Shown: in pieces, positions 1 through 64,000 of the stretch | Numbering within the stretch: the stretch's first letter is position 1 | Layout of the letters: the number at the start of each line of letters is the position of its first letter | Source: Halalkalicoccus jeotgali B3 | GTDB taxonomy: Archaea; Halobacteriota; Halobacteria; Halobacteriales; Halalkalicoccaceae | Direction of reading: 5' to 3' | NCBI RefSeq assembly: GCF_000196895.1 | Contig: NC_014297.1 | Coordinates: 2,680,468-2,744,467, forward strand | DNA length: 64,000 nt | Notes under the pieces: generated by a model | What the model was told of the DNA's origin: nothing | What the model saw: only the letters and a program-made list of their open reading frames with translations | Databases searched by the model: none | Position numbers and translations under genes: made by a program

Positions 1-520
1 TGATCAGGAGAACCGGATCGCGGGCACGAAACGGTTCGCCGTCTTCACCGCCGGTCGGCGGCGCCTCCCCGGCCCGCGCGAGCGCGAACAGGTAGGCCAC
101 GAGCGCGAGCACCAGCGCCGCGGCTTCCAACCGCCCGAGATGCAGATCCACGAGAACGAGCGCCGCGAGCGCGCTCGCGCCGAACAGGACGAGCCCGTCG
201 CGGCGGGCGAGCGATCGGGGGACCACGATGGCACCGAACAGCGCGACGAACCCGAGGATCAACGCGAGGTTGAACACGTTCGAGCCGACGACGTTTCCGA
301 CCGCGATGTCCCCGGTGCCCGTGAGGGCGGCCCCGACGCTCACGGCGACCTCCGGCAGCGAGGTGCCGACCGCGACGACGGTCAGCCCGATGGCCACCTC
401 CGAGAGGCCCAGCCGGCGCGCGAGTCGCACGGCGCTCCCGACGAACAGGCGTGCGCCCAGCCAGAGGCCGACCACCGACCCGGCGAGCAGCGCGATCGAA
501 ACGACGAGATCGGAGACCAC
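1..520 (-). CDS. Sodium/calcium exchanger family protein (CaCA), partial
   Basis: N-terminal part of a membrane antiporter that exchanges Ca2+ for Na+ or H+; the rest lies beyond the left edge. Read from a GTG at 520 it gives a hydrophobic segment (LVVSIALLAGSVVGLWLGA) and then the alpha-repeat signature of the family, GLTVVAVGTSLPEVAVS followed by GDIAVGNVVGSNVFNLALIL. The acidic Glu in TSLPE and the GN..GSN motif are the ion-binding residues of CaCA exchangers. The GTG lies 4 nt past the PGK stop codon, so the gene is probably co-transcribed with gap and pgk. The GTG start is chosen because no ATG fits ahead of the first membrane segment. Confidence 0.88.
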   Translation of the reverse strand, partial: MVSDLVVSIALLAGSVVGLWLGARLFVGSAVRLARRLGLSEVAIGLTVVAVGTSLPEVAVSVGAALTGTGDIAVGNVVGSNVFNLALILGFVALFGAIVVPRSLARRDGLVLFGASALAALVLVDLHLGRLEAAALVLALVAYLFALARAGEAPPTGGEDGEPFRARDPVLLI

Positions 521-524
521 TCGC

Positions 525-1724
525 TTATCGTTTCAGGGCTTCGATCGCGACCAAGGATTCGCCCGTCAGCGCCCGGACATACGCTCCGCCCGCGATCGAG
601 ACGTGCGAGAAGTCGTCCTCGTCCATTCCATAGAGTTCGATCGCCCGCGAGGTATCGCCCCCGCCCACGACCGAGAAGCAGTCGGTCCGGGCGATGGCCT
701 CCAGCACGCCGACCGTCCCGTCGGCGAAGCGTTCGTCCTCGAAGACGCCGAGCGCCCCCTTGACGAAGACGGCCTCGCTGTCGGCGACGACCGACTCGTA
801 CTCTTCGACCGTCCCCGATCCGACGTCGAGGAAGGAGGTCTCCTTCTCGACGCCCTCGACGGCTATCTCCGCCCGGTCGCCCGCCTCGTCCTCGTAGGCG
901 AGATCCACGGGCAGGCGGATCCGATCCCCGTAGGAATCGAGCAACTCCCGGATGGTCTCTTCCTGTTCTGCCCACTGCTCGTCGAAGAAGTCGGTGCCCT
1001 CGACGTCGTAACCCACGTCGTAGCCCGCCGCCCTGAGGAAGAGTTCGCCGACGATCCCGCCCATGAGGAACGTATCGACCGTGTCCTCGACGCGCTCCAT
1101 CACGCCGATGAGGTCGTCGGCCTTCGTCCCGCCCAGCACCATCGCGACGCGGCCGTCGAACTCCCGCTGTTGAATCGCGGAGTTGGCCTCGTACTCGGTC
1201 TCCATGACGCGACCCGCGTAGGCGTCCATCACCCGCGGAAACCCGACGATCGAGGCGTGTCCCCGATGAGCGGTCGAGTAGGCGTCGTTGACGTAGGCGT
1301 CGAACTCCCCTGAGAGGGTCTCGACGAGCGCGCTTTCGGCGTGTGCTTCGGGCGTGCGGTCGGCGAGCTCCTCGTCGACCATCCGGACGTTTTCGAGCAG
1401 GAGGACCTCGCCGCCCCCGAGCCCGTCGATCGCCTCCAGAGAGGCTTCGCCGTAGGTGTCCGGGACGTATCGGACCTCGCGATCGAGGTGCTCCGAGAGG
1501 ATCTCGGCGTGTTGTTCGAGTGATACGAAGGTGTCCCGGCCGGGGCGACCCTGATGGGCGAGGACGGCGACCGCGTGGCCCGCGTCGGCGAGCTCCCGAA
1601 GCGTTTCGGCGTGGCGCGCAAAGCGGCGGTTGTTCCGGACCTCGCCGTCTTCGACCGGGGAGTTGGCGTCGATCCGAACGAGCAGCCGCTGGCTATCGGG
1701 GAGATCGTCGAGCGTCTTGAACAT
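525..1724 (-). CDS. pgk: Phosphoglycerate kinase
   Basis: Reversibly transfers phosphate between 1,3-bisphosphoglycerate and ADP in glycolysis and gluconeogenesis; cytosolic. 399 aa from the ATG at 1724 (MFKTLDDLPDSQRL), typical for archaeal PGK. Visible family motifs are RIDANSP near the N terminus (substrate-binding R and D), VNDAYSTAHRGHAS, the VLGGTKADD segment and the C-terminal nucleotide-binding VVGGGDTSRAIE. An in-frame extension upstream was rejected because it runs into the end of the GAPDH gene and reads as shadow sequence. The gene lies 38 nt downstream of the type I GAPDH stop, matching the gap-pgk operon of other haloarchaea. Confidence 0.97.
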   Translation of the reverse strand: MFKTLDDLPDSQRLLVRIDANSPVEDGEVRNNRRFARHAETLRELADAGHAVAVLAHQGRPGRDTFVSLEQHAEILSEHLDREVRYVPDTYGEASLEAIDGLGGGEVLLLENVRMVDEELADRTPEAHAESALVETLSGEFDAYVNDAYSTAHRGHASIVGFPRVMDAYAGRVMETEYEANSAIQQREFDGRVAMVLGGTKADDLIGVMERVEDTVDTFLMGGIVGELFLRAAGYDVGYDVEGTDFFDEQWAEQEETIRELLDSYGDRIRLPVDLAYEDEAGDRAEIAVEGVEKETSFLDVGSGTVEEYESVVADSEAVFVKGALGVFEDERFADGTVGVLEAIARTDCFSVVGGGDTSRAIELYGMDEDDFSHVSIAGGAYVRALTGESLVAIEALKR

Positions 1725-1762
1725 GGCTCGTGGGTGGTCGAGCGCGATAATAAAGGTCGGTC

Positions 1763-2812
1763 CTACGCCGTCGCTTCGGCGGGCGTCTCCTCGTCCTGCG
1801 CGACGACGTACTGTGCGAGGTCGAGCATCCGGTTGGCGAAGCCGTACTCGTTGTCGTACCACGTCAGCACCTTGACCTGCCCGCCCTCAACCGCGATGGT
1901 CGAATCGAGGTCGACGTAGGACGAAAAGGGGAGCCCGACGATGTCCCGCGAGACGATCTCGTCGTCGGTGTAGCCGAGCACGCCGGCCAGATCGCCGTCC
2001 GCGGCCTCACGGAGCGCCTCGTTTACTTCCTCGGCCCCAACGTCGGCCGCGAGGTCGACGACGAGGTCGGTGATCGAGCCCGTCGGAACGGGCACGCGCA
2101 TGGCCATCCCGTCGAGTTTGCCTTCGAGGTTCGGCAGGACCTCCGTGGTCGACTGGGCCGCGCCCGTCGAGGTTGGGATGATGTTCTCGGCGGCGGCCCG
2201 GCCCCGGCGCGTCTTGCCCGAGGGCCCGTCGACGAGGTTCTGGGTGCCCGTGTAGGCGTGGACGGTGGTGAGCAGCCCCGACTCGATGCCGAACTCCTCG
2301 TCGAGTACTTTCGCCACCGGCGCGACGCTGTTGGTGGTACAGGAGGCGTTCGAGACGACATCGTCGCCGTCGTATTCGTCGTGGTTGACGCCGTAAACGA
2401 TCGTTTTGACCGGCGTCTCGCCTTTCGGCGGCGCGCTGATGATGACCTTCTCGGCGCCGGCCTCGAGGTGCTGGGCGGCGTCCTCCCGGGTTCGGAAGAT
2501 GCCCGTCGCCTCGAAGGCGACGTCGACGTCCAGTTCGTCCCACGGGAGCTGGGTCGGGTCCTTCTCGCTGAACGTCGGGACCTCGGTGCCCTCGTAGACG
2601 AGCGAGTCGCCCTCCAGTTCGAGCCCGTCGAGGCGACCCTGGACGGTGTCGTACTTCGCGAGGTAGTGCATGTCCTCGACGTCCATGATGTCGTTGATCC
2701 CCACCAGCTCCACCTTGGAGGAGGTCATCGCGGCCCGGAAGACGTTCCGCCCGATCCGCCCGAACCCGTTCAGTCCCACCCGCACCGGTTCGTTTTCGAA
2801 GTTATTACTCAT
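1763..2812 (-). CDS. gap: Type I glyceraldehyde-3-phosphate dehydrogenase
   Basis: Phosphorylating oxidation of glyceraldehyde 3-phosphate to 1,3-bisphosphoglycerate with NAD(P). 349 aa starting at MSNNFENEPVRVGLNGFGRIGRN; the Rossmann motif GLNGFGRIGRN, the catalytic cysteine in SNASCTTNSVAP and the C-terminal WYDNEYGFANRM are those of the bacterial-type (class I) enzyme. In haloarchaea with two GAPDHs, the class I enzyme is the one known to serve glucose breakdown (Haloferax GapI). It leads the operon with pgk and diverges from the class II gene at 3036. ATG at 2812 was preferred over an upstream in-frame start because only it leaves room for the promoter and matches family N termini. Confidence 0.96.
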   Translation of the reverse strand: MSNNFENEPVRVGLNGFGRIGRNVFRAAMTSSKVELVGINDIMDVEDMHYLAKYDTVQGRLDGLELEGDSLVYEGTEVPTFSEKDPTQLPWDELDVDVAFEATGIFRTREDAAQHLEAGAEKVIISAPPKGETPVKTIVYGVNHDEYDGDDVVSNASCTTNSVAPVAKVLDEEFGIESGLLTTVHAYTGTQNLVDGPSGKTRRGRAAAENIIPTSTGAAQSTTEVLPNLEGKLDGMAMRVPVPTGSITDLVVDLAADVGAEEVNEALREAADGDLAGVLGYTDDEIVSRDIVGLPFSSYVDLDSTIAVEGGQVKVLTWYDNEYGFANRMLDLAQYVVAQDEETPAEATA

Positions 2813-3035
2813 ATTCGAGTTATTGTTCGCGGTTACTAAGTATCTTGCGCCGATTCGGGATAGGCGATGCATAACCGGCGTTCCAGTGGCTCTGCTCGCC
2901 TCATACGACGGTAGGGGCCGAACGGTCTTAGTCACTCCCCAAGGCACTGTTCGCGGCGAGTTACTCGGCACCGAGTTAATTACTTAACTATTAACTCGTA
3001 AATATTATTCCCCCCGACGGCCCACAGGGACGTGT
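2813..3035. promoter_or_regulatory. Divergent gap/gapII promoter region with TrmB-like site
   Basis: The intergenic region separates the two GAPDH genes. At 2962-2977 the sequence reads TACT, seven bases (CGGCACC), GAGTT, one base off the TACT-N7/8-GAGTA operator described for the haloarchaeal sugar-metabolism regulator TrmB; it sits in a near-perfect inverted repeat (TTACTCGG / CCGAGTTA). A TATA-like AAATATT lies about 30 nt before the type II GAPDH start, so that transcript should be nearly leaderless. On the other strand a GATACTTAG element lies about 30 nt before the type I start. Assigning TrmB is inference from motif and gene content. Confidence 0.5.
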
Positions 3036-4088
3036 ATGCTCAAAGTCGGCATCAACGGCTACGGTACTATCGGCAAGCGCGTCGCGGACGCGGTCGCCGC
3101 CCAGCCCGATATGGACGTCTGTGGCGTCTCGAAAGCCAGTCCCGATTTCGGTGCCGACGGTGCGGTACGGCGGGGGTACGCGCTCTATTCCGCCCGGGAG
3201 GACCGTCTGAGTGCGTTTCGGGACGCGGGCTACGATGTCGCGGGAACCAGCGAGGACCTGATCGAGGAGAGCGACGTCGTCGTCGACGCCACCCCCGGTG
3301 GAATCGGTGCGGAGAACCGCCCACGCTACGAGGCCGCCGGGACGCCCGCGATCTTCCAAGGCAAGGAAGCAGACGACCTGGTCGAAACCAGCTTCAACGC
3401 GCGAGCGAACTTCGAGGCCGCCGAGGGAGCGGAGTACGTCCGCGTCGTCTCGTGTAACACGACCGGAATCTCGCGGCTGGTCGCGCCCTTGGAGGAGGCC
3501 TACGGCGTCGAGAAGGTCCGCGCGACGCTCGTCCGGCGCGGCGGCGATCCCGACCAGACCGGCCGGGGGCCAATCAACGACATCCTTCCGGACCCGATCA
3601 CGGTCCCCTCCCACCACGGTCCGGACGTCAACACCATCTTTCCCGACCTCTCGATCGACACGATGGGGCTGACGGTGCCGACGACGCTGATGCACATGCA
3701 CAGTCTGAACATCGAACTCGAGAGCGAGCCGACCTCCGCCGAGGTCCGCGAGCTACTGGCCGAAGAATCGCGCATCTTCGTCGTCGAGGACGACCTAGCG
3801 ATCGACGGGACGGGCAAACTCCGGGAACTGGCGCGCGACCGGGGTCGGCCGCGCGGGGACCTCTGGGAGAACTGCGTCTGGGGCGAATCGATCAACGTCC
3901 AGGACTCCGAGCTCTACCTGTTCCAGGCGATCCACCAGGAGAGCGACGTGATCCCCGAGAACGTCGACGCGATCCGCGCGATGACGGGACTGGCGGACGG
4001 AGACGAGAGCATGCAGACGACCGATGAGGCCCTCGGAATCGGACTGCCCGACCCCCGGCGGGCGGCAGTAACCTCGCCGGCACCCTGA
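3036..4088 (+). CDS. gapII: Type II (archaeal) glyceraldehyde-3-phosphate dehydrogenase
   Basis: Archaeal-type GAPDH, 350 aa, catalysing the same reaction as the class I enzyme but unrelated in detail; in Haloferax the type II enzyme works in gluconeogenesis. Seen: N-terminal Rossmann motif [27 protein letters not shown] (the phosphate/NADP region of archaeal GAPDH), catalytic Cys in [28 protein letters not shown], and [11 protein letters not shown]. Start ATG at 3036 lies about 30 nt after a TATA-like element. It is transcribed away from gap-pgk, an arrangement suited to opposite control of the two GAPDHs by one operator. Confidence 0.95.
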
Positions 4089-4129
4089 GACCCGCAAAAC
4101 CTTTTGTCACACAGGGACCTACCCGGAGT

Positions 4130-4507
4130 ATGAGACGCGACGACCGCAACGACCCCTTCGACGATATTTTCCGTGAACTCGAGCGGATGATGAACGACGT
4201 GATGGGCGGCGGCGTCGAGATCAACGACGCGGGGTTCGGCAGCGACACGCACGTCGATATCTACGAAACCGACGAGGAGATCCGCGTGATCGCGGACCTC
4301 CCGGGCGTCGAGAAGGGGGACATCGGGCTGACGTGCGACGGGAAGTCCCTGACCATCAGCGCCGCGAACGACCACCGGGAGTACGACGAGCGGATCGCGC
4401 TGCCCGGTCAAGTCGACGAACACTCCGCGCGGGCGACCTACAACAACGGCGTCCTCGAGGTCATGCTCTCGCGCGCGGACGGATCGGCCGCGATCGACGT
4501 CGACTGA
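4130..4507 (+). CDS. Hsp20/alpha-crystallin family small heat-shock protein
   Basis: ATP-independent holdase chaperone that forms oligomers and binds unfolding proteins. 125 aa: a short N-terminal arm (to about residue 35), an alpha-crystallin domain (about 37-117) with VDIYETDEEIRVIADLPGV, and the diagnostic NGVLEVML near residue 105. The usual C-terminal IxI tail is not obvious; the protein ends in AAIDVD. It is short for the family. The gene stands alone, 41 nt after gapII, with its own AT-rich upstream bases (AACCTTTTGTCACAC). Confidence 0.93.
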   Translation: MRRDDRNDPFDDIFRELERMMNDVMGGGVEINDAGFGSDTHVDIYETDEEIRVIADLPGVEKGDIGLTCDGKSLTISAANDHREYDERIALPGQVDEHSARATYNNGVLEVMLSRADGSAAIDVD

Positions 4508-4549
4508 CCCGAGAAAACGGTTAACTCGCCACGAACCCAACGCGCGGTC

Positions 4550-4996
4550 ATGGGCGATCCCGAGCGACCGGAGTACCACGGCGTGTTGATCTACGACGGC
4601 GAGTGTCCGTTCTGTTCTGCGGCCGCCTCGGCGCTGCGACGGATCCGGCGGGTCGGGGCGATCCCCTGGTACGACGACCCCGCCCAAGACTTTCTCGCCG
4701 CGCAGTTCGAGACGGTACCGTTCGCGCTGGTGTTCGTCGATATCGAGGAGGGGCAGGTCTACGCCGGTCACGCGGCCGCGAGCGAACTCTGTGAACGGGC
4801 CGGCCTTCCGGTGCTCGTCGGGGACATCGTCGGCGAGAACTACGAGTCGATCGCCGACGCCATCGGAACGGCCGTCGGACAGGAGCGCGATCCGGACCCC
4901 TATCACGACACCTACCCTCTCACAGAGGCAGCAAAGGGCCACTATCCTGCGCTTTCGGCGGACGCCGGGAGCATGCCACTCGTCGCTTCCCGGTGA
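4550..4996 (+). CDS. DUF393 (DCC) family thiol-disulfide oxidoreductase-like protein
   Basis: 148 aa with the DUF393 signature YDGECPFCS at residues 15-23, placing a CxxC pair (C19, C22) at the start of a thioredoxin-like fold. Members are predicted thiol-disulfide oxidoreductases and few have been tested. Unlike membrane-fused relatives this copy is soluble. The C-terminal third (about residues 110-148) is not typical of the family. No operon partner: it starts 42 nt after the Hsp20 gene. Family assignment is good, biochemical role unknown. Confidence 0.8.
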   Translation: MGDPERPEYHGVLIYDGECPFCSAAASALRRIRRVGAIPWYDDPAQDFLAAQFETVPFALVFVDIEEGQVYAGHAAASELCERAGLPVLVGDIVGENYESIADAIGTAVGQERDPDPYHDTYPLTEAAKGHYPALSADAGSMPLVASR

Positions 4997-5060
4997 GTCG
5001 CTTTACGAAATCTCAATCAGATTTGTCCAGAGAGAAACCTGCAATAGGTAATACGGAACC

Positions 5061-5104
5061 AACGGTTAAGTAGACGAAAACCCTGTATCCGACCGGAGGA
5101 AATC
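5061..5104 (+). promoter_or_regulatory. dpsL promoter and strong Shine-Dalgarno
   Basis: A TATA-like GGTTAAGTAG lies about 40 nt before the dpsL start, and a near-perfect Shine-Dalgarno GGAGGA (5095-5100) sits 4 nt upstream of ATG 5105. This leadered, SD-driven arrangement is unusual in the window, where most genes look leaderless, and fits a highly translated storage protein. Confidence 0.5.
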
Positions 5105-5728
5105 ATGAGTGAGAAAGAACACGGAAGCGGCAGCGTTCAGCCGGGCGACACCAGCCAACGCGTCGGGATGGAGGTCATTCGGGAGCGTGGCGGTGACCCC
5201 GAGGAGATCCGCGAGAAACTGATCGACGCGATCGGCGCGGAGTTCTCGACGTACTACTACTACACGAACCTCCGTACGCATCTGGCGGGCAACGAGGACT
5301 ACAAGGAGATCACCGAGGACGCGCGACTGGAGGACCGCGCGCATTTCGAGCTCGTGATGCCGCGGGTCTACGAACTCGACGGCAAGATCCCCGAGGATAT
5401 CACTGACTTCATGGACCGTGCGAGCTGCCCGCACGCCGAACTCCCGGCGGATCCGAGCGCGGAGAACATCCTCGAGACGCTGCTCGAGGCCGAGCGCTGT
5501 GCGATCCGCACCTGGAGTGAGGTCTGTGACATGACCCAAGGATGTGACCCACGGACCTACGACATGGCCCAACGCATCCTCCAAGAGGAGATGGACCACG
5601 AGGCGTGGTTCATCGAGCTACTTAGCATGGAGCGCGACGGCGAGGTCAACCCGGCGGGCCACTTCGTCCGCGGCGAGCCCGGCGAGGCGCCCCTCTCGAC
5701 GAACAACCGCTTCAACGACAGCGCCTGA
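5105..5728 (+). CDS. dpsL: Dps-like ferritin (DpsL/thioferritin type)
   Basis: Four-helix-bundle ferritin-like protein expected to oxidise Fe(II) with H2O2, store iron and protect DNA. 207 aa. Di-iron ligands can be placed at E46 (GAEFSTYYYY), E76 and H80 (LEDRAHFE), E130 (LEAERCA), E161/E162 and H165 (QEEMDHEAW). Two cysteines, C108 (ASCPHAELP) and C132 (ERCAIR), match the cysteine pair of archaeal DpsL thioferritins rather than classical Dps. The C-terminal NPAGHFVRGEPGEAPLST segment is a conserved haloarchaeal tail. Followed by a T-rich stretch (5745-5762) that may terminate transcription. Confidence 0.88.
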   Translation: MSEKEHGSGSVQPGDTSQRVGMEVIRERGGDPEEIREKLIDAIGAEFSTYYYYTNLRTHLAGNEDYKEITEDARLEDRAHFELVMPRVYELDGKIPEDITDFMDRASCPHAELPADPSAENILETLLEAERCAIRTWSEVCDMTQGCDPRTYDMAQRILQEEMDHEAWFIELLSMERDGEVNPAGHFVRGEPGEAPLSTNNRFNDSA

Positions 5729-5816
5729 GAACGGTTTCGCTCCCCGGTTTTCCGTTTTTCCGTACCCTAGCCGAGTGCTTCGAGTGCTCTGTGGACCCGC
5801 TGTGGTCGCGGTTCAG

Positions 5817-6665
5817 TCACTCTTGTGCGCGCGCGCGGATCAGCGCCGCGAGCCGGTCGTCGAAGTCCGGTTCGTACTTTGTGGCGTCGTCGACGGTCGG
5901 ACGGGCGTTCGTCTCGGAGACGACGGCCCTGTCCCCGGAGACGAGTAGATCGACACCGAGAAACGGGATCCCGAGGGTTCGGGCGACCCGCTCGGCGAGG
6001 TCACGCAGGTCCTCGGGCAGAGTGACACCCGTTGCACGTGCGCCCGCGTGAACGTTGTGTTTCCAGCCCGTTCCCTCGCGTTCGACCGCGCCGACGTACT
6101 CCCCTTCGAGGACCATCGCGCGGTAGTCCCGCGCGTCGGGGAGGAACTCCTGGACGAGAAAGGATTTGTCACCGGTCGCGGGGAAGTCGTGGACGAGCCC
6201 GAGGTAATCACAGATCCCGAGGAAGGTGTCGAGGTCGCCCGCGAGCGTGATCCCGGTCCCGCGGGTGGTGGAGTTGGGCTTGACGACCACGGGCGGGTCG
6301 AAGCGCTCGAAGACGGTTCGGAGCTCCCGGCGGGAGACGGGGTTCGACACCACGACGGTCTCGGGAACCGGAATCCCGGCGCGTATGAGTCGTGCGAGGA
6401 CTTCGCCCTTGTTTCGCGAGGTGAGGACCGCCTCGCGGTCGTTGACCCACGGCACGTCGAGGAGGGCGTCGACGACGCCGCCCTCCATGAGCCGCGAGGG
6501 GTAGACGAGACCGACGTCGAACTCCCCGGGTTCCCACGGCGGCTCCGAGAGAGCGAGAGTACGTCCCTCGGTTCGGAAGTGGCGGACCTCGATCCCCCGG
6601 TCGGGCAGCGTCGCCCCGAGGCGCTCGAACGTCTCGGCGCGGGTGGTGACCGCGAGTCGCACCAT
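5817..6665 (-). CDS. RimK-like ATP-grasp ligase
   Basis: 282 aa ATP-grasp enzyme; such enzymes make amide bonds through an acyl-phosphate. Seen: VVVKPNSTTRGTGI (ATP-binding lysine and glycine-rich loop, about residues 131-144), FLVQEFLPDARDYR, and the Mg/ATP-binding C-terminal FLGVDLLVSGDRAVVSETNA with the conserved E and N. The N-terminal pre-ATP-grasp fold starts MVRLAVTT. The substrate cannot be read from sequence; RimK relatives include glutamate and LysW-type ligases. Start at 6665 chosen because upstream in-frame sequence overlaps the divergent gene at 6768. Confidence 0.82.
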   Translation of the reverse strand: MVRLAVTTRAETFERLGATLPDRGIEVRHFRTEGRTLALSEPPWEPGEFDVGLVYPSRLMEGGVVDALLDVPWVNDREAVLTSRNKGEVLARLIRAGIPVPETVVVSNPVSRRELRTVFERFDPPVVVKPNSTTRGTGITLAGDLDTFLGICDYLGLVHDFPATGDKSFLVQEFLPDARDYRAMVLEGEYVGAVEREGTGWKHNVHAGARATGVTLPEDLRDLAERVARTLGIPFLGVDLLVSGDRAVVSETNARPTVDDATKYEPDFDDRLAALIRARAQE

Positions 6666-6767
6666 ACCCGTCGCTGGGGGTGGACACCGAAAGACCCCTC
6701 GGATGGTTGCCGACGAGGGGTGGCCCGCGACAGAGCCATATACTCCCGTCGGATACGAGAGGACACG

Positions 6768-7373
6768 ATGATGGCGACGACTCACGCGCTGGTCGGGATG
6801 GCGCTGGCCCTGCCGGTGGCCTACGCGGTGCCGGAGTTCGCGCCGGTCGCCCTCGGGGCGGGGCTGATCGGCGGGCTGGCACCCGATCTGGATCTGTACG
6901 CCGGGCATCGAAAGACGCTGCACTTCCCGGTGTACTACCCGACCGCCGCCGGGATCGCACTCGGCTGGATGGTCGTCTCACCAAGTTTCCTTTCTGTGAC
7001 ACTTGCGACCGCCCTACTGGGGGCGAGCGTTCACTCGGTCATGGACGCCTTCGGCGGGGGACTGGAGATGCGCCCGTGGCGACAGACGGCCGATAGAGCC
7101 GTCTACGACCACTACCGCGAGCGATGGATCGCCCCGAAACGGGGGGTTCGCTACGACGGCGCACCCGAGGACCTCCTGCTGGCGGTCGTGGCGGCGACAC
7201 CGACGGTGGTCCTCCTCGATGGAGTCCCGTCAGAACTGGCCGTCGCTCTCGTCGTGGTCTCGGGGGGCTACGCGCTCGTCAGAAAACGGCTGGTGTGGCT
7301 CGCGATGTGGGTCGTGCCTCGATTGCCGGCGGCGATCCGGACGCAGTTACCGAACAGATACTACGAGAGATGA
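6768..7373 (+). CDS. Membrane-bound metal-dependent hydrolase (YdjM/DUF457 family)
   Basis: 201 aa multi-pass membrane protein beginning MMATTHALVGMALALP, the hallmark start of YdjM-like proteins. Conserved acidic and His residues occur at GGLAPDLDL, HRKTLHFPV and ASVHSVMDAFGGG and could bind a metal; the family is predicted to hydrolyse phosphoesters at the membrane but is hardly studied. Two adjacent ATGs (6768, 6771) are equally good. Divergent from the ATP-grasp gene with about 100 bp between; a TATA-like CATATACTC lies about 30 nt upstream. Confidence 0.8.
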   Translation: MMATTHALVGMALALPVAYAVPEFAPVALGAGLIGGLAPDLDLYAGHRKTLHFPVYYPTAAGIALGWMVVSPSFLSVTLATALLGASVHSVMDAFGGGLEMRPWRQTADRAVYDHYRERWIAPKRGVRYDGAPEDLLLAVVAATPTVVLLDGVPSELAVALVVVSGGYALVRKRLVWLAMWVVPRLPAAIRTQLPNRYYER

Positions 7374-7389
7374 GGTCGAACGGCCGAAA

Positions 7390-7920
7390 TCAGACGACGA
7401 GCAGTTCTTCGCCGCGCTCGACGCGAACGGTACACGGCGGCGAAACCTTGTTGTACGCACGCCGGAGGGCCTCCTTTGCGGCGGGAGCGTCCTCGACCTC
7501 ACACCAGATGGTGAAGACGCGATCGTTCTTCTCGATCCGGGCGGCCGTCCCGACGACCTTCCCGAAGGCCTGGCGCATCCCGTCCGAAACACGGTCGGCC
7601 CCGGCACCGGTCGCCTGTTTGTTCTCGCGGATGACGTGGTGGGGGAACTTCCGCAACAGTGCGGCGTAGTTGAACTCGCCCAGTTCCTTGATGAGGTGGC
7701 GGTTCATCGCCAGCCGGGAGGCCTCCAGCGCGCCGTTTCGGATCTGGCACTCCTCGTCGAGGTAGAGGCTGATCTGGACGGGCCAGTCCTCGGGGTCGCG
7801 GTCCCGATCACCCATCCGGTGCTGTGCGATCTTCGAGCCGGGGATCCCCGTGATGTACTCACGGCGCGTATAGGGCTGCTTGGAGATCTCCCGGTACATC
7901 GAGGCAGGTTTGTCTACCAT
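7390..7920 (-). CDS. rpl10e: 50S ribosomal protein L10e (uL16)
   Basis: Large-subunit ribosomal protein of the uL16/L10e family, which lies near the A site and P site tRNAs. 176 aa, the usual haloarchaeal length. Recognisable segments: [74 protein letters not shown]. Acidic adaptations (extra D/E) are typical of halophilic ribosomal proteins. It converges on the gene ending at 7373 with only 16 nt between. Confidence 0.97.
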
Positions 7921-8031
7921 GGATACTCTTGTCGGTTCTCAGGCCGAGGCGACACATAATCCCTTCGAAGCGGCCCGGTCGGGACGGGTTAGCCCACCCC
8001 GACCCCGCAGATTGCCGGTCGCCCGTGTGGC

Positions 8032-8490
8032 TCAGGGGATCCGAGGGGCGCGACTCGCGGGCGAGCGCAGTCCGAGGAGGACCCAGGCGATCCAAACGGC
8101 CCCACACCCCGCGAAGGCGCCAGCGACGTTCGCGGCGATATCGATCGTCGAGAAGGTCCGGTAGGGAACGGCGGCGTGGAGCAGCTCGGTTGACACCCCA
8201 TAGCCGGCGACCCCACAGAAGGCCGAAACGAACGGACGGGGCCGATTGCCGGACTGCAGCGCCACACAGAGGAGGACCGCGAGCGCGCCGTAGCCGAAAA
8301 AGTGCAACCACGCATCAGTCCCGACGGGACCGGTCGGCACCGGCAGGCCGGTCAGGACCGCGAGTGCTCCGTTGGGGACGCTCGCACCGAGAAACAGGAG
8401 CCCCGCACCGCCCGCAACGGCCGTCCAGCGCGCGACGGGATTGACCACGAACCGCCCGACTCGCTTCGCTATCGACTGTTCGCCGTTCAT
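8032..8490 (-). CDS. VanZ family membrane protein
   Basis: 152 aa with four predicted membrane helices (about residues 22-47, 62-80, 86-104, 117-142). The family hallmark is the fourth-helix region ELLHAAVPYRTFSTIDIAAN followed by VAGAFAG. VanZ proteins give low-level teicoplanin resistance in some bacteria, but archaea lack peptidoglycan and the haloarchaeal role is unknown. It is monocistronic and diverges from the S-layer gene across 370 bp. Confidence 0.82.
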   Translation of the reverse strand: MNGEQSIAKRVGRFVVNPVARWTAVAGGAGLLFLGASVPNGALAVLTGLPVPTGPVGTDAWLHFFGYGALAVLLCVALQSGNRPRPFVSAFCGVAGYGVSTELLHAAVPYRTFSTIDIAANVAGAFAGCGAVWIAWVLLGLRSPASRAPRIP

Positions 8491-8860
8491 GTCATATATC
8501 AGTAGTTAAATTACTTATATATTCCGACAATTTAGTTATGACGTTCTCGTTACCCTATCGTGGTAGATAGTCGTTACTTTCGAACGCCACACCACCCCTC
8601 GTCGGGAGCCGTCAATCGCCGAAACGGCTTCGAGGGGCGCTGTGTAGATAATTCATCTATAGTAGCTCGGAATAAATAACCACCTCATCTTTGGAATCTC
8701 TCCCAAACACCTTTTAATTTCTATATTAATTCACAAAGCTTATTATATGACGACATCTCGATACGCCTACCCCTACCCGAAGGACGGTCCGAGTATCTCC
8801 CAATCGGTGGCCCATGTGGGTCCGACCGGGTGAGAAAGGGTTGTCGACCAAAAACGAAAC
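8491..8860. promoter_or_regulatory. S-layer gene upstream region with structured leader
   Basis: 370 bp AT-rich region. TATA-like sequences (TTTTAATTT at about 8712 and CTATATTAATT at about 8721) should start the S-layer transcript near 8745-8750, giving a leader of roughly 110 nt. Within it, CGGTGGCCC (8805-8813), a 4-nt loop ATGT and GGGTCCGACCG (8818-8828) form a strong hairpin. A 28-codon open frame (8747-8833, starting MTTSRYAYPYPKDG) occupies almost the whole leader. Long, structured csg leaders are known in haloarchaea; the peptide is unproven. The left half (8491-8700) shows no gene. Confidence 0.5.
8747..8833 (+). CDS. Possible 28-aa leader ORF ahead of the S-layer gene
   Basis: ATG at 8747 lies about 25 nt after TATA-like CTATATTAATT, where a leaderless start would fall, and opens 28 codons ending at TGA 8831-8833, 27 nt before the S-layer start. 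The peptide is rich in Tyr and Pro at its N terminus (RYAYPYP). It may be a translated leader, or a chance frame inside a structured 5' UTR. There is no homology evidence; low confidence. Confidence 0.2.
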   Translation: MTTSRYAYPYPKDGPSISQSVAHVGPTG

Positions 8861-11800
8861 ATGAAACAAGAACACACACTACGCGAAAAGGGACAAGCGC
8901 TGTTCCTTGCCGCCCTGATGGTCCTCTCCGTGTTCGCCATGTCCGCTGCGTTTGCGGGCTCGGCGGCTGCGGCAGCGACCGATGTCAGTCTCACATCGTC
9001 GTCTGTTGACGCTGGCGACGGAAGTGCAACGACTGGCATTACTGTAACGGCAGATGAATCCTACACGAACTATGCGTACGCCATTGTAGACCAGAACGGT
9101 GACGTGGTTGCGAGCGACGACACCGTCCTTGAAACTGCTGGTAACAGCCACACCTTCTCAGATGTTGCTGTTGATGGCTTAGAGGCAGGCGAGTACTCAG
9201 TCGTCGCTGAAGCCAGCGCCGACGCTGCTGCGGCCACGACGGGCCAGAGTGTTGGTGACTTCGGCGACGGCAACGTCGAAGCTGCGTTGACAGTCAACCC
9301 TGAAACGCACAGCCTTACTGTGAACGTCAACGAAGGTGACGGCACTACGATCAGCGATGCTGACGTTACCGTTTCCCAGGACGGTACCGAAATCGACTCC
9401 GCATCTAGCGACTCGGCCTCGTTTGACTTAGAAGACGGTACCTACACGGTGACCGTCGAGGATGAGAACTTCGTGAACACCCAGCAGGAGATCACGATCG
9501 ACGGTGCAGACGATACGCGTGAGATCGTTCTGGGTGAATACGGTGTCGATCAGGGAACTGCCTTCCAGGGTAGTGACGTGACCGCTACTGTTGCCGAGGG
9601 AGATACGGTTGAACTCCGCTCGGGCGACGCTGACGAGAACTCTTTCGTTAGCCAATTCAACAACGATGACGGTACGGTTACCATCGATACCAGCGATCTC
9701 GAAGGTGACTATGTCCTTCGTGTCAACGACGAAGACATAGAAAGCACCGAATTCGAAGTCGCCGAGCAGACGCTCGACGCACAGTGGAGTTCGGACAGCG
9801 TCGTCAGAGGCGACAGCGCTGACCTCGAACTCGACTCCAACCGCCAAGGTTACGATATCGAACTGACCTCCGAGGAACTCGATGCGACCGAGATCCAGAG
9901 CCTCTTCGGTGACGATGTTACCGTTAGTACCGACGAGGACGGTAACGACGTCGCTCAGGTTGAGGACATCTCCAGCAGCGAATCGCTGACGGCGAACTTC
10001 GCTGATGACGCCGATGTCGGTAACGTCAGTATCACGGCTTCGGCCACTGATACGACCGCCGAGGACAACGCGACCATCTCCGTCGAGGAGCAGGGCGATG
10101 CCGACATCTCCTTCGATTCCTCGACGTACTCCGAAGAAGCCGGTGACATCGTTGAGTTCACCGTTGAGATGGACAACACCGACAACGGTGTCGTGACCAT
10201 CGAAGAAGACGGCGGTAACTACTGGGCCGACCTCTACGTCGAACCCGCGGAGGGTGAGGACGAGGTGACGGTTCAGTTCAACACGTATCAGGCTGGACAC
10301 AGCGACGGTAGCGCGTTCTCCACGGAGAACGACGACGCGAACGTCGATGTCATCGACGAGCGATCTCTAGACGCAGGTGACGATACCTACCGTCTCCTCC
10401 CCGGTGACTTCGACATGGGTGTTCACCTGACTGGTGCACAGGACAGCGACAACGTTCCTCAGCTCGGTGACGCTGGGGATTACGAGGGGGACAACCCCGA
10501 GCGCGTTGACACTGACTCTCTCGACGAGGTCGGCGTTGCGACCCTCGTCCTGAACGACCGCTCGACGGGTGACGCCACGGTCGGCACCGCACCCGCTGAC
10601 GTTGATCTCGAGGACGTCGAGACGATCAACAACGAGACGACCGTCGCCGACGAGATCGCCAAAGACGACAAGGCCGTCGTGCAGTTCGACGCCTCGGGTG
10701 TCTTCGGCTATCTCAGCGAATGGACGAACGAAAACGGCATTCTTGACCTCAGCTCCCTTGAGGAGGATGAGAACCTGGATGTCGCACTGAACATCAACCA
10801 AACCAACCCCGCACAGTACGAGAGCGGTGAACGTCTCACCGGTGAGGACGTCACCATCGTGACTGACGCGGAGAACAACCGCATCTTCGCGGTCCTGGAC
10901 ACCTCGGAGAATAACATTGAGGCCGGAGACGAGTACGACGCGAGTCTCACCATCGACGGTGAGAACTACGTCAGCTCCTACTCCGACAGCGATGACAACG
11001 AGGTCTCCGACACGAGCTTCAGCGTGGTCGAGCGCAACATCGAGGTCACCGGTGACTTCGAGGGCGACGACGACGAGGAAGTTCTGCAGGTCGAGAACGG
11101 TGAGGAAGCCAACATCACCGGCGAGTCCAACGCCGCACCCGGTACGGACGTGCAGATCCGACTGCGCGCCACCGGTGACAACCCGTTCCTAGAGACCCAG
11201 ACCGCTGAAGTCGGCGAGGACGGCGACATCGACGCCTCCTTCGACCTCAGCGACTACGATGAAGGCCAGAACTTCACGGTCCGCATGACCGACGACAGCG
11301 GTGCTGAGGACGTGCAAGACGAGGTCAACGCGGTCCTCGTCGAGGACGTCGGCCAGCCCCACTCGGTGACGGTCACCGTCGAGGACGCTGACGGCAACGC
11401 GGTCTCCGGCGCCGACGTCTCGGTCGCCGACCAGACCGAGACCACCGACGACGACGGTCAAGTGACCTTCGAACTCTGGCACGGCGAGTACGACGTCACC
11501 GCCACCCACGATGGTGAGGAGACGACCGGTACCCTGACCATCAACGATGAAGACGACACCACCGACGAGGGCACGCTGGTCCTCGGCGAGGAGAACGAGA
11601 ACATCAACGACGGTGACGATCAGAACCAGGACGATAACAACAACGACGACCAGAATCAGGACGACAACAACAACGACGATCGGAACAACGACGACAACAA
11701 CAACGACGATCGGAACAACGACGACAACAACCAGGGCGGTTCCGACGACGGTAGCGACGGCGGGGACAGCTCCAACGACGGAGACGGCTCCGACGACGAT

Positions 11801-11893
11801 GGCGACAGCGAGGATCAGCCCGGCTTCGGCATCGCCGTGGCCCTGATCGCGCTGCTGGCAGCGGCCGGCATCGCCATGCGAAACCGCGCCTGA
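8861..11893 (+). CDS. csg: S-layer glycoprotein with PGF-CTERM anchor
   Basis: Major surface-layer protein, 1010 aa. Residues 1-39 form a Sec signal peptide starting MKQEHTLREKGQALFLAALM. The ectodomain is beta-rich, very acidic and has six N-glycosylation sequons (NVS, NAT, NET, NQT, NIT, NFT). A carboxypeptidase-regulatory-like module (VTVEDADGNAVSGADVSV) lies at about 825-890. The membrane-proximal linker is an Asn/Asp-rich tract built of 10-residue repeats, in place of the Thr-rich O-glycosylated linker of well-studied S-layers. It ends with PGFGIAVALIALLAAAGIAM and RNRA: a PGF-CTERM sorting signal (PGF at 987-989) for archaeosortase, whose gene follows. Codons in the first part are richer in A/T at third positions than neighbouring genes. 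Confidence 0.95.
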   Translation: MKQEHTLREKGQALFLAALMVLSVFAMSAAFAGSAAAAATDVSLTSSSVDAGDGSATTGITVTADESYTNYAYAIVDQNGDVVASDDTVLETAGNSHTFSDVAVDGLEAGEYSVVAEASADAAAATTGQSVGDFGDGNVEAALTVNPETHSLTVNVNEGDGTTISDADVTVSQDGTEIDSASSDSASFDLEDGTYTVTVEDENFVNTQQEITIDGADDTREIVLGEYGVDQGTAFQGSDVTATVAEGDTVELRSGDADENSFVSQFNNDDGTVTIDTSDLEGDYVLRVNDEDIESTEFEVAEQTLDAQWSSDSVVRGDSADLELDSNRQGYDIELTSEELDATEIQSLFGDDVTVSTDEDGNDVAQVEDISSSESLTANFADDADVGNVSITASATDTTAEDNATISVEEQGDADISFDSSTYSEEAGDIVEFTVEMDNTDNGVVTIEEDGGNYWADLYVEPAEGEDEVTVQFNTYQAGHSDGSAFSTENDDANVDVIDERSLDAGDDTYRLLPGDFDMGVHLTGAQDSDNVPQLGDAGDYEGDNPERVDTDSLDEVGVATLVLNDRSTGDATVGTAPADVDLEDVETINNETTVADEIAKDDKAVVQFDASGVFGYLSEWTNENGILDLSSLEEDENLDVALNINQTNPAQYESGERLTGEDVTIVTDAENNRIFAVLDTSENNIEAGDEYDASLTIDGENYVSSYSDSDDNEVSDTSFSVVERNIEVTGDFEGDDDEEVLQVENGEEANITGESNAAPGTDVQIRLRATGDNPFLETQTAEVGEDGDIDASFDLSDYDEGQNFTVRMTDDSGAEDVQDEVNAVLVEDVGQPHSVTVTVEDADGNAVSGADVSVADQTETTDDDGQVTFELWHGEYDVTATHDGEETTGTLTINDEDDTTDEGTLVLGEENENINDGDDQNQDDNNNDDQNQDDNNNDDRNNDDNNNDDRNNDDNNQGGSDDGSDGGDSSNDGDGSDDDGDSEDQPGFGIAVALIALLAAAGIAMRNRA
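11612..11731 (+). repeat. Four 30-bp tandem repeats in the S-layer linker
   Basis: Four consecutive 30-bp units encode GDDQNQDDNN, NDDQNQDDNN, NDDRNNDDNN and NDDRNNDDNN. The last two are identical at DNA level (11671-11700 repeated at 11701-11730), so the tract is a recent in-frame expansion and probably varies in copy number between strains. Confidence 0.9.
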
Positions 11894-11945
11894 ACACCGA
11901 CGACCGACCGGATTCCCTGTCCGGTCCCCGCTGACGCACTCCACC

Positions 11946-11951
11946 TTTTTT
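11946..11951 (+). terminator. T6 terminator after the S-layer gene
   Basis: A run of six T, preceded by GC-rich sequence, 52 nt after the S-layer stop. Oligo-T tracts terminate archaeal transcription, so the abundant S-layer message would end before artA. Confidence 0.5.
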
Positions 11952-12009
11952 CGAGCGCTACCCGGAAAGCGGCGCCGCTATTTCAAATTACGGCGGAGAA
12001 CCCAACAGA

Positions 12010-12018
12010 CATATTATG
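12010..12018 (+). promoter_or_regulatory. artA TATA element
   Basis: CATATTATG sits with its centre about 26 nt before the artA ATG at 12040, predicting an essentially leaderless transcript separate from the S-layer message. Confidence 0.45.
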
Positions 12019-12039
12019 TAAGCGACCCACGGGTCGGAT

Positions 12040-12936
12040 ATGCTCCCCGACCTGACACCGATAACCGACACCCTCGTCTGGATCGTCATGGGCGGGTTCG
12101 TCGCGGGGATCGCAGTCGACCGGCGCGACCGCCCGAGCGCGCGGTCGGTCACGGCCCTCGCATGGGCCGGGTTCGCGCTGTTCTGGCTGTTGATGGTCCC
12201 GTTTTTCGTCTTCGAGCACCGCAGCATCGTCGAGGCGGTCCTCGCGGCGGTCGCCGTCCCGGCCTGTGGCTACGTCGCCTACCGACTCCACGGGGGGCGG
12301 GATTCGCTGTTGATCCTCTCGCGGGCGGTCGGCGTCATGGGGCTGATCTACCTCCCCTTCGGCGCGATCCCGCTCTTTCACGACACGCTCATCGAGATCG
12401 TCGCGAACCAGACCCACGCCGGCCTCCAGTTGCTCGGATCGACGCCCGCCTTCGAGACCGACGAGGCGGGCCTGCGAAACACCTTCGCGTTCACCCTCGA
12501 TTCGGGCCGGGAGTACTCGACGCGGATCGTCTTCGCCTGTACGGGCATCGGCAGCATGGCCATCTTCGGCGGGCTGATCGCGGCGGTTCGAGCCCCCATC
12601 GAGCGCCGCCTCGCCGCGCTCGTGGTCGCGGTCTCGACCATCTGGGTGCTCAACATCGGACGCAACGTCTTCATCGCCTACTCGATCGGCCACCAGCTGT
12701 TCGACCAGGCGGCGCTCGCCGGTCCCGTGATGTGGCTGTTCGGGGTCGAGGACCCGATCCGGGTGTCGTTTTTCGTCGCCGACCGGATCCTCTCACAGGG
12801 GCTTGCGGTGGTCGCGTTGCTGGCTATCGCGTGGGTCGTCGTGAAGGTGCTTCCCGAACTGTACGTGATCGTCGAGGACCTGGTCTACCTCGTTACCGGC
12901 GAGGAGTACGACCTCGCTCGTGGGCGCGGGCGATGA
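12040..12936 (+). CDS. artA: Archaeosortase A
   Basis: Membrane protease/transpeptidase of the exosortase/archaeosortase family that processes PGF-CTERM proteins and couples their C terminus to a lipid. 298 aa with about eight hydrophobic helices. The catalytic cysteine is C167 in FACTGIGSMAIFGG, with conserved arginines at R207 (LNIGRNVFIAYS) and R248 (ADRIL), matching the Cys/Arg active site defined for Haloferax ArtA. It lies directly downstream of an S-layer gene with a PGF-CTERM tail, its expected substrate; another substrate candidate is at 59153-60712. It overlaps the next gene by four bases (ATGA). Confidence 0.93.
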   Translation: MLPDLTPITDTLVWIVMGGFVAGIAVDRRDRPSARSVTALAWAGFALFWLLMVPFFVFEHRSIVEAVLAAVAVPACGYVAYRLHGGRDSLLILSRAVGVMGLIYLPFGAIPLFHDTLIEIVANQTHAGLQLLGSTPAFETDEAGLRNTFAFTLDSGREYSTRIVFACTGIGSMAIFGGLIAAVRAPIERRLAALVVAVSTIWVLNIGRNVFIAYSIGHQLFDQAALAGPVMWLFGVEDPIRVSFFVADRILSQGLAVVALLAIAWVVVKVLPELYVIVEDLVYLVTGEEYDLARGRGR

Positions 12937-13895
12937 CCCGGGACCGGATCAGCCGACGCCGGGTGCTTGGGGCGCTCGGCGTCGGCGGCCTCGGGCTCGG
13001 GTCGGCGAAGGCGATCGACAACGTCGTCCTCGGCTACGGCGTGGGCGGCGGGACGAACCTCCGGGAACAGGACCTCGACCCGCTGCTCGCCGAGAACCGC
13101 CAGTTCGGGGGTCGGATCGAGGACGGCGGGACGACATACCACGTCGACGAAGACGGGCTGTGGATCGAACGGGACGACGACCGGCGGCGCCATCCCTTCG
13201 ACGAACGCCCCGGCGACCTCGCGGGGGACGCGCTGGCGCTGTTTCGCGACGCCGCAACACTGGTTGCCGAGACGACCTACGAGTACCACACCATGGCGGA
13301 GTTTTTCGAGCGGCTCGGCGAGGCGACCCCACGCCCGCTTGCGACGGCGGCCCTTCGCGGGAGCGTCTCGAACCCGGTTGCGCCCGCGGTCGTCGAACGG
13401 TTCTGTGGCGTCTCGCCGGCGAACGGTGCAAAGCTCCTCGAAGGGCTCAAGGAGGGCTTTCGCGAATACGGCCACTACGATATCCCCCGGTACGTCGCGG
13501 GCTCCGTCGAGGACAACATCGTCATCGGCAGGGTCGATCTGCGTGCGCCCTTCGAGGGACCGACCGACATCGAGACGCTCATCGAAGACGGCTCGACCGG
13601 TCTGTTCTGTTACGAACTGAGCGACCGGGCGATCGAGGCGATCCACTCGGTGGCCGCGACCGACCAGCGCCCGCCGCTTGCGGCTTTCTGGGTGCGCGAC
13701 CGGCGCCACAAGCACGTCTACAACGGACTGGCGAGCGTGGTGCGCGATGACGGGCGGCTACGCGTGCCCGTGACCTTCCTCGATTACACCCACTCGACGC
13801 TGTACGACGACCTGCGGGCGAAGTGGGTCGTGGGCGAGGGACTCGACGCCTACGGGCGCAGACACCGCGCCGACGAGATCTACTGGAGCGTGTGA
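12933..13895 (+). CDS. Tat-exported protein of unknown function, translationally coupled to artA
   Basis: 320 aa. The N terminus RDRISRRRVLGALGVGG is a twin-arginine signal (SRRRVLG) with a short hydrophobic stretch, so the folded protein should be exported. The rest has no membrane segment and is rich in charged residues; visible blocks are a mixed beta region (HVDEDGLWIERDDD), a helical middle, and DNIVIGRVDLRAPFEGPTDI. I recognise no catalytic motif. Its ATG overlaps the artA stop (ATGA), implying co-translation and a role connected with the cell surface, perhaps maturation or anchoring. That role is inference from position only. Confidence 0.75.
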   Translation: MTRDRISRRRVLGALGVGGLGLGSAKAIDNVVLGYGVGGGTNLREQDLDPLLAENRQFGGRIEDGGTTYHVDEDGLWIERDDDRRRHPFDERPGDLAGDALALFRDAATLVAETTYEYHTMAEFFERLGEATPRPLATAALRGSVSNPVAPAVVERFCGVSPANGAKLLEGLKEGFREYGHYDIPRYVAGSVEDNIVIGRVDLRAPFEGPTDIETLIEDGSTGLFCYELSDRAIEAIHSVAATDQRPPLAAFWVRDRRHKHVYNGLASVVRDDGRLRVPVTFLDYTHSTLYDDLRAKWVVGEGLDAYGRRHRADEIYWSV

Positions 13896-13919
13896 GCAAC
13901 CGACGGCTCACGACTACAA

Positions 13920-14621
13920 CTACAACTGCAGCCAACCGGTCGTCATCCCGCTATCGCGCAGGTACCAGCGCTGATAGAGGGTGTCCCCGCGCAGGCAGAG
14001 TTCGATCACCGCGTCGAACAGCGGTTCGAGCAGCGCGACCGTCCGGTTCGAGCGCTCGGTCGTGAGGTGGTAGTGGGCCATCCCGTCGACCGAGCGAACG
14101 CGATGGGTCAGCAGGTGTAAGAACCGAAAGAGCGATTCGGGGTCGTACTCCGAAACCAGGGGTGTAAGTGAGTCGAAACAGAGCCTGAGTTCCGCCGCCG
14201 AGAGCCCGCTGCTTGTCGCCTCGAACTCCGTGATGGCCTCCGAGATCGCGAGTCCGAGCGATCCGAGTCCCTCCTCGACGGACCGTTCGGGGACCGACTC
14301 GGGGAACGGAGACGACGAGTCCGAGGAGACGCTGCGGCTGGTCGCCTCGTATCGGACGACCGAACAGCGCGAGGGGTCCTCACAGCCGGCCGACAGACGG
14401 GTCGGGTCGGGCCCACAGGGGTCCGCACGGACGAACAGGCGGCGACGCGCCTGCGCGGAGGTCTCGCCGAGGAACTGTCGACAGGCCGCCTCGTGGGCGT
14501 CAGGCATCCGCGAACCGACGACGAGGAGGTTCGAACCGTGCTGTTTGAGCGCGTCGAGTTCCTGAACGAGCGCCGTCGTCTCCTCGTATGCCGATCCATC
14601 GGCGCCGTGCTCTCGTGGCAT
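13920..14621 (-). CDS. Haloarchaeal RecA-like (DUF7504-type) protein
   Basis: 233 aa. The segment GSNLLVVGSRMPDAHEAACR near the N terminus resembles haloarchaeal proteins derived from the RecA/KaiC ATPase fold in which the Walker A lysine is lost; no GKT/GKS P-loop is present here, so ATP binding is doubtful. The C-terminal half (LRLCFDSLTPLVSEYDPESL, LTHRVRSVDGMAHYHL) matches the same group. Such genes usually neighbour sensory or regulatory genes. It is divergently oriented to the CHAT gene at 14855 (233 bp shared upstream region) and converges on the Tat gene. The DUF label is from memory; function unknown. Confidence 0.55.
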   Translation of the reverse strand: MPREHGADGSAYEETTALVQELDALKQHGSNLLVVGSRMPDAHEAACRQFLGETSAQARRRLFVRADPCGPDPTRLSAGCEDPSRCSVVRYEATSRSVSSDSSSPFPESVPERSVEEGLGSLGLAISEAITEFEATSSGLSAAELRLCFDSLTPLVSEYDPESLFRFLHLLTHRVRSVDGMAHYHLTTERSNRTVALLEPLFDAVIELCLRGDTLYQRWYLRDSGMTTGWLQL

Positions 14622-14854
14622 CCTCTCGGCGTAGTTTCAATGGATTAAAATATAAACGTTGCGCCTTTTCCTGCATCCGGCGAGCGGAACTGTCGTGATC
14701 ACCGGACTCGGGCGCTCAAAGCGGGCGTTCGACTGGAAGCGGTTCGCGTCGGCCCGAGGGTTCGTCCGGGTAGCGAGAACCGGGCGGAGGGGAGGATGTC
14801 GGAAAACGGTCGATAGACTTTTGTTCGATATCGCTGATATTACACCGTGACGCG

Positions 14855-16957
14855 ATGAGCCGATCGGCTTCGAGTGAACAGTCAGCGGCGATCCGCTTCG
14901 AGTACGACGACGGAACGCTCGGCGTCGTCGATACGGTCGAGCGACGGCGGTATTCCCTCTCGCTGGCAGGGTCGAACCGACCGACGCGGACCGATGGGGC
15001 GACGTTCCGATTCCCCGTTGACAGCGCCGTCACCGTCGATACGGAGGCGATCGTGCTCCCGACGGGGATCACGGTCTACGTCCGCGACGTCGAGGGTCGG
15101 ATGCTGGCGGAGACCCGCCACACCGCCCAGCAGTCGTTCCCGGAGGGTAGTTACAGCCTCGAGTTGTGCGCGCCGATGAAGATCTACGTTCGGGTCGAGG
15201 GTCCGTTCGAGATCGGTTCGGACGCCGAGCGAACGACGATCAGCCTCCCGGAGCGCACGACGGTGTCGATCGGCGCGCGATCGAAACACGACCGACCGGC
15301 GGCGACGGTCACGACGACGGACGACCCCGAGGACGTCATGGCGGCGATCTCGACGTTCGGGTCGGCGCTGAAGACGACCAGTCCCGAGCGGTCGTATCCG
15401 ACCCTCCGGGGCCACCCTCCGACGCTCGAACGCGGATCGACGCTCTCGATCCCGGACGGCCTCACCCCACCGGAAACGGGGATCACGATCGAGGTACCGG
15501 CGACGCTGCGCCACGCGTACGTGGTCGCCCCGCTGGCGTACTACCTCGGTGCGACCGTCGAACCCGGCGACCGCCCGCTGATCCGCACCGACTCGGGGTT
15601 CGTCCACCCGATGGGAACCGACGGGACGTTCGAATCGGCCGTCGAACGGACGTTGAAGCAGTCGTTCTTGCTCGATTGTGTGACGCGAACCGAGGGGCTG
15701 TACCCGATCGACCTCCACGAGCGTCGGGCGATCGAGCCCCACGTCGATCTCGATTTCGCGACGCTGTACGACCGGCCCATCGGCGATCGGCTGGAGGCGT
15801 ATCTGTCAGTCCCGTACCCGACGATCGAACCACATCTCCCGGAGTGGAAACTCACCTCCCACGTCGCGCCGTTTCCCGCAAGCATCGAGATGCTGCCGTT
15901 TCTGGTCGACGACCTCGCGGTGATCCGGACGCCCGACGTCCGCCGACCCGCACCGACCCGGTCGGAGACGACCGCGATCGAGGGTTTTCTCCGGAATTCG
16001 ACGCCACAGAACACCCGGAAAGCGACCGCCGCGGCGAGCGCCGCGCCGGAGTCGTACGTCGAACCGAGACGAACCGAATCGCTCGAACACGCCTGGGTCG
16101 GCGACGAGACGCCGATGGGTGCGAGCAAGGCGACGCCACAGGCCTACCGCAACCGTCTCGCACGCGAGCAGTCGGGCGGCGATATCTCGATCGCCGTCGT
16201 CTGTAACGACCCGCAGATGGACGAGGAGCGCGACCTCGTCGACGACGTTTACGGATCGCGCGAGGAACTGCCCTTCGAGGTGGCCATCCACAGGGACCTC
16301 ACCCGCGAGGAGCTCTCTACCGTCCTCGAAACCGACGTCGACTTCCTCCACTACGTCGGCCACATCGAACCGGACGGCTTCGAGTGTTCGGACGGGCGAC
16401 TCGACGCGAGAAGCCTCGAAACCGTCGGGGTCGACGCGTTCTTGCTGAACGGCTGTCGGTCCTACGATCAGGGAATGGCCCTGATCGACGGCGGTGCTAT
16501 CGGCGGGATCGTCACACTGACCGACGTGATCAACACCGGCGCGGTCACGATCGGGTCGGCGCTGGCGCGCCTGCTTAACAACGGCTTTCCGCTTCGTGCC
16601 GCCCTCGAAGTCGCCAAGGACGAGGACGTCGCCGGCGAGCAGTACATTGTCGTCGGGGACGGCGGGATGTCGGTGACACAGGCGGAGGGCGGTGTCGCCC
16701 TCCTGTGTACGGTTGAGAAGAGCGGAGACGGGTACGACGTGAAGCTGAAGACATACCCGACGAACGTGGAAGGAATGGGTAGTATCGTGTATCCGACGAT
16801 CGGCCAAAACAGGGAACACTACATCAACTCCGGCAGCCTGCGGGAGTTCGAGTGCACTACGGACGAACTACAGGATTTCTTTGTGGATTCACGATTGCCG
16901 ATCCGAGTTGGCGGCGATCTTTACTGGAGCGATCAGGTTTCGATCGAGGACTTCTAA
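14855..16957 (+). CDS. CHAT-domain (caspase-like) protein
   Basis: 700 aa cytosolic protein. The C-terminal part (about 443-600) is a CHAT domain: DFLHYVGHIEPDGF contains the catalytic-type His (H503) and VDAFLLNGCRSYDQG the Cys (C534), followed by GGAIGGIVTLTDV. CHAT proteins are clan CD cysteine proteases related to caspases and separase; several act in bacterial immunity (for example the type III-E CRISPR protease). The N-terminal about 360 residues are beta-rich and unlike any family I recognise, perhaps a sensor; no TPR repeats are visible, unlike classic CHAT proteins. Its stop abuts the stop of a 44-aa hydrophobic gene on the other strand. Both catalytic residues are present, so activity is plausible. 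Confidence 0.75.
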   Translation: MSRSASSEQSAAIRFEYDDGTLGVVDTVERRRYSLSLAGSNRPTRTDGATFRFPVDSAVTVDTEAIVLPTGITVYVRDVEGRMLAETRHTAQQSFPEGSYSLELCAPMKIYVRVEGPFEIGSDAERTTISLPERTTVSIGARSKHDRPAATVTTTDDPEDVMAAISTFGSALKTTSPERSYPTLRGHPPTLERGSTLSIPDGLTPPETGITIEVPATLRHAYVVAPLAYYLGATVEPGDRPLIRTDSGFVHPMGTDGTFESAVERTLKQSFLLDCVTRTEGLYPIDLHERRAIEPHVDLDFATLYDRPIGDRLEAYLSVPYPTIEPHLPEWKLTSHVAPFPASIEMLPFLVDDLAVIRTPDVRRPAPTRSETTAIEGFLRNSTPQNTRKATAAASAAPESYVEPRRTESLEHAWVGDETPMGASKATPQAYRNRLAREQSGGDISIAVVCNDPQMDEERDLVDDVYGSREELPFEVAIHRDLTREELSTVLETDVDFLHYVGHIEPDGFECSDGRLDARSLETVGVDAFLLNGCRSYDQGMALIDGGAIGGIVTLTDVINTGAVTIGSALARLLNNGFPLRAALEVAKDEDVAGEQYIVVGDGGMSVTQAEGGVALLCTVEKSGDGYDVKLKTYPTNVEGMGSIVYPTIGQNREHYINSGSLREFECTTDELQDFFVDSRLPIRVGGDLYWSDQVSIEDF

Positions 16958-17092
16958 TCAGGGCCCTGCGGTAACGTAGGCCCCGCCCGCTGCCGCGTTC
17001 CCGGCCTGCGTCAGCAACAGCAGGAGGGTAAACAGGACACCGGTCATTCGTGGGTGGTTCGCCAGGTACGTTTTGAGGTTGTCTTCCGACAT
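16958..17092 (-). CDS. 44-aa single-helix membrane peptide next to the CHAT gene
   Basis: The frame from ATG 17092 encodes a peptide starting MSEDNLKTYLANHPRM, followed by a hydrophobic run TGVLFTLLLLLTQAG and a small-residue tail NAAAGGAYVTAGP. This is one membrane helix or an uncleaved or cleavable signal peptide (AGNAAAGG). Very similar short hydrophobic proteins occur across haloarchaea (possibly the group catalogued as DUF7503; from memory). Its stop codon directly abuts the stop of the CHAT gene, so the two transcripts converge with no spacer. It could be a membrane effector, a signal peptide-like regulator or a CHAT substrate; none is shown. Confidence 0.6.
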   Translation of the reverse strand: MSEDNLKTYLANHPRMTGVLFTLLLLLTQAGNAAAGGAYVTAGP

Positions 17093-17693
17093 CGCAACAG
17101 ATCCATGGTCTGCAACTGATATGAATTTATTCGAATATTGAAGACACTAAATATAGTCATTTAACTTAAAACAAATAAGTAACAAAAATGTTGCTATTTT
17201 AATAAGTAGCCGAATCGATGGGGGGGAGAGCCGTCTCCACCAGCATGTTGAACATAAAGGATGAAATGTCTGTCGGTATTATTTACATATTTTACTTATG
17301 TGTTCTTTGAAATCGTATTAGATCTATCAATAGATACTACCGATAGTTCTCACCGATTAAGTAATGTCAGTTAATATACCAACATCAACGAAGGAAAGCG
17401 GTCGTTTCGGCGGTCGAATACGAGGACCCCGTCGGGCAACTCAAGGAGCGTGCGAGTGCGGTCGGAGTACGACCGTTCGGAAACCGTCTCGGTGAGTTGG
17501 GCGGGTCGTCGCCGACCGGGGACGACGGAGCCGATCGTAAGTCCGTGTTACGGATTCGAGTAGGGTTCGCGATAGACGTCTGTCGCCACTCCCATTGAGG
17601 AGTTTTTACTCGCTTTCGCTCGCAGGGACGAGGACGGTTCGGTCTTCACTCGATCGGGTATGGCTCTCAGATCCGAGTCGCGTAAAACGGGGA
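17093..17693. other. AT-rich, gene-poor intergenic region
   Basis: About 600 bp between the 44-aa gene and tRNA-Phe. The left half (17100-17390) is much richer in A/T than the rest of the window and holds only a doubtful 37-codon frame at 17261. The right half (about 17397-17595) returns to high GC and reads as a broken frame (VEYEDPVGQLKERASAVGVR) with no start, probably a decayed gene end. The composition break suggests an old insertion or deletion site beside the tRNA. Confidence 0.4.
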
Positions 17694-17767
17694 TGCCGCC
17701 TCCCGGATTTGAACCGGGGACAGCTCGATCTTCAGTCGAGTGCTCTCCCAGTCTGAGCTAAGGCGGC
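17694..17767 (-). tRNA. tRNA-Phe (GAA)
   Basis: Read on the minus strand: acceptor GCCGCCT pairs with AGGCGGC, discriminator A, anticodon stem CTCGA/TCGAG with loop CTGAAGA giving anticodon GAA, and T arm CCCGG TTCAAAT CCGGG. No intron, CCA not encoded. It marks the left side of the four-gene operon region. Confidence 0.95.
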
Positions 17768-18094
17768 CCGTCCGAAGCGACGGCGAGCGCCCCAAAAAGG
17801 ATTTCGAAAGGCACCGGGGCGACCCAGTGTAGCGGGATAGCGGTCAGCACCGTACCAAATCAGTCGCGTTAACGTGGCCGTAAGGCGGTACGCCCGATGG
17901 AGGAGAGGGCGTCCCACGACGGGGCGAGACCGTATAACGTCCGGGTCGGTGACGAATTATGGTAGTAATAGTAACCACCGGACGGATCCGACTGTCGTAT
18001 ATGAGGACTCGTGTCCGCTGTCGTGGGGTCGAAACTGTATCTTTCGCCACGGCGGACCGCAGCATTGAATCCCCCTGCCCGTCCAGTGGAAAGT
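17768..18094 (+). promoter_or_regulatory. Upstream region of the four-gene operon
   Basis: 327 bp without a gene. An A/T-rich stretch AATTATGGTAGTAATAGTAA (17956-17975) stands out in GC-rich surroundings, but it lies about 120 nt before the chosen start; if it is the promoter, the transcript has a long leader or translation starts earlier (in-frame ATG at 18011). Confidence 0.35.
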
Positions 18095-20020
18095 ATGGTC
18101 GGTCAGCAAGAGGTGGCTGAGCGAATGGTCGGGCTCCGAGGAGCCGTCGGCCACGAGCTGCCGACGACGGGGTCGACGGTTCCCGAACGCGGCGTCGCGT
18201 CCGAACAGCACGAGGGTGACGTGTCGATACAGCTCAGTACGCATCCGCTGCTTTCGGGCGAACAGCCCGCCAAAACCGATGACGGGGTCGATATCTGGTT
18301 GCTCGGCGAGGTCTACGGGTTCGACGACAGCGCAGTCGGTGGGTCGACGGGCCACACGCCACGACCGAAACGCCGCGACAGCGTCCGGTACTGTGCGGAC
18401 CTGTACGCCGAACACGGCCGCGCGTTCGTCCGCGGCCTCAACGGCAACTGCGTCGGGATCATCCACGATCCAGAGGCCGGGACCCTCTCGATTTTCACCG
18501 ACCGTCTCGGCTCGGTCCCGATCTACCACGCGACCCCCGGCGACGGGATCGTCTTCGCGACGGAGATCGAGGCGATCGCGAGCCACCCGGACGTCGAAAC
18601 GGAGTTCCACAGAGGATACCTCCACGAGTATCTCGTCTATCGCCGGCCGTTCGGCGTCAAGACCCCGCTGGTCGGTATCGAGGAGCTCCAGCCCGCCTCG
18701 ATCACCACGATAGACCTCGCGGACGGGTCGGTCGACACCGAACAGTACTGGCGACCACGGTATCGACCGTGTGAGATGCCCTTCGGGGCGTTCGTCGACG
18801 AGTTTACCGACCGATTCACCCGCCTGATCGACGAGTGGCGCCGCGAGGACTGTCGGTACGGCGTCCTGCTCTCGGGGGGTAGCGATTCGCGGCTCAACCT
18901 CGCCGCGCTCGGTCCCGGGATCACCGCCTTCCACATGGCCGGCTGGATGAGCCGGGAGGCCCGCACCGCAGAGCGGGTCGCCATCGAATCCGGAAACGAG
19001 TTCGTCTTTCTGCGGCGCAACCACGACTATCAGGAGGAGGCGCTTGTGCGCAACCAGCCGTTCTCGAACTTCAACGGCTGGTTCACACAGGGGTACGCGA
19101 CCGGTTTCGAGGGGGAGATCCGAGACCGGGTGGACGTCCTGTTGTCCGGGATGTACGCCGATACGCTGTTCAAGGGCCACGCGATCCCCAGCCCGAACTA
19201 CGACCTCGGTCCGATCGGGAACCTCACGCTGCCCGTCGAGACGAAAATCGAGACGCTCCCCGAGTTCGTCGACTGGCTGTGTGAGATCGCCCCGAGCGAC
19301 GACAACCTCCCGTTCCCGAACGACCTGCGTGCGACCCTCGAGGAGAACATCTACCGAGAGGACGGCGAGATCGTCCACCACGACGTGCGCTACGACTCGA
19401 TCGAGGACCTGGTCTACTGTAGCGGCTACTTCCCGCTGACCAACGACGATGACGTCATCTTCCGCAACAGCCTTCGCGAGATGCTGCCCTACCGGACCCC
19501 GTTTCTCGACAATCGCCTCGTGGATCTCTCGCTTCGGATGCCGATCCGCTATCGGCTGCGGCGAAACGTCATCGACGCGGCGGTAAAGCGCCTCGACGAG
19601 CGACTCGCGTCGATCCCGCACGCCGACGCGGGAATGGGTCTGGGCCACTCGTTTCCCGTCGATTTCACGGGTCGAAAGCTGAAGGCACTCTGGCGAAAAC
19701 ACGTCGCCAACGAGGCCCCGCCACGGCCGTATCTCAGCAACGGCTCGTGGGTCAACGACGCCGAGTTGATCCGCCACGACGACTTCTACTGGCGGGCGAT
19801 CGAGGCCCACGCCGACGTCATCGAGGGGCTCGACTTCCTCGAGTTCGACGACGTCCGTGCGTGCTACCGGGCTCACCTCGACGGACAGAACAACGTCGTG
19901 GAGCTGTACACCCTGCTGACCGTACTCACCATGCCAACCACCCAGCGACTCGCCGGGGTAGAACCCGGCCACCGAACCGCCCGCACAGACTCGAAACCGA
20001 TCCGACGAGGGTCGCGATGA
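18095..20020 (+). CDS. Asparagine-synthase-like amidotransferase lacking the glutaminase cysteine
   Basis: 641 aa from ATG 18095. Domain order is that of AsnB: N-terminal Ntn-type glutaminase (about 11-215; GEVYGF, FVRGLNGNCVG, TDRLGSVPIYH) then a PP-loop synthetase with SGGSDS at 260-265. The expected MCGI start reads MVGLRGAVG at residues 11-19, so the cysteine nucleophile is replaced by valine; glutamine hydrolysis should be lost and free ammonia or another amine used. AsnB homologues of this kind occur in polysaccharide and peptide-modification clusters. Its TGA overlaps the ATG of the next gene. Start choice is uncertain among 18011, 18095 and 18125; none restores the cysteine. Confidence 0.8.
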   Translation: MVGQQEVAERMVGLRGAVGHELPTTGSTVPERGVASEQHEGDVSIQLSTHPLLSGEQPAKTDDGVDIWLLGEVYGFDDSAVGGSTGHTPRPKRRDSVRYCADLYAEHGRAFVRGLNGNCVGIIHDPEAGTLSIFTDRLGSVPIYHATPGDGIVFATEIEAIASHPDVETEFHRGYLHEYLVYRRPFGVKTPLVGIEELQPASITTIDLADGSVDTEQYWRPRYRPCEMPFGAFVDEFTDRFTRLIDEWRREDCRYGVLLSGGSDSRLNLAALGPGITAFHMAGWMSREARTAERVAIESGNEFVFLRRNHDYQEEALVRNQPFSNFNGWFTQGYATGFEGEIRDRVDVLLSGMYADTLFKGHAIPSPNYDLGPIGNLTLPVETKIETLPEFVDWLCEIAPSDDNLPFPNDLRATLEENIYREDGEIVHHDVRYDSIEDLVYCSGYFPLTNDDDVIFRNSLREMLPYRTPFLDNRLVDLSLRMPIRYRLRRNVIDAAVKRLDERLASIPHADAGMGLGHSFPVDFTGRKLKALWRKHVANEAPPRPYLSNGSWVNDAELIRHDDFYWRAIEAHADVIEGLDFLEFDDVRACYRAHLDGQNNVVELYTLLTVLTMPTTQRLAGVEPGHRTARTDSKPIRRGSR

Positions 20021-21628
20021 ACGATCGCCTAGACACGCTGTTGATCGGGATCGACTCCGCCTGCGAGCGGGTCCTCGACCCCCTCATCGAATCGGGGGCG
20101 CTCCCGAACCTCGCGTCGCTCATCGAGGAGGGCGCAAGCGGCCCGCTCGAATCGCAGATCCCCCCCTGGACCGCGAGCGCGTGGCCCTCGCTGTACACCG
20201 GCGTCAACCCCGGTAAGCACGGCGTGTTCGGCTTCCTGCACTACGAGGGCTACGATTGGGACGTCGTCAACGCCACGCACGTCCGCGAGGCGTCGCTGTG
20301 GGACCTCCTGACACAGCAGGGGATGACGAGCGTCGTCGTCAATGTCCCCGTCACCGCGCCGCCCCCGGAGATCGACGGCGCGATCGTTCCCGGCTACACC
20401 GCCCCCGAAAACCCCCGATGCCACCCCGAGGGCACCCTCGAGGAGATCCGCGAGGCCATCGGCGAGTATCGGGTCTACCCCGACCCCGAACGCGACCAGC
20501 CCGGCGAGTACGTCGACCTGATCAGGATGCGCGGGGCGGCCTTTCGCCACCTCGCCGAGGAGCACGACCCGGAGTTCGGGTTCGTCGAGTTCCAGGGGAC
20601 CGACAGCGTCTTTCACGAACACCCCGGTCGGGAGGACTACGTCGAGGCGATCTACCGCGCGGTTGACGAGGAAGTCGGCGACATCCTCGACTCGTGTGAC
20701 CCCGAGACCGTAATCGTCGCGAGCGATCACGGGATGGGGCCCTACGAGAAGTACGAACTCCGGGTCAACGAGTTGCTCGACGAGGAGGGCTACGTCGAGA
20801 CGGCCACCGGCGGGTCGGGAATGCCCGCGTGGCTCCCGATGTTGAACGGGCAGCTCCGGGAGGGCGACGACGCGAAGGCGCCATCGCCGGGGTTGGCGGG
20901 CCGGGCGATCGGCGCGGCCGCACAGATCGGAGTCACCCCCCGCGCGCGCGGGCAAGGCACTGCGGGCGGTCGGCCTCGAGGGACTCGTCAAGCGATTCGT
21001 CCCCGCCGACGCGCGTCGGGCGGGCACCGAGCAGGTCGACTTCGCCGCCTCGCGGGCGTACATGCGCTCGCGGATCGAACTCGGCCTGCGCATGAACGTC
21101 GAGGGCCGCGAACCACGGGGAGTCGTCCCCGAGGACGACTACGAGTCGGTTCGGGCGGAGCTGATCGACCTCCTCGCGGGGATCGAGACCCCCGACGGCG
21201 AGGCGATGTTCGAGGAGGTCGCCCCCCGCGAGGAGTTCTTCTGGGGGCCCTACGCCGAGGACGGCGTCGATATCGTGATGATACCCGACGACTTCGAGCA
21301 GTTCCTCTCAGCGGATTTCAAGGGCGAGGTCTTCGGCCCGCCGACCGAGCCGTACAACCACAAACTCCACGGGATGATCTCGATCAGCGGCGCGGGCGTC
21401 GATACCGACGCGGACCTCTCGGGTGCACACCTCTTCGACGTCGCGCCGACGGTCTGTGGGGCACTCGGGATCCCGAGGAGCGACCGGATGGACGGGAGTG
21501 TTCTTTCCGCAGTCGAACCAACCGAAGAATATGAGTACCCCCGACTCGATGGGTCGGTCGAGGAGACCGCCGACGAGGAGATCGAAGACCGCTTATCGGC
21601 GCTCGGGTATCTAGAGGGCAACGAATGA
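20017..21628 (+). pseudogene. Alkaline-phosphatase-superfamily phosphodiesterase, frameshifted
   Basis: A type I phosphodiesterase/nucleotide pyrophosphatase-like protein (about 536 aa if repaired). The first frame runs from ATG 20017: metal ligand LLIGIDSACER, nucleophile region PPWTASAWPSLYTG, VNPGKHGVFGF, and metal site VIVASDHGMG. After the run of six C at 20936-20941 the similarity moves to the next frame (AGKALRAVGLEGLVKRFV, then MRSRIELGL) and reaches the third metal-site motif HKLHGMISISG. Removing one C restores one frame. As written, the product lacks its last metal-binding histidine. It overlaps both neighbours by ATGA junctions, so the operon is otherwise intact; a sequencing error is a real alternative. 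Confidence 0.8.
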
Positions 21629-22635
21629 GTATCACAGTACGACGTGCGAGCGACGAGGAGTTCGAGGAGTGGAACAGCTACGTCAAACGGGCCGAGGCCG
21701 CGGGTCCGTTCCACCAGCGCGAGGGGATCGAGCTACTCGCGGATCATACGGACACGACCCTGCATCCGCTGGTGGCCGCCAAGGGCCAGCAGGCCATCGG
21801 GATCCTCCCCGTCTTCGAACAGGAGAAGGGACCGTTCACGATGGTCGTCTCGCCGCCCACCCACACCGAGGTCTACTACCTCGGGGCGGCGCTGCTCGAC
21901 GCCCACCAGCTCAAACAGCGCAAAGAGGAGCGGCGAAACCGCCGCTTTGCCTACGCGTGTCACGAGTGGATCGAGGAGAACCTCGACCCCGATCTGACGC
22001 ATATCAGAACCGTCGACCGGTATCAGGACCTCCGGCCGTACAAGGAGAAGGGATACGCTGTCGAGCCGTACTACACCTACGTCACCGACCTGACGCCCAG
22101 CGAGGACGACCTCCTAATGGCGCTGTCGAGCGACGCGCGCTCGAACGTCCGCAACACCGACGACGACGCCTACGAGATCGAGGTCGGCGGGCTCACGGAG
22201 GCAAAGGAGATCATCGAGCGGGTGCGAGAACGACACGACGATCAGGGGATGAACTACTTCATCGACGACGAGTACATCACCCGACTGCACACGACGTTTC
22301 CCGACGGACAGGTCAAACCCTACACCTGCTGGAACGCGGACGGGGAAATGGCCGGCGGGATCGTCGCCATCGAGCACAAAGACACCGTCTATCGCTGGCA
22401 GGGCGGGACGAAAGGCGACGCCGAGATCCCCGTCAACGACCTGCTCGACTGGCACGTCATGACCGACGCCAAATCGCGGGGGGTCGAGCGCTACGATCTG
22501 GTCGGCGCGAACCAACGGCGCATCTGCCGGTACAAATCGAAGTTCGCGCCCGATCTGGCGACCTATCACGGCGCGCTCAAGCGCTCGCGGCGCGCCGGAG
22601 CGGTCAACGCCGCCCGATCGCTGCTGTCCAGGTAG
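21625..22635 (+). CDS. FemAB/GNAT-fold acyltransferase
   Basis: 336 aa. Two GNAT-like halves, as in FemX/FemAB, which move amino acids from aminoacyl-tRNA onto an acceptor. Seen: FHQREGIELLADH near the N terminus, LVAAKGQQAIGILPVF, LSSDARSNVRNTDDDAYEIE (the conserved segment joining the lobes), GGIVAIEHKDTVYRWQGGTK, DLLDWHVMTDAKSRGVERYD and FKSKFAPD-like YKSKFAPDLATYHG at the end. The architecture also fits the FemAB-related proteins of bacterial exosortase/EPS loci. Start ATG overlaps the preceding stop (ATGA). Acceptor and donor unknown. Confidence 0.82.
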   Translation: MSITVRRASDEEFEEWNSYVKRAEAAGPFHQREGIELLADHTDTTLHPLVAAKGQQAIGILPVFEQEKGPFTMVVSPPTHTEVYYLGAALLDAHQLKQRKEERRNRRFAYACHEWIEENLDPDLTHIRTVDRYQDLRPYKEKGYAVEPYYTYVTDLTPSEDDLLMALSSDARSNVRNTDDDAYEIEVGGLTEAKEIIERVRERHDDQGMNYFIDDEYITRLHTTFPDGQVKPYTCWNADGEMAGGIVAIEHKDTVYRWQGGTKGDAEIPVNDLLDWHVMTDAKSRGVERYDLVGANQRRICRYKSKFAPDLATYHGALKRSRRAGAVNAARSLLSR

Positions 22636-22641
22636 TCCCGG

Positions 22642-23778
22642 ATGGCCCGTACGACCCCTCGACTCGGCCCGCGAGCCGTGTTCGGCCGGGCGAGAAGCGA
22701 CGGCGTTCGATCGTTTTTCGACGATCACGGCGCTTCGCGCTACGCGTTTTACGGCTACGGGAAGGTCGCCGCACGCGACGGGATCGACGTCCTGCTCGGA
22801 GAGCGTCCCGAGGCGACGAACGTCGTCCTCCCGGCGTACCTCCCCTACGGGATCGTCGAACCGTTCCGCGAGGCGGGACTCGAACCGCGCTACTACACCT
22901 GCGATCGGTCCCTCCGGCCGGACCTCGACCGCATCGAGGAGTTGCTCGACTCGGGGTCGCTCGCGGTGCTGTTCGTCCAGTACTTCGGCCAGCCACAGCG
23001 ACGCGAGGACATCGAGGCGATCACGGAGCTGGCTGCGGAGTACGACGCCTACACCATCGACGACAACGCCCATTCGGCGTTGAGTACGCTCGACGGACGG
23101 CTGCTCGGGACGTTCGGGGATATCGGCATCACGAGCCTGCACAAGACCCTGCCGATCCCCAACGGCGCAGCGCTCTTTCTCACGAACGACGCCCTCTCGG
23201 GGGCCGAATTGACCCGCTCTGCGGTTCGCGAGGGGTACACGAAAGCGGACTACCGATACTGTACGCGCTCGTTGGGCCGGTCGATAAGCGACACACCCGT
23301 TCTCAAACGGGCGCTCTCGACGTTTCGTCGGGTGAACGGCCACGAGTCCGACGGGACGAATCAGGTCCACACGGACAGCGAGGCGGATCCCCGCGAGATC
23401 TACGAGTCGACCAAGGGGCCGATGTCCCGCCTCGTGTTGCACGTCCTCGATCGAACCGATCCGATCGACGTGATCGCCGCCCGCCGGGCGAACTATCGGA
23501 TCTGGGACCGCACGATACGCGACCTCGACGGCGTCGAACCGGTCTTCGAGTCGCTCGCCGAGGGTGCCTGCCCGCAGTACTACCCCGCCATCGTCGCGGA
23601 TCCGGACGACCTCGGCGGGCTGGCGGGGATCGCAAAACCGTGGCCGCCGCTGCCGTACGAACTCCGGGACGAGGCGGCCTTCGAAACCGAGAACTTCCTG
23701 GCGTCGCACCTCCATACGCTACCGGTCCATCAGGACCTCGACCTGCGCAACAGGGCAAGTCTCGGCGTCGACGAATAG
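22642..23778 (+). CDS. DegT/DnrJ/EryC1/StrS-type PLP aminotransferase
   Basis: 378 aa fold-type I PLP enzyme of the sugar aminotransferase family. VVLPAYLPYG (phosphate-side loop), YTIDDNAHSAL (D140/D141 for the pyridine nitrogen and the following His) and GITSLHKTLPIPNGA, where K168 is the Schiff-base lysine. These enzymes usually aminate keto-sugars on nucleotide carriers or lipids. It follows the FemAB-like gene by 6 nt and ends the operon. An aminated product would provide an acceptor amine for the acyltransferase or the AsnB-like ligase (inference). Confidence 0.83.
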   Translation: MARTTPRLGPRAVFGRARSDGVRSFFDDHGASRYAFYGYGKVAARDGIDVLLGERPEATNVVLPAYLPYGIVEPFREAGLEPRYYTCDRSLRPDLDRIEELLDSGSLAVLFVQYFGQPQRREDIEAITELAAEYDAYTIDDNAHSALSTLDGRLLGTFGDIGITSLHKTLPIPNGAALFLTNDALSGAELTRSAVREGYTKADYRYCTRSLGRSISDTPVLKRALSTFRRVNGHESDGTNQVHTDSEADPREIYESTKGPMSRLVLHVLDRTDPIDVIAARRANYRIWDRTIRDLDGVEPVFESLAEGACPQYYPAIVADPDDLGGLAGIAKPWPPLPYELRDEAAFETENFLASHLHTLPVHQDLDLRNRASLGVDE

Positions 23779-23881
23779 ACGGTCCGTCGGACCGGTTCCG
23801 TGGGGGAAAGCGGACCGGACGGCTCCGAACCGCCCTCTCGTCACACTGCTGGTGCTCGTGAGTGGACTCGCGCCGGAACAG

Positions 23882-23903
23882 TGGGTTCGGGCGGATTCGA
23901 ACC
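23882..23903. repeat. Copy of the tRNA-Val 3' end (att-like duplication)
   Basis: 22 bp identical to 23993-24014, the 3' end (acceptor strand, discriminator and T arm) of the tRNA-Val gene, in the same orientation and about 111 bp away. Duplicated tRNA 3' ends are the footprint of tyrosine-recombinase integration. The 89 bp between the copies contain an inverted repeat CGCGAGGG/CCCTCGCG and no gene. Confidence 0.6.
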
Positions 23904-23992
23904 GCGAGGGCTTCGCTCCGCTTGCCCGCTGGGTTCCAATCGCCCTCGCGTTACGGTGTTGCGACTCGCGGATATGCTCGTCGCAAAACACA

Positions 23993-24066
23993 TGGGTTCG
24001 GGCGGATTCGAACCACCGATCTCGGCCTTGTAAAGGCCGCGTCATAACCAACTAGACCACGAACCC
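23993..24066 (-). tRNA. tRNA-Val (TAC)
   Basis: Minus strand: acceptor GGGTTCG / CGAACCC, discriminator A, anticodon stem CGGCC/GGCCG with loop TTTACAA (anticodon TAC), T arm GGTGG TTCGAAT CCGCC. No intron. Its 3' end is duplicated at 23882-23903. Confidence 0.95.
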
Positions 24067-24148
24067 TCATCGGAGGGTGTCGCCGCGGGCGAATAACGGT
24101 TTCTTTCTCGACCGGAAACGCTTACCCCGATCGGACCGATACCCCGAC

Positions 24149-24631
24149 ATGGACACCCGGCGTCTACCGCTGGTTATCACCGCCTTTCTCGTCGTCGCCA
24201 TCGCTCTGGCCCTCGCCTACCAACTCGGGGCGGTCGGGCTGGTCACCGGCAGCGAGGACTCGGCTACGGTGTCGATCTCCGACGGGAACGAGCGGCTCGC
24301 GACGGTCGACGCGGAGGTCGCTGATACGACACCCCAGCGCTACACCGGCCTCTCGGATCACGACTCGCTGGGAAGCGACGAGGGGATGTTGTTCGCCTTC
24401 GAACGCGAGAGCACCCGAGGTTTCGTCATGCGCGACATGGCATTTCCCATCGACATGATCTTCGTCGGTGAGGACGGGACGATTACGGCGGTCCACGAAG
24501 CGCCCGTAGAGGAGGACCAATCCGACCTGCGGACGTATCGCGGCGAGGCCAAGTGGGTGCTCGAAGTCAACTACGGCTACGCCGCCGAACACGGGATCAC
24601 GGAGGGCGATCGCGTGAGGATCGACTACTGA
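24149..24631 (+). CDS. DUF192 family membrane-anchored protein
   Basis: 160 aa: an N-terminal membrane helix (about 8-30, LVITAFLVVAIALALAYQLG) and an extracellular DUF192 domain with VEVADTTPQRYTGLSDHDSL-type N end and the hallmark RGFVMRDMAFPIDMIFV (about residues 90-106). DUF192 proteins are small beta barrels of unknown function. Start at 24149 chosen since translation further upstream runs into the tRNA flank; it begins MDTRRLPL. Separated from the ABC transporter by 51 bp containing AACCCTTTTTAACG, a possible promoter or terminator. Confidence 0.85.
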   Translation: MDTRRLPLVITAFLVVAIALALAYQLGAVGLVTGSEDSATVSISDGNERLATVDAEVADTTPQRYTGLSDHDSLGSDEGMLFAFERESTRGFVMRDMAFPIDMIFVGEDGTITAVHEAPVEEDQSDLRTYRGEAKWVLEVNYGYAAEHGITEGDRVRIDY

Positions 24632-24682
24632 CGGTTTCGGTTCGTAACAACCCTTTTTAACGTCGATCCCCGAAGTCGTTCA

Positions 24683-26596
24683 ATGGCCGTCCACGACGCA
24701 GACGACGACCCGTTCGAGGAACAACGGGCGAAGGTGGACGACTCGATCCGTCGCCTCTTTCGGGAGTACGGGCTCGACAACACCTTCGAGTACGCCGTCG
24801 GGATCCTCGCGAGCCTCGTCGCCCGCCTGTTGGATCTGATCCCGCCGCTGATGCTGGGGGTGGCGATCGACGCGATCTTCCTCGGGGAGCGGGCCTTCAG
24901 CGTCCGGTTCGTCCCCGACGCGTGGTTGCCGACCACTCAAGAGGGACAGTTCGCGTTGACCATCGGGATCATCGCCGGGTCCTTCCTCCTCGGTGCGGTC
25001 TTTCACTGGCTGCGAAACTGGGGGTGGAACGCCGCCGCCCAGAACGTCACCCACGAGATTCGGGTCGACTGCTACGAGCGGATGCAGCGGTTGGGGATGG
25101 ACTTCTTCTCCGATAAGCAGACCGGCGAGCTGATGAGTATCCTCTCGAACGACGTCAATCAGCTCGAACGCTTTCTCAACGACGGGCTGAACTCCGCCTC
25201 CCGACTGTTGGTGATGGTCGTCGCCATCGCGGGGATCCTCGTTACGATCAACCCCCAGCTCGCGCTGGTGGCGCTCGTGCCGGTCCCGCTGATCGCCGCC
25301 TTTACCTACGCGTTCATCACGATCATCCGGCCGAAGTACAAGAAGATGCGCTCGACGGTCGGCGCGCTGAACTCCCGACTGGAGAACAACCTCGGGGGGA
25401 TCCAGGTCATCAAATCGAGCAACACCGAGCGCTACGAGGACGACCGGGTCGACGACGCCTCGATGGAGTACTACGACGCCAACTGGGACGCCATCTGGAC
25501 CCGGATCAAGTTCTTCCCGACCCTGCAGGCGATCTCGGGCATCGGGTTCGTCCTCACCTTCCTCGTCGGGGGCTACTGGGTGTTCGCGGGACCGCCGGGC
25601 CCCTTCTCGGGCACCCTGTCGGTCGGCGACTTCGTGATCTTCATCACCCTGACCCAACAGCTCATCTGGCCGATGGCGCAGTTCGGACAGATCATCAACA
25701 TGTATCAGCGCGCCGACGCCTCCAGTGCCCGGATCTTCGGGCTGATGGACGAACCCGGCGTGCTCGCCGAGGACGCCGAGGGCGAACTCGTCGTCGAGGA
25801 GGGGCGGGTGGAGTACGACGATGTGACCTTCGGCTACGACGACGAAACCATCGTCGAAAGCATTGATTTCACCGTCGAGCCCGGCGAGACCGCGGCACTG
25901 GTCGGTCCCACTGGTGCAGGGAAGTCCACTGTACTAAAGCTCCTGCTCAGGATGTACGACGTCGACGAGGGGGCCATCCGCATCGACGGCCAGGACATCC
26001 GCGAGGTCTCTCTCAGAAGCCTGCGCCAGTCGGTCGGCTACGTCAGTCAGGACACCTTCCTGTTTTATGGCACCGTCAGGGAGAACATCGCCTACGGCAC
26101 GTTCACCGCCGACGACGAAGCGATCATCGAGGCGGCGAAGGCGGCCGAGGCCCACGAGTTCATCAGCGACCTGCCGGACGGCTACGACACCATGGTCGGC
26201 GAGCGCGGCGTCAAACTCTCGGGAGGACAGCGCCAGCGCGTCTCGATCGCCCGGGCGATCCTGAAAGACCCCGAGATCCTCGTACTCGACGAGGCGACCA
26301 GCGACGTCGACACCGAGACCGAGATGCTGATCCAGCGCTCGCTCGACGAGCTCACGGAGGACCGGACCACCTTCGCGATCGCCCACCGGCTCTCGACGAT
26401 TCGGGACGCGGAACAGATCGTCGTCCTCGAGGACGGCCGGATCGTCGAACACGGTGGGCACGACGAGCTGTTGGAAAACGGCGGGCTGTACGCCCACCTC
26501 TGGGGCGTCCAGGCGGGGGAGATCGACGAGCTCCCCCAGGAGTTCATCGAACGGGCCGCGAAACGCCAAGCCCGCACCGAGGCGGGCGACGACTAG
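24683..26596 (+). CDS. ABC exporter, fused permease and ATPase
   Basis: 637 aa half-transporter of the MsbA/lipid-drug exporter type; works as a homodimer. Six membrane helices in residues about 35-345, then the nucleotide-binding domain with Walker A GPTGAGKST (about 411), Q-loop SVGYVSQDTFLFYG, signature LSGGQRQRVSIARA (about 511), Walker B ILVLDEATSDVD (about 531) and H-loop AIAHRLSTI. Substrate unknown; candidates are lipids or drugs. The gene appears monocistronic. Confidence 0.93.
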   Translation: MAVHDADDDPFEEQRAKVDDSIRRLFREYGLDNTFEYAVGILASLVARLLDLIPPLMLGVAIDAIFLGERAFSVRFVPDAWLPTTQEGQFALTIGIIAGSFLLGAVFHWLRNWGWNAAAQNVTHEIRVDCYERMQRLGMDFFSDKQTGELMSILSNDVNQLERFLNDGLNSASRLLVMVVAIAGILVTINPQLALVALVPVPLIAAFTYAFITIIRPKYKKMRSTVGALNSRLENNLGGIQVIKSSNTERYEDDRVDDASMEYYDANWDAIWTRIKFFPTLQAISGIGFVLTFLVGGYWVFAGPPGPFSGTLSVGDFVIFITLTQQLIWPMAQFGQIINMYQRADASSARIFGLMDEPGVLAEDAEGELVVEEGRVEYDDVTFGYDDETIVESIDFTVEPGETAALVGPTGAGKSTVLKLLLRMYDVDEGAIRIDGQDIREVSLRSLRQSVGYVSQDTFLFYGTVRENIAYGTFTADDEAIIEAAKAAEAHEFISDLPDGYDTMVGERGVKLSGGQRQRVSIARAILKDPEILVLDEATSDVDTETEMLIQRSLDELTEDRTTFAIAHRLSTIRDAEQIVVLEDGRIVEHGGHDELLENGGLYAHLWGVQAGEIDELPQEFIERAAKRQARTEAGDD

Positions 26597-26599
26597 CCG

Positions 26600-26932
26600 T
26601 TAGAAGGACTCCTGGTCGTCGCGCTCCTCGTCGACCGCTTCGGATTCCGCCGACCCGCCGCGATCCGAGTATCCCTCGCGGCCGACCGCGTCGTCCCCGA
26701 CCATGTTCATGATCATCGTCTCTAAGTCCTCCTCGCTCTCGTAGGTCTGGGCGTCGTCCTGGACGGGGTCGAGGACCTCCGCAAGCGTCGTCGGCTCGCC
26801 CGAGAGTTCGAGTTCGTCGTCGCCGTGTTCGTCGAGCAACTCGTCGTGTTCGATCGGGTAGTCGAGGCCCTCCATCGTCTCCTCGAACTCGCCGAACTCG
26901 ACACCCTGCTCTCTGGAATCGTCGTCGCTCAT
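26600..26932 (-). CDS. Small acidic haloarchaeal protein (DUF5789-like)
   Basis: 110 aa, very acidic, no membrane segment. Starts MSDDDSREQGVEFGEFEETM; middle LSGEPTTLAEVLDPVQDDAQ and TYESEEDLETMIMNMVGDDA are characteristic of a conserved haloarchaeal family thought to be DUF5789. Function unknown. It ends 3 nt from the ABC transporter gene, converging on it. Confidence 0.7.
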   Translation of the reverse strand: MSDDDSREQGVEFGEFEETMEGLDYPIEHDELLDEHGDDELELSGEPTTLAEVLDPVQDDAQTYESEEDLETMIMNMVGDDAVGREGYSDRGGSAESEAVDEERDDQESF

Positions 26933-27018
26933 AGCACTCGAACGTCGATGTCCGCACACAAAATCGTTCCTCCTGCACTCTCCGCCGGAACTAACTCGCC
27001 GCCTCCCGATCCGACCGC

Positions 27019-27756
27019 ATGCACCTCTCGGACGCCACCTGGACTGACGCGGACAGTGTCGACACCGACCTCGCCCTGCTGCCCGTCGGCAGCACCGAAC
27101 AGCACGGCCCACACGCCCCGCTTGGGACCGACGTCGAGACCGCAACGGCGGTCGCAGAGGCCGCAAGCGAGGCCTACGACGGCGAGGTAGTCGTCGCGCC
27201 AGCGATCCCCGTCGGCATCGCCGAGGAACACCGTCATTTCTCGGGAACGCTGTGGGTCAGTCCCGACACCTTTCGGTCCTACGTCCGCGAGACGGTCGCT
27301 AGCCTCGCGTACCACGGCTGGGACCGGGTGGTCGTCGTCAACGGCCACGGCGGGAACGTCCCCGCACTGGGTGAGGTCTGTGCGACGATCTGCCGGCACG
27401 ACGCCGCCAACGCCGTACCCTATACGTGGTTCGAGGGTGTCGGCGACCAGCGACACGATATGGGCCACGGCGGTCCGCTCGAAACCGCGCTGTTGCGGTG
27501 GGTCGAGCCCGATCTGATTCGAGAGGACCGAATCGACGAGGCCAGAGAGGGAGCCGCCGAACGCTGGGGCGAGTGGGTTTCGAGAGTGAACCTCGCGGTC
27601 GATTCGGCGGAGTTCACCGAAAACGGCGTCGTCGGCGATCCCGAGGAGGGATCGAAAGAGCGGGGCGAGGAACTGCTCGCGCTTGCAAGCGCGGCGCTAG
27701 TCGAGCTCCTAGCAGCGATCGAGGGGCGCGATCTCACGGGGCCCGAGCGGCGCTGA
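27019..27756 (+). CDS. Creatininase-family amidohydrolase (ArfB-like)
   Basis: 245 aa metal-dependent amidohydrolase. GSTEQHGPHAPLGTD (Glu, His and Asp metal ligands, about residues 23-37), EEHRHFSGTLWVSPDTF and VVVVNGHGGNVPALGEV are the family signature. In archaea the family includes ArfB, the formylamide hydrolase after ArfA in F420/riboflavin precursor synthesis, the likeliest role. Nearby mptD-like gene (28271) also belongs to pterin chemistry, but they are not co-oriented. Confidence 0.78.
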   Translation: MHLSDATWTDADSVDTDLALLPVGSTEQHGPHAPLGTDVETATAVAEAASEAYDGEVVVAPAIPVGIAEEHRHFSGTLWVSPDTFRSYVRETVASLAYHGWDRVVVVNGHGGNVPALGEVCATICRHDAANAVPYTWFEGVGDQRHDMGHGGPLETALLRWVEPDLIREDRIDEAREGAAERWGEWVSRVNLAVDSAEFTENGVVGDPEEGSKERGEELLALASAALVELLAAIEGRDLTGPERR

Positions 27757-27761
27757 GGCGG

Positions 27762-28211
27762 CTACTCCTCGGTTTCGTCCGCATCCTCGGTTTCGGTCTC
27801 GGCGTCTCCGTCGGCCCCGCCGACGTTCGCCTCCTCCAAATCGCTGCGCAGTTCGGGGACGGTGCTCGCCAGTTCGCCGACCCGTTCTTGGGCCTCCTCG
27901 ACGGTTTCGATGAGCGCCGCCACCTCGTCGAGTTCCGCTTCGAGCGCGTCGGGGTCCTCGAATGCGTCGGCGCGCTCGCCGACCATGAACCACTTGCGCG
28001 CATCACGCAGGCTCTCGGCCGCATCGCCCGTGTCGAGGGCCGATTTCAGCGAGTTGAGCACCCCGAGCGTGTTCTCTGAATCGACCGCCCAGATCGCCTC
28101 GGCGCTCGGCAGTTCGCTTCTCGCGGCGGCCATGTTCTCCTCGACGTCGGCGCGGATCTCGCTTGCGGCCTCGCCGAGCAGGTCCTCCTCGTCCAGTGTC
28201 GACTGGCTCAT
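27762..28211 (-). CDS. Haloarchaeal DUF5790-type protein
   Basis: 149 aa acidic, helical protein starting MSQSTLDEEDLLGEAASEIR. Conserved block IWAVDSENTLGVLNSLKSAL followed by WFMVGERADAFED and a long heptad-like stretch (about 85-130) that may form a coiled coil; ends in a low-complexity acidic tail. Found throughout haloarchaea; no function known. Start at 28211 rather than an upstream ATG because the sequence before it overlaps the next gene. Confidence 0.7.
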   Translation of the reverse strand: MSQSTLDEEDLLGEAASEIRADVEENMAAARSELPSAEAIWAVDSENTLGVLNSLKSALDTGDAAESLRDARKWFMVGERADAFEDPDALEAELDEVAALIETVEEAQERVGELASTVPELRSDLEEANVGGADGDAETETEDADETEE

Positions 28212-28270
28212 GGCGAACGGTTCGACCCGCGTTGGTTTAAGAGTGACCCGCGTACGGGGTGAAACTGGAG

Positions 28271-28615
28271 TTACTCCCGTTCGACGCTCTCGACGCGCAT
28301 CCGGGGATATCCCTCTTCGAGTTCCATTCTGGTGTGGACCGTAATTCCCTCGTACTCGACGGTGATCCCGGCGTCCAGCAGCGGTCCCTGGAGTTCGGTG
28401 TAGCCGACCGCAGGGTCGATCGCCTCGTCGAGGCGGTCCTCGCGTATCGTTACCGAAGCGTTCGTACAGTACGGTTGGTTCTCGATGGCCTCCTCCATCG
28501 CGTGCTCCAAGCCGGGTGCGCTGTCGTGGTCGACCGGCGTGCCGGTGAACTGGTGATAGAGCGTACCGAACTTGATGCCGGCCTCGAAGCAGGCGGTTTC
28601 GGCGTCGGTTGGCAT
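28271..28615 (-). CDS. mptD: Archaeal dihydroneopterin aldolase (MptD family)
   Basis: 114 aa matching the archaeal MptD/DUF381 family, which cleaves 7,8-dihydroneopterin to 6-hydroxymethyl-dihydropterin and glycolaldehyde. Characteristic: ACFEAGIKFGTLYHQFTGTP, then YTELQGPLLDAGITVEYEGI. Family members are about 115-140 aa, so this is full length. In haloarchaea the product feeds folate or tetrahydropterin synthesis. Downstream gene is DUF5790-like (59 bp apart). Confidence 0.83.
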   Translation of the reverse strand: MPTDAETACFEAGIKFGTLYHQFTGTPVDHDSAPGLEHAMEEAIENQPYCTNASVTIREDRLDEAIDPAVGYTELQGPLLDAGITVEYEGITVHTRMELEEGYPRMRVESVERE

Positions 28616-28708
28616 GGCGAGGAAAAGGAGAACGCGCAGAAAGGCGCTTTCGGTGTCTGTGTCGGCCTATCACGAAGACCCTATACGCTCTCGGTTCGTT
28701 TTTCGGGT

Positions 28709-29320
28709 ATGGACTACAGCGCGAGCCTCGACAGGGCGATGGACGAGGTACCCGACATCAAAGGCAGCAGCGAACGCCTCTCTATTCCCGACGCGCAGGC
28801 CCAGAAGGACGGTGCCTTCACCCGCCTGACGAACCTCGGCGAGATCGCAGACCAACTGAACCGGGAGGCCGAACACCTCCACCGGTTCATCCAGCGCGAA
28901 CTGGGTACCAGCGGCAAGTTCGAGGACGGTCGCGGGCGGTACAACGGCAATTTCAGTGGGTCGGACCTCGACGCCGCGATCTCGAGTTACGTCGAGGAGT
29001 ACGTCCGCTGTTCGGAGTGTGGGCTGCCCGACACCCGCCTCGTGCGCGAGGACCGCACCCCGATGCTGCGGTGTGACGCCTGTGGGGCCTTCCGCCCGGT
29101 CACGAAACGCACCCAGAGCACACAGACCCAACAGCGCGACGCCGTCGAAGAGGGCCAGACCTACGAGGTCAAAATCACCGGCACCGGACGCAAGGGCGAT
29201 GGCGTCGCCGAACGCGGCAAGTACACCATCTTCGTTCCCGGCGCCGGCGAGGGCGACGTCGTGACGATCTACATCGAGAACATCAGCGGCAACCTCGCGT
29301 TCGCGCGCGTCTCCCAGTAG
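28709..29320 (+). CDS. Translation initiation factor aIF2 subunit beta, TRAM-fused
   Basis: 203 aa. N-terminal aIF2-beta/aIF5 domain (about 1-135): TRLTNLGEIADQLNREAEHL, FIQRELGTSG, and a C4 zinc ribbon (CSEC and CDAC, residues 101-104 and 122-125). A C-terminal TRAM domain (about 148-203; YEVKITGTGRKGDGVAERGK) is a haloarchaeal addition that binds RNA. aIF2 carries initiator tRNA to the small subunit. The start at MDYSASLDRAMDEVPDIKG fits haloarchaeal homologues. Confidence 0.9.
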   Translation: MDYSASLDRAMDEVPDIKGSSERLSIPDAQAQKDGAFTRLTNLGEIADQLNREAEHLHRFIQRELGTSGKFEDGRGRYNGNFSGSDLDAAISSYVEEYVRCSECGLPDTRLVREDRTPMLRCDACGAFRPVTKRTQSTQTQQRDAVEEGQTYEVKITGTGRKGDGVAERGKYTIFVPGAGEGDVVTIYIENISGNLAFARVSQ

Positions 29321-29404
29321 CCCCCCGACTCCAACCGTTCGACCGCCCGTCAGTCGCGCGCGAATCGCACGGTTCTTAGGCGTCGATAGCGACTCCCCAC
29401 CTGA

Positions 29405-30151
29405 ATGGACGCTCCCGTCTTGTTGACCGGCTCGGAGGGGCGGGTCGGGCGTGCGATCCTCGACCGACTCGCCGCCGAGTACGACTGGCGCCTGCTCGAT
29501 CGCGAACCGCCGGCCGAGGAGCGTCCGGGCGAGTTCGTCATCGCGGACATCACCGACTACGACGAGGTCCGCGAGGCCATGGAGGGCGTCGGCGCGGTGA
29601 TCCACCTGGCGGGCGACCCGCGACCCGAGGCGCCGTGGGATAGCGTCCTGCGGAACAACATCGACGGCACTCACACCGTAATGGAGGCCGCAGTCGACGC
29701 CGGCGTCGAAAAGTTCGCCTTCGCCTCCTCGAACCACGCCGTCGGAGCCTACGAGACCGAGGCGCGCACCCCCGAGATCTATCGGCCGGACGACGAGTTC
29801 CTGCTCGACGGGACCGAACTGCCCCGACCCGGCAACCGCTATGGCGTCTCGAAGGCGACCGGCGAGACGCTGGGGCGATTTTTCCACGACGAACACGACC
29901 TGAGCGTCGTCTGCGTGCGGGTCGGCAACCTCACCGAGGGCCACCCGCCTGAGGACTACGAGCGCGGGCAGGCGATGTGGCTGTCCCACCGGGACTGTGC
30001 ACACCTCTTCGAGTGCTGTCTCGAGGCCGAGTACGACTACGAGATCGTCTACGGGATCAGCGACAACGACCGCAAGTACTACTCCATCGAGCGCGCCCGC
30101 GAAGCGCTTGGCTACGATCCGCAGGACAACTCCGCCGAGCACGACGACTGA
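29405..30151 (+). CDS. azf: NAD-dependent glucose-6-phosphate dehydrogenase (Azf type)
   Basis: 248 aa extended short-chain dehydrogenase very like Haloferax Azf, which starts the haloarchaeal oxidative pentose phosphate pathway. Rossmann motif LLTGSEGRVGRAI, IHLAGDPRPEAPWDSVLRNN, KFAFASSNHAVGAYE, YGVSKATGE (Tyr and Lys of the YxxxK active site) and IVYGISDNDRKYYS. Acts in the cytosol. The window also encodes the next oxidative enzyme, 6-phosphogluconate dehydrogenase (49901). Assignment rests on remembered Azf sequence features, not on a search. Confidence 0.85.
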   Translation: MDAPVLLTGSEGRVGRAILDRLAAEYDWRLLDREPPAEERPGEFVIADITDYDEVREAMEGVGAVIHLAGDPRPEAPWDSVLRNNIDGTHTVMEAAVDAGVEKFAFASSNHAVGAYETEARTPEIYRPDDEFLLDGTELPRPGNRYGVSKATGETLGRFFHDEHDLSVVCVRVGNLTEGHPPEDYERGQAMWLSHRDCAHLFECCLEAEYDYEIVYGISDNDRKYYSIERAREALGYDPQDNSAEHDD

Positions 30152-30166
30152 CGGGCGGCGGACGGA

Positions 30167-30832
30167 CTACCCGTCGGGGTCGAACAGCCCCGCGACGTCG
30201 CGCTCGCGCGAGCGCCGCCGAGCGGCGTGGTCTGTCAGTCGCCCGTAGACGAGGTCCCGATGGGTCGGTCGGCGCACGTAATCGGTACAGAGCGCGAGAA
30301 ACGGGTTCGACGTGCCGGTCTCGATCGCCTCCCGAGCGTACTCGCAGGCCCGCTCGACGGCGGCGACGTCCTCACCCCGGCCCGACGCCAACGGCATTGC
30401 GGCGAGCAGGCACTCCTCGGCGTCGAGGTCCGCCCCCGAGAGCGCCTCGCCGCGATGGGTGAGACGCGGCGGGCGGGCGCGCTCGATCCACTCGGGGTCG
30501 GCCCCGAGGTTGGCGAGCGCCCGCCGGACGGGGCCCAGATCGACGCCACGATGGGTCTCCGAGAGCCCGTCGAGATACTCGCGGGCGCTCCCCCCGAGCC
30601 CGGTCGCGCCCGCCCAGTTGCGCGCTCGAGCGTGATGGATCGCGGCAGTGTACTGGATCAACCCGTGGAGCAGACGTTCGTCCTCGCCATCGGGCAGATC
30701 GAGCCAGATCGCTTCCCACGCGTCGTGGGCGGCGTGGTAGTGTCCGGCGTTGTAGACGGCGATACCCGCCCGCAGCGAACGCTCTAGCCCGTCCCTCGAT
30801 TCCCCGATCGGGGGCGTGTCCCGTCCGGTCAT
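30167..30832 (-). CDS. DUF309 family protein
   Basis: 221 aa. N-terminal DUF309 helical domain with AVYNAGHYHAAHDAWEAIWL (about 23-42), EDERLLHGLIQYTAAIHHAR and NWAGATGLGGSAREYL; the rest is a haloarchaeal extension with a second conserved block. DUF309 is a His- and Glu-bearing helical fold of unknown role. Start taken at MTGRDTPPIGESRDG (30832). Confidence 0.8.
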   Translation of the reverse strand: MTGRDTPPIGESRDGLERSLRAGIAVYNAGHYHAAHDAWEAIWLDLPDGEDERLLHGLIQYTAAIHHARARNWAGATGLGGSAREYLDGLSETHRGVDLGPVRRALANLGADPEWIERARPPRLTHRGEALSGADLDAEECLLAAMPLASGRGEDVAAVERACEYAREAIETGTSNPFLALCTDYVRRPTHRDLVYGRLTDHAARRRSRERDVAGLFDPDG

Positions 30833-30973
30833 ATATGAATACCCTGCGAGAGCAAGCGCCACCTATCTCGGTCGAATCGCCCGTGGATCCCGATACAATG
30901 AACCGTAGTCAAGATGAGCGACGGATCGTAGCTCGACGCGCGGGCGGGGCGACCGAACGGGGAGGCGAGAGTC

Positions 30974-31120
30974 ATGCTTGAGCTCGCGATCCTGTTTTTC
31001 GTCCTCGCGATCGTAGCCGGGGCTCTCGGTGCCGGTGGAATCGCGGGGCTCTCGATGACGATCGCAAAGTGGCTCGTGATCGCGTTTCTGGTGCTGGCGG
31101 TCGTCTCGTTCCTCTTGTGA
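30974..31120 (+). CDS. DUF1328 small membrane protein
   Basis: 48 aa with two membrane helices ([39 protein letters not shown]), typical of DUF1328 proteins, which are 50-60 aa and unstudied. ATG at 30974; ends TGA at 31118. A small membrane protein of this kind is often stress induced in bacteria. Confidence 0.75.
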
Positions 31121-31127
31121 GGAACGA

Positions 31128-31259
31128 TTACTGGACGGTGTAGTAGCCCGATTTGCCGGGGATGTGGTCGGATCCGTGGCAGATACCACATACCCACGTG
31201 TCGCCGTTGTACGACCCGACGGTCTTCGCTCCACACCACCCACAGTAGTGCTCTTGCAT
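31128..31259 (-). CDS. Small zinc-ribbon protein
   Basis: 43 aa: MQEHYCGWCGAKTVGSYNGD then WVCGICHGSDHIPGKSGYY. Two CxxC pairs (residues 6/9 and 24/27) make a single zinc ribbon; haloarchaea encode many such microproteins, several affecting stress and biofilm traits. It converges on the DUF1328 gene. Confidence 0.65.
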   Translation of the reverse strand: MQEHYCGWCGAKTVGSYNGDTWVCGICHGSDHIPGKSGYYTVQ

Positions 31260-31391
31260 GTCCTATGGCTAGCGTTACCACGGTAAATGCTTTACTTGAG
31301 TTTATTGATACCAATGACGGCGCTGGAATCTGTCCGGGTGAACGGTCCGGACGGTTAGCACAACCGCTCGTCGTGGTGCGCCGAAGAGAAA

Positions 31392-31464
31392 CGTCCTGAC
31401 GGAGATTTGAACTCCGGTCACAGGCTCCGCAAGCCCGTAGGATGGTCCACTACCCTACCAGGAC
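31392..31464 (-). tRNA. tRNA-Arg (GCG)
   Basis: Minus strand: acceptor GTCCTGG / TCAGGAC, discriminator G, anticodon stem CGGGC/GCCTG with loop TTGCGGA (anticodon GCG), T arm CGGAG TTCAAAT CTCCG. No intron. Confidence 0.93.
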
Positions 31465-31599
31465 TCATTCCGACGTATGCCGGTTCCGGTTAAAGGGGTT
31501 ACGATCCGCCGGCCTTACCGCGACGTGACCGCGGGCACTCACCCGGAAGTAATGTTAAATTTATATATTTATTCCATCTTGTTCTTGTCGTGATCAGTC

Positions 31600-32952
31600 G
31601 TGAGCGGTCCTGAACCGGGACGACGTTCCGCTCCCAACGAGGACGGTCGTGGTGTGACGCGCCGGTCGGTTCTGGCCGCTGTCCCGGTGGCCGCCGCGGC
31701 GATCACCCCGGGACTGGACGGGTCGAGAAGTGGTGTGGTCGGAACGACGAGCATGGAGTCGACGTTCGATCCGTCCCGTCACGGGTTCGGTTTTTATAAC
31801 TGGCGGATCCGCGAGGGTCCGTATCCCGGTACCCCGCCTGATGCCATCGACGATGGGTGGCGCGAATCGTTCGAGCGCGCGTTCGACCGGCGCCTCTCGG
31901 AGCTCCCCGCAGGGGTAGTCGGAGCGCTGTCCCGCCACGCCCGCGAGGGGTTGCTCGAGGCGGTCCGAACCGACGGCTACTGCTACGGGATGATCTTCGC
32001 CGCCCAGCGGTACTTCGAGCGCCCGGAGACGATCCCTGCCGACTTCGGGACGGCGAGCGAGATCACCCACCCCCACGCGCCCCTCTCGGGCGAGGCGACG
32101 CCGGTCCTCGAGGACCTAATCGACTACCAGACCGCACAGTACGTCGATTTCCACGCGTGGCTGGGCCGGTACGCCCTCTTCGACGCCTCGTTGATCGACT
32201 ACGAGAGCCAGATACCGGACCTGCTCGCGGCGGTCGATGCGTTCGGTACCGCCGCCATCACGCTCTTTACCGAGTCGTCGGTCCGCTCGCATCAGGTACT
32301 CGTCTACGACTACGAGCGCTCGCCCGGTCGTCTCGTCCTGTTCGCGTACAACCCGAACTACACCGCAGCGACCTACGAGGAGTACACCTACACCGTCGAA
32401 GTCGACACCAGCGGCGCGAGCCCGGTCCCTCGACCGACCGAACACGCGGGTTACGACCAGTTCGTCCACAACGAGTACGACCGCGCGATCCGCACCCGAC
32501 GAGAGTCCGCCGGCGCCGGCCCGCTCGCGGACGGGAACTCGCTGTACGAGCGCCTGTTCGGGACGACGCTGTTCGTCGACGCCGATCCCGCCGTCCGGAC
32601 GATCGTCGTCGATCCGGCAGGCCGACGGCTCGACCACACCGCCGGCCCCGAACCGCTTCACTACCGCTACGGGGCACCCGAAGGCACGTACACGATCGTG
32701 CTGCGGGGACGCGAGGACGCCGAGTACGCCGTCGGAATCCACGCCGCGAGCCAACACCGAACGTTTCTCGACGAGACCGTCGAGGGATCGCTCGAAGCCG
32801 GCGAAACCGACCGCTACGAGGTGCACATCGACGGCTCCGGGGCGACCCTCGAGACCGGAGTCGGAGCCACTGCCCTTCTCGGGGCGCTCGGAACCGGCTA
32901 CGCGTACCGCACGCGGGGGCCCTCAAACCGAGACCACGATAATGACGTCTGA
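31600..32952 (+). CDS. Tat-exported putative papain-like cysteine peptidase
   Basis: 450 aa from GTG 31600. Tat signal GVTRRSVLAAVPVAAAA (about 18-34) shows export. The catalytic-type order Cys-His-Asn of papain folds is visible: TDGYCYGMIFAAQRYF (Cys about residue 129), SSVRSHQVLVYDY (His about 230), LFAYNPNYT (Asn about 249). HQVLVYDY followed by a YNPN motif is common in C39/C1-like peptidases. The C-terminal about 100 residues (YGAPEGTYTIVLRGRE) look like a beta-sandwich. Peptidase activity is inference. A T-rich element sits at 32960-32965 after the stop. Confidence 0.6.
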   Translation: MSGPEPGRRSAPNEDGRGVTRRSVLAAVPVAAAAITPGLDGSRSGVVGTTSMESTFDPSRHGFGFYNWRIREGPYPGTPPDAIDDGWRESFERAFDRRLSELPAGVVGALSRHAREGLLEAVRTDGYCYGMIFAAQRYFERPETIPADFGTASEITHPHAPLSGEATPVLEDLIDYQTAQYVDFHAWLGRYALFDASLIDYESQIPDLLAAVDAFGTAAITLFTESSVRSHQVLVYDYERSPGRLVLFAYNPNYTAATYEEYTYTVEVDTSGASPVPRPTEHAGYDQFVHNEYDRAIRTRRESAGAGPLADGNSLYERLFGTTLFVDADPAVRTIVVDPAGRRLDHTAGPEPLHYRYGAPEGTYTIVLRGREDAEYAVGIHAASQHRTFLDETVEGSLEAGETDRYEVHIDGSGATLETGVGATALLGALGTGYAYRTRGPSNRDHDNDV

Positions 32953-32959
32953 TTGAGTA

Positions 32960-32965
32960 TTTTTT
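32960..32965 (+). terminator. T6 terminator
   Basis: Six T starting 7 nt after the stop of the exported protein gene, the expected form of an intrinsic archaeal terminator. Confidence 0.5.
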
Positions 32966-33125
32966 AAGCAGGATCGCGAAAGCGGGCGGTTCGCCGAGAT
33001 TCTGCAAGCGGAGTGCTTATCCGTTCGTTTCGTCATACTGAAACGTGAGGCATTACTCGGCCGACTTCTCGCGCGGACGCGGTCGAAGCGCGATCTGGGG
33101 CGGTTGGTCTGCGGTACGAACATAA

Positions 33126-34394
33126 ATGGCAACGGACCACGCACATCGTAGTTTGACGGAGGGTGTATCGGCGGTAGTAAAGGAATACGGGCTCGCGTTC
33201 GTCATGGTCGCGAGCTACTTCGGGTCGGGGTCGGTTTTCATCGCGAGTCAGGCGGGGGTCGCACACGGTTACACCCTGCTGTGGGCGGTCGTCGGCGCGG
33301 CGCTGTTGGGTTTTATGGCCCAGGACATGAGCGCCCGCCTCGGGATCCACGGCACCTCGTTGATGGAGTTCATCAGGGAGAAACTCGGGCGTGGAGGGGC
33401 GCTTTTCGTCGCGCTGTTCCTCTCGATCGGCTGTGTCGCCTGGACGCTCGGACTCGTCGCGGCGGTCGGCGCCGCGGTCCAGTTCCTCTCCGGGGGGGCT
33501 GTCGGCTGGCAGCCCGTCGCGGTGGCGACGACGCTCGTCGCGATCGGGATCGGGATGCTCGATTACGACAAGGTCGAAAGCATCATGATCGCCATGATGC
33601 TCTCGCTGATGGCGATCTACGTGATCGTCATGCTGCCAAGCGGCGCCGATCCGGTGACGGTCGCGACCGGGTTCGTGCCCTCGGTTCCCAACGCCGCCGC
33701 GCTCACCGTCGCCGCCGGATTGCTCGGAACCACGGCGCTGTGGCCTAACTTCTTTCTCGAATCGATCCTCGTCGAGAGCAAGGGCTGGACCGACGAGTCG
33801 GACCTCCCGACGATGCGAAAGGATCTGGCGGTCGGCTACGCGGTCGGCGGGGTGACGACGATCGCGATCCTGATCGTCTCGGCCGCCATCCTGCCCGCGC
33901 TCGGCTACACTACCCTCGATACGTTCATCACGCCCGGCGAGGCGCTCGTCGAGGTCTTTGGCGCATGGGCGATGATCCTCTTTATCGCCGGGGCCGCGGC
34001 CGCGGCGTTCAACAGCATCATCCCGATCATGTGGACGCCCGCCTACATCATCCCGCAGGCGCTCGGCCACGAACCGACGAAAAACGGGCGGCTGTTCAAG
34101 CTCATCTTCATCGGCGGGACCGGGCTCGGCGTGCTCTCGCCGGTCGTCTCGGCGGCGCTTGGCCTCTCGGTCGTCGACATGGTCATCCTGTTTCCGACCT
34201 ACAACGGCATCTTCGCGCTGCCGCTGGCGGCGGTGTTGCTGTTCTGGGCGGTCAATGACCGCGAGACCATGGGCCAGTACACCAACTCCCTGAAGCTCAA
34301 CGTGGTCAACGCGACGCTCGTCCTCTTGGCGATCGTTCTCGCGGTCTCCTCTGCGCGGGACTTCGTCGGGATGCTCTTCGGCGGCGGCCTGTAG
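33126..34394 (+). CDS. NRAMP-family transporter lacking the canonical metal motif
   Basis: 422 aa, about 11 membrane helices, LeuT-fold. Family resemblance: GLAFVMVASYFGSGSVFIAS (helix 1) and LLGTTALWPNFFLESILVES (helix 6). In Mn/Fe transporters helix 1 carries DPGN and helix 6 MPHN; here these read GSGS and WPNF, so the usual metal ligands (Asp, Asn, Met) are missing. This matches non-canonical NRAMP relatives such as the Mg-transporting clade in changed ligands, though the substrate cannot be named. Starts at ATG 33126. Confidence 0.78.
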   Translation: MATDHAHRSLTEGVSAVVKEYGLAFVMVASYFGSGSVFIASQAGVAHGYTLLWAVVGAALLGFMAQDMSARLGIHGTSLMEFIREKLGRGGALFVALFLSIGCVAWTLGLVAAVGAAVQFLSGGAVGWQPVAVATTLVAIGIGMLDYDKVESIMIAMMLSLMAIYVIVMLPSGADPVTVATGFVPSVPNAAALTVAAGLLGTTALWPNFFLESILVESKGWTDESDLPTMRKDLAVGYAVGGVTTIAILIVSAAILPALGYTTLDTFITPGEALVEVFGAWAMILFIAGAAAAAFNSIIPIMWTPAYIIPQALGHEPTKNGRLFKLIFIGGTGLGVLSPVVSAALGLSVVDMVILFPTYNGIFALPLAAVLLFWAVNDRETMGQYTNSLKLNVVNATLVLLAIVLAVSSARDFVGMLFGGGL

Positions 34395-34491
34395 ACCGTC
34401 CCGTCCCAGTGCGGGCCTCGCGGTCGATACCGCCAGCGCGGTCCGCGTATCGACCACCAGACTTACCACGCCCGACGGTTTTCGGCCGATA

Positions 34492-35259
34492 GTGTCGCCC
34501 GAACTCGCCGTCCTCCTCGCAGTGATCGCCCTGTTCGCGGGCGTTGGGATCACCGCGATCGGACCCGGCGGCGTCTTCGTGACGGTCGCCCTGTTCGCAC
34601 TCGCGCCCCTCTCGACCGCGGAGGTCGCGGGCACCGCGAGCGCGACGTTCGTCGCGACCGGCCTGCTGGGCAGCGCCGTCTACTTCCAATCGGGCGAGTT
34701 CGCGCAGGGTCACGCCCGCGAGATGGCGATCGTCCTGAGCGCGACGAGCGTCCTCGGGGCGCTCGCGGGTTCGCAGCTCAACCTCGTCCTCCCCGAGCGC
34801 GTCTTCGGGTATCTCCTGTCGGTCTTCGTCACCACTATCGGCGCGGTGATCGTCTATCGCGAGCACGTGGGCCTAAAGCCCTCGAACCGGCTCGACAGCG
34901 TTCCCGACCGCCAGCGCCGGGTGCTGATCGGCGGGGTCGGCCTCGGGATCGGGATCCTGGGGGGGTTGCTCGGCGTCGGCGGGCCCGTCGTCGCCGTACC
35001 GGTGTTGGTGGTACTGGGCGTGCCGATGCTCGTCGCGGTCGCCGTCGCGCAGGTCCAGTCGGTCTTCATCTCGACGTTCGCGACCGCCGGCTACGCGCTC
35101 TCGGGGGCGGTGTCGATCCCCGTCGCCGTCCTGATCGGGATCCCCCAACTGGTGGGCGTCCTCGCCGGCTGGAAGGTCGCCCACCTGGTCGATCCCCACC
35201 GACTTCGGATCGTACTGGGGGCCGTGCTCGTGACGGTCGGACCGCTGCTCCTTCTCTGA
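34492..35259 (+). CDS. TauE/SafE family sulfite/sulfonate exporter
   Basis: 255 aa, GTG start, eight membrane helices with the internal repeat characteristic of the TauE/SafE family (LFAGVGITAIGPGGVFVTVA; ILGGLLGVGGPVVAVPVLVV). These export sulfite, sulfoacetate or related anions. Substrate not readable. Follows the NRAMP gene by about 100 bp. Confidence 0.85.
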   Translation: MSPELAVLLAVIALFAGVGITAIGPGGVFVTVALFALAPLSTAEVAGTASATFVATGLLGSAVYFQSGEFAQGHAREMAIVLSATSVLGALAGSQLNLVLPERVFGYLLSVFVTTIGAVIVYREHVGLKPSNRLDSVPDRQRRVLIGGVGLGIGILGGLLGVGGPVVAVPVLVVLGVPMLVAVAVAQVQSVFISTFATAGYALSGAVSIPVAVLIGIPQLVGVLAGWKVAHLVDPHRLRIVLGAVLVTVGPLLLL

Positions 35260-35493
35260 AAATCCCCCGCACTCGCTCGACAGCGGGCGCTTCGCCTCCT
35301 TGTGTCCACCAGACCGCCGGTTCGCGGCGCGCGATTCCACGCTGCGTTCGAGTACCAGCCCTTTTCCGCCCTCCTCGAGCGTCGCCGGAAGTGGCGATCG
35401 TACACCTACCGGCCATCGCACCGCAACCGACGGCGACCGCACTGCTCCCGAATAGCCCCCGCGCTTTTGCCGTGGGCCGTCGTAGCTACCCGC

Positions 35494-35904
35494 ATGGCCG
35501 AGAGGATACTCGTTCCGATCGACGACTCGGACCGGTCGACCGAGGCGGTGGAGTTCGCCTTCGACGAACACCCGGAGGCCGCGTTCGTCGCCCTGCACGT
35601 CCACGAACCGGTCTACGGCGAAGGGTTCGCGTGGCGCGAGCGCGAGGATGCGACGGAGGACGACGACGTCGAGGCACTGTTCGAGCGCCTTGAGGGGATC
35701 GCGGAGAAACACGGGGTGAGCATCGAGACGGTGACCAGCGAGGGCAAACCCTCCGACGAAATCATCGAGTACGTCGAATCGAATCCGATCGACGCGATCG
35801 TCATGGGATCGCACGGCCGGTCGGGGGCCTCGCGGGTCCTCTTGGGCAGCGTCGCCGAGACGGTCACGCGACGCTCGCCCGTGCCGGTGACGGTCGTTCG
35901 CTGA
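35494..35904 (+). CDS. Universal stress protein (UspA)
   Basis: 136 aa. ILVPIDDSDRSTEAVEFAFD at the N terminus and the ATP-binding loop GSHGRSGASRVLLGSVAETV (G-2x-G-9x-G-S/T) are those of ATP-binding Usp proteins; haloarchaea carry dozens. Start MAERILVPID at 35494. Role in stress signalling unspecific. Confidence 0.92.
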   Translation: MAERILVPIDDSDRSTEAVEFAFDEHPEAAFVALHVHEPVYGEGFAWREREDATEDDDVEALFERLEGIAEKHGVSIETVTSEGKPSDEIIEYVESNPIDAIVMGSHGRSGASRVLLGSVAETVTRRSPVPVTVVR

Positions 35905-36032
35905 GTGGTGACAACCGGAGCGAACCGGGAAGCAACTCGTTACAACCGCGATCCACTGATCGCCCGACATCGGGGCGTTCGAGGGGCAACGACAACGCTT
36001 ATGCGCGCGCCACGACACCCTTTCGAGAGAGA

Positions 36033-37481
36033 ATGGGCGCGATAGAGGACGTGTACTCGGACCTCGATACCGACGTGTCCCTCGAGGAGTTCGAGGACGC
36101 AGTCGAGGCGAAAGTCGAGCAGATGGGCGGGCTCGCGGACGAGGAGACCGCCGCGATGTTGATCGCCCACGAACTGCGCGACGAGGAGGTGACGGGGATC
36201 AGTGACATCGAACCGGGGATGGACGAGGTGAAGTTCCTCGCGAAGGTCACCGGCGTCGGCGAACTCCGCACCTTCGAGCGCGACGAGGAGGACGAGGACG
36301 GCATGGTGATCAACGTCGAGGCCGCCGATGCGACCGGCTCGGTCAGGCTCGCCTTCTGGGACGAACAGGCCAAAGCCATCGAGAACGAGGGCATGGAACA
36401 GGGCACCGTCCTCCGGGTGAAGGGCCGCCCCAAGGAGGGGTACAACGGGCTCGAAGTCAGCGTCACCCAGGCAGAAGAGGACCCCGACGCCGAGGTCGAC
36501 GTCGATATCCGGGACACCTACCGGATCGAGGACCTCTCGATGGGGCTCTCGGACGTCGATCTCAAGGGCAAGGTGCTCGCGACCGACGGCGTGCGGACCT
36601 TCGACCGGGACGACGGCTCCGAAGGGAGAGTGGCGAACCTGACCCTCGGCGACGAAACGGGGAGGATCAGGATCACCCTCTGGGACGAGCGCACCGAGGC
36701 CACGGAGGCGTTCTCGGCGGGCGAGTCCGTCGAAATCGTCGACGGCTACGTCCGCGAGCGAAACGGCGAGTTGGAGCTCCACGTCGGCAATCGCGGGGCG
36801 ATCGAGGGGATAGAAGACGAAATCGAGTACGTCCCGGAGACGACCGCGATCGAGGACTTGGCAATCGAGGACGTCGCGGATATCGGCGGTGTGGTCCGTT
36901 CGGCGGACCCGAAACGCACCTTCGACCGGGACGACGGCTCGGAGGGCCAAGTGAGGAACGTACGGATCCAGGACGAAACCGGCGACATCCGGGTCGCGAT
37001 GTGGGGCGAGAAAGCCGACATCGAGATGGGACCGGGCGATACCGTCCAGTTCGCCGACGTCGAGATCCAGGACGGCTGGCAGGACGACATCGAGGCCTCT
37101 GCGGGCTGGCGCGCGACGGTGACGGTCACCGATTCGGGCTCCTCGGCCCCGACGGCCGGTGGGGGCGATTCGGACTCCGCGGAACTCTCGTCGTTCGGCG
37201 ACGACGGGTCGGCCGCCGGCACTGCGGAGTCGGCAGGAAGCGAGAACGCGTCGGGCTCGGCGGAATCGGTCGACTCCGAGACGGGCCCGTCGGCGGGCGA
37301 CGGGGACGCAGAGACCGTCGAGTTCACCGGGACGGTCGTCCAGCCGGGCGACCCCGCGAAGCTCGATGACGGCACGGAAACCGTCTCGGTACACACGAGC
37401 GAGGAACTCTCGCTGGGCGAGGAGGTCACGGTCCGGGGGCCGATGCGCGAGGGACGGATCGACGCCGAGGACGTCGTTTAG
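36033..37481 (+). CDS. rpa2: Single-stranded DNA-binding protein RPA2 (haloarchaeal)
   Basis: 482 aa, replication protein A homologue. At least three OB folds in order (about 65-150, 175-260, 285-355), each carrying a T-F-[ED]-R-D motif (RTFERDEEDEDG, RTFDRDDGSEGR, RTFDRDDGSEGQ) and an LWD/FWD/MWG strand, a Ser/Gly/Asp linker (about 370-430), and a C-terminal OB-like piece (VEFTGTVVQPGDPAKL). Length and arrangement match Haloferax Rpa2, which also sits near the histone gene. Binds ssDNA in replication and repair. T6 terminator at 37486-37491. Confidence 0.9.
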   Translation: MGAIEDVYSDLDTDVSLEEFEDAVEAKVEQMGGLADEETAAMLIAHELRDEEVTGISDIEPGMDEVKFLAKVTGVGELRTFERDEEDEDGMVINVEAADATGSVRLAFWDEQAKAIENEGMEQGTVLRVKGRPKEGYNGLEVSVTQAEEDPDAEVDVDIRDTYRIEDLSMGLSDVDLKGKVLATDGVRTFDRDDGSEGRVANLTLGDETGRIRITLWDERTEATEAFSAGESVEIVDGYVRERNGELELHVGNRGAIEGIEDEIEYVPETTAIEDLAIEDVADIGGVVRSADPKRTFDRDDGSEGQVRNVRIQDETGDIRVAMWGEKADIEMGPGDTVQFADVEIQDGWQDDIEASAGWRATVTVTDSGSSAPTAGGGDSDSAELSSFGDDGSAAGTAESAGSENASGSAESVDSETGPSAGDGDAETVEFTGTVVQPGDPAKLDDGTETVSVHTSEELSLGEEVTVRGPMREGRIDAEDVV

Positions 37482-37485
37482 AACC

Positions 37486-37491
37486 TTTTTT
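37486..37491 (+). terminator. T6 terminator after rpa2
   Basis: Six T five nt after the rpa2 stop; the aminotransferase start follows 25 nt later, so its promoter and this terminator overlap. Confidence 0.45.
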
Positions 37492-37515
37492 CATTATCGG
37501 CCCCGAGTATCGGGT

Positions 37516-38817
37516 ATGTCACAACAGCGCATGGAGCCGGCAAGCGCGACGCTCGCTCACTGGTCGAGCCCCGACGGCGACCCGCCGACGATCGTCGAGG
37601 GCGAGGGGTGTTACGTGACCGACAGCGAGGGGACCGAGCACCTCGATTTCATCGCCCAGCTCTACTGTGTGAACGCCGGCCACGGCAACGGGCGCATCAA
37701 CGCGGCGATCGAAGAGCAGCTCTCGAAGGTGGCGTACGTCTCCTCGGCGAAACACAACGACACGCGCGACCGCCTCGCAGACGAACTCGCCGAGATCGCG
37801 CCCGGAGACCTCTCGAACACCTTCTTCTCGGTGTCGGGCAGCGAGGCCAACGAGGCGGCCGTCCAGATCGCCCGCGAGTACACGGGCGCGCCGAAGGTGC
37901 TCACGCGCTATCAGTCCTATCACGGCGGGACCTACGGCGCGGGGAGCCTAACTGGCGATCCCTCCACCAGAGCGGCGCTCGAACCCTACGGCGGGACGGC
38001 CACTGGAAAGTTCCTGCCGCCGCTGCCGGAGGCGTTCGACGCCGAGGGCGAGGAGCTGGCGGCGAAGGCGGCCGATCACCTGGAGTACGTGATCCGCAAC
38101 GAGGGCCACGAGACCGTCGGAGCCGTGTTGATGGAGCCGGTCGCCGGCACCAGCGGCGCGTACCCCGCCCCGCCCGGCTACTTCGAGCGGGTGCGCGAGA
38201 TCTGTGATACGTACGACGTGCTGCTGATCGCCGACGAGGTGATCACCGGCTTCGGGCGCTGTGGCGAGTGGTTCGGGATCCAAACCGAGGGCGTCGAGCC
38301 GGACATGCTCACCTTCGCGAAAGGCGTCACGAGCGCGTATGCGCCCCTCGCTGGCGTGCTCGTCGGCCCGGAGATCGCTGCGAGCGTCCGGGAGGGTGGC
38401 TACGACCTCGGACAGACCTTCGGGGGCCATCCCCTCTCGTGTGCAGCGGGACTGGGCGCGCTTGAGGTCTACCGGGACGGGCTGCTCGACAACGTCCGCG
38501 AGAACGCGGCGTACTTCGAGAGCGAGCTCGGGGAGCTAGAAGCACACGACGCCGTCGCGGACGTCCGCGGCCGGGGCTTTCTGTGGGGGGTCACGTTCAG
38601 GGACGGCGACGAGCCGTTCGTCGACCCGTGGGTCGAACCGGACGTGGAGAACCCGGTGGAGGCGGTGCTCGAAGACGCTGCCGACCGGAACGTCATGTTG
38701 GGGTCGGGTCGGCCGTCGACCCAGGTCATCTGTGCGCCGCCGCTGTGTGCGGGCCGCGAGGAGATCGACGCGGGCGTCGCCGCCCTCGGGGCGGCGATCG
38801 AGCGCGTCTTCGGGTGA
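37516..38817 (+). CDS. Class III aminotransferase
   Basis: 433 aa PLP enzyme of the acetylornithine/GABA/beta-alanine transaminase class. SVSGSEANEAAVQIAREYTG (phosphate binding), YHGGTYGAGSLTG, LLIADEVITGFGRCGEW (Asp for the pyridine N), LTFAKGVTSAYAPL with the Schiff-base Lys, and FGGHPLSCAAGLGALEV. Substrate cannot be told; beta-alanine-pyruvate or 4-aminobutyrate transaminase relatives fit. Starts MSQQRMEPASATLAHWSS; a start at the second Met is possible. Confidence 0.88.
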   Translation: MSQQRMEPASATLAHWSSPDGDPPTIVEGEGCYVTDSEGTEHLDFIAQLYCVNAGHGNGRINAAIEEQLSKVAYVSSAKHNDTRDRLADELAEIAPGDLSNTFFSVSGSEANEAAVQIAREYTGAPKVLTRYQSYHGGTYGAGSLTGDPSTRAALEPYGGTATGKFLPPLPEAFDAEGEELAAKAADHLEYVIRNEGHETVGAVLMEPVAGTSGAYPAPPGYFERVREICDTYDVLLIADEVITGFGRCGEWFGIQTEGVEPDMLTFAKGVTSAYAPLAGVLVGPEIAASVREGGYDLGQTFGGHPLSCAAGLGALEVYRDGLLDNVRENAAYFESELGELEAHDAVADVRGRGFLWGVTFRDGDEPFVDPWVEPDVENPVEAVLEDAADRNVMLGSGRPSTQVICAPPLCAGREEIDAGVAALGAAIERVFG

Positions 38818-38859
38818 GACGACGAAAACGCTTAAGCGTCCCTGCGGATGGTTTGGTGT

Positions 38860-39291
38860 ATGAGCGTCGAGTTGCCGTTCGCGCCGGTTGATACGATCAT
38901 CCGGCGCAACGCCGGTGGGTTGCGCGTCAGTGCCGAAGCGACGGCGGAACTCGCCGAACTGATCCAACGACGGGGGGCCTCGATCGCAGCGGGAGCGACC
39001 GACGCGGCCGACGCCGAGGGCAGGAAGACCCTGATGCCCGCCGATTTCGGCGTCGAGGAGGTGGTCGATCCCGACACCCTCGAACTGCCGATCGCGCCGG
39101 TCGACCGGATCGCCAGACTGGACATCGACGACCGCTATCGGGTCTCGATGGACGCACGCATCGCGCTAGCACAGCTCCTGGAAGCCGATGCGGACGACGT
39201 CGCCGACGGGGCGGTAACGCTCGCACGCCACGCGGATCGGCGGACGGTGAAAGCCGAGGACATACGGACGTACGTCGAACTGGTCACATGA
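38860..39291 (+). CDS. hstA: Archaeal doublet histone
   Basis: 143 aa with two fused histone folds: first MSVELPFAPVDTIIRRNAGG to about residue 70, second ELPIAPVDRIARLDIDDRYR to the end (TVKAEDIRTYVELVT). Fused dimers are typical of haloarchaea, where the very acidic histone is thought to act more as a regulator than as a packager. Directly upstream of the histone deacetylase gene (16 bp apart). Confidence 0.93.
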   Translation: MSVELPFAPVDTIIRRNAGGLRVSAEATAELAELIQRRGASIAAGATDAADAEGRKTLMPADFGVEEVVDPDTLELPIAPVDRIARLDIDDRYRVSMDARIALAQLLEADADDVADGAVTLARHADRRTVKAEDIRTYVELVT

Positions 39292-39307
39292 GACACGGGA
39301 CACAGGC

Positions 39308-40312
39308 ATGAGATTCGGATACAGCGACACCTGCCTCGAGCACGACACCGGGGGACGCCACCCCGAGACGCCGGACCGGCTCCGAGCGATCAAACGCGGG
39401 CTCACCAAGAAACACGGCGTCGAGTACGTCGAGGGCGATCCCGCGTCCGTCTCGGCCATCGAGGCGGTCCACGACCCCGAGTACGTCGCCGAAGTCGAGG
39501 AGTTCTGCGCATCGGGCGGGGGCAACTGGGACCCCGACACCGTCGCCGTCGAGGAGACGTGGGACGCCGCACTCCAGAGTGCCGGGCTCGCCCAGTGGGC
39601 GGCCGAAACCGCCCTCGCGGGCGAGCAGGGACGGGACACCCCGTTTTCGATCGGCCGGCCGCCGGGCCACCACGCGCTGTCGGACGACGCCATGGGCTTT
39701 TGTTTCTTCAACAACGCCGCCGTCGCCGCCCAGGCCGCCCGAGAGGAGGTCGACCGGGTCGCGATCGTCGACTGGGACGTCCACCACGGCAATGGAACCC
39801 AGGAGATCTTCGAGGAGCGCTCGGACGTCTTTTATGCCTCGCTGCACGAGGACGGCCTCTATCCGGGGACGGGCGACGCCGAGGAGATCGGTACCGGCGA
39901 GGGCGAGGGGACGACCTGTAACGTCTCGCTTCCCGCCGGCACCGACGACGGGGGCTACCTGTACACCGTCGAGGAGGTCCTCGCACCGGTCATCGAGCGC
40001 TTCGACCCCGGCCTGCTCGTCATCAGCGCCGGCTTCGACGCCCATCGCCACGACCCAATCTCACGGATGCGCGTCTCGACGGACGGCTTTGGCCACCTCA
40101 CGATCGCGCTGCGGGAGATCGCCGACGCCGCCGATGCGCCCATCGCGTTCGTTCTGGAAGGTGGGTACGGCCTCGATACCCTCTCGGAGGGGGTCGCGAT
40201 GGTCCACGAGGTCTTCGACGGTCACACCCCCGTCGAGAACGAGTCGGGGCCCGACGAGGACGTCGAGGAGCTCGTCGCCGAGCTCCGGGAGCATCACGGG
40301 CTGGGGTCGTAG
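39308..40312 (+). CDS. Histone deacetylase family protein (class II-like)
   Basis: 334 aa arginase/deacetylase-fold zinc hydrolase removing acetyl groups from lysine or other amines. Catalytic landmarks: RPPGHHALSDDAMGFCFFNN (His-His), IVDWDVHHGNGTQEIF (zinc Asp and His), VISAGFDAHRHDP (zinc Asp) and LEGGYGL. Haloferax HdaI is the likely counterpart. It follows the histone gene by 16 nt, so the deacetylase and histone may share a message. Its last 19 bases overlap the converging CCA gene. Confidence 0.94.
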   Translation: MRFGYSDTCLEHDTGGRHPETPDRLRAIKRGLTKKHGVEYVEGDPASVSAIEAVHDPEYVAEVEEFCASGGGNWDPDTVAVEETWDAALQSAGLAQWAAETALAGEQGRDTPFSIGRPPGHHALSDDAMGFCFFNNAAVAAQAAREEVDRVAIVDWDVHHGNGTQEIFEERSDVFYASLHEDGLYPGTGDAEEIGTGEGEGTTCNVSLPAGTDDGGYLYTVEEVLAPVIERFDPGLLVISAGFDAHRHDPISRMRVSTDGFGHLTIALREIADAADAPIAFVLEGGYGLDTLSEGVAMVHEVFDGHTPVENESGPDEDVEELVAELREHHGLGS

Positions 40313-41643
40313 TAGCGCGCGAGTTCGACCTCGAACTCGGGGAGGAGTCCGAGCAGGTCCTCGCCGACCAGCAGGTCGTAACCCGACCCGAGTGCGCGCT
40401 CGACGTCCGGGCCGAGTGCCACCGAGGACAGCCCGCCCTCCAGACACGCCGCCGCCGAGGTGTACTCCCGGTCGCGCTCGACGACGTAACGCCCCCGTTC
40501 GACGAACGGCCCGTAGGCGCCGGTTGGCTCGTACTTTTCGTAGAACGCGGCGGCGTGATCGCCGACGTGGACCGGCGGGCCGACGTGGCGCTCGACGGTC
40601 GGCAGCGAATCGATCGCGGGTTCGAACAACAGGAGCGCCCGGTCCTCGGCGAAGGCCGCCGAGCGGACGAGGCCAAATCCCCGCCGGTCGAGTTCGTCGG
40701 CGAGGTTCGCGCGGGTCTTTTCGAGCTGGGGGTAGAGCTGGTCGTCGACGATATCGGGCGCCCGAAACCCGAGCGCAAGGGGCGTCGTCCCACGGGAGGC
40801 GAGGTGGCTCTTTAGGGCCTCCCGGGAAATCGGTTCGGGGTCGGACGGCTCGAAGCGCTCGGCATCGGGGTCGGCAAGCAACGCGCGGGCGTGGTGCTGG
40901 AAACGCGCGAGGTTCGTCTCCGAGAGGACGGCCGCGACGTTTCGCTCGGGATCCGTGGGGTCGACGACGACCAGCGGATCGGCGAACGTCCGAATGCCGT
41001 GGCCCTCGGGATCGAGTTCGATCGGCGGGTGCCAATCGGCGACCGCCTCGATCAACGGGCGAACCCCGCCGAACTCGAGGACGAGGAGTTCACAGAGATA
41101 GCCCGAAAAGCCCTCCGTCCGGAGGTCGCTCCCGTAGATCCCACGAGCGGTGAGAAACGCCTTGAGGGTACGAACGTCCGCGGCGAGGGCGGGCGTGACC
41201 GCGCGTTCGACGTACTCGGTGTGAAACGGGGTGCGATCGACGGCCGAGCGCGCATCCGTAGCGGATTCGACGCGAAAGCAGGGGACGAGATCCACGTCGT
41301 AGCCCTCGAACTCTCCCGTGATGTAGGGGTGTTCGGCGTACTCGGCCCGGCCGTCGGGCAGGACCGCACGGCCGATCGCAAGCCCGAGGGACTCGAGGTC
41401 CTCGCGTGGCAGGTCGGGGGGAAAGCGCACGAAGAGGTCGATGTCCTGATCGCCGGGCAACCACGTTCCACGAGCGGTCGAGCCGACCCGGACGAGATCG
41501 GTTTCGGCGGGACAGTCGGCGGTCGCGGACTCGGCGCGGGCGAGGAGTCGGTCGGCCGCCCGCGAGAGGTGTCGGCGTTCCTCGCGCGAGGGGGTCGTCC
41601 GCTCGCGGACCGCGGCGAGAACGGTAGCGAGGACGTCGGTCAT
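40294..41643 (-). CDS. cca: CCA tRNA nucleotidyltransferase (archaeal class I)
   Basis: 449 aa enzyme that adds CCA to tRNA 3' ends, needed here because none of the tRNA genes in the window encodes CCA. GSTARGTWLPGDQDIDLFVR is the nucleotidyltransferase motif GS...D.D; later EGYDVDLVPCFRV supplies the third carboxylate. Body and tail domains follow (LTARGIYGSDLRTEGFSGYL). Starts MTDVLATVLAAVRERTTPSR. Confidence 0.95.
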   Translation of the reverse strand: MTDVLATVLAAVRERTTPSREERRHLSRAADRLLARAESATADCPAETDLVRVGSTARGTWLPGDQDIDLFVRFPPDLPREDLESLGLAIGRAVLPDGRAEYAEHPYITGEFEGYDVDLVPCFRVESATDARSAVDRTPFHTEYVERAVTPALAADVRTLKAFLTARGIYGSDLRTEGFSGYLCELLVLEFGGVRPLIEAVADWHPPIELDPEGHGIRTFADPLVVVDPTDPERNVAAVLSETNLARFQHHARALLADPDAERFEPSDPEPISREALKSHLASRGTTPLALGFRAPDIVDDQLYPQLEKTRANLADELDRRGFGLVRSAAFAEDRALLLFEPAIDSLPTVERHVGPPVHVGDHAAAFYEKYEPTGAYGPFVERGRYVVERDREYTSAAACLEGGLSSVALGPDVERALGSGYDLLVGEDLLGLLPEFEVELARYYDPSP

Positions 41644-41737
41644 GGACGGAGGTTCCGCCGGAACGGGCGAAAGGGTATCGATGGGACGACGGCAAAACGA
41701 AAGCCCTATTTGACGAGTGCAGTTAGATGGGAGTGAA

Positions 41738-41810
41738 GCCGCCGTAGCTCAGTTGGTAGAGCACCTGGTTGTTACCCAGGTTGTCCCAGGTTCGAGTCCT
41801 GGCGGCGGCG
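41738..41810 (+). tRNA. tRNA-Asn (GTT)
   Basis: Acceptor GCCGCCG / CGGCGGC, discriminator G, anticodon stem CCTGG/CCAGG with loop TTGTTAC (anticodon GTT), T arm CCAGG TTCGAGT CCTGG. No intron. Confidence 0.95.
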
Positions 41811-41861
41811 TGAATTCCTGTAGACAGTTACTCCCCATGGGAATCGGCGAGTTCCCGCGAC

Positions 41862-42080
41862 GGTGGATTCTCCGCGACCGGCACGGGCCACCGACCGAAC
41901 TGGCGGACACTCGGCGACGCCCGGATCCGCGAACGAACCGACTGTACGGTGGTCGCAGTCGAGCGGGACGGGACCGTCCTCACCGATACCGGTCCGGAGT
42001 TCCGTCTGCACTCGGGCGACGAACTGGTCATCGCCGGCACCGACGACGGGACGAACCGATTCGTTCGGCCCTTCCCCTGA
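41862..42080 (+). pseudogene. TrkA-C (RCK_C) domain remnant
   Basis: One frame ending at TGA 42078 reads LGDARIRERTDCTVVAVERD, then TVLTDTGPEFRLHSGDELVI and AGTDDGTNRFVRPFP. This is a nearly complete TrkA-C domain of K+ channel or transporter regulators. Upstream in the frame there is no start, no RCK_N domain and no transporter, so this is the 3' remnant of a deleted gene stranded between tRNA-Asn and the tRNA(CAT). Confidence 0.65.
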
Positions 42081-42137
42081 GTCGCCGGCGCGACATCCGG
42101 CAGAATTTTGGTCGACGATTCAGTACCACCGGGATGA

Positions 42138-42212
42138 GGGCCCGTATCTCAGTCTGGTTAGAGAGGTCGGCTCATAACCGACTCGTCCTTGGTTCAAATC
42201 CGAGCGGGCCCA
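42138..42212 (+). tRNA. tRNA with CAT anticodon (elongator Met or Ile2)
   Basis: Acceptor GGGCCCG / CGGGCCC, discriminator A, anticodon stem GTCGG/CCGAC with loop CTCATAA (anticodon CAT), T loop GGTTCAAATCC. The anticodon stem lacks the three G-C pairs of initiators, so it is elongator tRNA-Met or the tRNA-Ile whose C34 becomes agmatidine; I could not separate the two. 75 nt, no intron. Confidence 0.85.
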
Positions 42213-42440
42213 TCGATTCTCCGAGGAGCGGGCGAGCGGATTGATAGTATTCAACTGATATAAACGGTACTGGACCGGCCGGGAACCCCGGACGATCCAA
42301 CGCGCCTGCTCGCGCCGTCGGCCCCGCCGTCTGCCGGTCGGGGAAAGATACGACCGCCCGAACGGTTGAGGTATATCTATTTCGAGTGATAAGTCAGAGT
42401 TATATCAATTGGGGTTGAACGGGTGATGGGGGAAAGACAG

Positions 42441-42605
42441 ATGTCGATCAGTACGCTGCTGGAGACGGTAGCACTGGCTGTGGTTGGGGGTGTAGGGATC
42501 TACCTGCTCGTCGCGTTCGCCGTCGGGTTCCTCATCGAGTACCGACGGCGCGACCGGTCGCGATCGGAATCGGACCCGCGGCCCGAGGACGACTACTGGG
42601 CGTAG
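42441..42605 (+). CDS. Small single-TM protein
   Basis: 54 aa: helix VALAVVGGVGIYLLVAFAVG followed by a basic then acidic cytosolic tail (RRRDRSRSES, RPEDDYWA). Start at ATG 42441 preferred to ATG 42426 and GTG 42423, which only add MGERQ. Likely a small membrane protein; no family recognised. A T-rich element (TATATCTATTTCG) lies about 65 nt upstream. Confidence 0.5.
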   Translation: MSISTLLETVALAVVGGVGIYLLVAFAVGFLIEYRRRDRSRSESDPRPEDDYWA

Positions 42606-42636
42606 GCGGCGTCGGGTCCGGGTGAGGGCCGGCCCG

Positions 42637-42873
42637 TCACTCGTGGGTGAACAAGAACAGGCGGCCGTCCTCGTTGGTCACCGTACAGAGATTCATCACC
42701 TTTCCCAACGAGAGGCTCGTCTCCGGACGTTTACAGACCACGAGGTAGTCGAAGGACTCCTCGCAGACCGGGCACGCGATCGATGTGGTGTTCTGATAGC
42801 TCGCGGTCATCTCGTTTTCCTCGCGCGGCGTCAGGTAGCTCTTCATCTCGTCGATGTTCTCGACGCTGGCCAT
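42637..42873 (-). CDS. Small zinc-binding protein (CPxC type)
   Basis: 78 aa. ACPVCEESFDYLVVCKRPET gives a CxxC pair and a further Cys; a last Cys (LCTVTN) completes a possible zinc site. Related haloarchaeal proteins are conserved but uncharacterised (perhaps DUF7385, from memory). Starts MASVENIDEMKSYLTPREEN. Confidence 0.6.
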   Translation of the reverse strand: MASVENIDEMKSYLTPREENEMTASYQNTTSIACPVCEESFDYLVVCKRPETSLSLGKVMNLCTVTNEDGRLFLFTHE

Positions 42874-45437
<2,564 letters not shown>

Positions 45438-45682
45438 TCGCGGCCGAGTCTGCGGGATTCTTTTCGGATCGGTGCGATTTCGAGGGACGAACTCTGTATC
45501 GAGAAGTGCTAAAACCGTTGCTTCCTACGCCCGTTTGTCACAGGATCGCATAGCAATCCGGTTTGCCAATCGGACTGCTCAGCAGTCCGATGACGTCGAA
45601 AAAAACAGTGAGCGCGACGGGAGTCCCGTGAGCGACAGCGAACGGGACGCAGGAGCGTCCGTGAACGAGCGAGGCGGGAGAA

Positions 45683-45755
45683 CGGGCGCGACGGGATTTG
45701 AACCCGCGGCATCTTGGTTCGGAACCAAGGACTCTATCCACTGAGCTACGCGCCC
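45683..45755 (-). tRNA. tRNA-Arg (CCG)
   Basis: Minus strand: acceptor GGGCGCG / CGCGCCC, discriminator G, anticodon stem CTTGG/CCAAG with loop TTCCGAA (anticodon CCG), T arm CGGG TTCAAAT CCCG. No intron. Confidence 0.95.
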
Positions 45756-45802
45756 TCACTGTGGGATATCCGCGGAAATCGTTTAACCGTTGTGAAGTAC
45801 GG

Positions 45803-47281
45803 TCACTCCTCGCCGGCGACCCTCGGCACTGTGGGATCCTCGATCACGGACTCCTTCCAGGTCCCCCGCAGGAACCACGCCCCCGAGAGTACTGCGCCGA
45901 CGACGTGGCCCATCGTCATCCCGACCCAGATCCCGGTCGGGCCCCATCCGGCACTAAAGGCAAGCAGGTAGACGGCGGGCACGCGCACGCCCCAGAGGTT
46001 GAGCCAGGACAGCGCCATCGCGGTCTTGGTGTTGCCGGCGCCGCGGAAGGCTCCGAGAACGACCTGCATCACCCCGATAAAGGCGAACTCCGCGGCGCGG
46101 ATCCGCAGGTAGTCGGTCGCGAGCGCGATGGTTTCGGCCGCACCGGGGACGTCCTCGCCGAGGAAGACGGCGTTGATCGGGCGGGCGAAGACCACGGCGA
46201 CTGCTGCGACCCCGAGCATCACGCCACCGCCCGTCCCGGCCGCGAGCCGGACGGCCCGTTCTGCCCGCTCGGGTTTCTGGGCCCCGAGGTTCTGGCCGAC
46301 GATCGTCTCGGTGGCCTTCGAGAGTCCGAGTGCGGGCAGGAACACGAGCGAGATCAGCCGATTGCCGAGCCCGTAGGCCGCGACGACCGGCGGGGTAAAG
46401 GAAGCCACCATTGCGGTCAGGACCACGAGCGCGAGGGCGTTCGCGGACTGCTCCAAGGAGGTCGGCACGCCCAGACGAACGATCTCGCGGACGTTCGCGG
46501 GATCGAGGCGCAGGTGCGAGAGCGAGAGGTCGGGGCCGAACGAGGTCCGAAAGAGGACGTAGAAGGCAAGCGCGCTGGCGACGCCCCGCGAGAAGACGGT
46601 CGCCAGCGCCGCGCCCTCGATGCCGTAGCCCGAAAACCCGGTCAGCGAGAACAGCAGCCCCTCGAGCGAGGACAGCGAGAGCCACGCGAACAGGGGGTTG
46701 CCGTCGAACCCGAAGATCAGGAACGGGTCGATGGCGACGTTCAGGACGACGCTGACGAACATGAGCCGCATCGGCAGGCGGGTGTTTCCCGACCCGCGCA
46801 TCAGCGCCTCGAAGACGTAAAAGCCGAACAGGAAGGGCAATCCAAGGAAGAACACCCGCATATAGTCGGCCGCGAGCGGGATCACTCGTTGAGTCGTCTG
46901 GGGGTCACTGGGAAGCAACGAGAGGGCCGGCGCGGTGTAGAAGTATCCGATCAGCCCCAAGAGGGTGGCGAGCAGGCCGACGAACGCAAGCGTCTGGCCG
47001 GCGAACAGCCCGGCGGATTCGTCGCTTTCGGCGCCGGTGTACTGGGCGACGAGGATGCTGCCGGCGGTGGTGAACCCGGCGGCGATCGCAATGAGCAAGA
47101 AGACGAGCGGGAAGGCGAGGCTGATCGCGCCGACGGCGTCGGCCGAAAGCTGGCCGAGCCAGAGGGTGTCGGCGAGGTTGTAGGCGACCTGCAACACCTG
47201 AAAGACGACGATCGGCCAGGCGAGGCGGGCCATCGGGCGGATCAGCCCGCCGCTGGTGAGGGTGCTCTCGGAGTCGGCCAC
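45803..47281 (-). CDS. MATE family efflux transporter
   Basis: 492 aa with twelve membrane helices in two six-helix repeats. Na+ or H+ driven multidrug and toxin extruder of the NorM/DinF group: RPMARLAWPIVVFQVLQVAY at helix 1, NLADTLWLGQLSADAVGAIS, EALMRGSGNTRLPMRL and the repeat-2 counterpart LGAFRGAGNTKTAMAL. Substrate unknown. Start ATG 47281. Confidence 0.92.
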   Translation of the reverse strand: MADSESTLTSGGLIRPMARLAWPIVVFQVLQVAYNLADTLWLGQLSADAVGAISLAFPLVFLLIAIAAGFTTAGSILVAQYTGAESDESAGLFAGQTLAFVGLLATLLGLIGYFYTAPALSLLPSDPQTTQRVIPLAADYMRVFFLGLPFLFGFYVFEALMRGSGNTRLPMRLMFVSVVLNVAIDPFLIFGFDGNPLFAWLSLSSLEGLLFSLTGFSGYGIEGAALATVFSRGVASALAFYVLFRTSFGPDLSLSHLRLDPANVREIVRLGVPTSLEQSANALALVVLTAMVASFTPPVVAAYGLGNRLISLVFLPALGLSKATETIVGQNLGAQKPERAERAVRLAAGTGGGVMLGVAAVAVVFARPINAVFLGEDVPGAAETIALATDYLRIRAAEFAFIGVMQVVLGAFRGAGNTKTAMALSWLNLWGVRVPAVYLLAFSAGWGPTGIWVGMTMGHVVGAVLSGAWFLRGTWKESVIEDPTVPRVAGEE

Positions 47282-47326
47282 TACGTTTCGAAACGAAGGG
47301 AAACGCGAAGAATGTACTGAAACCGA

Positions 47327-47908
47327 TCAGGGCGTCTCGTCGGTCTCGATGGAGAACTCCCCGCGCGGGTAGGCGACGCAGGTCAGCGTGTAGCCCTCGT
47401 CGAGTTCGTTCTCGTCGAGCATCTGCTGGTTGTCGTGTTCGACGTAGTCCTCAGAGGGGCCATCCGTGATGCGACCGCCACACGAGACACACTGGCCCTG
47501 CCGGCAGGCGTAGGGGAGGTCCCAGCCCTGGTCCTCGCCCTGATCGAGGATCGGCTCGTTGTTCGCGAGTTCGATCGTCTCGCCCTGCTTGACGAACTCG
47601 ACCTCGTAGTACTCGATCTCGTCCTCGGGGATGTCGCCCGGTCCCGCGGCTTGTTCCTCGCCGCCCTCTTCGAGTTCGCCCTCGGCGCCCTCGGCGCCGC
47701 CGACGGCCGCGGCGGCCCCGCCACCGCCGCCGATCGCTCGGTTCATCGGTTCGGGGAAGTCCGTCTCGGGGACGGTCGCCGCGCGGCGTTCGAGGACCTC
47801 CTCGGCGATGTCCTCGGAGGCGGGTCGTTCGGTGCCCCTCGCGTAGTGGAGCGCGACCGCGGTGAGGGTCAGAAGGGCCCCGATCGATACCGAGAATGCG
47901 TCTACCAT
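47327..47908 (-). CDS. Membrane-anchored [2Fe-2S] ferredoxin
   Basis: 193 aa: N-terminal membrane helix (about 4-22), a Gly/Ala/Glu-rich linker (about 55-90) and a plant-type ferredoxin domain (about 98-185) with Cys C135, C140, C143 (YACRQGQCVSCGG) and C177 (TLTCVAYP) as cluster ligands. An acidic insert typical of haloarchaeal ferredoxins is present (DGPSEDYVEHDNQQMLDE). The anchor suggests electron transfer at the membrane. A frame upstream of 47908 continues into the MFS gene only because of that gene's frameshift; it is not a fusion. Confidence 0.9.
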   Translation of the reverse strand: MVDAFSVSIGALLTLTAVALHYARGTERPASEDIAEEVLERRAATVPETDFPEPMNRAIGGGGGAAAAVGGAEGAEGELEEGGEEQAAGPGDIPEDEIEYYEVEFVKQGETIELANNEPILDQGEDQGWDLPYACRQGQCVSCGGRITDGPSEDYVEHDNQQMLDENELDEGYTLTCVAYPRGEFSIETDETP

Positions 47909-47958
47909 ATGCACGGGGCTACGGAAGGGTGGGTTAAGGGTATTTTGATCCGCCCGAG

Positions 47959-49129
47959 TCACCCGATACGGCGCACGAGGACGGCGCTTGCGAGGAAACA
48001 CCCGATCTGTCCGGCGTAGGCCACCCGGTAGCTCGCGAACTCCGCGACGAACCCGGTATAGAGGGGCCCGAAACTGCCGACGCCGAAGAAGACCGCCCGG
48101 CTCAGCCCGTAAGTCCCCGCCCAGCGAGTCGGGCGCCAGACGGGCCATCAGATACGCGTTCATTACCGGCCAGAAGCTCATCAACCCGACGGCAAAGAGG
48201 ACGATCCCCGCGCCCACGGCGAGCGGGTGGCCCGCGAGGACGAACAGCGACAGCCCGGTCGCGCCGATCACGGGGGCGGCCCCGCCGATCCGATGGTGGC
48301 CGAATCGGTCGCCCAACTCGCCGATGGTCGGGCTGATCGCCAGCCCGATCAGGAAGATCGCCACGAACGCCCCGGTCGCGGGAACCGGCCCGTAGCCCTT
48401 CCCGACGCGCAGGTAGGTCGGAAGGAAGCTGACGGCGGCCTGCCAGACGAACATGTACAGGCAGAACAGCGCCAGCACGCGACGGAGCTGCCGGGAGGCG
48501 AACAGCCGTCGAACCGTCCCACGGGCGTCGAGGTCGATCGGTGAAATCACGTAGGGCTCCCCGCGCCAGCGGTGGAGCAGCGCACCGATGACCCCGAGTC
48601 CGCCGGCGACCGGGAGGAAGGCGACGCGCCAACTGGCGAGCGAAACCGCGATAGCGGCCAGCCCGCCGGCGAGCGCGCTGCCGAGGCTATAGGAGGCGGC
48701 GATGACGCCGAGCGCGCGGCCCCGGCGGTCGGCGAAGGACTCGAAGACCAGCGCCATGTTCGTCGGCTCGTAGAGCCCGACGCCACAGCCGACGACCGCG
48801 AGACCGGCGAAGAAGACGGGGACGGTCGGGGCGCTCGCGACGACGAGGAAGCCGACGACCAGCACCGCGGTACTCGCGACGAGCACCGTCTTGCGCGAGA
48901 GGAGATCCGAGGACCGACCGCCGGGATACATCGCCAGAGCGCCACAGGACCACATCAGCGTCAGCCCCGCGCCCGCAGCCGAGGACGTGATATCGAACTC
49001 CTCGATGATCGCGGGCAGCGCGGGCGAGATCACCAACTGGCCGGCCAACAGCGTCGCGACCCCCAGCGAGAGGACCGAGAGCAGCCGACCGCGGCCGGCG
49101 TCGATCGGGGAGGAGGGCGAATCGTTCAC
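47959..49129 (-). pseudogene. MFS transporter, frameshifted near 48111
   Basis: Major facilitator with about 12 helices, 389 aa if repaired. From ATG 49129 (MNDSPSSPIDAGRGRLLSVL) the frame carries helix 2-3 motif PGGRSSDLLSRKTVLVAS and most helices, to ARLAPDSLGGD. The last two helices then continue in another frame (YGLSRAVFFGVGSFGPLYTG, FVAEFASYRVAYAGQIG) to the stop at 47959-47961. One extra base (an A of the plus strand at 48111/48112) explains this. Substrate unknown. Mutation or sequencing error cannot be told apart. Confidence 0.8.
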
Positions 49130-49208
49130 GGACGATAGGTGTGATATGAAGGTGTTTCGGCGTTTCGTTCCGGGGAACCGCTATGGGAGTACTCCACGAA
49201 CCCGAGGC

Positions 49209-49913
49209 ATGGAGATCGAGATCCTGCTGTACGAGGGGTTCGACGAACTCGACGCGATCGGGCCCTACGAGACCTTTCAGACGGCGGCCGAGGCCGGCGG
49301 CGACCTCGCCGCCTCGCTGGTGACCCACCACCCCACCGAACGGATCACGGCGAGCCACGGCCTGCGGGTCGAACCCGACGGCGAACTCAGCGAGCCGGAC
49401 CTGCTGGTGGTTCCCGGCGGCGGGTGGAGCGACCGGAACGACCGCGGGACGTGGGGGGAGTACGAGCGAAACGACATCCCGCCGCTGCTCGCCGAGCGAT
49501 ACGATCGGGGGGCGACCGTCGCCTCGGTCTGTACCGGCGCGATGCTTTCGGAGCGAGCCGGACTGCTCGACGGACGACCTGCGATCACACACGCGAGCGC
49601 GCTCGACGACCTCCGGGAGACGGCCGCCGAGGTCGTCGAAAACGTCGAAAATGCCGGCGAGAAACGCATCACCTCCGGTCGCACGAACGAGGCAGTGCCC
49701 CGCGTTGTGGACAGCGAGGAACACGGTCCCTCTGGCCCCACGAGCGAGACAGTGCCTCGCGTCGTGGACGACGGCGACCTCCTGACGGCGGGCGGGGTCA
49801 CCTCGGGGATCGACCTGGCGCTGTGGCTCCTCGAACGAGAACTGAGCGGTGGCCTCGCCGAGGAGGTGGCGACGACCCTGGAGTACGAGCGCGGCGCGGT
49901 CTATCGGTCCTGA
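49209..49913 (+). CDS. DJ-1/PfpI family protein with internal duplication
   Basis: 234 aa. Nucleophile elbow VASVCTGAMLSERAGLLDGR with the reactive cysteine, preceded by LLVVPGGGWSDRNDRGTWGE; C-terminal LLTAGGVTSGIDLALWLLER. Resembles ThiJ/intracellular protease and transcription regulator-type DJ-1 members of haloarchaea. An insert of about 19 residues appears twice (EAVPRVVD / ETVPRVVD), caused by a 57-bp tandem duplication. Overlaps the converging 6PGDH gene by 13 bp. Confidence 0.82.
   Translation: MEIEILLYEGFDELDAIGPYETFQTAAEAGGDLAASLVTHHPTERITASHGLRVEPDGELSEPDLLVVPGGGWSDRNDRGTWGEYERNDIPPLLAERYDRGATVASVCTGAMLSERAGLLDGRPAITHASALDDLRETAAEVVENVENAGEKRITSGRTNEAVPRVVDSEEHGPSGPTSETVPRVVDDGDLLTAGGVTSGIDLALWLLERELSGGLAEEVATTLEYERGAVYRS
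49682..49768 (+). repeat. 57-bp imperfect tandem duplication inside the DJ-1 gene
   Basis: Segments 49682-49711 and 49739-49768 match at 26 of 30 bases, offset by 57 bp (19 codons), keeping the frame. The copies read REAVPRVVD-like and SETVPRVVD-like sequence. Confidence 0.7.
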
Positions 49914-50812
49914 TCGCGCCGGGCGACCTCGTGGCGGCCGAAGCCGTAGCGAAGCCGGTTGGCGAGTCGCCGGGAGAACCGCCCCTCCTCTGGCGCGCGC
50001 GAGCCAAAGCGCTCCGAAAGCGCCTGATAGATCAACGGCAGGGCGATCTCCTGTTCGAGGGCCTCCTGGACGGTCCAGGTACCGGTCGAACCGCCGGCGA
50101 CGTAGTCCTCGACGTCCCCCAGGTCGACCCCCTCCTCACGGAAGGCCTCCTCACAGAGTTCGAGCAGCCACGAGCGGATGACGGCGCCGTTGTTCCAGGT
50201 CCGGGCGACGCTCTCCAGATCGAGGTCGTAGCGTCCCTCCGCGAGGAGTTCGAAGCCCTCGCCGTAGGTCTGCATCAGGGCGTACTCGACGCCGTTGTGC
50301 ACCATCTTCACGTAGTGGCCCGCCCCCGCAGGCCCCATCCGGTCGTGGCCCGCCGGGCCGGTCGCGATGGCGTCGAAGGCAGGAGCGAACTCGTCGTAGG
50401 CCCACTGGGGGCCGCCGACCATGAGCGAGAAGCCCGCCTCGGCGCTGGCGGGCCCCCCACTGGTCCCACAGTCGAGGTAGGCGGCGTCGGTCGCGTCGCT
50501 TCGCTCAACAGAGCGCTCGAAATGCGAGTTCCCGCCGTCGACGACGATATCGTCCGCTCCGAGGTGAGGGTCGAGTTCGTCGAGCGTGGCGTCGACGGCC
50601 TCGCCGGCAGGGACCATCAGCCAGATCCGTTTTTCCTCCCCGAGTCGCTCGGCCAGATCCGCGATCGAGTCGGCGGGGGTCGCACCCGCCTCGCGTGCGC
50701 GCTCGACGGCCGCCTCGTCCAGATCGTAGGCGACCACGTCGTGGCCCCCTTCGAGGAATCGGTCCGCGACGATCAGTCCCATCCGTCCGAGTCCGACGAC
50801 GCCCAGTTGCAT
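49901..50812 (-). CDS. gnd: 6-phosphogluconate dehydrogenase, decarboxylating
   Basis: 303 aa, shorter than bacterial Gnd and typical of the archaeal GndA class. NAD(P) motif GVVGLGRMGLIVADRF, substrate-site DCGTSGGPASAEAGF, GPAGAGHYVKMVHNGVEYAL containing the catalytic Lys, and C-terminal RYGFGRHEVARRDQDR. Converts 6-phosphogluconate to ribulose-5-phosphate, completing the pathway begun by Azf. Start at MQLGVVGLG (50812) rather than nine codons earlier. Confidence 0.92.
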   Translation of the reverse strand: MQLGVVGLGRMGLIVADRFLEGGHDVVAYDLDEAAVERAREAGATPADSIADLAERLGEEKRIWLMVPAGEAVDATLDELDPHLGADDIVVDGGNSHFERSVERSDATDAAYLDCGTSGGPASAEAGFSLMVGGPQWAYDEFAPAFDAIATGPAGHDRMGPAGAGHYVKMVHNGVEYALMQTYGEGFELLAEGRYDLDLESVARTWNNGAVIRSWLLELCEEAFREEGVDLGDVEDYVAGGSTGTWTVQEALEQEIALPLIYQALSERFGSRAPEEGRFSRRLANRLRYGFGRHEVARRDQDR

Positions 50813-50960
50813 GGTGGGTCCTGTCCGTGGCGCGGGCATACGGGTTGCGGTTCCCCGCGCAGCGTGGCCGAACTCTAGAGGGAATTGGGTCCCATTTCAG
50901 GGAGTTTTCGGAGACAGTCCGCAAATGCCTCAAGTGAGTACGGCGCCACGGTCCACTCGC

Positions 50961-51752
50961 ATGGTATCATTAGAGCGACGTGAGCTGCTGAAAACGGCGG
51001 GAAGCGTGGTGGTCGTCGGAACGGTCGCGGGGTGTATGGGGCAGGAATCCGGGGGCGGTAGCGGCGATAGTGAGGGACAACAGAACGAAACCGGCGGGTC
51101 GGGCAACGACAGCATGGAGAACGAATCCGAGGGCGAACAGGGGAGCCAGATGGCGATGGTTCGGGTCGCCCACCTCTCGCCGGACGCTCCGAACGTCGAC
51201 GTCTACGTCGACGGCGAGGTCGTCCTCGAGGACGTCGCCTACCGCGACGTGAGCGACTACCTCGAACTCCAGCCGGGCACCTACGGGGTGCAGATCACGG
51301 CCGCCGGCGATCAGGAGACGGTGGTCTTCGATGAGGACGTGGAGGTACAGACCGGCGCGTTCACGCTCGCAGCGGTCGGCGAGATCGAAGGCGAGAGCCA
51401 GCCCTTCGACGTGCTCGTCGTCGAGGACGACCTCTCGGATCCGGGCGAGAACGCCCGCGTAACCGCCCTGCACGCCTCGCCGGACGCCCCGGAAGTCGAC
51501 CTCGTCGAGGCCGAATCCGGCGATCCGCTCGCGGCGGGACTGGCCTTCGGCGACACCGCGACCTTCGAGGTGCCGGAAGGGTCCTACACCCTCGAAGTCA
51601 GGCCCGCGGGCGGGGAGGAGGCCGTCGCCGAGTTCGACGTCGAGGTCGCCGCGGGGACCGTCTACAGCGCCTTCGCCGTTGGGTACGTCGAACCGGCGAA
51701 CGCGCCCGTCGACGCGCCCTTCGAACTCGAAGTGGTCGAGAACACCCAGTAA
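50961..51752 (+). CDS. Tat lipoprotein with two DUF4397 domains
   Basis: 263 aa. Tat signal LERRELLKTAGSVVVVG ends in lipobox VAGCMG, so Cys is probably lipidated and the protein faces outward. A Gly/Ser/Glu linker leads to two DUF4397 repeats (VRVAHLSPDAPNVDVYVDG and VTALHASPDAPEVDLVEAES), beta domains of unknown role. Start at MVSLERRELLK. Confidence 0.88.
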   Translation: MVSLERRELLKTAGSVVVVGTVAGCMGQESGGGSGDSEGQQNETGGSGNDSMENESEGEQGSQMAMVRVAHLSPDAPNVDVYVDGEVVLEDVAYRDVSDYLELQPGTYGVQITAAGDQETVVFDEDVEVQTGAFTLAAVGEIEGESQPFDVLVVEDDLSDPGENARVTALHASPDAPEVDLVEAESGDPLAAGLAFGDTATFEVPEGSYTLEVRPAGGEEAVAEFDVEVAAGTVYSAFAVGYVEPANAPVDAPFELEVVENTQ

Positions 51753-51831
51753 CGCGGTACGCCCGGTCCTCGCCGTTTCACTCGCTGGAACGGCACGCGG
51801 GGTTTTTGCCCGACGGGCGGCTAGGACGGAC

Positions 51832-52113
51832 GTGTCGATCGAGAACGACCTGTGGTACCTCATCGGCAGCGTTCGTGGGGGCGAAAACCGGATCCGGATC
51901 ATCCGGCTGCTCGAGGAGCGACCCCACAACGCCAACCAACTCGCGGGACGACTCGGCCTGAGTTACAACACCGTCCGGTACCACCTCGACCGGTTGTGCG
52001 AGCACGGCATCGTCGAGGCCGGCGGCCAGCGCTACGGGGAGCTGTACCACCTGACCGAGCGCTTCGAGCGCCACCGGGAGGCCTTCGAGGCGGTCACCGA
52101 GCGGGCCGGCTGA
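51832..52113 (+). CDS. Winged-helix transcriptional regulator (ArsR-like)
   Basis: 93 aa from GTG 51832: IRLLEERPHNANQLAGRLGL followed by SYNTVRYHLDRLCEHGIVEA, the helix-turn-helix and wing of ArsR/MarR-like regulators, and a short C-terminal helix. Small DNA-binding protein; target unknown. It lies 79 nt after the DUF4397 lipoprotein gene, which it may control (inference). Confidence 0.85.
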   Translation: MSIENDLWYLIGSVRGGENRIRIIRLLEERPHNANQLAGRLGLSYNTVRYHLDRLCEHGIVEAGGQRYGELYHLTERFERHREAFEAVTERAG

Positions 52114-52247
52114 TCGCCGGTCGGTCGCGAAGCTTTATCAGGTCCGGGGCGTTCACTCCGGGTATGAGCGTCGCTGGGCCGGTAGTACGTCGGTAGTTCC
52201 CGCTTCGACAACGCAATTCACTTACGCTCACTGGAGAGACTCAGGAC

Positions 52248-54863
52248 ATGGACGATAGTTACGACCCCGGCGCGATCGAGCCACGGTGGCGCGAACGCTG
52301 GGCCGACGAGGACGTGTATCGCTACGACGGAGACGAAAAGCGCCCCGAGTACGTCATCGACACGCCGCCGCCGTACCCGACGGGCAACCTCCACATCGGC
52401 AACGCACTGGGCTGGTGTTACATGGACTTCGCCGCCCGCTTTCAGCGCCTCCAGGGTAAGGACGTGCTGTACCCGCAGGGCTGGGACTGTCATGGCCTCC
52501 CCACGGAAGTGAAAGTCGAGGAGAACCAGGGGATTCACCGGACGGATGTCTCCCGCGAGGAGTTCCGCGAACTCTGTGTCGAGCACACGGAATCCCAGAT
52601 CGACGCGATGAAGGAGACGATGGGGTTGCTCGGCTTTTCCCAGGACTGGGACCACGAGTTCCGCACGATGGATCCCTCCTACTGGGGCAAGACCCAGCGC
52701 TCCTTTGTCGAGATGCATTCGAGCGAGTACGTCTATCGGGACGAACACCCGGTCAACTGGTGTCCGCGCTGTGAGACCGCGATCGCGGACGCCGAGGTCG
52801 AAAACGAGGACCGCGAGGGCACCCTCTTTTCGATCCGATTTGCGGGCGTCGAGAACGCCCCGATCGAGATTGCGAGCACGCGGCCCGAGCTGCTCGGAGC
52901 CTGCGTCGCGATCGCGGTTTCGCCCGACGACGAGCGATACGAGGACCGCGTCGGCGAGTCCTTCGAAGTGCCGCTCTTCGGCCAGGAGGTCGAGCTCATT
53001 TCGGATGAAGAGGTCGACTCGGAGTTCGGTACCGGCGCGGTGATGATCTGTACGTTCGGCGATAAACAGGACGTCGACTGGTGGGCCGAGTACGACCTGC
53101 CGCTCAGGACCGTGCTGACCGAAGACGGTCGGCTGAACGAGCGTGCCGGCGAGTTCGAGGGGCTGGAGATCGACGAGGCGAAAACGGAGATCGCTGCGGC
53201 GCTCGACGAAGCCGGCAACCTGCAGGGCGAAGAGCCCGTCGAGCAGTCGGTCGGCTGTTGCTGGCGGTGTGATACGCCCATCGAGATCCTCTCGAAGGAA
53301 CAGTGGTTCATCCGGGTCGACGGGGAGGAGATCCTCGAGAACGCCCGAGAGATCGAGTGGATCCCCGAGCACATGTACGCCCGACTGGAGGAGTGGACCG
53401 AGGGCATGGAGTGGGACTGGGTGATCAGCCGCCAGCGCGTCTTCGCCACCCCGATTCCCGCCTGGTTCTGTGAGGAGTGTGAGTACGTTCACGTGGCCGA
53501 CACCGAAGCGCTGCCGGTCAAACCCACCAGCGACGGTCCCGATATCGCGTGTCCGGAGTGTGGCTCGGAGGACTGGCGCGGCGAAACCGACGTGATGGAC
53601 ACGTGGATGGATTCGTCGATCTCGGCGCTGCACGTCGCGGGCTGGCCCGACGAGGAGTTCTCGCCGGTCCAACTGCGCGAGCAGGGCCACGACATCATCC
53701 GCACCTGGGCGTTTTACACCATCCTGCGGACCGCTGCCCTCGAAGAGCAGATCCCGTGGGAGCAGGCCCTCATCAACGGCATGGTCTTCGGCGAGGACGG
53801 CAACAAGATGTCCAAATCGCGGGGCAACTTCGTCCAGCCTGAGGAAGTGGTCGAGGAACACGGTGCCGACGCCTTTCGCCAGGCGATCGCACTCGGCGGG
53901 CAGCCGGGCAGCGACATCCAGTTCCAGTCGAAAGAGGTCACCTCCGCCTCCCGGTTCCTCACGAAGCTCTGGAACATCAGTCGCTTTTCGGACAACCACC
54001 TTGACGAGGACACCCCCGATGTCGACGCGCCCGCCTACCGTGACGCCGACCGGTGGATCCTCACCGAACTCGATTCGGTCGCAGAGGAGGTCGAGCGCGA
54101 CATGGAAGCCTACCGATTCGACGCCGCACTCAGGAAGATCAGGGAGTTCGTCTGGCACGATCTGGCCGACGACTACCTCGAACTGATCAAGGGACGGCTC
54201 TACGAGGGACGACCGGGAGAGCGCGACGCCGCCCGCCACGCGCTCTATACGGCGCTGTCGGGCTCGCTCAGGATGCTGTCGCCCTTCTCGCCGTTTTTCA
54301 CCGAAGAGGTCTACCGGGACCTACCCGGTACCGAGGGGAGCGTCCACACCGCAGAGTGGCCCGACGTCGAGGCCGATTGGGACCACGAGGAAGCGACGGC
54401 CGACGGCGAGTTGATCGCCGACGCTGCGAGCACGATCCGCGGGTGGAAGTCCGACTCCGGAATGGCGCTCAACGCCGAGCTCGACCGGGTCGAGCTCTAC
54501 GCAGCGGACGACATCGAAGGACTCGACACCTACGACCTGAGCGGGGCGGTCAACGCACCGGTCTACATCGAATCGGGCCGGCCCGACGTCGAGCTGGTCC
54601 CCGTCGAGATCGAGCCGGATCAGAGCGTCATCGGTCCCGAGTTCCGCGACCGGGCCGGGGCGGTGCTCGGGGCGCTTTCGGAGGCCGACCCCGCCGAAAT
54701 CAAGGCCCAAAAGCAGACCGGCGAGATCGAACTCGATATCGGTGAGGAGACCGTCGCGCTCTCGCCCGAAGCCGTCTCGGTTCACGAAGAACGGCGCGCC
54801 GAAAGCGGCGAGGAGGTCGCGGTGCTCGAAACCGAGCGCGCGACCGTGCTCGTCTTCCCCTGA
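52248..54863 (+). CDS. valS: Valyl-tRNA synthetase
   Basis: 871 aa class I aminoacyl-tRNA synthetase charging tRNA-Val. HIGNA (HIGH variant, about residue 47), a CP1 editing domain with a zinc-binding CPRC...C-type segment, WISR-like [30 protein letters not shown] and [17 protein letters not shown] (about 527-540). Start [19 protein letters not shown] tRNA-Val gene is elsewhere in this window. Confidence 0.97.
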
Positions 54864-54934
54864 GCGGCGAAAACGCTCCCGGCCAAGACCGTACCGATCG
54901 CCGCGCTTTTCTCCCCGCTGTGCGCTCTCCCGGC

Positions 54935-56026
54935 ATGGACGAACGAACCCACGAACACGCCGAGGTACTGGTTGACTGGAGCGCACGGGTCGAACGGGGC
55001 GATGACGTCGTCCTCTCGGTCGCGGAGGGGGCCCACGACCTCGCGGTAGCGGTCGCGGAGAAGCTGGGCGAGCGCGGTGCGAACCCGCTCGTGACCTACG
55101 ATTCGGACGAGGTGAGCCGGGCGTATCTCCGGGCGCACGACGGCGAGTTCGGGACCGGAGAACACGAACTGGCGATGATGGAGTCGGCGGACGTCTACCT
55201 CCGACTGGGTGGTGGGCGTAACACGAGCGCGCTTGCGGACGTCCCCGGCGAGGTCCGCCAGGGGTACGCCACGGCGACGGCGGCGCTCCGCGAGACCCGA
55301 ATGGACACCGACTGGGTTTCGACCGTACACCCCACGCGAAGCCTCGCCCAGCAGGCCGGCATGGCCTACGAGGAGTATCGGGACTTCGTCTACGACGCGA
55401 TCTGTCGGGACTGGGAAGCACTGGCCGAGGAGATGGCCGAGATGAAGGAGCTCCTCGATGCGGGAAGCGAGGTACGTATCGAGAAGGGGGGCACCGATCT
55501 CACGATGTCTATCGAGGGCCGAACGGCGGTGAACAGCGCCGCCTCGGTCGCCTACGACTCGCACAACCTGCCCTCCGGTGAGGTCTTTACCGCGCCCCAC
55601 GCCACGGAGGGCGAGGTCTTCTTCGACGTGCCGATGACGATCAACGGAAAGCGCCTGCAGGACGTCTCGCTGGTCTTCGAGGGCGGCGAGGTCGTCGATT
55701 TCTCGGCGGGAACCAACGAGGACGAACTCGAAACGATCCTCGACACCGACGCGGGCGCGCGGCGGCTCGGGGAACTGGGCATCGGGATGAACCGCGGGAT
55801 CGACCGCTTTACCGACAACGTCCTCTTCGACGAGAAGATGGGCGACACCGTTCATCTGGCGGTGGGCCGGGCCTACGACGCCTGCCTACCCGAGGGCGAG
55901 TCGGGCAACGACTCGGCGGTCCACGTCGACCTGATCACCGACATGAGCGAGGGCGTCATGGAGATCGACGGCGAAGTCGTCCAGCGAAACGGCGTTTTCC
56001 GCTGGGAGGACGGGTTCGAGGTGTAG
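54935..56026 (+). CDS. Thermophilic (M29) aminopeptidase
   Basis: 363 aa of the M29/AmpS-T family, which removes N-terminal amino acids using a two-metal site. Metal ligands are supplied by E and H around DVPMTINGK and FTAPHATEGEVFF, YDSHNLPSGEVF and the C-terminal HLAVGRAYDACLPEGESG/HVDLITDMS. Start MDERTHEHAEVLVDWSARVE. Follows valS by 71 bp. Confidence 0.88.
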   Translation: MDERTHEHAEVLVDWSARVERGDDVVLSVAEGAHDLAVAVAEKLGERGANPLVTYDSDEVSRAYLRAHDGEFGTGEHELAMMESADVYLRLGGGRNTSALADVPGEVRQGYATATAALRETRMDTDWVSTVHPTRSLAQQAGMAYEEYRDFVYDAICRDWEALAEEMAEMKELLDAGSEVRIEKGGTDLTMSIEGRTAVNSAASVAYDSHNLPSGEVFTAPHATEGEVFFDVPMTINGKRLQDVSLVFEGGEVVDFSAGTNEDELETILDTDAGARRLGELGIGMNRGIDRFTDNVLFDEKMGDTVHLAVGRAYDACLPEGESGNDSAVHVDLITDMSEGVMEIDGEVVQRNGVFRWEDGFEV

Positions 56027-56164
56027 GTAACCCTCTGTCGTGCAGGTTTGTGTGTCAGTGTAGGTCCAACGGTTCCATAGCCCGTGCGAACCGCCGACGG
56101 CGAGCGCGTCGACGACGGCGCCTGGATCCGCCGTATTCGAGGGCGTGGTAGTCGCCGGTGAGGG

Positions 56165-56842
56165 TTATCCGAGCGCCTCCGCGACCGGGGCGACTCGGAC
56201 GTGGCGGGCGACATCCTCGGGTAGCGAGACGCGGCCGTCGTCGGTGCTGACGGTCACCATCCCGAAGGGGGCGACCTCCTCCACCGAGAGGGAGACCCCG
56301 GGGTTGACGCCGTGTTCCGAGAGGTATTCGAGGACATCGGGGTCGCGGTCGCTGACCTCCCGGACCTCGACGGTCGCGCCGACCTCACACTCGGACAGCA
56401 CGTCGCCGGCGGGTTCGGCGGGCGGTTCGAGGTCCTCGTTGGGGATCGGCGCGCCGTGGGGGTCGACCGTCGGGTCCTCCAAAACAGCGGCGACACGCTC
56501 CTCGAAGGCCTCGCTGATGTGGTGTTCGAGCCGGTCGGCCTCGTCGTGGACCTCGCTCCACGCGAAATCGAGGTGCTCGCTCAGGTAGGCCTCGAGCAGT
56601 CGGTGATGCCGGATCACCTCAATGGCGACGCGCTCGCCTTCGGGAGTGAGGACGACCCCCTTGTACTTCTCGCGGTCGAGCAGTCCCCGCGATTCGAGCT
56701 TCGAGAGCATGCTCGTGACCGTCGGCGGTGTCACTCCGAGGTGGTCGGCGAGCGCCGAGGTGCGCACGCGCTCGTCGGCGCCCTCCCGCTGGAGCTGGTA
56801 GATGGCCTTGAGGTAGTCCTCCATGACGGCGCTGAGCGTCAT
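56165..56842 (-). CDS. sirR: DtxR/MntR family metal-dependent repressor (SirR-like)
   Basis: 225 aa. N-terminal winged helix with LSAVMEDYLKAIYQLQREGA and VRTSALADHLGVTPPTVTSM (recognition helix), dimerisation domain containing metal ligands (RLLEAYLSEHLDFAWSEVHD, EADRLEHHISEAFEE) and a C-terminal SH3-like FeoA domain (about 155-225). Senses Mn or Fe and represses uptake genes in Halobacterium relatives. Start uncertain between Met1 and Met7. Confidence 0.92.
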   Translation of the reverse strand: MTLSAVMEDYLKAIYQLQREGADERVRTSALADHLGVTPPTVTSMLSKLESRGLLDREKYKGVVLTPEGERVAIEVIRHHRLLEAYLSEHLDFAWSEVHDEADRLEHHISEAFEERVAAVLEDPTVDPHGAPIPNEDLEPPAEPAGDVLSECEVGATVEVREVSDRDPDVLEYLSEHGVNPGVSLSVEEVAPFGMVTVSTDDGRVSLPEDVARHVRVAPVAEALG

Positions 56843-56920
56843 CGCTCGCATTAGACGCGCCGAAAGCCTAAGTCTACCGCCATCGAATCCGGCGGTTGCG
56901 TCGCTATCGGTTCGACGTGT

Positions 56921-57266
56921 GGTTGAGGGGAGTAAGCCCCCTTCTGTTCGGCCCGGCATTCGGCTGAGCGCCCGCACCCGTGTCCGGGCTACCATGGCGA
57001 CGCTCTCGCGTCGCGTGGCGCGGGCTTGCACCGGCGAGGGTGGCCGTTCCATCCGTTCTCCCCCGTCGGCGCTCGGTCGGTGACTCCCCGCCCTCTCGGG
57101 TCGGGTTCGCGGACCTCATCGCTCGGGGGGAGCGGTATCGTTTCTGTTCCAGTGCCAGCGCTCTCGCACTCCGGGTTTGCACCCGGTCGCCCGCCCGGAC
57201 GGTGGGGGGACTTTCCTCGTTTGCGTGCCCGCAGGGCACGATACGGTGGCCGGGCTCCCTCTACCG
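56921..57266 (-). ncRNA. rnpB: RNase P RNA
   Basis: On the minus strand the universally conserved core GAGGAAAGTCCCCCCAC occurs near the 5' end (57199-57215), and the RNA ends in ACAGAAGGGGGCTTACTCCC then CTCAACC, the classical P4/P1 3' partner. P1 pairs GGTAGAGGGAG with CTCCCCTCAACC. The length of about 346 nt is normal for archaeal type A RNase P RNA, which matures tRNA 5' ends. Ends are approximate. Confidence 0.9.
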
Positions 57267-57368
57267 AACGGGCCTAGTCGCGATCGGGTCATAAGTCGTT
57301 CGCTCGGCGCGTCAGACGTCCCGTCTCAAACAGAAGGCTTGAAGGCAAATACACCCATCATACGGGAT

Positions 57369-57980
57369 ATGTCCGAGGCCCAGACCGTACGCCTCAGCTA
57401 CGAAGACGGCATTCGGGCCGTCGAACTGGCGCGCGAATCGATCGAGTCCTACGTTCGTCACGGTCAGCGCGAGCAGCCGGGCAGCATGCGCGAGGCGTTC
57501 TATCAGCGAACCGGGGCGCTGGTGCGCATCGAATCGACTCGCGGACGGGGCAGCCTGCGGGGGTGTGCCGGCTCGTATCAGTCGAGCGACCAGTTGGGTC
57601 ACGCCATCGTCGACGCCGCCATCGCTGCCGCCAGTGGCGATTCGTGTGGCTCGGAACTCACCGCCGCCGAACTCGACAGCGTCGCGGTCTCGACGTGTAT
57701 CGTCCGTGACGTCCTCCTGACCGACGATCCGCTTGCGGACCTCGAACTCGGCGTCCACGGGATCGCGATCGATGCCGGGGACCGGGGCGGGTGGCTCTAC
57801 CCGACGATCCCCGTCGAGAACGACTGGAGCGCCCGCGAGTACCTCGATCGTACCTGCCGGAAGGCCGGCCTCCCGCCGACGGCCTGGCAGGACGACGACG
57901 TGATGGTCGTGCTCTTCGGCGGCGAGGTCTTCCGCGAGCGCGAGCCGAACGGCTCGGTCGAGCACCGCTCGAACCTATAA
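57369..57980 (+). CDS. AMMECR1 domain protein
   Basis: 203 aa. The hallmark LRGCAGSY (LRGC motif, about residues 59-66) and VSTCIVRDVLLTDDP, GWLYPTIPVENDWSAREYL, TCRKAGLPPTAW define the AMMECR1/TIGR00296 family, a conserved fold whose function is unresolved; some members work beside radical SAM AmmeMemoRadiSam proteins. Start ATG 57369. Converges on the nicotinate phosphoribosyltransferase gene with a 6-bp overlap. Confidence 0.9.
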   Translation: MSEAQTVRLSYEDGIRAVELARESIESYVRHGQREQPGSMREAFYQRTGALVRIESTRGRGSLRGCAGSYQSSDQLGHAIVDAAIAAASGDSCGSELTAAELDSVAVSTCIVRDVLLTDDPLADLELGVHGIAIDAGDRGGWLYPTIPVENDWSAREYLDRTCRKAGLPPTAWQDDDVMVVLFGGEVFREREPNGSVEHRSNL

Positions 57981-59114
57981 CACGGCCGCCGCGTCCGCAC
58001 GCAACCGTTCTTCCGCCACGTCGATACCGAACTCCCGGACGATCTCCCCATCCTCGATCAGCGGCTCCAATAGCGCCTCCCCGTCGGCGTCCTCGCGATC
58101 GGCGAGCGCGACGTGATGGCCGCCCTCGGACGTCCGGTAGACCTCCTTGACGCCGGGGAGCTTTCCGCGCTTTGCGATCGCCTCGCCCTCGATCTCGACG
58201 ATATCGAGCGCGAAGTCGACCGGGTCGGCGCTCGTGATCGCGCCGCCGACGCCAAAGCCCGCCGCCACGTCCCGCAGTTCGCGTAAGTCCGCGGGGCCGA
58301 GCCCGCCCGAGGCGAAGATGCCCACGTCCTCGTAGCCCCGCGAGTCGAGGTGCCAGCGCAGTTCCTTGAGGATGTGTTCGAAGTCGCCGCGTCGGGAGCC
58401 GGTGGTGTCGATGCGCACGCTGTCCAGATCGTCGCCGAGCGCCTCGATCGCGCCGAGTACCTCCTCGATCTCGTCCGAAAAGGTATCACATAGCGCGATC
58501 CGGGGCACGTCCTCTGGGACGGCCTCGTCGAACGCGCGGAAGGCCGCCTGCTGGTTGCCTCGGCCGTAACACAGCAACAGGGCGTGGGGCATGGTCCCGC
58601 CGGCCTCCCGTCCCAGGACTTCGCCGGCAGCCACGTGCGAGAAGCCATCCAGCCCGGCGATCAGCGCCGCCCGCTCGACGGTGGGTGCGAGCATCGGGTG
58701 GAGGTGCCGAGCGCCAAAGGAGAGCACCTGCGAGTCGGGGGCCGCCCGGCGCACGTCGAGGGCGGCCGAGAGGAAGGCGCTGGCCTGCGAGAGAAAGCCC
58801 AGAATCGAGGTCTCGAAGCGCGCGAACTCCAGGTACGGCCCCTCGATACGCATGACGGGGCCGCCGTCGAACAGCCGCCCCTCGCGGATGGCGTGGACCG
58901 TCAGCTCGCGACCGGCGAGCAGGTTCGCGACGTCTTTGATCCCCCCGAAGGCCTCGAACTCGCCGGTGGGGAACTGATCCGCGGTCACCTCGGCGACGAC
59001 GCGAGGGTTCTTCCCGGCGTGTTCGAGGGTCGTCTCGGTCCGCAGGAAGTAGGCGTCGGTCGCGGTGCCCTCGCGGATCGCCGCCGGCGAGAGCGTCTCG
59101 AATCGGTCGTCCAT
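57975..59114 (-). CDS. pncB: Nicotinate phosphoribosyltransferase
   Basis: 379 aa, archaeal-type NAPRT that makes nicotinate mononucleotide from nicotinate and PRPP for NAD salvage. Substrate residues in GTATDAYFLRTETTLEHAG and FGARHLHPMLAPTVERA (His), phosphate-loop GGAITSADPVDFALDIVEIE region and IASGGL-like IFASGGLGPADL. The cysteine hydrolase gene at 60787 (PncA) supplies the preceding step. They flank a surface protein gene. Confidence 0.9.
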   Translation of the reverse strand: MDDRFETLSPAAIREGTATDAYFLRTETTLEHAGKNPRVVAEVTADQFPTGEFEAFGGIKDVANLLAGRELTVHAIREGRLFDGGPVMRIEGPYLEFARFETSILGFLSQASAFLSAALDVRRAAPDSQVLSFGARHLHPMLAPTVERAALIAGLDGFSHVAAGEVLGREAGGTMPHALLLCYGRGNQQAAFRAFDEAVPEDVPRIALCDTFSDEIEEVLGAIEALGDDLDSVRIDTTGSRRGDFEHILKELRWHLDSRGYEDVGIFASGGLGPADLRELRDVAAGFGVGGAITSADPVDFALDIVEIEGEAIAKRGKLPGVKEVYRTSEGGHHVALADREDADGEALLEPLIEDGEIVREFGIDVAEERLRADAAAVL

Positions 59115-59152
59115 GCCCCGGATTCGTGGGGCGACCTCGAAAAAACACGTGG

Positions 59153-60712
59153 TTAGCCTCGTCGGACGAAAAGCGCCCCCGCGGCGAACACGACCAGAAG
59201 CGCCACCAGCGGGGCGGTGATCCCGAAGCCGGGCAGGGCCTCAGCGTCCACACCCGACCCCTCCTCGGCACTCGCGTCGGCCCCGGGCGCGCCCTCGTCG
59301 GAGCCGGGTCGGGCCTCGGCCGAGATCCCACCGAGCGAATCGACGTCGGGCGCGTGAGTGATCGTGACGGTATCGCCATCGACGGCCACGTGATACGCCC
59401 CGTCGTAGCCGCCCTCCTCGATGACGTAGGTGTCGCTCTCGACGCGCTCTGCGCCCCAGTAGGCGAGCAGGTCGTCGAAACCGCCCGCGAAGGTCTCGAC
59501 GTCTTCGGGCGACTCGTACGTCAGTTTCAAGACGTAGCCCAACTCGTCGCCGTTCTCGTAGGCGACGAGTCGGTCGCCCGCCCAGCCCGCGGCGTACCGG
59601 CTCCCGTAGTCGAACATCCCGTACGGGGGCGGTTCGTCGCCCTCGTAGGTGAACCACTCGTCGGCGGGGATCACCGGATCCTGTCCGTTGCTGTCGTACA
59701 GCGGATTGACGAACATGGTCGTGATCGCGCCCGCCCCCAACCGGTCGTAGTCGGGCCCGCCCTCGGGGTCGAGGCGCTCCCACTCCTCGGCGGACGAGTC
59801 CTCGATACTCACCTCGCGGGGGTCGTCGTTCGGGTAGCGCTCGGGGGAGATCACCTGCTCGGTGCTTCGTGGTGGGTCGTCGTAGGCGGCGTCGACGGCG
59901 TTCCAGCCGCCCGCCCCGTGGATCGTCTCGACGAAGGCTGGGCCGGCGTCGTAGGGCAGGTACTCGAGGATCAGGACGCCGATGTTCGCGGGGCGGTTCT
60001 GGCCCTCGGCGGGCTCCCCACCGGTATCGCCGGGGATCATACACTCCCACTCGACGCCACAGCGCCGTTCGTACAGCGTCTCGGTGTAGACGGCGTCTCC
60101 CTCGATCAACCCGAGTTCGCCGCCCGAGCCGTCCTGCGTACGGGCGTCGTAGTTCGCGAGCCCCCAGCGGTCGTCCTGGTAGGCGTGGACGAGTTCGTGT
60201 GCGAGGGTGAGTTCGTTCAGTCGGGGTTCCTCATTGTTCGAGACGACGACGATCTCGCCGGTTGCGGGCTCGTAGAACCCCGCGATGGAGGTGTTTGCGT
60301 TCTCGGTCCGGACGGCGGTCGCGTTCTCCTCGTCGCCGACCAGAAACAGCGCCTGGAGGCGCGCGTTCTCGAACGTCGCCTGCTCTCCGGTCACGGTCCC
60401 GCCCAGCCCGGCGTACTGGCGCTGGAACTCCTCGCGGGTGACGACGGTCACCGGGGGCCGGTCCTCGAACTCGATCCCTCGAACCGCCTCGATGCGGACC
60501 ATCGCCCGCGAGACGACCGCCTCGAGTTCGGTCTCGGAGAGGCCGTCCGAGGCGTCGACCGCGAGCTCGTCGTCGGGATTGTACTGTCGCCAGTCGCCCC
60601 CCGGTTCCGACCCCGTTTGTGCCTCGGCGGGCACGCTGAGGCCGAACGCGCCCGGAGCGGCGCCGGAGAGGACGAGCAACACGACGAGCGAGAGCACCGC
60701 GGGACGACGCAT
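59153..60712 (-). CDS. Hvo_1808-type surface metalloprotease-like protein, PGF-CTERM
   Basis: 519 aa. Signal peptide at residues 1-27, a zinc motif HELVHAYQDDRWGL (HExxH, with a downstream conserved Glu in GLIEGDAVYTE) suggesting a zinc metallopeptidase, a Ser/Glu linker, then PGFGITAPLVALLVVFAAGA and a basic tail: a PGF-CTERM for archaeosortase A. Such proteins belong to a haloarchaeal surface family. Peptidase activity is predicted only. Confidence 0.82.
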   Translation of the reverse strand: MRRPAVLSLVVLLVLSGAAPGAFGLSVPAEAQTGSEPGGDWRQYNPDDELAVDASDGLSETELEAVVSRAMVRIEAVRGIEFEDRPPVTVVTREEFQRQYAGLGGTVTGEQATFENARLQALFLVGDEENATAVRTENANTSIAGFYEPATGEIVVVSNNEEPRLNELTLAHELVHAYQDDRWGLANYDARTQDGSGGELGLIEGDAVYTETLYERRCGVEWECMIPGDTGGEPAEGQNRPANIGVLILEYLPYDAGPAFVETIHGAGGWNAVDAAYDDPPRSTEQVISPERYPNDDPREVSIEDSSAEEWERLDPEGGPDYDRLGAGAITTMFVNPLYDSNGQDPVIPADEWFTYEGDEPPPYGMFDYGSRYAAGWAGDRLVAYENGDELGYVLKLTYESPEDVETFAGGFDDLLAYWGAERVESDTYVIEEGGYDGAYHVAVDGDTVTITHAPDVDSLGGISAEARPGSDEGAPGADASAEEGSGVDAEALPGFGITAPLVALLVVFAAGALFVRRG

Positions 60713-60786
60713 GATTCACCCACGGCTCGCCCGACCAAAAGTCACCCGACGCGGATGTTCTTGTAGCCGGACACCCAACGGCGGGT

Positions 60787-61362
60787 ATGCGATTCGACCC
60801 TGATCGGACGGCGCTGGTCGTCGTCGACATGCAAAAGGGCTTCTGTCACGAGGAGGGGAGCCTGTACGCACCCGCGAGCGAAGCCGCGATCAGCTCGGTG
60901 AAAGAGGCCATCGAAACCGCACGCGAGGCGGGCGTGCAGGTGGTCTACACCCGGGACGTCCACCCACCGGAACAGTTCGAGGACGCCCACTACTACGACG
61001 AGTTCGAGCGCTGGGGCGAACACGTCCTCGAGGGCTCGCGGGAGGCCGAAATCGTCGGGGAACTGGCTCCCGAAGAGGGCGATCACGTCGTCGAGAAACA
61101 CACCTACGACGCCTTCTACAACACCGAACTGGAGGGATGGCTCCGCGCACGCGGCATCGAGGACCTACTGATCTGTGGTACGCTGGCGAACGTCTGTGTG
61201 TTCCACACGGCGGGCAGCGCCGGCCTGCGCGATTTCCGGCCCGTCGTGATCGAGGACGCCTTGGGCTACATCGAGGAGGACCACTTGGAGTACGCCCTCG
61301 AACACTCGGCGTGGCTATTCGGGGAGACGATCGGGCGCGACGGGATCGAGTTCGATCCATGA
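60787..61362 (+). CDS. pncA: Cysteine hydrolase, probable nicotinamidase
   Basis: 191 aa isochorismatase-like enzyme. Catalytic triad D14 (LVVVDMQKGFC), K104 (VVEKHTYDAF) and C137 (CGTLANVCVFHTA), with metal-binding residues in TRDVHPP. Beside pncB, deamidation of nicotinamide to nicotinate is the natural function. Starts MRFDPDRTALVVVD. Its TGA overlaps the next ATG (ATGA). Confidence 0.88.
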   Translation: MRFDPDRTALVVVDMQKGFCHEEGSLYAPASEAAISSVKEAIETAREAGVQVVYTRDVHPPEQFEDAHYYDEFERWGEHVLEGSREAEIVGELAPEEGDHVVEKHTYDAFYNTELEGWLRARGIEDLLICGTLANVCVFHTAGSAGLRDFRPVVIEDALGYIEEDHLEYALEHSAWLFGETIGRDGIEFDP

Positions 61363-61796
61363 GCGACGGGGATCCCGAGTACGATACGGATTTCCGCGAG
61401 AACCCCGAGGACTACGAGATCGGCCGCGGCGAGGAGGGCGTCTTCAAGGTCCAACCGTATAAGAGCGAACTGCTCCCGCTGTGGACGTTCAAGACGCCCG
61501 AGGAGGCCGAAGAGTCGGCGGAAGCGATCCTCGGGAAGTACGAGGAGTATCGTGAGAACGACGACTTCCCGGGGATGGACATGGCCCGCAAGTACCTCCG
61601 GATGGGCTACACCCGGTCGATGCGCTACGCGCGATATCCCGGCGGGACGAAGTACAAAGACGGCGAGGAGCGAGAACCGGAGGAGTGGGCCGACCCCGAG
61701 AAACGCGAGGCGGCGCTTCGTTTCGAGCAGCGTTTAGAGCGCGTTCGCGATGACGAGGCCTATCGGCGGGCGAAGGAGGCCCACCGGAAACGATGA
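61359..61796 (+). CDS. DUF4385 protein
   Basis: 145 aa, highly charged. ARKYLRMGYTRSMRYARYPG is characteristic of DUF4385, found also in bacteria and bacteriophage genomes; function unknown. Start is coupled to the preceding gene by an ATGA overlap, and its TGA overlaps the following ATG, making a chain pncA-DUF4385-JAMM. Confidence 0.8.
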   Translation: MSDGDPEYDTDFRENPEDYEIGRGEEGVFKVQPYKSELLPLWTFKTPEEAEESAEAILGKYEEYRENDDFPGMDMARKYLRMGYTRSMRYARYPGGTKYKDGEEREPEEWADPEKREAALRFEQRLERVRDDEAYRRAKEAHRKR

Positions 61797-62245
61797 GCAA
61801 TCGATCGCCGGCGACGAGCGCCCGAGTCATCGAGTTCGAGCGCGGGGCCTACGACGCGATCGTCGAACACGCCCGCGAGGGGGCTCCCGAGGAGGTCTGT
61901 GGCGTTCTGGGCGGCGTCGCTGGCGAGACGTGCTCGCGGGTGCGGACGGTCCGTCGGGCGGAAAACGCCGCAGAGAGGCCGAAGACGCGCTACGCGATCG
62001 CCCCCGCCGAGGCGATCGAACTGATCGAGGGCGTTGAGGCCGAGGGCGACCTCGTGGGGTTCTATCACTCGCATCCGGCGGGCCCGCCCGAACCGAGCGA
62101 GACCGACGCGGCGCGGGCGGCGTGGCCGGGAGCGAGCTACGTGATCGTGGCGCTTGGCGGCGAGCCGTGCGTCGGCGCGTGGCGCTGGACGGACGGGGAC
62201 GGGTTCGAGGCGGAGACGGTCGGCATGCTCCCGGCGGAGCGATAG
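61793..62245 (+). CDS. JAMM/MPN desampylase-like metalloprotease
   Basis: 150 aa. Complete JAMM motif: Glu in EEVCGVLGGV (E33/E34), then H92-S-H94 followed seven residues on by S102 and D105 (GFYHSHPAGPPEPSETD). These bind the zinc of isopeptidases that remove ubiquitin-like modifiers; Haloferax HvJAMM1 desampylates SAMP conjugates. ATGA overlap with the DUF4385 gene. A rhodanese gene follows 30 nt later, a plausible partner in ubiquitin-like sulfur chemistry. Confidence 0.88.
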   Translation: MSNRSPATSARVIEFERGAYDAIVEHAREGAPEEVCGVLGGVAGETCSRVRTVRRAENAAERPKTRYAIAPAEAIELIEGVEAEGDLVGFYHSHPAGPPEPSETDAARAAWPGASYVIVALGGEPCVGAWRWTDGDGFEAETVGMLPAER

Positions 62246-62275
62246 CCTCACGGGGCTCGATCCCTGAGGGCACCC

Positions 62276-62599
62276 ATGGTCGAGGAACTCACTCCCGAGG
62301 AGGTAAAGGAGAAGGTCGAAGAGGGAGAGGTACGGGTCGTCGACATCCGCTCGCCGGCCGAGTTCGAGCGGGGACACATCCCCGGCGCGATCAACGTCCC
62401 GATGACCCGGCTCCCGAGCGAGATCGACCAACACGACTGGGACGGCGAGGTCGTCGTCGCCTGCCCGATCGGCAAGAGTTCGATCCAGGCCGCCAAACTC
62501 ATCGGGAGCTACGAGGGCGTCGAGAACGCGAACCGGATCGCGAGCATGGAGGGTGGCTACGACGCCTGGGAGTACGACCTCGAGAGCGGCGAGGCCTGA
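62276..62599 (+). CDS. Single-domain rhodanese
   Basis: 107 aa single rhodanese domain with the active cysteine C63 in ACPIGKSSIQAAKL. It transfers sulfane sulfur; IRSPAEFERGHIPGAINVPM is family typical. In haloarchaea rhodaneses support tRNA thiolation and SAMP/UbaA reactions. Position after JAMM desampylase supports this role by inference. Confidence 0.88.
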   Translation: MVEELTPEEVKEKVEEGEVRVVDIRSPAEFERGHIPGAINVPMTRLPSEIDQHDWDGEVVVACPIGKSSIQAAKLIGSYEGVENANRIASMEGGYDAWEYDLESGEA

Positions 62600-62605
62600 G
62601 AACGC

Positions 62606-63064
62606 TCACTCGCCCCGGAACAGCCGGTAGGCACCCTGTCCGGTGGCGACCGGCCGCGATTCCGCGTCGGGCCCGCTCTCGAGGCGGATCTCGCTGACGC
62701 CGACGCTCCCGCCCGAGCGGATGACCTCCGCGGTCGCGGTCAGATCGTCCGTGGCCCGTTCGAGGTAGTTGACGTTCAGGTTGATCGTAGCCACGCCACC
62801 CTCGAACGGGTCGTCGAGGGTGGTCCGCAGGGCGAGCCCGCCCGCGGTGTCGATCAGGGTCGCGGCGACCCCGCCGTTGATCTCGGGACGCCCCTCGCTC
62901 CCGCCGGGATGGACGTTGGTGAGTTTCTCGTCGTAGGGGATCGACATGACGAGACGGCCCTCCTCGAGCGCGTCGACGCGGGTGCCGAGCCAGGAGAGGT
63001 ACTCGTGGTGGTCGTCGATGTACGCCTGGAGGAACGAGCCGTCGTCGATGGGGAACTGCGTCAT
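62606..63064 (-). CDS. PaaI-family hotdog thioesterase
   Basis: 152 aa. Hotdog fold with GGVAATLIDTAGGLALRTTL (central helix, conserved Gly and Asp), then TINLNVNYLERATDDLTATA. Family members hydrolyse aryl-CoA thioesters. Start MTQFPIDDGSFLQAY. Substrate not readable. Confidence 0.88.
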   Translation of the reverse strand: MTQFPIDDGSFLQAYIDDHHEYLSWLGTRVDALEEGRLVMSIPYDEKLTNVHPGGSEGRPEINGGVAATLIDTAGGLALRTTLDDPFEGGVATINLNVNYLERATDDLTATAEVIRSGGSVGVSEIRLESGPDAESRPVATGQGAYRLFRGE

Positions 63065-63094
63065 ACTCCCACCACAGGAGCCGGCGGCTTGAAC

Positions 63095-63916
63095 TCACCG
63101 ACCCGGTCGGATCGAGACCTCGATCCGCTCGCCGACCGCGAAGTCGTGGCCCGGGCAGACGAGTTTCGCGCCCAGCGTCTCCCGACCGGCGAACAGCGAG
63201 AGCCCCGTAATCGGGTTGCCGTTCGCACGCACCTCGATGGGATCCCACGCGAGGTCGCGTCCCGTGGCGGTTCCGATCCGCTCGCCGAGCAGCGAGAGCG
63301 GTCCTGACGCCCCCGCGAGCGCCCCCGCACCCGCGTAGTGGGGCAGGCCGCCGTCTATCGCCGTTTCGCCCGAATCGTCGGCGATGCCTGCAAAGTGCTG
63401 ACCGGGTGCGGGGTGGGCCGGCGCGTCGAGGACGACGAAGGTCTCGCCGACCGCGTTCACGCGCCCCGTTCCGTCCCAGACGACCGGTTCGACACGCGCG
63501 TCGATCTCGATCGGGAGCGATCCCGACGCCCGATACGGGTTCGCGTCGGGCGCGCGAAAGCCCACGTGGAGGTGGTCGTCGACCCACGGCGCGAAAAAGC
63601 CCGCCCGAAGCGTACTCCCGAGCGGATCGCCGACTTCGACGTGATCGCCCGCCTCGACGGCGGGGTCGACGTGGAGGATCCGGGCGATTCGATCCCCGCA
63701 GTCGATCACGAGCAGGTGGTCGTGCTCGGGCGCGTAGGGTTTCGGCGGCGCACGTACCGTCCGGGTGTCGAGGACCTCGCCGGAAACGGGGCTCGGCGCG
63801 CCCTCGGCAGGGTAGAGGTCGATCGCGCGACCCCGGTCGTGGGCGGTGTACGGCGAGTTGTAGAGGCTGAATCGGGGGTAGCGCGCGAGGAGCGCCTCCG
63901 AGAGGGTCACGGCCAT
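63095..63916 (-). CDS. M23-like (LytM-fold) protein
   Basis: 273 aa, no signal peptide. The LytM/M23 metal motif is recognisable: AHDRGRAIDLYPAEGAP (H and D), SPVSGEV, ILHVDPAVEAGDHVEVGDPL and DDHLHVGFRAP (HxH), so a zinc site could be complete. M23 enzymes cut peptidoglycan, which archaea lack, so a peptidase of other polymers or a non-enzymatic role is more likely. C-terminal half is a beta-rich extension. Confidence 0.6.
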   Translation of the reverse strand: MAVTLSEALLARYPRFSLYNSPYTAHDRGRAIDLYPAEGAPSPVSGEVLDTRTVRAPPKPYAPEHDHLLVIDCGDRIARILHVDPAVEAGDHVEVGDPLGSTLRAGFFAPWVDDHLHVGFRAPDANPYRASGSLPIEIDARVEPVVWDGTGRVNAVGETFVVLDAPAHPAPGQHFAGIADDSGETAIDGGLPHYAGAGALAGASGPLSLLGERIGTATGRDLAWDPIEVRANGNPITGLSLFAGRETLGAKLVCPGHDFAVGERIEVSIRPGR

Positions 63917-63967
63917 GACCGGGGGTTCGGGCGCGGGGGTTTAGCCCCGTCGGCTCCAACCCGTCCC

Positions 63968-64000
63968 ATGCGCGTGCTCCGAGGGCGGGCGGCGTCGATC
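63968..64000 (+). CDS. Start of a gene, possibly a lipoate-protein ligase
   Basis: ATG at 63968 opens MRVLRGRAASI, cut by the window edge. Haloarchaeal lipoate-protein ligase A proteins begin similarly, but 11 residues are too few to name it. Divergent from the M23-like gene with 51 bp between. Confidence 0.3.
   Translation, partial: MRVLRGRAASI

Follow-up and report, generated by a model that had tools for sequence, protein, structure and literature searches.

The question raised by this locus is why a gene for a caspase-like protease should meet, stop to stop, a gene for a 44-residue membrane peptide. The locus lies in a stretch of 64,000 nucleotides of Halalkalicoccus jeotgali B3 that was analysed as a whole (the window), and the following features were distinguished, with positions counted along the window.

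13920 to 14621, minus strand: gene of a P-loop-less RecA/KaiC-like protein, Pfam DUF7504 (PF24336), 233 aa.
14855 to 16957, plus strand: CHAT (caspase-like) gene, 700 aa, based on the ORF call, alignment and fold match; residues 1-330 form an N-terminal beta and alpha/beta part, about 331-612 the caspase fold and 612-700 the C-terminal domain.
16688 to 16957, plus strand: hypervariable C-terminal domain of CHAT (residues 612-700 and stop), delimited from relatives, with an approximate boundary.
16958 to 17092, minus strand: micropeptide gene, Pfam DUF7503 (PF24335), 44 aa.
16988 to 17092, minus strand: leader of the peptide (residues 1-35), conserved and signal-peptide-like, presumably processed.
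16958 to 16987, minus strand: variable tail of the peptide (residues 36-44, GGAYVTAGP, and stop), ending in a conserved Gly-Pro.
16688 to 16987: block of about 300 bp joining both variable 3' ends, a putative specificity cassette, positioned by homology with relatives.
17119 to 17135, minus strand: AT-rich, TATA-like element TTCGAATAAATTCATAT located 5' of the peptide gene and conserved in the genus.

The ORF coordinates agree with the original prediction that the peptide gene converges on CHAT without a spacer, the distance between the two stop codons being exactly 0. A RecA-like gene had been described as lacking a P-loop and sharing the upstream region of CHAT, and the corresponding ORF is indeed divergent from CHAT, with 233 nt separating the two. 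Its product belongs to DUF7504 (E 4e-59, 200.5 bits against a cut-off of 27) and shows weak similarity to KaiC (E 0.06), and the P-loop motif G-x4-GK[ST], which was sought in 43 DUF7504 proteins, was absent in all 43. Of 100 CHAT genes, 43 have a DUF7504 gene 5' of them in the same orientation, so that DUF7504 may be regarded as an optional partner that, when there, would regulate CHAT. Open-access literature searches returned no paper naming DUF7503 or DUF7504 and no described function for either.

With regard to the CHAT protein itself, the proposed catalytic-type residues H503 and C534 were found at the positions claimed and are invariant in all 101 aligned proteins (the window protein and 100 others, one additional relative that contains an unknown residue having been skipped); to judge from the family, they probably constitute the catalytic pair. 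A Foldseek search matched the protein to SAVED-CHAT (8tl0, E 5e-6), separase (among the best structural matches) and gingipain, the fold also matches the TPR-CHAT of Craspase, and structural alignment with RgpB gave a Z of 18.8 over 246 aligned residues with an rmsd of 3.1. The modelled catalytic part has a caspase-like fold, from which proteolysis is predicted. The window protein itself had no match in Pfam, NCBIfam or PADLOC, but with a limit of E 1 the Pfam CHAT family (PF12770) was matched by 7 of 17 family members, the best E being 4e-4. The lack of TPR repeats was confirmed both by the Pfam search, in which no TPR family matched the window protein, and by the N-terminal model (pLDDT 91), which is beta up to residue 142 and alpha/beta after it. 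A fold search with the N-terminal 365 residues gave no clear family match and barely covered the residues after 146; the best match, for residues 11-143, was a beta-rich domain of a glycosyl hydrolase (Z 8.6), too weak for a family name. The A1 profile produced a single match among PDB sequences (E 0.89).

The 44-aa peptide was assigned to DUF7503 (E 4e-22, 77.9 bits against a cut-off of 27), and Haloferax volcanii, used as a search control, contained a DUF7503 match. The leader follows the pattern YLxx[HN]P[RK]M..G.LFT..LLL[ST]QAG.[AV]xA and, by sequence pattern, is followed after residue 35 by a signal-peptidase-I-like site, with small residues at positions -3 and -1 and Gly at -5 in 92 of 92 peptides. 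This resemblance to a Sec signal peptide suggests that the peptide would be exported and processed. The tail comprises 9 residues in 68 of the 92 peptides, is mostly uncharged (1.6% charged residues) and usually ends in Gly-Pro. Among 141 close pairs, pN/pS was 0.13 in the leader core and 0.01 at the final Gly-Pro; by this measure, purifying selection acts on the peptide at the protein level. The ORF is neither a chance ORF nor an RNA feature, because codons vary silently while residues stay. Moreover, the AT-rich element upstream is conserved in the window's genus and AT-rich upstream regions are found in other lineages too, which is consistent with a promoter belonging to the peptide gene.

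The peptide was detected in 250 of the 292 genomes of the class searched, each species being represented by a single genome. Its frequent occurrence without CHAT, which would have spoken against a joint function, was not found, as none of the 250 peptide-bearing genomes lacks a CHAT relative of either paralogue. In 13 multi-copy genomes, a convergent CHAT lies no more than 600 nt from 48 of the 49 peptide copies and about 820 nt from the remaining one, by which a free-standing peptide gene is ruled out; the 30 best-scoring peptide loci are likewise all paired with CHAT. Looking from the side of CHAT, a search by CHAT sequence supplied 80 loci (L054-L133), which are the 80 best of 401 relatives and therefore biased to the window's own subfamily; 73 of the 81 CHAT genes in them are paired, as are 19 of 19 genes in loci chosen by the peptide, which make up 19 of the 100 CHAT loci. 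Three of the 8 seemingly unpaired CHAT genes have a masked or diverged peptide. Among the 92 paired loci, the spacer is 0 in 27 and the genes overlap by 4 nt in 11. CHAT without the peptide occurs in Haloplanus, at some Halococcus loci, as the paralogue and in relatives belonging to another family. Judged by gene neighbourhood, the pairing is near-obligate from the peptide's side, the partner being a convergent CHAT.

Such an association had originally been interpreted as a haloarchaeal protease-effector module of immunity, in which a triggered CHAT cleaves or releases the membrane peptide and harm to the membrane follows. CHAT and caspase-like proteases work in this manner in type III-E CRISPR and with gasdermins, as described in PMC10952713 and PMC12881547, and this precedent is joined by the fold matches to SAVED-CHAT and Craspase TPR-CHAT. 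A possible cleavage residue is offered by the Arg or Lys that precedes the membrane segment in 92 of 92 peptides, but Q or H replaces it in 4 of 154 distinct peptides (a figure taken from the 11 deviating sequences, the pattern tally having mis-hits), which rules out a strict Arg/Lys cleavage site. The convergent genes form no operon, the peptide is present in most genomes rather than sporadically, and the matched polymorphic ends described below would be left unexplained. In addition, no family of PADLOC-DB 2.0.0 matched CHAT, the peptide or the RecA-like protein with an E limit of 10, and no CHAT relative was found in the phage records and viral contigs searched. Thus, the gene association and the caspase-like CHAT with its retained catalytic pair stand, whereas the immune role is not borne out by these searches or by the wide distribution of the peptide, and an immune module is considered decidedly improbable.

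Comparison among relatives shows that a single hypervariable block of about 300 bp encodes both the C-terminal 90 or so residues of CHAT and the final 9 or so of the peptide. Among 15 Haloarcula-type genomes (105 pairs), the divergence of the peptide-linked CHAT is 0.059 in the core and 0.578 at the C-terminus, compared with 0.067 and 0.081 for the peptide-less CHAT paralogue of the same genomes, and in every one of the 105 pairs the linked copy has the greater C-terminus/core ratio. The same was observed in 15 of 15 pairs from six genomes of the window's genus (0.232 and 0.615 for the linked CHAT, 0.198 and 0.308 for the paralogue), with a weaker contrast than in the Haloarcula type. In 7 of 13 close pairs picked by hand, DNA identity falls over the last 300 nt or so of CHAT and rises again within the leader, and the 5 close pairs without a drop in the CHAT end all have identical tails. 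C-terminal divergence amounts to 2.5-3 times that of the core in peptide-linked CHATs outside the Haloarcula type, 1.8 times in the peptide-less CHATs of Haloplanus (range 1.3-4.5, 21 pairs) and 1.5 times in the peptide-less paralogue of the window's genus. The control is therefore graded, in that peptide-less CHATs also show a C-terminal excess in these alignments, albeit a smaller one; this excess notwithstanding, a hypervariability common to all CHAT relatives alike is ruled out by the paralogue controls. In g7 and g23, 16 pairs differ by less than 5% in the core, and none of them by more than 0.3 at the C-terminus. A paralogue search for g7 returned, as best matches, mostly the peptide-linked copies themselves.

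The two variable ends were also found to be matched. In the 15 Haloarcula-type genomes, tail and C-terminus were correlated with an r of 0.65 (Mantel, 0 of 10,000 permutations) and a partial value of 0.60 given the core; after removal of an outlier (14 genomes), the correlation of the tail was 0.58 with the C-terminus and 0.05 with the core. The C-terminal difference was 0.22 in six same-tail pairs and 0.54-0.56 in different-tail pairs, a comparison which, like the site profile, covers 12 of the 15 genomes, L221, L230 and L234 having been omitted by hand (two with diverged cores, 0.32 and 0.23, and L230 without, 0.07) and the test repeated on 15 and 14. C-terminal classes cross core clusters, and tail residues are predicted by class. 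The permutation tests (Haloarcula type, Haloferax, window's genus and C-terminal classes) ignore phylogeny, and the class-wide test uses edge-disjoint pairs; in the latter, 49 such pairs gave a partial rank r of 0.65 between tail and C-terminus (125 of 154 pairs used, 29 having dropped out through a wrongly picked ORF, with peptides ending in GP only), leader and C-terminus being also correlated (partial 0.51). At core differences of 0.4-0.5, tail and C-terminal similarity are barely related, and the Mantel p for the six genomes of the window's genus was 0.076. Matched hypervariable ends point to allele-specific recognition. They were missed by the original prediction.

Both variable ends are adjacent in the DNA, so a single recombination tract could move them together without any contact between the proteins. 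The CHAT C-terminus would then have diversified for another reason, such as escape from a viral inhibitor or a variable target, with the tail hitchhiking in the recombining tract. Such linkage is favoured by the contiguity of the two ends, by the smaller excess of peptide-less CHATs and by the Haloferax data, in which the tail correlates no less with the core than with the C-terminus (r 0.87 and 0.75; partial 0.30). In the CHAT C-terminus, silent sites approach saturation, which is what old exchanged alleles would give; those of the tail codons are unsaturated (0.78; 73 comparisons only). On the other hand, within one and the same genome the linked copy is strongly hypervariable and the paralogue is not. 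Within Haloarcula-type C-terminal classes, tails differ by 3 residues in 9 pairs despite a mean C-terminal difference of 0.23, and the final Gly-Pro is retained in the protein though its silent sites vary. Linkage without recognition is held to be unlikely.

A matched polymorphic peptide-protease recognition pair, convergent so that both variable ends are co-inherited, is the reading that we consider somewhat probable on balance. The locus looks like a lock-and-key system that exists in many versions. The signal-peptide-like leader would export the peptide; the tail would be a ligand, or an end handled and recognised by the CHAT C-terminal domain; and how active the conserved protease core is would depend on the cognate tail alone. 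The leader motif YLxxHP[RK]M may also serve as a docking or cleavage site for CHAT. The convergent order may be kept because both variable regions are C-terminal, the tail-to-tail arrangement making them one swappable stretch. Recognition of the tail would face a topology problem, with the tail outside and CHAT inside the cell, unless the peptide is re-imported, unprocessed or inverted.

The first 12 residues of the leader are identical in 12 Haloarcula-type genomes, a conservation above expectation for a signal peptide, and this, together with the separase match, could indicate that the peptide acts on CHAT in a securin-like way, as its membrane anchor, inhibitor or pseudosubstrate, and binds it through the conserved YLxx[HN]P[RK]M of the leader. 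A role of this kind would explain neither the matched hypervariable tail and C-terminus nor the signal-peptidase-like site, and seems very unlikely.

For the recognition pair, candidate uses include signalling, kin recognition and immunity; most likely, it would serve to recognise self/kin or cell density, many types being present in the population. A more specific and rather doubtful proposal is a haloarchaea-wide self/non-self system, in which a type-specific exported nonapeptide ending in Gly-Pro meets a CHAT C-terminus that knows its own type, as a pheromone or as an incompatibility check after fusion in mating, with the caspase-like protease as executioner. Should the matching prove functional, a polymorphic system of recognition between peptide and protease would be present in most Haloarchaea. 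Open-access literature searches returned no description of such recognition, or of CHAT, in haloarchaea. The system would also represent a new use for a caspase-like protease and a concrete molecular candidate for the discrimination of kin and strangers by haloarchaea, whose fusion-based mating is more efficient within species through molecular mechanisms given as unknown in the abstract of PMC5496957.

Several known systems share individual features with this locus. The Rgg/SHP systems of streptococci, according to PMC3679016, have a tiny hydrophobic precursor gene beside the partner gene, convergent in group III, and multiple copies per genome; to this extent the 92 haloarchaeal peptides are similar, as short hydrophobic precursors with a short variable C-terminal part, encoded by a small gene that adjoins and converges on its partner in several copies per genome. 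They differ in their archaeal hosts, in tails that end in Gly-Pro and in a partner that is a CHAT protease and has no match to an HTH regulator; SHP is secreted and re-imported, whereas export of the haloarchaeal peptide is a prediction from its sequence. Protease-gasdermin pairs (PMC12881547) likewise place a caspase-like protease gene beside the gene for a membrane-active partner. Here, the partner is a 44-aa DUF7503 peptide and not a gasdermin, the genes converge, and the ends are matched and polymorphic. The defence gene Borvo has a CHAT domain as well (PMC10952713); the PADLOC search with the window's CHAT found no match at E up to 10. SAVED-CHAT and the Craspase TPR-CHAT (Csx29) share the CHAT caspase fold, while the haloarchaeal CHAT has no TPR, an N-terminus without a clear match, a 44-aa partner and a hypervariable C-terminus.

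The agr and comQXPA systems contain matched polymorphic ligand and receptor parts in one hypervariable stretch with conserved flanks. The contiguous, matched variable parts of CHAT and the peptide are similarly flanked by conserved sequence, but the pair has no dedicated processing enzyme or histidine kinase and its variable parts lie tail to tail. This order suggests a general rule, whatever the function, by which convergent genes exchange two C-terminal specificity regions as one cassette.

The original prediction described a caspase-like CHAT gene meeting a small-peptide gene with no spacer and diverging from a RecA-like gene, and all of these features were confirmed:

13920-14621, minus strand: RecA-like gene (DUF7504), divergent from the CHAT gene, with 233 nt between
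14855-16957, plus strand: CHAT gene, 700 residues
16958-17092, minus strand: peptide gene, 44 aa (DUF7503), convergent with the CHAT gene, spacer 0

Neither of the two Pfam families, DUF7503 for the peptide and DUF7504 for the RecA-like protein, has an assigned function. The lack of a P-loop noticed in the RecA-like gene extends to 43 of 43 DUF7504 proteins, which bear a weak likeness to KaiC. Searched alone against Pfam, NCBIfam and PADLOC, the CHAT protein of the window matched nothing; Pfam CHAT was matched by 7 of 17 family members (E up to 1). Its AlphaFold model (pLDDT 79) matched SAVED-CHAT, separase and gingipain structures, and VIA-align placed the predicted similarity to RgpB (Z 18.8) and Craspase TPR-CHAT (Z 13.9) over residues ~331-612. 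The previously proposed catalytic pair, H503 and C534, was invariant in 101 of 101 aligned CHAT proteins. The N-terminal 365 residues (model pLDDT 91) are predicted to form a beta domain and then an alpha/beta part, for which a structure search returned no convincing match.

Among 292 genomes of the class, DUF7503 was present in 250 (65 of 77 genera) and a CHAT relative, counting either paralogue, in 271 (68 of 77 genera). The expected co-occurrence held, with both in 250 genomes, CHAT without peptide in 21, neither in 21 (one CHAT-less genome being assigned by elimination, as the only one missing from both lists), and a peptide without a CHAT relative in 0 of the 250 peptide-bearing genomes. 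A convergent CHAT gene adjoined the peptide at all 30 best-scoring peptide loci and at 48 of 49 copies in 13 multi-copy genomes, the CHAT gene of the remaining copy lying ~820 nt away. From the CHAT side, a convergent peptide accompanied 73 of 81 genes in 80 loci retrieved with the CHAT sequence (the top 80 among 401 relatives), and 19 of 19 in loci selected by peptide. Gaps between the two genes (n = 92) ranged from -17 to 228 nt and were exactly 0 in 27 cases and -4 in 11. As for the other eight CHAT genes, the peptide was masked or diverged at three loci (L059, L117, L118), one locus (L105) was cut by a contig end, and no peptide was found beside CHAT at L071, L082, L087 and L094. The Halomarina peptides (L117:7947-8132 and L118:8061-8465, minus strand) have a diverged and apparently less hydrophobic middle, retain HPK and the final Gly-Pro, and overlap CHAT by the same -4 nt.

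Six genomes of one genus, assigned to Haloplanus through the identity between L138 and the named locus L094, kept CHAT and lacked the peptide. No peptide was found for the window genome's own second CHAT copy (L034:4242-6245, minus strand), which is followed by a TbsP-type regulator gene and a YcaO-domain gene. In a search of the phylum, the N-terminal plus CHAT architecture occurred in 4 of 120 genomes, all of one other family, with neither peptide nor DUF7504 within the 5-7 kb fetched; the peptide thus looks like a haloarchaeal addition to CHAT. One homologue outside Haloarchaea, L202, carries Arg and Asp at the catalytic positions in a profile alignment; it seemingly lost the pair and is possibly a pseudo-protease.

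An alignment of 92 peptides showed Pro14, Phe21 and Gly31 to be invariant; residue 15 was always Arg or Lys, residue 33 always A, V, G, T or S and residue 35 always Ala or Gly, with M, L, I, Q or V allowed at residue 34. The leader (residues 1-35), with its short hydrophobic core, Gly at -5 and small residues at -3 and -1, was judged by eye and is presumably a Sec signal peptide carrying a signal-peptidase-I site. The tail, which begins after residue 35, is nine residues long in 68 of 92 peptides, only 1.6% of 807 tail residues are charged, and a Gly-Pro ending is found in 84 of 92 peptides and in 134 of 154 distinct peptides of a larger set. The pN/pS values of 141 close pairs (0.71 in the N-region, 0.13 in the leader core, 0.50 in the tail, 0.01 for the final Gly-Pro) indicate that the peptide is a protein, translated and under selection. 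An AT-rich upstream element conserved in the window's genus, together with the AT-rich upstream regions of 153 pooled peptides, which show a GC-richer stretch adjoining the start, suggests that the peptide gene has its own promoter.

DNA identity profiles of 13 hand-picked close pairs revealed a hypervariable block at the two 3' ends. In seven, identity of mostly ~0.8-1.0 along CHAT falls across the final ~300 nt of that gene and across the peptide tail, and regains ~0.9-1.0 within the leader; the low values are 0.63-0.77 in two Haloferax pairs and 0.3-0.7 in the L128/L131 and Haloarcula-type pairs. Five pairs had no such CHAT drop, and all five had identical tails; L097/L121 has identical tails, yet a slight drop. 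At 4-fold sites of 12 Haloarcula-type genomes, identity was 0.67-0.78 at CHAT residues 101-600 and 0.71-0.85 in the leader, versus 0.28-0.45 from residue 616 onward; it was 0.35 at the Gly-Pro codons and 0.78 at tail codons, the latter from 73 comparisons only. Given this low identity relative to the flanks, the C-terminal types (residues ~612-700) look much older than the surrounding genes and were apparently exchanged between species. For example, L018 and L099 differ by 2% in the CHAT core and 55% at the C-terminus, and L018 and L104 by 5% and 14%, with one tail residue different. In the window's genus (six genomes), median differences were 0.21 for the core and 0.62 for the C-terminus; the nearest relative at the C-terminus (L024, 0.40) differs by one tail residue, and the other four relatives by three to five.

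Tail type and C-terminal type were found to be matched. In 15 Haloarcula-type genomes, tail differences correlated with C-terminal differences (r 0.65, 0/10,000 Mantel permutations; partial 0.60 given the core) and with core differences (r 0.54, 217/10,000). After removal of the distant genome L221, these values were 0.58 (0/10,000; partial 0.58) and 0.05. Same-tail pairs (n = 6) differed by 0.22 at the C-terminus, against 0.54 (12 genomes) or 0.56 (15 genomes) for other pairs, and were alike in the core (0.052 vs 0.049, p 0.67; 12 genomes). Four tail positions were associated with C-terminal class in the 15 genomes (p <=0.007), and core cluster had no associated position (p >=0.089); in the g7 set (30 genomes), three were associated with class (p <=0.0003), two of them also with core cluster (p <=0.0015), and the partial correlation given the core was 0.40. 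Across the class, 49 edge-disjoint pairs gave a partial rank correlation of 0.65 (p 0.0 at four decimals), blocks of CHAT 230-589 showed no significant partial correlation with the tail in these pairs, and the leader likewise tracked the C-terminus (0.51). The relation weakens at long distance; the Mantel p was 0.076 in the six genomes of the window's genus, and in Haloferax the tail tracks the core no less closely than the C-terminus (partial 0.30). None of 16 pairs in g7 and g23 with <5% core difference exceeded 0.3 at the C-terminus; the L109/L113 DNA profile nevertheless has a clear dip.

All 15 Haloarcula-type genomes also hold a second CHAT without a peptide. Over 105 pairs, median core and C-terminal differences were 0.067 and 0.081 for this paralogue and 0.059 and 0.578 for the linked copy, whose C-terminus/core ratio was larger in 105/105 pairs. 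The window's genus gave 0.198 and 0.308 versus 0.232 and 0.615, with a larger ratio for the linked copy in 15/15 pairs. Peptide-less Haloplanus CHATs (21 pairs) differed by 0.112 and 0.200 (ratio 1.8, range 1.3-4.5), versus ratios of medians of 2.5-3.0 in the peptide-linked g7, Haloferax and own-genus sets. Thus, strong C-terminal hypervariability accompanies the peptide, and a mild excess also occurs without it. The tail and the CHAT C-terminus are neighbours in DNA, so recombination tracts spanning both could be enough for the two variable ends to be inherited jointly. The control with the paralogue, and tails that are nearly constant within C-terminal classes (3 tail differences in 9 pairs, though C-termini were 0.23 apart), argue for function but fall short of proving contact.

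The simplest account, toward which we lean slightly, is that peptide and protease form a polymorphic recognition pair whose CHAT C-terminal domain would read the tail, as suggested by the occurrence of the peptide only with this protease, the hypervariable matched ends and the tail-to-tail placement. If the tail were outside and CHAT inside, recognition would require that the tail be re-imported, that the precursor stay unprocessed or that the topology be reversed. The immune protease-effector module originally envisaged is rather unlikely and does not predict matched types, and a securin-like peptide acting on CHAT appears improbable. The agr and comQXPA systems are comparable polymorphic recognition systems, whose working the proposed pair would resemble without being a member. 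Under the recognition account it would also work like Rgg/SHP, again as a non-member; PMC3679016 gives a convergent arrangement for group III of that system.

Of 100 CHAT genes, 43 had DUF7504 upstream in the same orientation, and DUF7504 was the commonest neighbour cluster (38 of 100 loci, every other cluster <=23). Relatives were carried by 25 plasmid records, each of them typed as non-mobilizable; no CHAT relative was found in phages or viral contigs. Near the trio, archaeosortase A (artA; 12040-12936, plus strand; TIGR04125, E 9e-106), also present in L037, had no evident link with the peptide. Its end is overlapped by an ORF (12933-13895, plus strand) without a Pfam match that starts MTRDRISRRRVLGALGVGG, a Tat-like start by eye. 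The peptide gene is preceded, ~600 bp upstream, by a tRNA-Phe gene (17694-17767, minus strand, anticodon gaa).

Follow-up and report, generated by a model that had tools for sequence, protein, structure and literature searches.

We describe a four-gene operon of the haloarchaeon Halalkalicoccus jeotgali B3 whose products, predicted to be four soluble cytoplasmic enzymes, would aminoacylate or amidate a surface-glycan precursor in a manner resembling the bacterial Wbp/Vim pathway. We hold this reading with moderate confidence. It draws on a conserved gene set, intact core motifs, an AsnB-like ligase without Cys2 and linkage to glycan genes; from these we infer every substrate, the order of the steps and the product. 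The preliminary description of this DNA had pictured a module adding an aminoacyl or amide group to a surface glycan or lipid. For a surface glycan, that is the best-supported reading, because homologous sets are repeatedly linked to glycan genes, and the support comes from the neighbours of distant homologues and not from the archaeosortase gene near the operon.

In Porphyromonas gingivalis and Tannerella forsythia, the Wbp/Vim pathway yields a linking sugar that serves type IX cargo: WbpA/B/E/D build a diacetamido uronic acid, from which VimE would strip an acetyl group and to which VimA (TIGR03019 family) would attach serine or glycine, both being proposed roles, while WbpS (an AsnB, TIGR03108) makes a uronamide, with the neighbouring genes in the order wbpE, wzx, asnB (PMC7468200). 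If our reading is right, this type of pathway enters Archaea, where no paper that we found describes one; amino-acid or amide decoration joins the known surface-glycan chemistry of haloarchaea; and four concrete enzymes become available for testing. Literature searches on FemAB or alkaline phosphatase in haloarchaea, and on VimA/VimE in archaea, yielded nothing on this gene set.

Layout and conservation of the operon

The window, meaning the whole stretch of 64,000 nucleotides that was analysed, carries the operon on one strand (+) at 18095-23778, in the order AsnB-like, phosphodiesterase (PDE), FemAB-like and DegT-like. The operon features, with two neighbours given for context only, are as follows.

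8861..11893, + strand: PGF-CTERM surface (S-layer-type) protein, context only
12040..12936, + strand: archaeosortase A (ArtA), context only (TIGR04125, 353 bits, cut-off 75)
18125..20020, + strand: AsnB-like amide ligase, 631 aa (Pfam GATase_7 and Asn_synthase)
20017..20020, + strand: ATGA stop/start overlap between the AsnB-like and PDE genes (sequence)
20017..21628, + strand: type I phosphodiesterase / alkaline-phosphatase-superfamily enzyme (PF01663), frame broken in the window
20936..20941, + strand: C6 homopolymer with a one-base insertion in the PDE gene (alignment with congeners)
21625..21628, + strand: ATGA stop/start overlap between the PDE and FemAB-like genes (sequence)
21625..22635, + strand: FemAB/Acetyltransf_6 acyl- or aminoacyl-transferase, 336 aa (Pfam)
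22642..23778, + strand: divergent DegT-family PLP enzyme, 378 aa (Pfam DegT_DnrJ_EryC1)

Pfam agrees with the four family assignments of the preliminary description and, as had been stated there, finds no glycosyltransferase among the four genes. The overlaps described for the whole operon are present at two junctions, but the third, between the FemAB-like and DegT-like genes, is a 6-nt gap (22636-22641). A Wbp sugar gene and a flippase of its own are also absent from the operon; a flippase is encoded elsewhere in the source genome. These absences, like that of a glycosyltransferase, count against the glycan-precursor reading. No operon protein has a membrane-type hydrophobic segment (maximal 19-residue mean 0.94-1.26, as against 2.46 for ArtA), and the enzymes therefore look cytoplasmic. 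For the AsnB-like gene, alignment with its clade makes ATG 18125 (MVGLRGAVG) the likely start rather than 18095. The in-frame stretch upstream of 18125 is conserved in the genus, and a longer form starting at 18095 or further upstream is possible.

A search for the same gene order in other haloarchaea, as had been suggested, found it in all seven Halalkalicoccus genomes examined (the source genome plus six congeners) and in one sister genus. Order and junction overlaps are the same in the six congeners and the sister genus, so the arrangement is not due to chance. Genes in these relatives were called with a home-made codon-usage caller, and some of the starts are uncertain.

Within the genus, some 5 kb separate the operon from the ArtA and S-layer genes, both of which are upstream in the window; ArtA and a 700-aa gene are on the corresponding side in the five congeners with a sufficiently long contig. 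In the sister genus, the closest full four-gene set is away from ArtA and also away from glycan genes, the latter a point against our preferred reading, and a diverged AsnB-PDE-DegT set (42, 40 and 32% identity) adjoins ArtA and an S-layer-type gene. Since it is seen in Halalkalicoccus and, for the diverged set, in the sister genus, the ArtA neighbourhood is a family-level trait.

This proximity, to which the preliminary description had drawn attention, fits an explanation in which the operon makes or modifies an amine-bearing (glyco)lipid to which ArtA joins S-layer C-termini, much as the Wbp/Vim linking sugar of Porphyromonas is joined to protein C-termini. Both the short distance within the genus and the diverged set of the sister genus agree with it, VimA belongs to TIGR03019, the family that the FemAB-like protein distantly resembles, and the acceptor in the published ArtA model is likewise an amine. 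However, that acceptor is archaetidylethanolamine, whose use requires PssA and PssD (PMC7157517), and every Halalkalicoccus genome has a member of the PssD family, so that no substitute acceptor is needed. Of 394 haloarchaea, 393 have ArtA, whereas the four-gene set is rare, which means that sorting does not need the operon; two genomes (G344 and G399) carry the set at a great distance from ArtA. We consider this explanation very unlikely. Archaeosortase linkage was set aside as the main idea on account of the near-universal ArtA and the PssD genes, and the proximity, although real, carries little weight.

A one-base insertion in the phosphodiesterase gene

The PDE matches PF01663 at 123 bits (Pfam cut-off 23), and all six congeners encode it intact, with a length of 536-537 aa. 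In the window, its frame from 20017 ends at about 20950 and the remainder is shifted by one frame, a defect that the preliminary description had overlooked. Alignment traces it to a sixth C at 20936-20941 that is unique to the window, each of the six congeners being one base shorter. Residues D14, T53, D197, H201, D238, H239 and H449 (orthologue numbering) are conserved; from knowledge of the family, we take them to be the metal-ligand Asp/His residues and the Thr nucleophile. H449, in an NHK motif, is encoded behind the frameshift, so that a truncated product would lack this conserved His. A solved-structure search with an intact orthologue gave no match.

The operon of this strain alone may thus be decaying, with the PDE a pseudogene and the pathway off, a situation compatible with the other explanations. 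The restriction of the insertion to the window and the loss of the NHK His agree with decay, and the ATAATAAA stretch found upstream in four congeners is not seen at that place in the window. The remaining three operon genes are intact, however, and the insertion sits in a homopolymer, a classic site of sequencing error. Codon comparison with one congener also speaks against decay: the ratio of non-synonymous to synonymous codons is 31 to 57 before the frameshift and 23 to 43 after it, compared with 35 to 74 in the intact FemAB gene, and on both sides most PDE substitutions affect the third codon position. Because this pattern is alike on the two sides and similar to that of the intact gene, the extra C is either an artefact of sequencing through a homopolymer or a mutation that arose very recently. 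The pattern gives no support to a long-standing pseudogene, which we reject, and decay of the operon in this strain seems doubtful. If the extra C is not an artefact of sequencing, this strain may lack a complete pathway. A possibly disabling frameshift weighs against the glycan-precursor reading here, as does the lack of a phosphodiesterase in the bacterial pathway.

Motifs and families of the three intact enzymes

The AsnB-like ligase shares the GATase_7 plus Asn_synthase architecture and the PP-loop SGGSDS with asparagine synthetase B, NAGGN amidotransferase and lasso cyclase. The loop is intact, invariant in the genus and in keeping with the SGGxDS of PF00733, and the YRTPFLD motif is intact as well. 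The enzyme nevertheless differs from this group in falling into a separate haloarchaeal clade that has no Cys2 and in which SGMYAD or SGLYSD replaces the SGEGADE-type motif. The glutaminase-like N-terminal domain of the window protein (MVGLRG...) lacks Cys2, another feature that had been overlooked; every clade member with a readable N-terminus lacks it too, position 2 being Val, Thr or Pro. The Glu of the SGEGADE-type motif is also replaced in the window protein, which has SGMYAD. These two losses make a glutamine-dependent uronamide synthase unlikely, and we reject that assignment on the clade-wide absence of Cys2. From what is known of the family, coupling of an adenylated carboxylate with an amine or ammonia is the more likely reaction.

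Members of this clade (E below 1e-60) occur in 65 of 394 haloarchaeal genomes and are well separated from ordinary AsnB (about 1e-20 to 1e-25). Judged by its motifs, the clade would form a family of likely amide-forming enzymes that work without a glutaminase; we found no function assigned to it. Its PDE-linked members do not group together in the AsnB tree, for which reason we rejected AsnB phylogeny as a marker of a single PDE-linked subclade. An AlphaFold model of the AsnB-like protein built from five sequences (pLDDT 43.5) was unusable.

A different product would be a soluble small molecule such as a compatible solute or natural product, with the AsnB-like enzyme acting like a lasso-peptide or beta-lactam cyclase or like the NAGGN amidotransferase and the FemAB-like protein as its acyl-transferring partner. 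The NAGGN model TIGR03104 (78 bits) outscores the EPS model TIGR03108 (67.3 bits, cut-off 816.9), and the lasso cyclase model is matched weakly (37 bits), but all of these scores are far below the cut-offs. Amide-forming cyclases that do not use glutamine lack Cys2, as this clade does. At some loci, moreover, the partner of the clade member is an ATP-grasp enzyme or a second AsnB, with no obvious glycan genes, an arrangement that favours the small-molecule alternative and tells against the glycan-precursor reading. Yet the PDE, FemAB and DegT genes recur beside polysaccharide, UDP-GlcNAc and flippase genes, and no synthetase or precursor-peptide gene was recognised in the loci inspected. We regard a small-molecule product as unlikely.

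The FemAB-like protein matches Pfam Acetyltransf_6 at 54 bits (cut-off 22) and FemAB at 27.9 (cut-off 24). It appears to belong distantly to the VimA-type family TIGR03019, with similarity over residues 15-304 that scores 45.5 bits where the cut-off is 260. The nearest solved structures by profile are those of FemX, a weak match (E about 2e-4) confined to profile positions 146-297. FemX is a peptidoglycan aminoacyltransferase, and the substrate here must differ, archaea having no murein. The FemAB family is present in 225 of 394 haloarchaeal genomes.

In the DegT-like protein, K168 and D140/D141 are invariant in nine sequences, so that the PLP lysine and the Asp are present; SLHKTLPIPNG, around the PLP lysine, and IDDNAH are conserved. 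The SFHxxKxxxxGEGG loop is absent, with SLHKTLPIPNGA in its place, and the Pfam match to sugar aminotransferases is partial (residues 59-207 only). Both features run counter to our preferred reading. The clade is found in 86 of 394 haloarchaeal genomes, mostly of one family, which we equate with Natrialbaceae.

Glycan-gene neighbourhoods and a proposed pathway

Three genomes outside the family of the operon carry the set in the order DegT-flippase-AsnB-PDE-FemAB. In two of them, from different families (loci L139 and L140), the flippase is of the MOP superfamily (PF13440/PF01943); in the third, Halomarina sp. BND7, additional genes lie between the flippase and AsnB. Haladaptatus salinisoli and one further locus (L094) have AsnB-PDE-FemAB operons. 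PDE-FemAB lies directly beside the DegT gene, in divergent orientation, at 13 of 14 sampled DegT-clade loci, mostly in Natrialbaceae, and most of these loci also carry GlmS, GlmM or a GlmU-like NTP-transferase (UDP-GlcNAc supply). The 14 were picked without reference to their neighbours, and six further loci picked for a visible neighbour are excluded from the count; at two of the counted loci (L146 and L153), where a gene was missed or miscalled, search coordinates were used instead.

Elsewhere, PDE-FemAB without this DegT or AsnB adjoins WecB, a nucleotide-sugar dehydrogenase, Gfo/Idh, another DegT aminotransferase and a hexapeptide acetyltransferase (L039), which by family are the gene types expected for UDP-diacetamido-uronic acid synthesis. 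On Natrialbaceae plasmids, PDE-FemAB pairs stand beside flippases and glycosyltransferases. Haloferax mediterranei has two FemAB proteins that match TIGR03019, and Wbp-type sugar genes lie beside FemAB, next to a deacetylase that matches VimE (57 bits) and no other NCBIfam model. The source genome itself has a 42-kb polysaccharide region in which a PDE paralogue (61%) and paralogues of FemAB accompany GlmS, epimerase and GT2 genes. The preliminary description had asked whether homologous sets sit beside natural-product synthetases; they sit instead beside flippase, Wbp-type, UDP-GlcNAc and glycosyltransferase genes.

These informative neighbours, being glycan genes, also argue against an operon that modifies the head group of a membrane polar lipid, by aminoacylation or phospho-substitution, independently of any glycan. 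Two points suit such a role: lipids can serve as substrates for aminoacyl transferases of the FemAB-like kind and for members of the phosphodiesterase superfamily, and DegT is the only sugar gene in the window operon. We judge it quite improbable.

For the glycan-precursor reading, a plausible course of events is as follows. The DegT-family PLP enzyme would place an amino group on a sugar or a small precursor. The AsnB-like ligase would adenylate a carboxylate and form an amide; with its glutaminase site dead, it would draw the nitrogen from free ammonia or directly from an amine or amino acid. In a VimA-like step, the FemAB-like enzyme may pass an acyl or aminoacyl group on to the amine of a sugar, and the PDE-superfamily enzyme may act on the phosphodiester of an activated (nucleotide- or lipid-linked) intermediate. 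Outward transport of the lipid-linked product would fall to a flippase, whose gene lies within the corresponding clusters of other haloarchaea but at another place in this genome. The result would be an amino-acid or amide substituent on an amino or uronic sugar bound for the cell surface. Far more speculative is a version in which haloarchaea possess a Wbp/Vim-type pathway of their own, whose Cys2-less AsnB-like ligase joins an amine directly and not ammonia, giving an aminoacyl-sugar anchor for the covalent attachment of surface proteins, in the case of Halalkalicoccus by the neighbouring ArtA.

The likeness to the Wbp/Vim pathway lies in the combination of a FemAB-family transferase with AsnB-family and DegT enzymes, in the DegT-flippase-AsnB order of the three haloarchaeal loci and in the Wbp-type and VimE-like genes of H. 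mediterranei. In contrast to the bacterial pathway, the haloarchaeal AsnB has no Cys2, the module always includes an enzyme of the phosphodiesterase superfamily, the window DegT is not WbpE-like, and the window operon lacks WbpA/B/D and VimE genes. The VimA- and WbpS-type matches far below curated cut-offs weigh against the preferred reading; by those cut-offs no protein ranks as a VimA, WbpS or WbpE equivalog, and our claim is that the module would work like this pathway, not that it is one. The resemblance to XrtA/PEP-CTERM EPS loci that had been pointed out is real, as FemAB and AsnB genes are found jointly in the vicinity of an exosortase/archaeosortase-superfamily gene. It is also remote: the TIGR03019 and TIGR03108 matches are below cut-off, the neighbour is archaeosortase A, EPS glycosyltransferases are missing from the operon, and the ArtA linkage is lost beyond the family.

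For the type of product, there is an archaeal precedent. A review of Methanococcus N-glycans that names no enzyme for the attachment of threonine reports an amino acid on a surface uronic sugar, the ManNAcA6Thr of M. voltae, in which threonine is carried by mannuronic acid (PMC2952790).

Flanking genes and the AsnB upstream region

The operon is flanked by a tRNA gene on each side and separated from archaeosortase A (ArtA) by a gene encoding a 700-aa protein (window coordinates):

14855-16957, + strand, 700-aa protein gene, between ArtA and the operon
17694-17767, tRNA-Phe gene
23993-24066, tRNA-Val gene

Since the operon locus is conserved within the genus, these tRNA genes are no mark of recent insertion. 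The 700-aa gene keeps its position in the other Halalkalicoccus genomes with a contig spanning it. Its product returned no matches in NCBIfam and Pfam profile searches; judged by eye, the C-terminal part (HYVGH ... LNGCRSY) resembles a CHAT/caspase-type protease.

Directly 5′ of the AsnB start, the stretch at about 18060-18095 (GGACCGCAGCATTGAATCCCC...) is strongly conserved across most congeners, representing either an N-terminal extension of AsnB or a regulatory leader. At three other loci the AsnB gene is closely preceded by a gene for a regulator of the HTH_10 (bacterio-opsin-activator) type:

L037 14720-15436, sister genus
L083 452-1168, metagenome contig
L084 3-677, metagenome contig

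AsnB-clade genes with other partners

The genome that holds the window carries two additional AsnB-clade paralogues lacking the Cys2 nucleophile (G000:C1:2051260 and C1:2517578; L085, L086), with no PDE, FemAB or DegT gene near either. Elsewhere an ATP-grasp (carbamoyl-phosphate-synthase-like) gene adjoins the AsnB-clade gene (L087-L090, L093, L098, L099), the two enzymes forming a putative ligase pair of the amide or peptide type. In L095, L096, L101, L103 and L104 a second, remote AsnB-like gene directly follows the AsnB-clade gene, and in L095 a sulfatase-like gene precedes both.

A Wbp/Vim-like gene set in Haloferax mediterranei

Plasmid pHME505 of Haloferax mediterranei (L163, 329602-360570) carries a gene set resembling the bacterial Wbp/Vim linking-sugar pathway, comprising an acyltransferase, DegT, Gfo/Idh, a sugar dehydrogenase, wecB, a VimE-like deacetylase and two FemABs. 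This well-studied haloarchaeon offers a handy genetic test bed.
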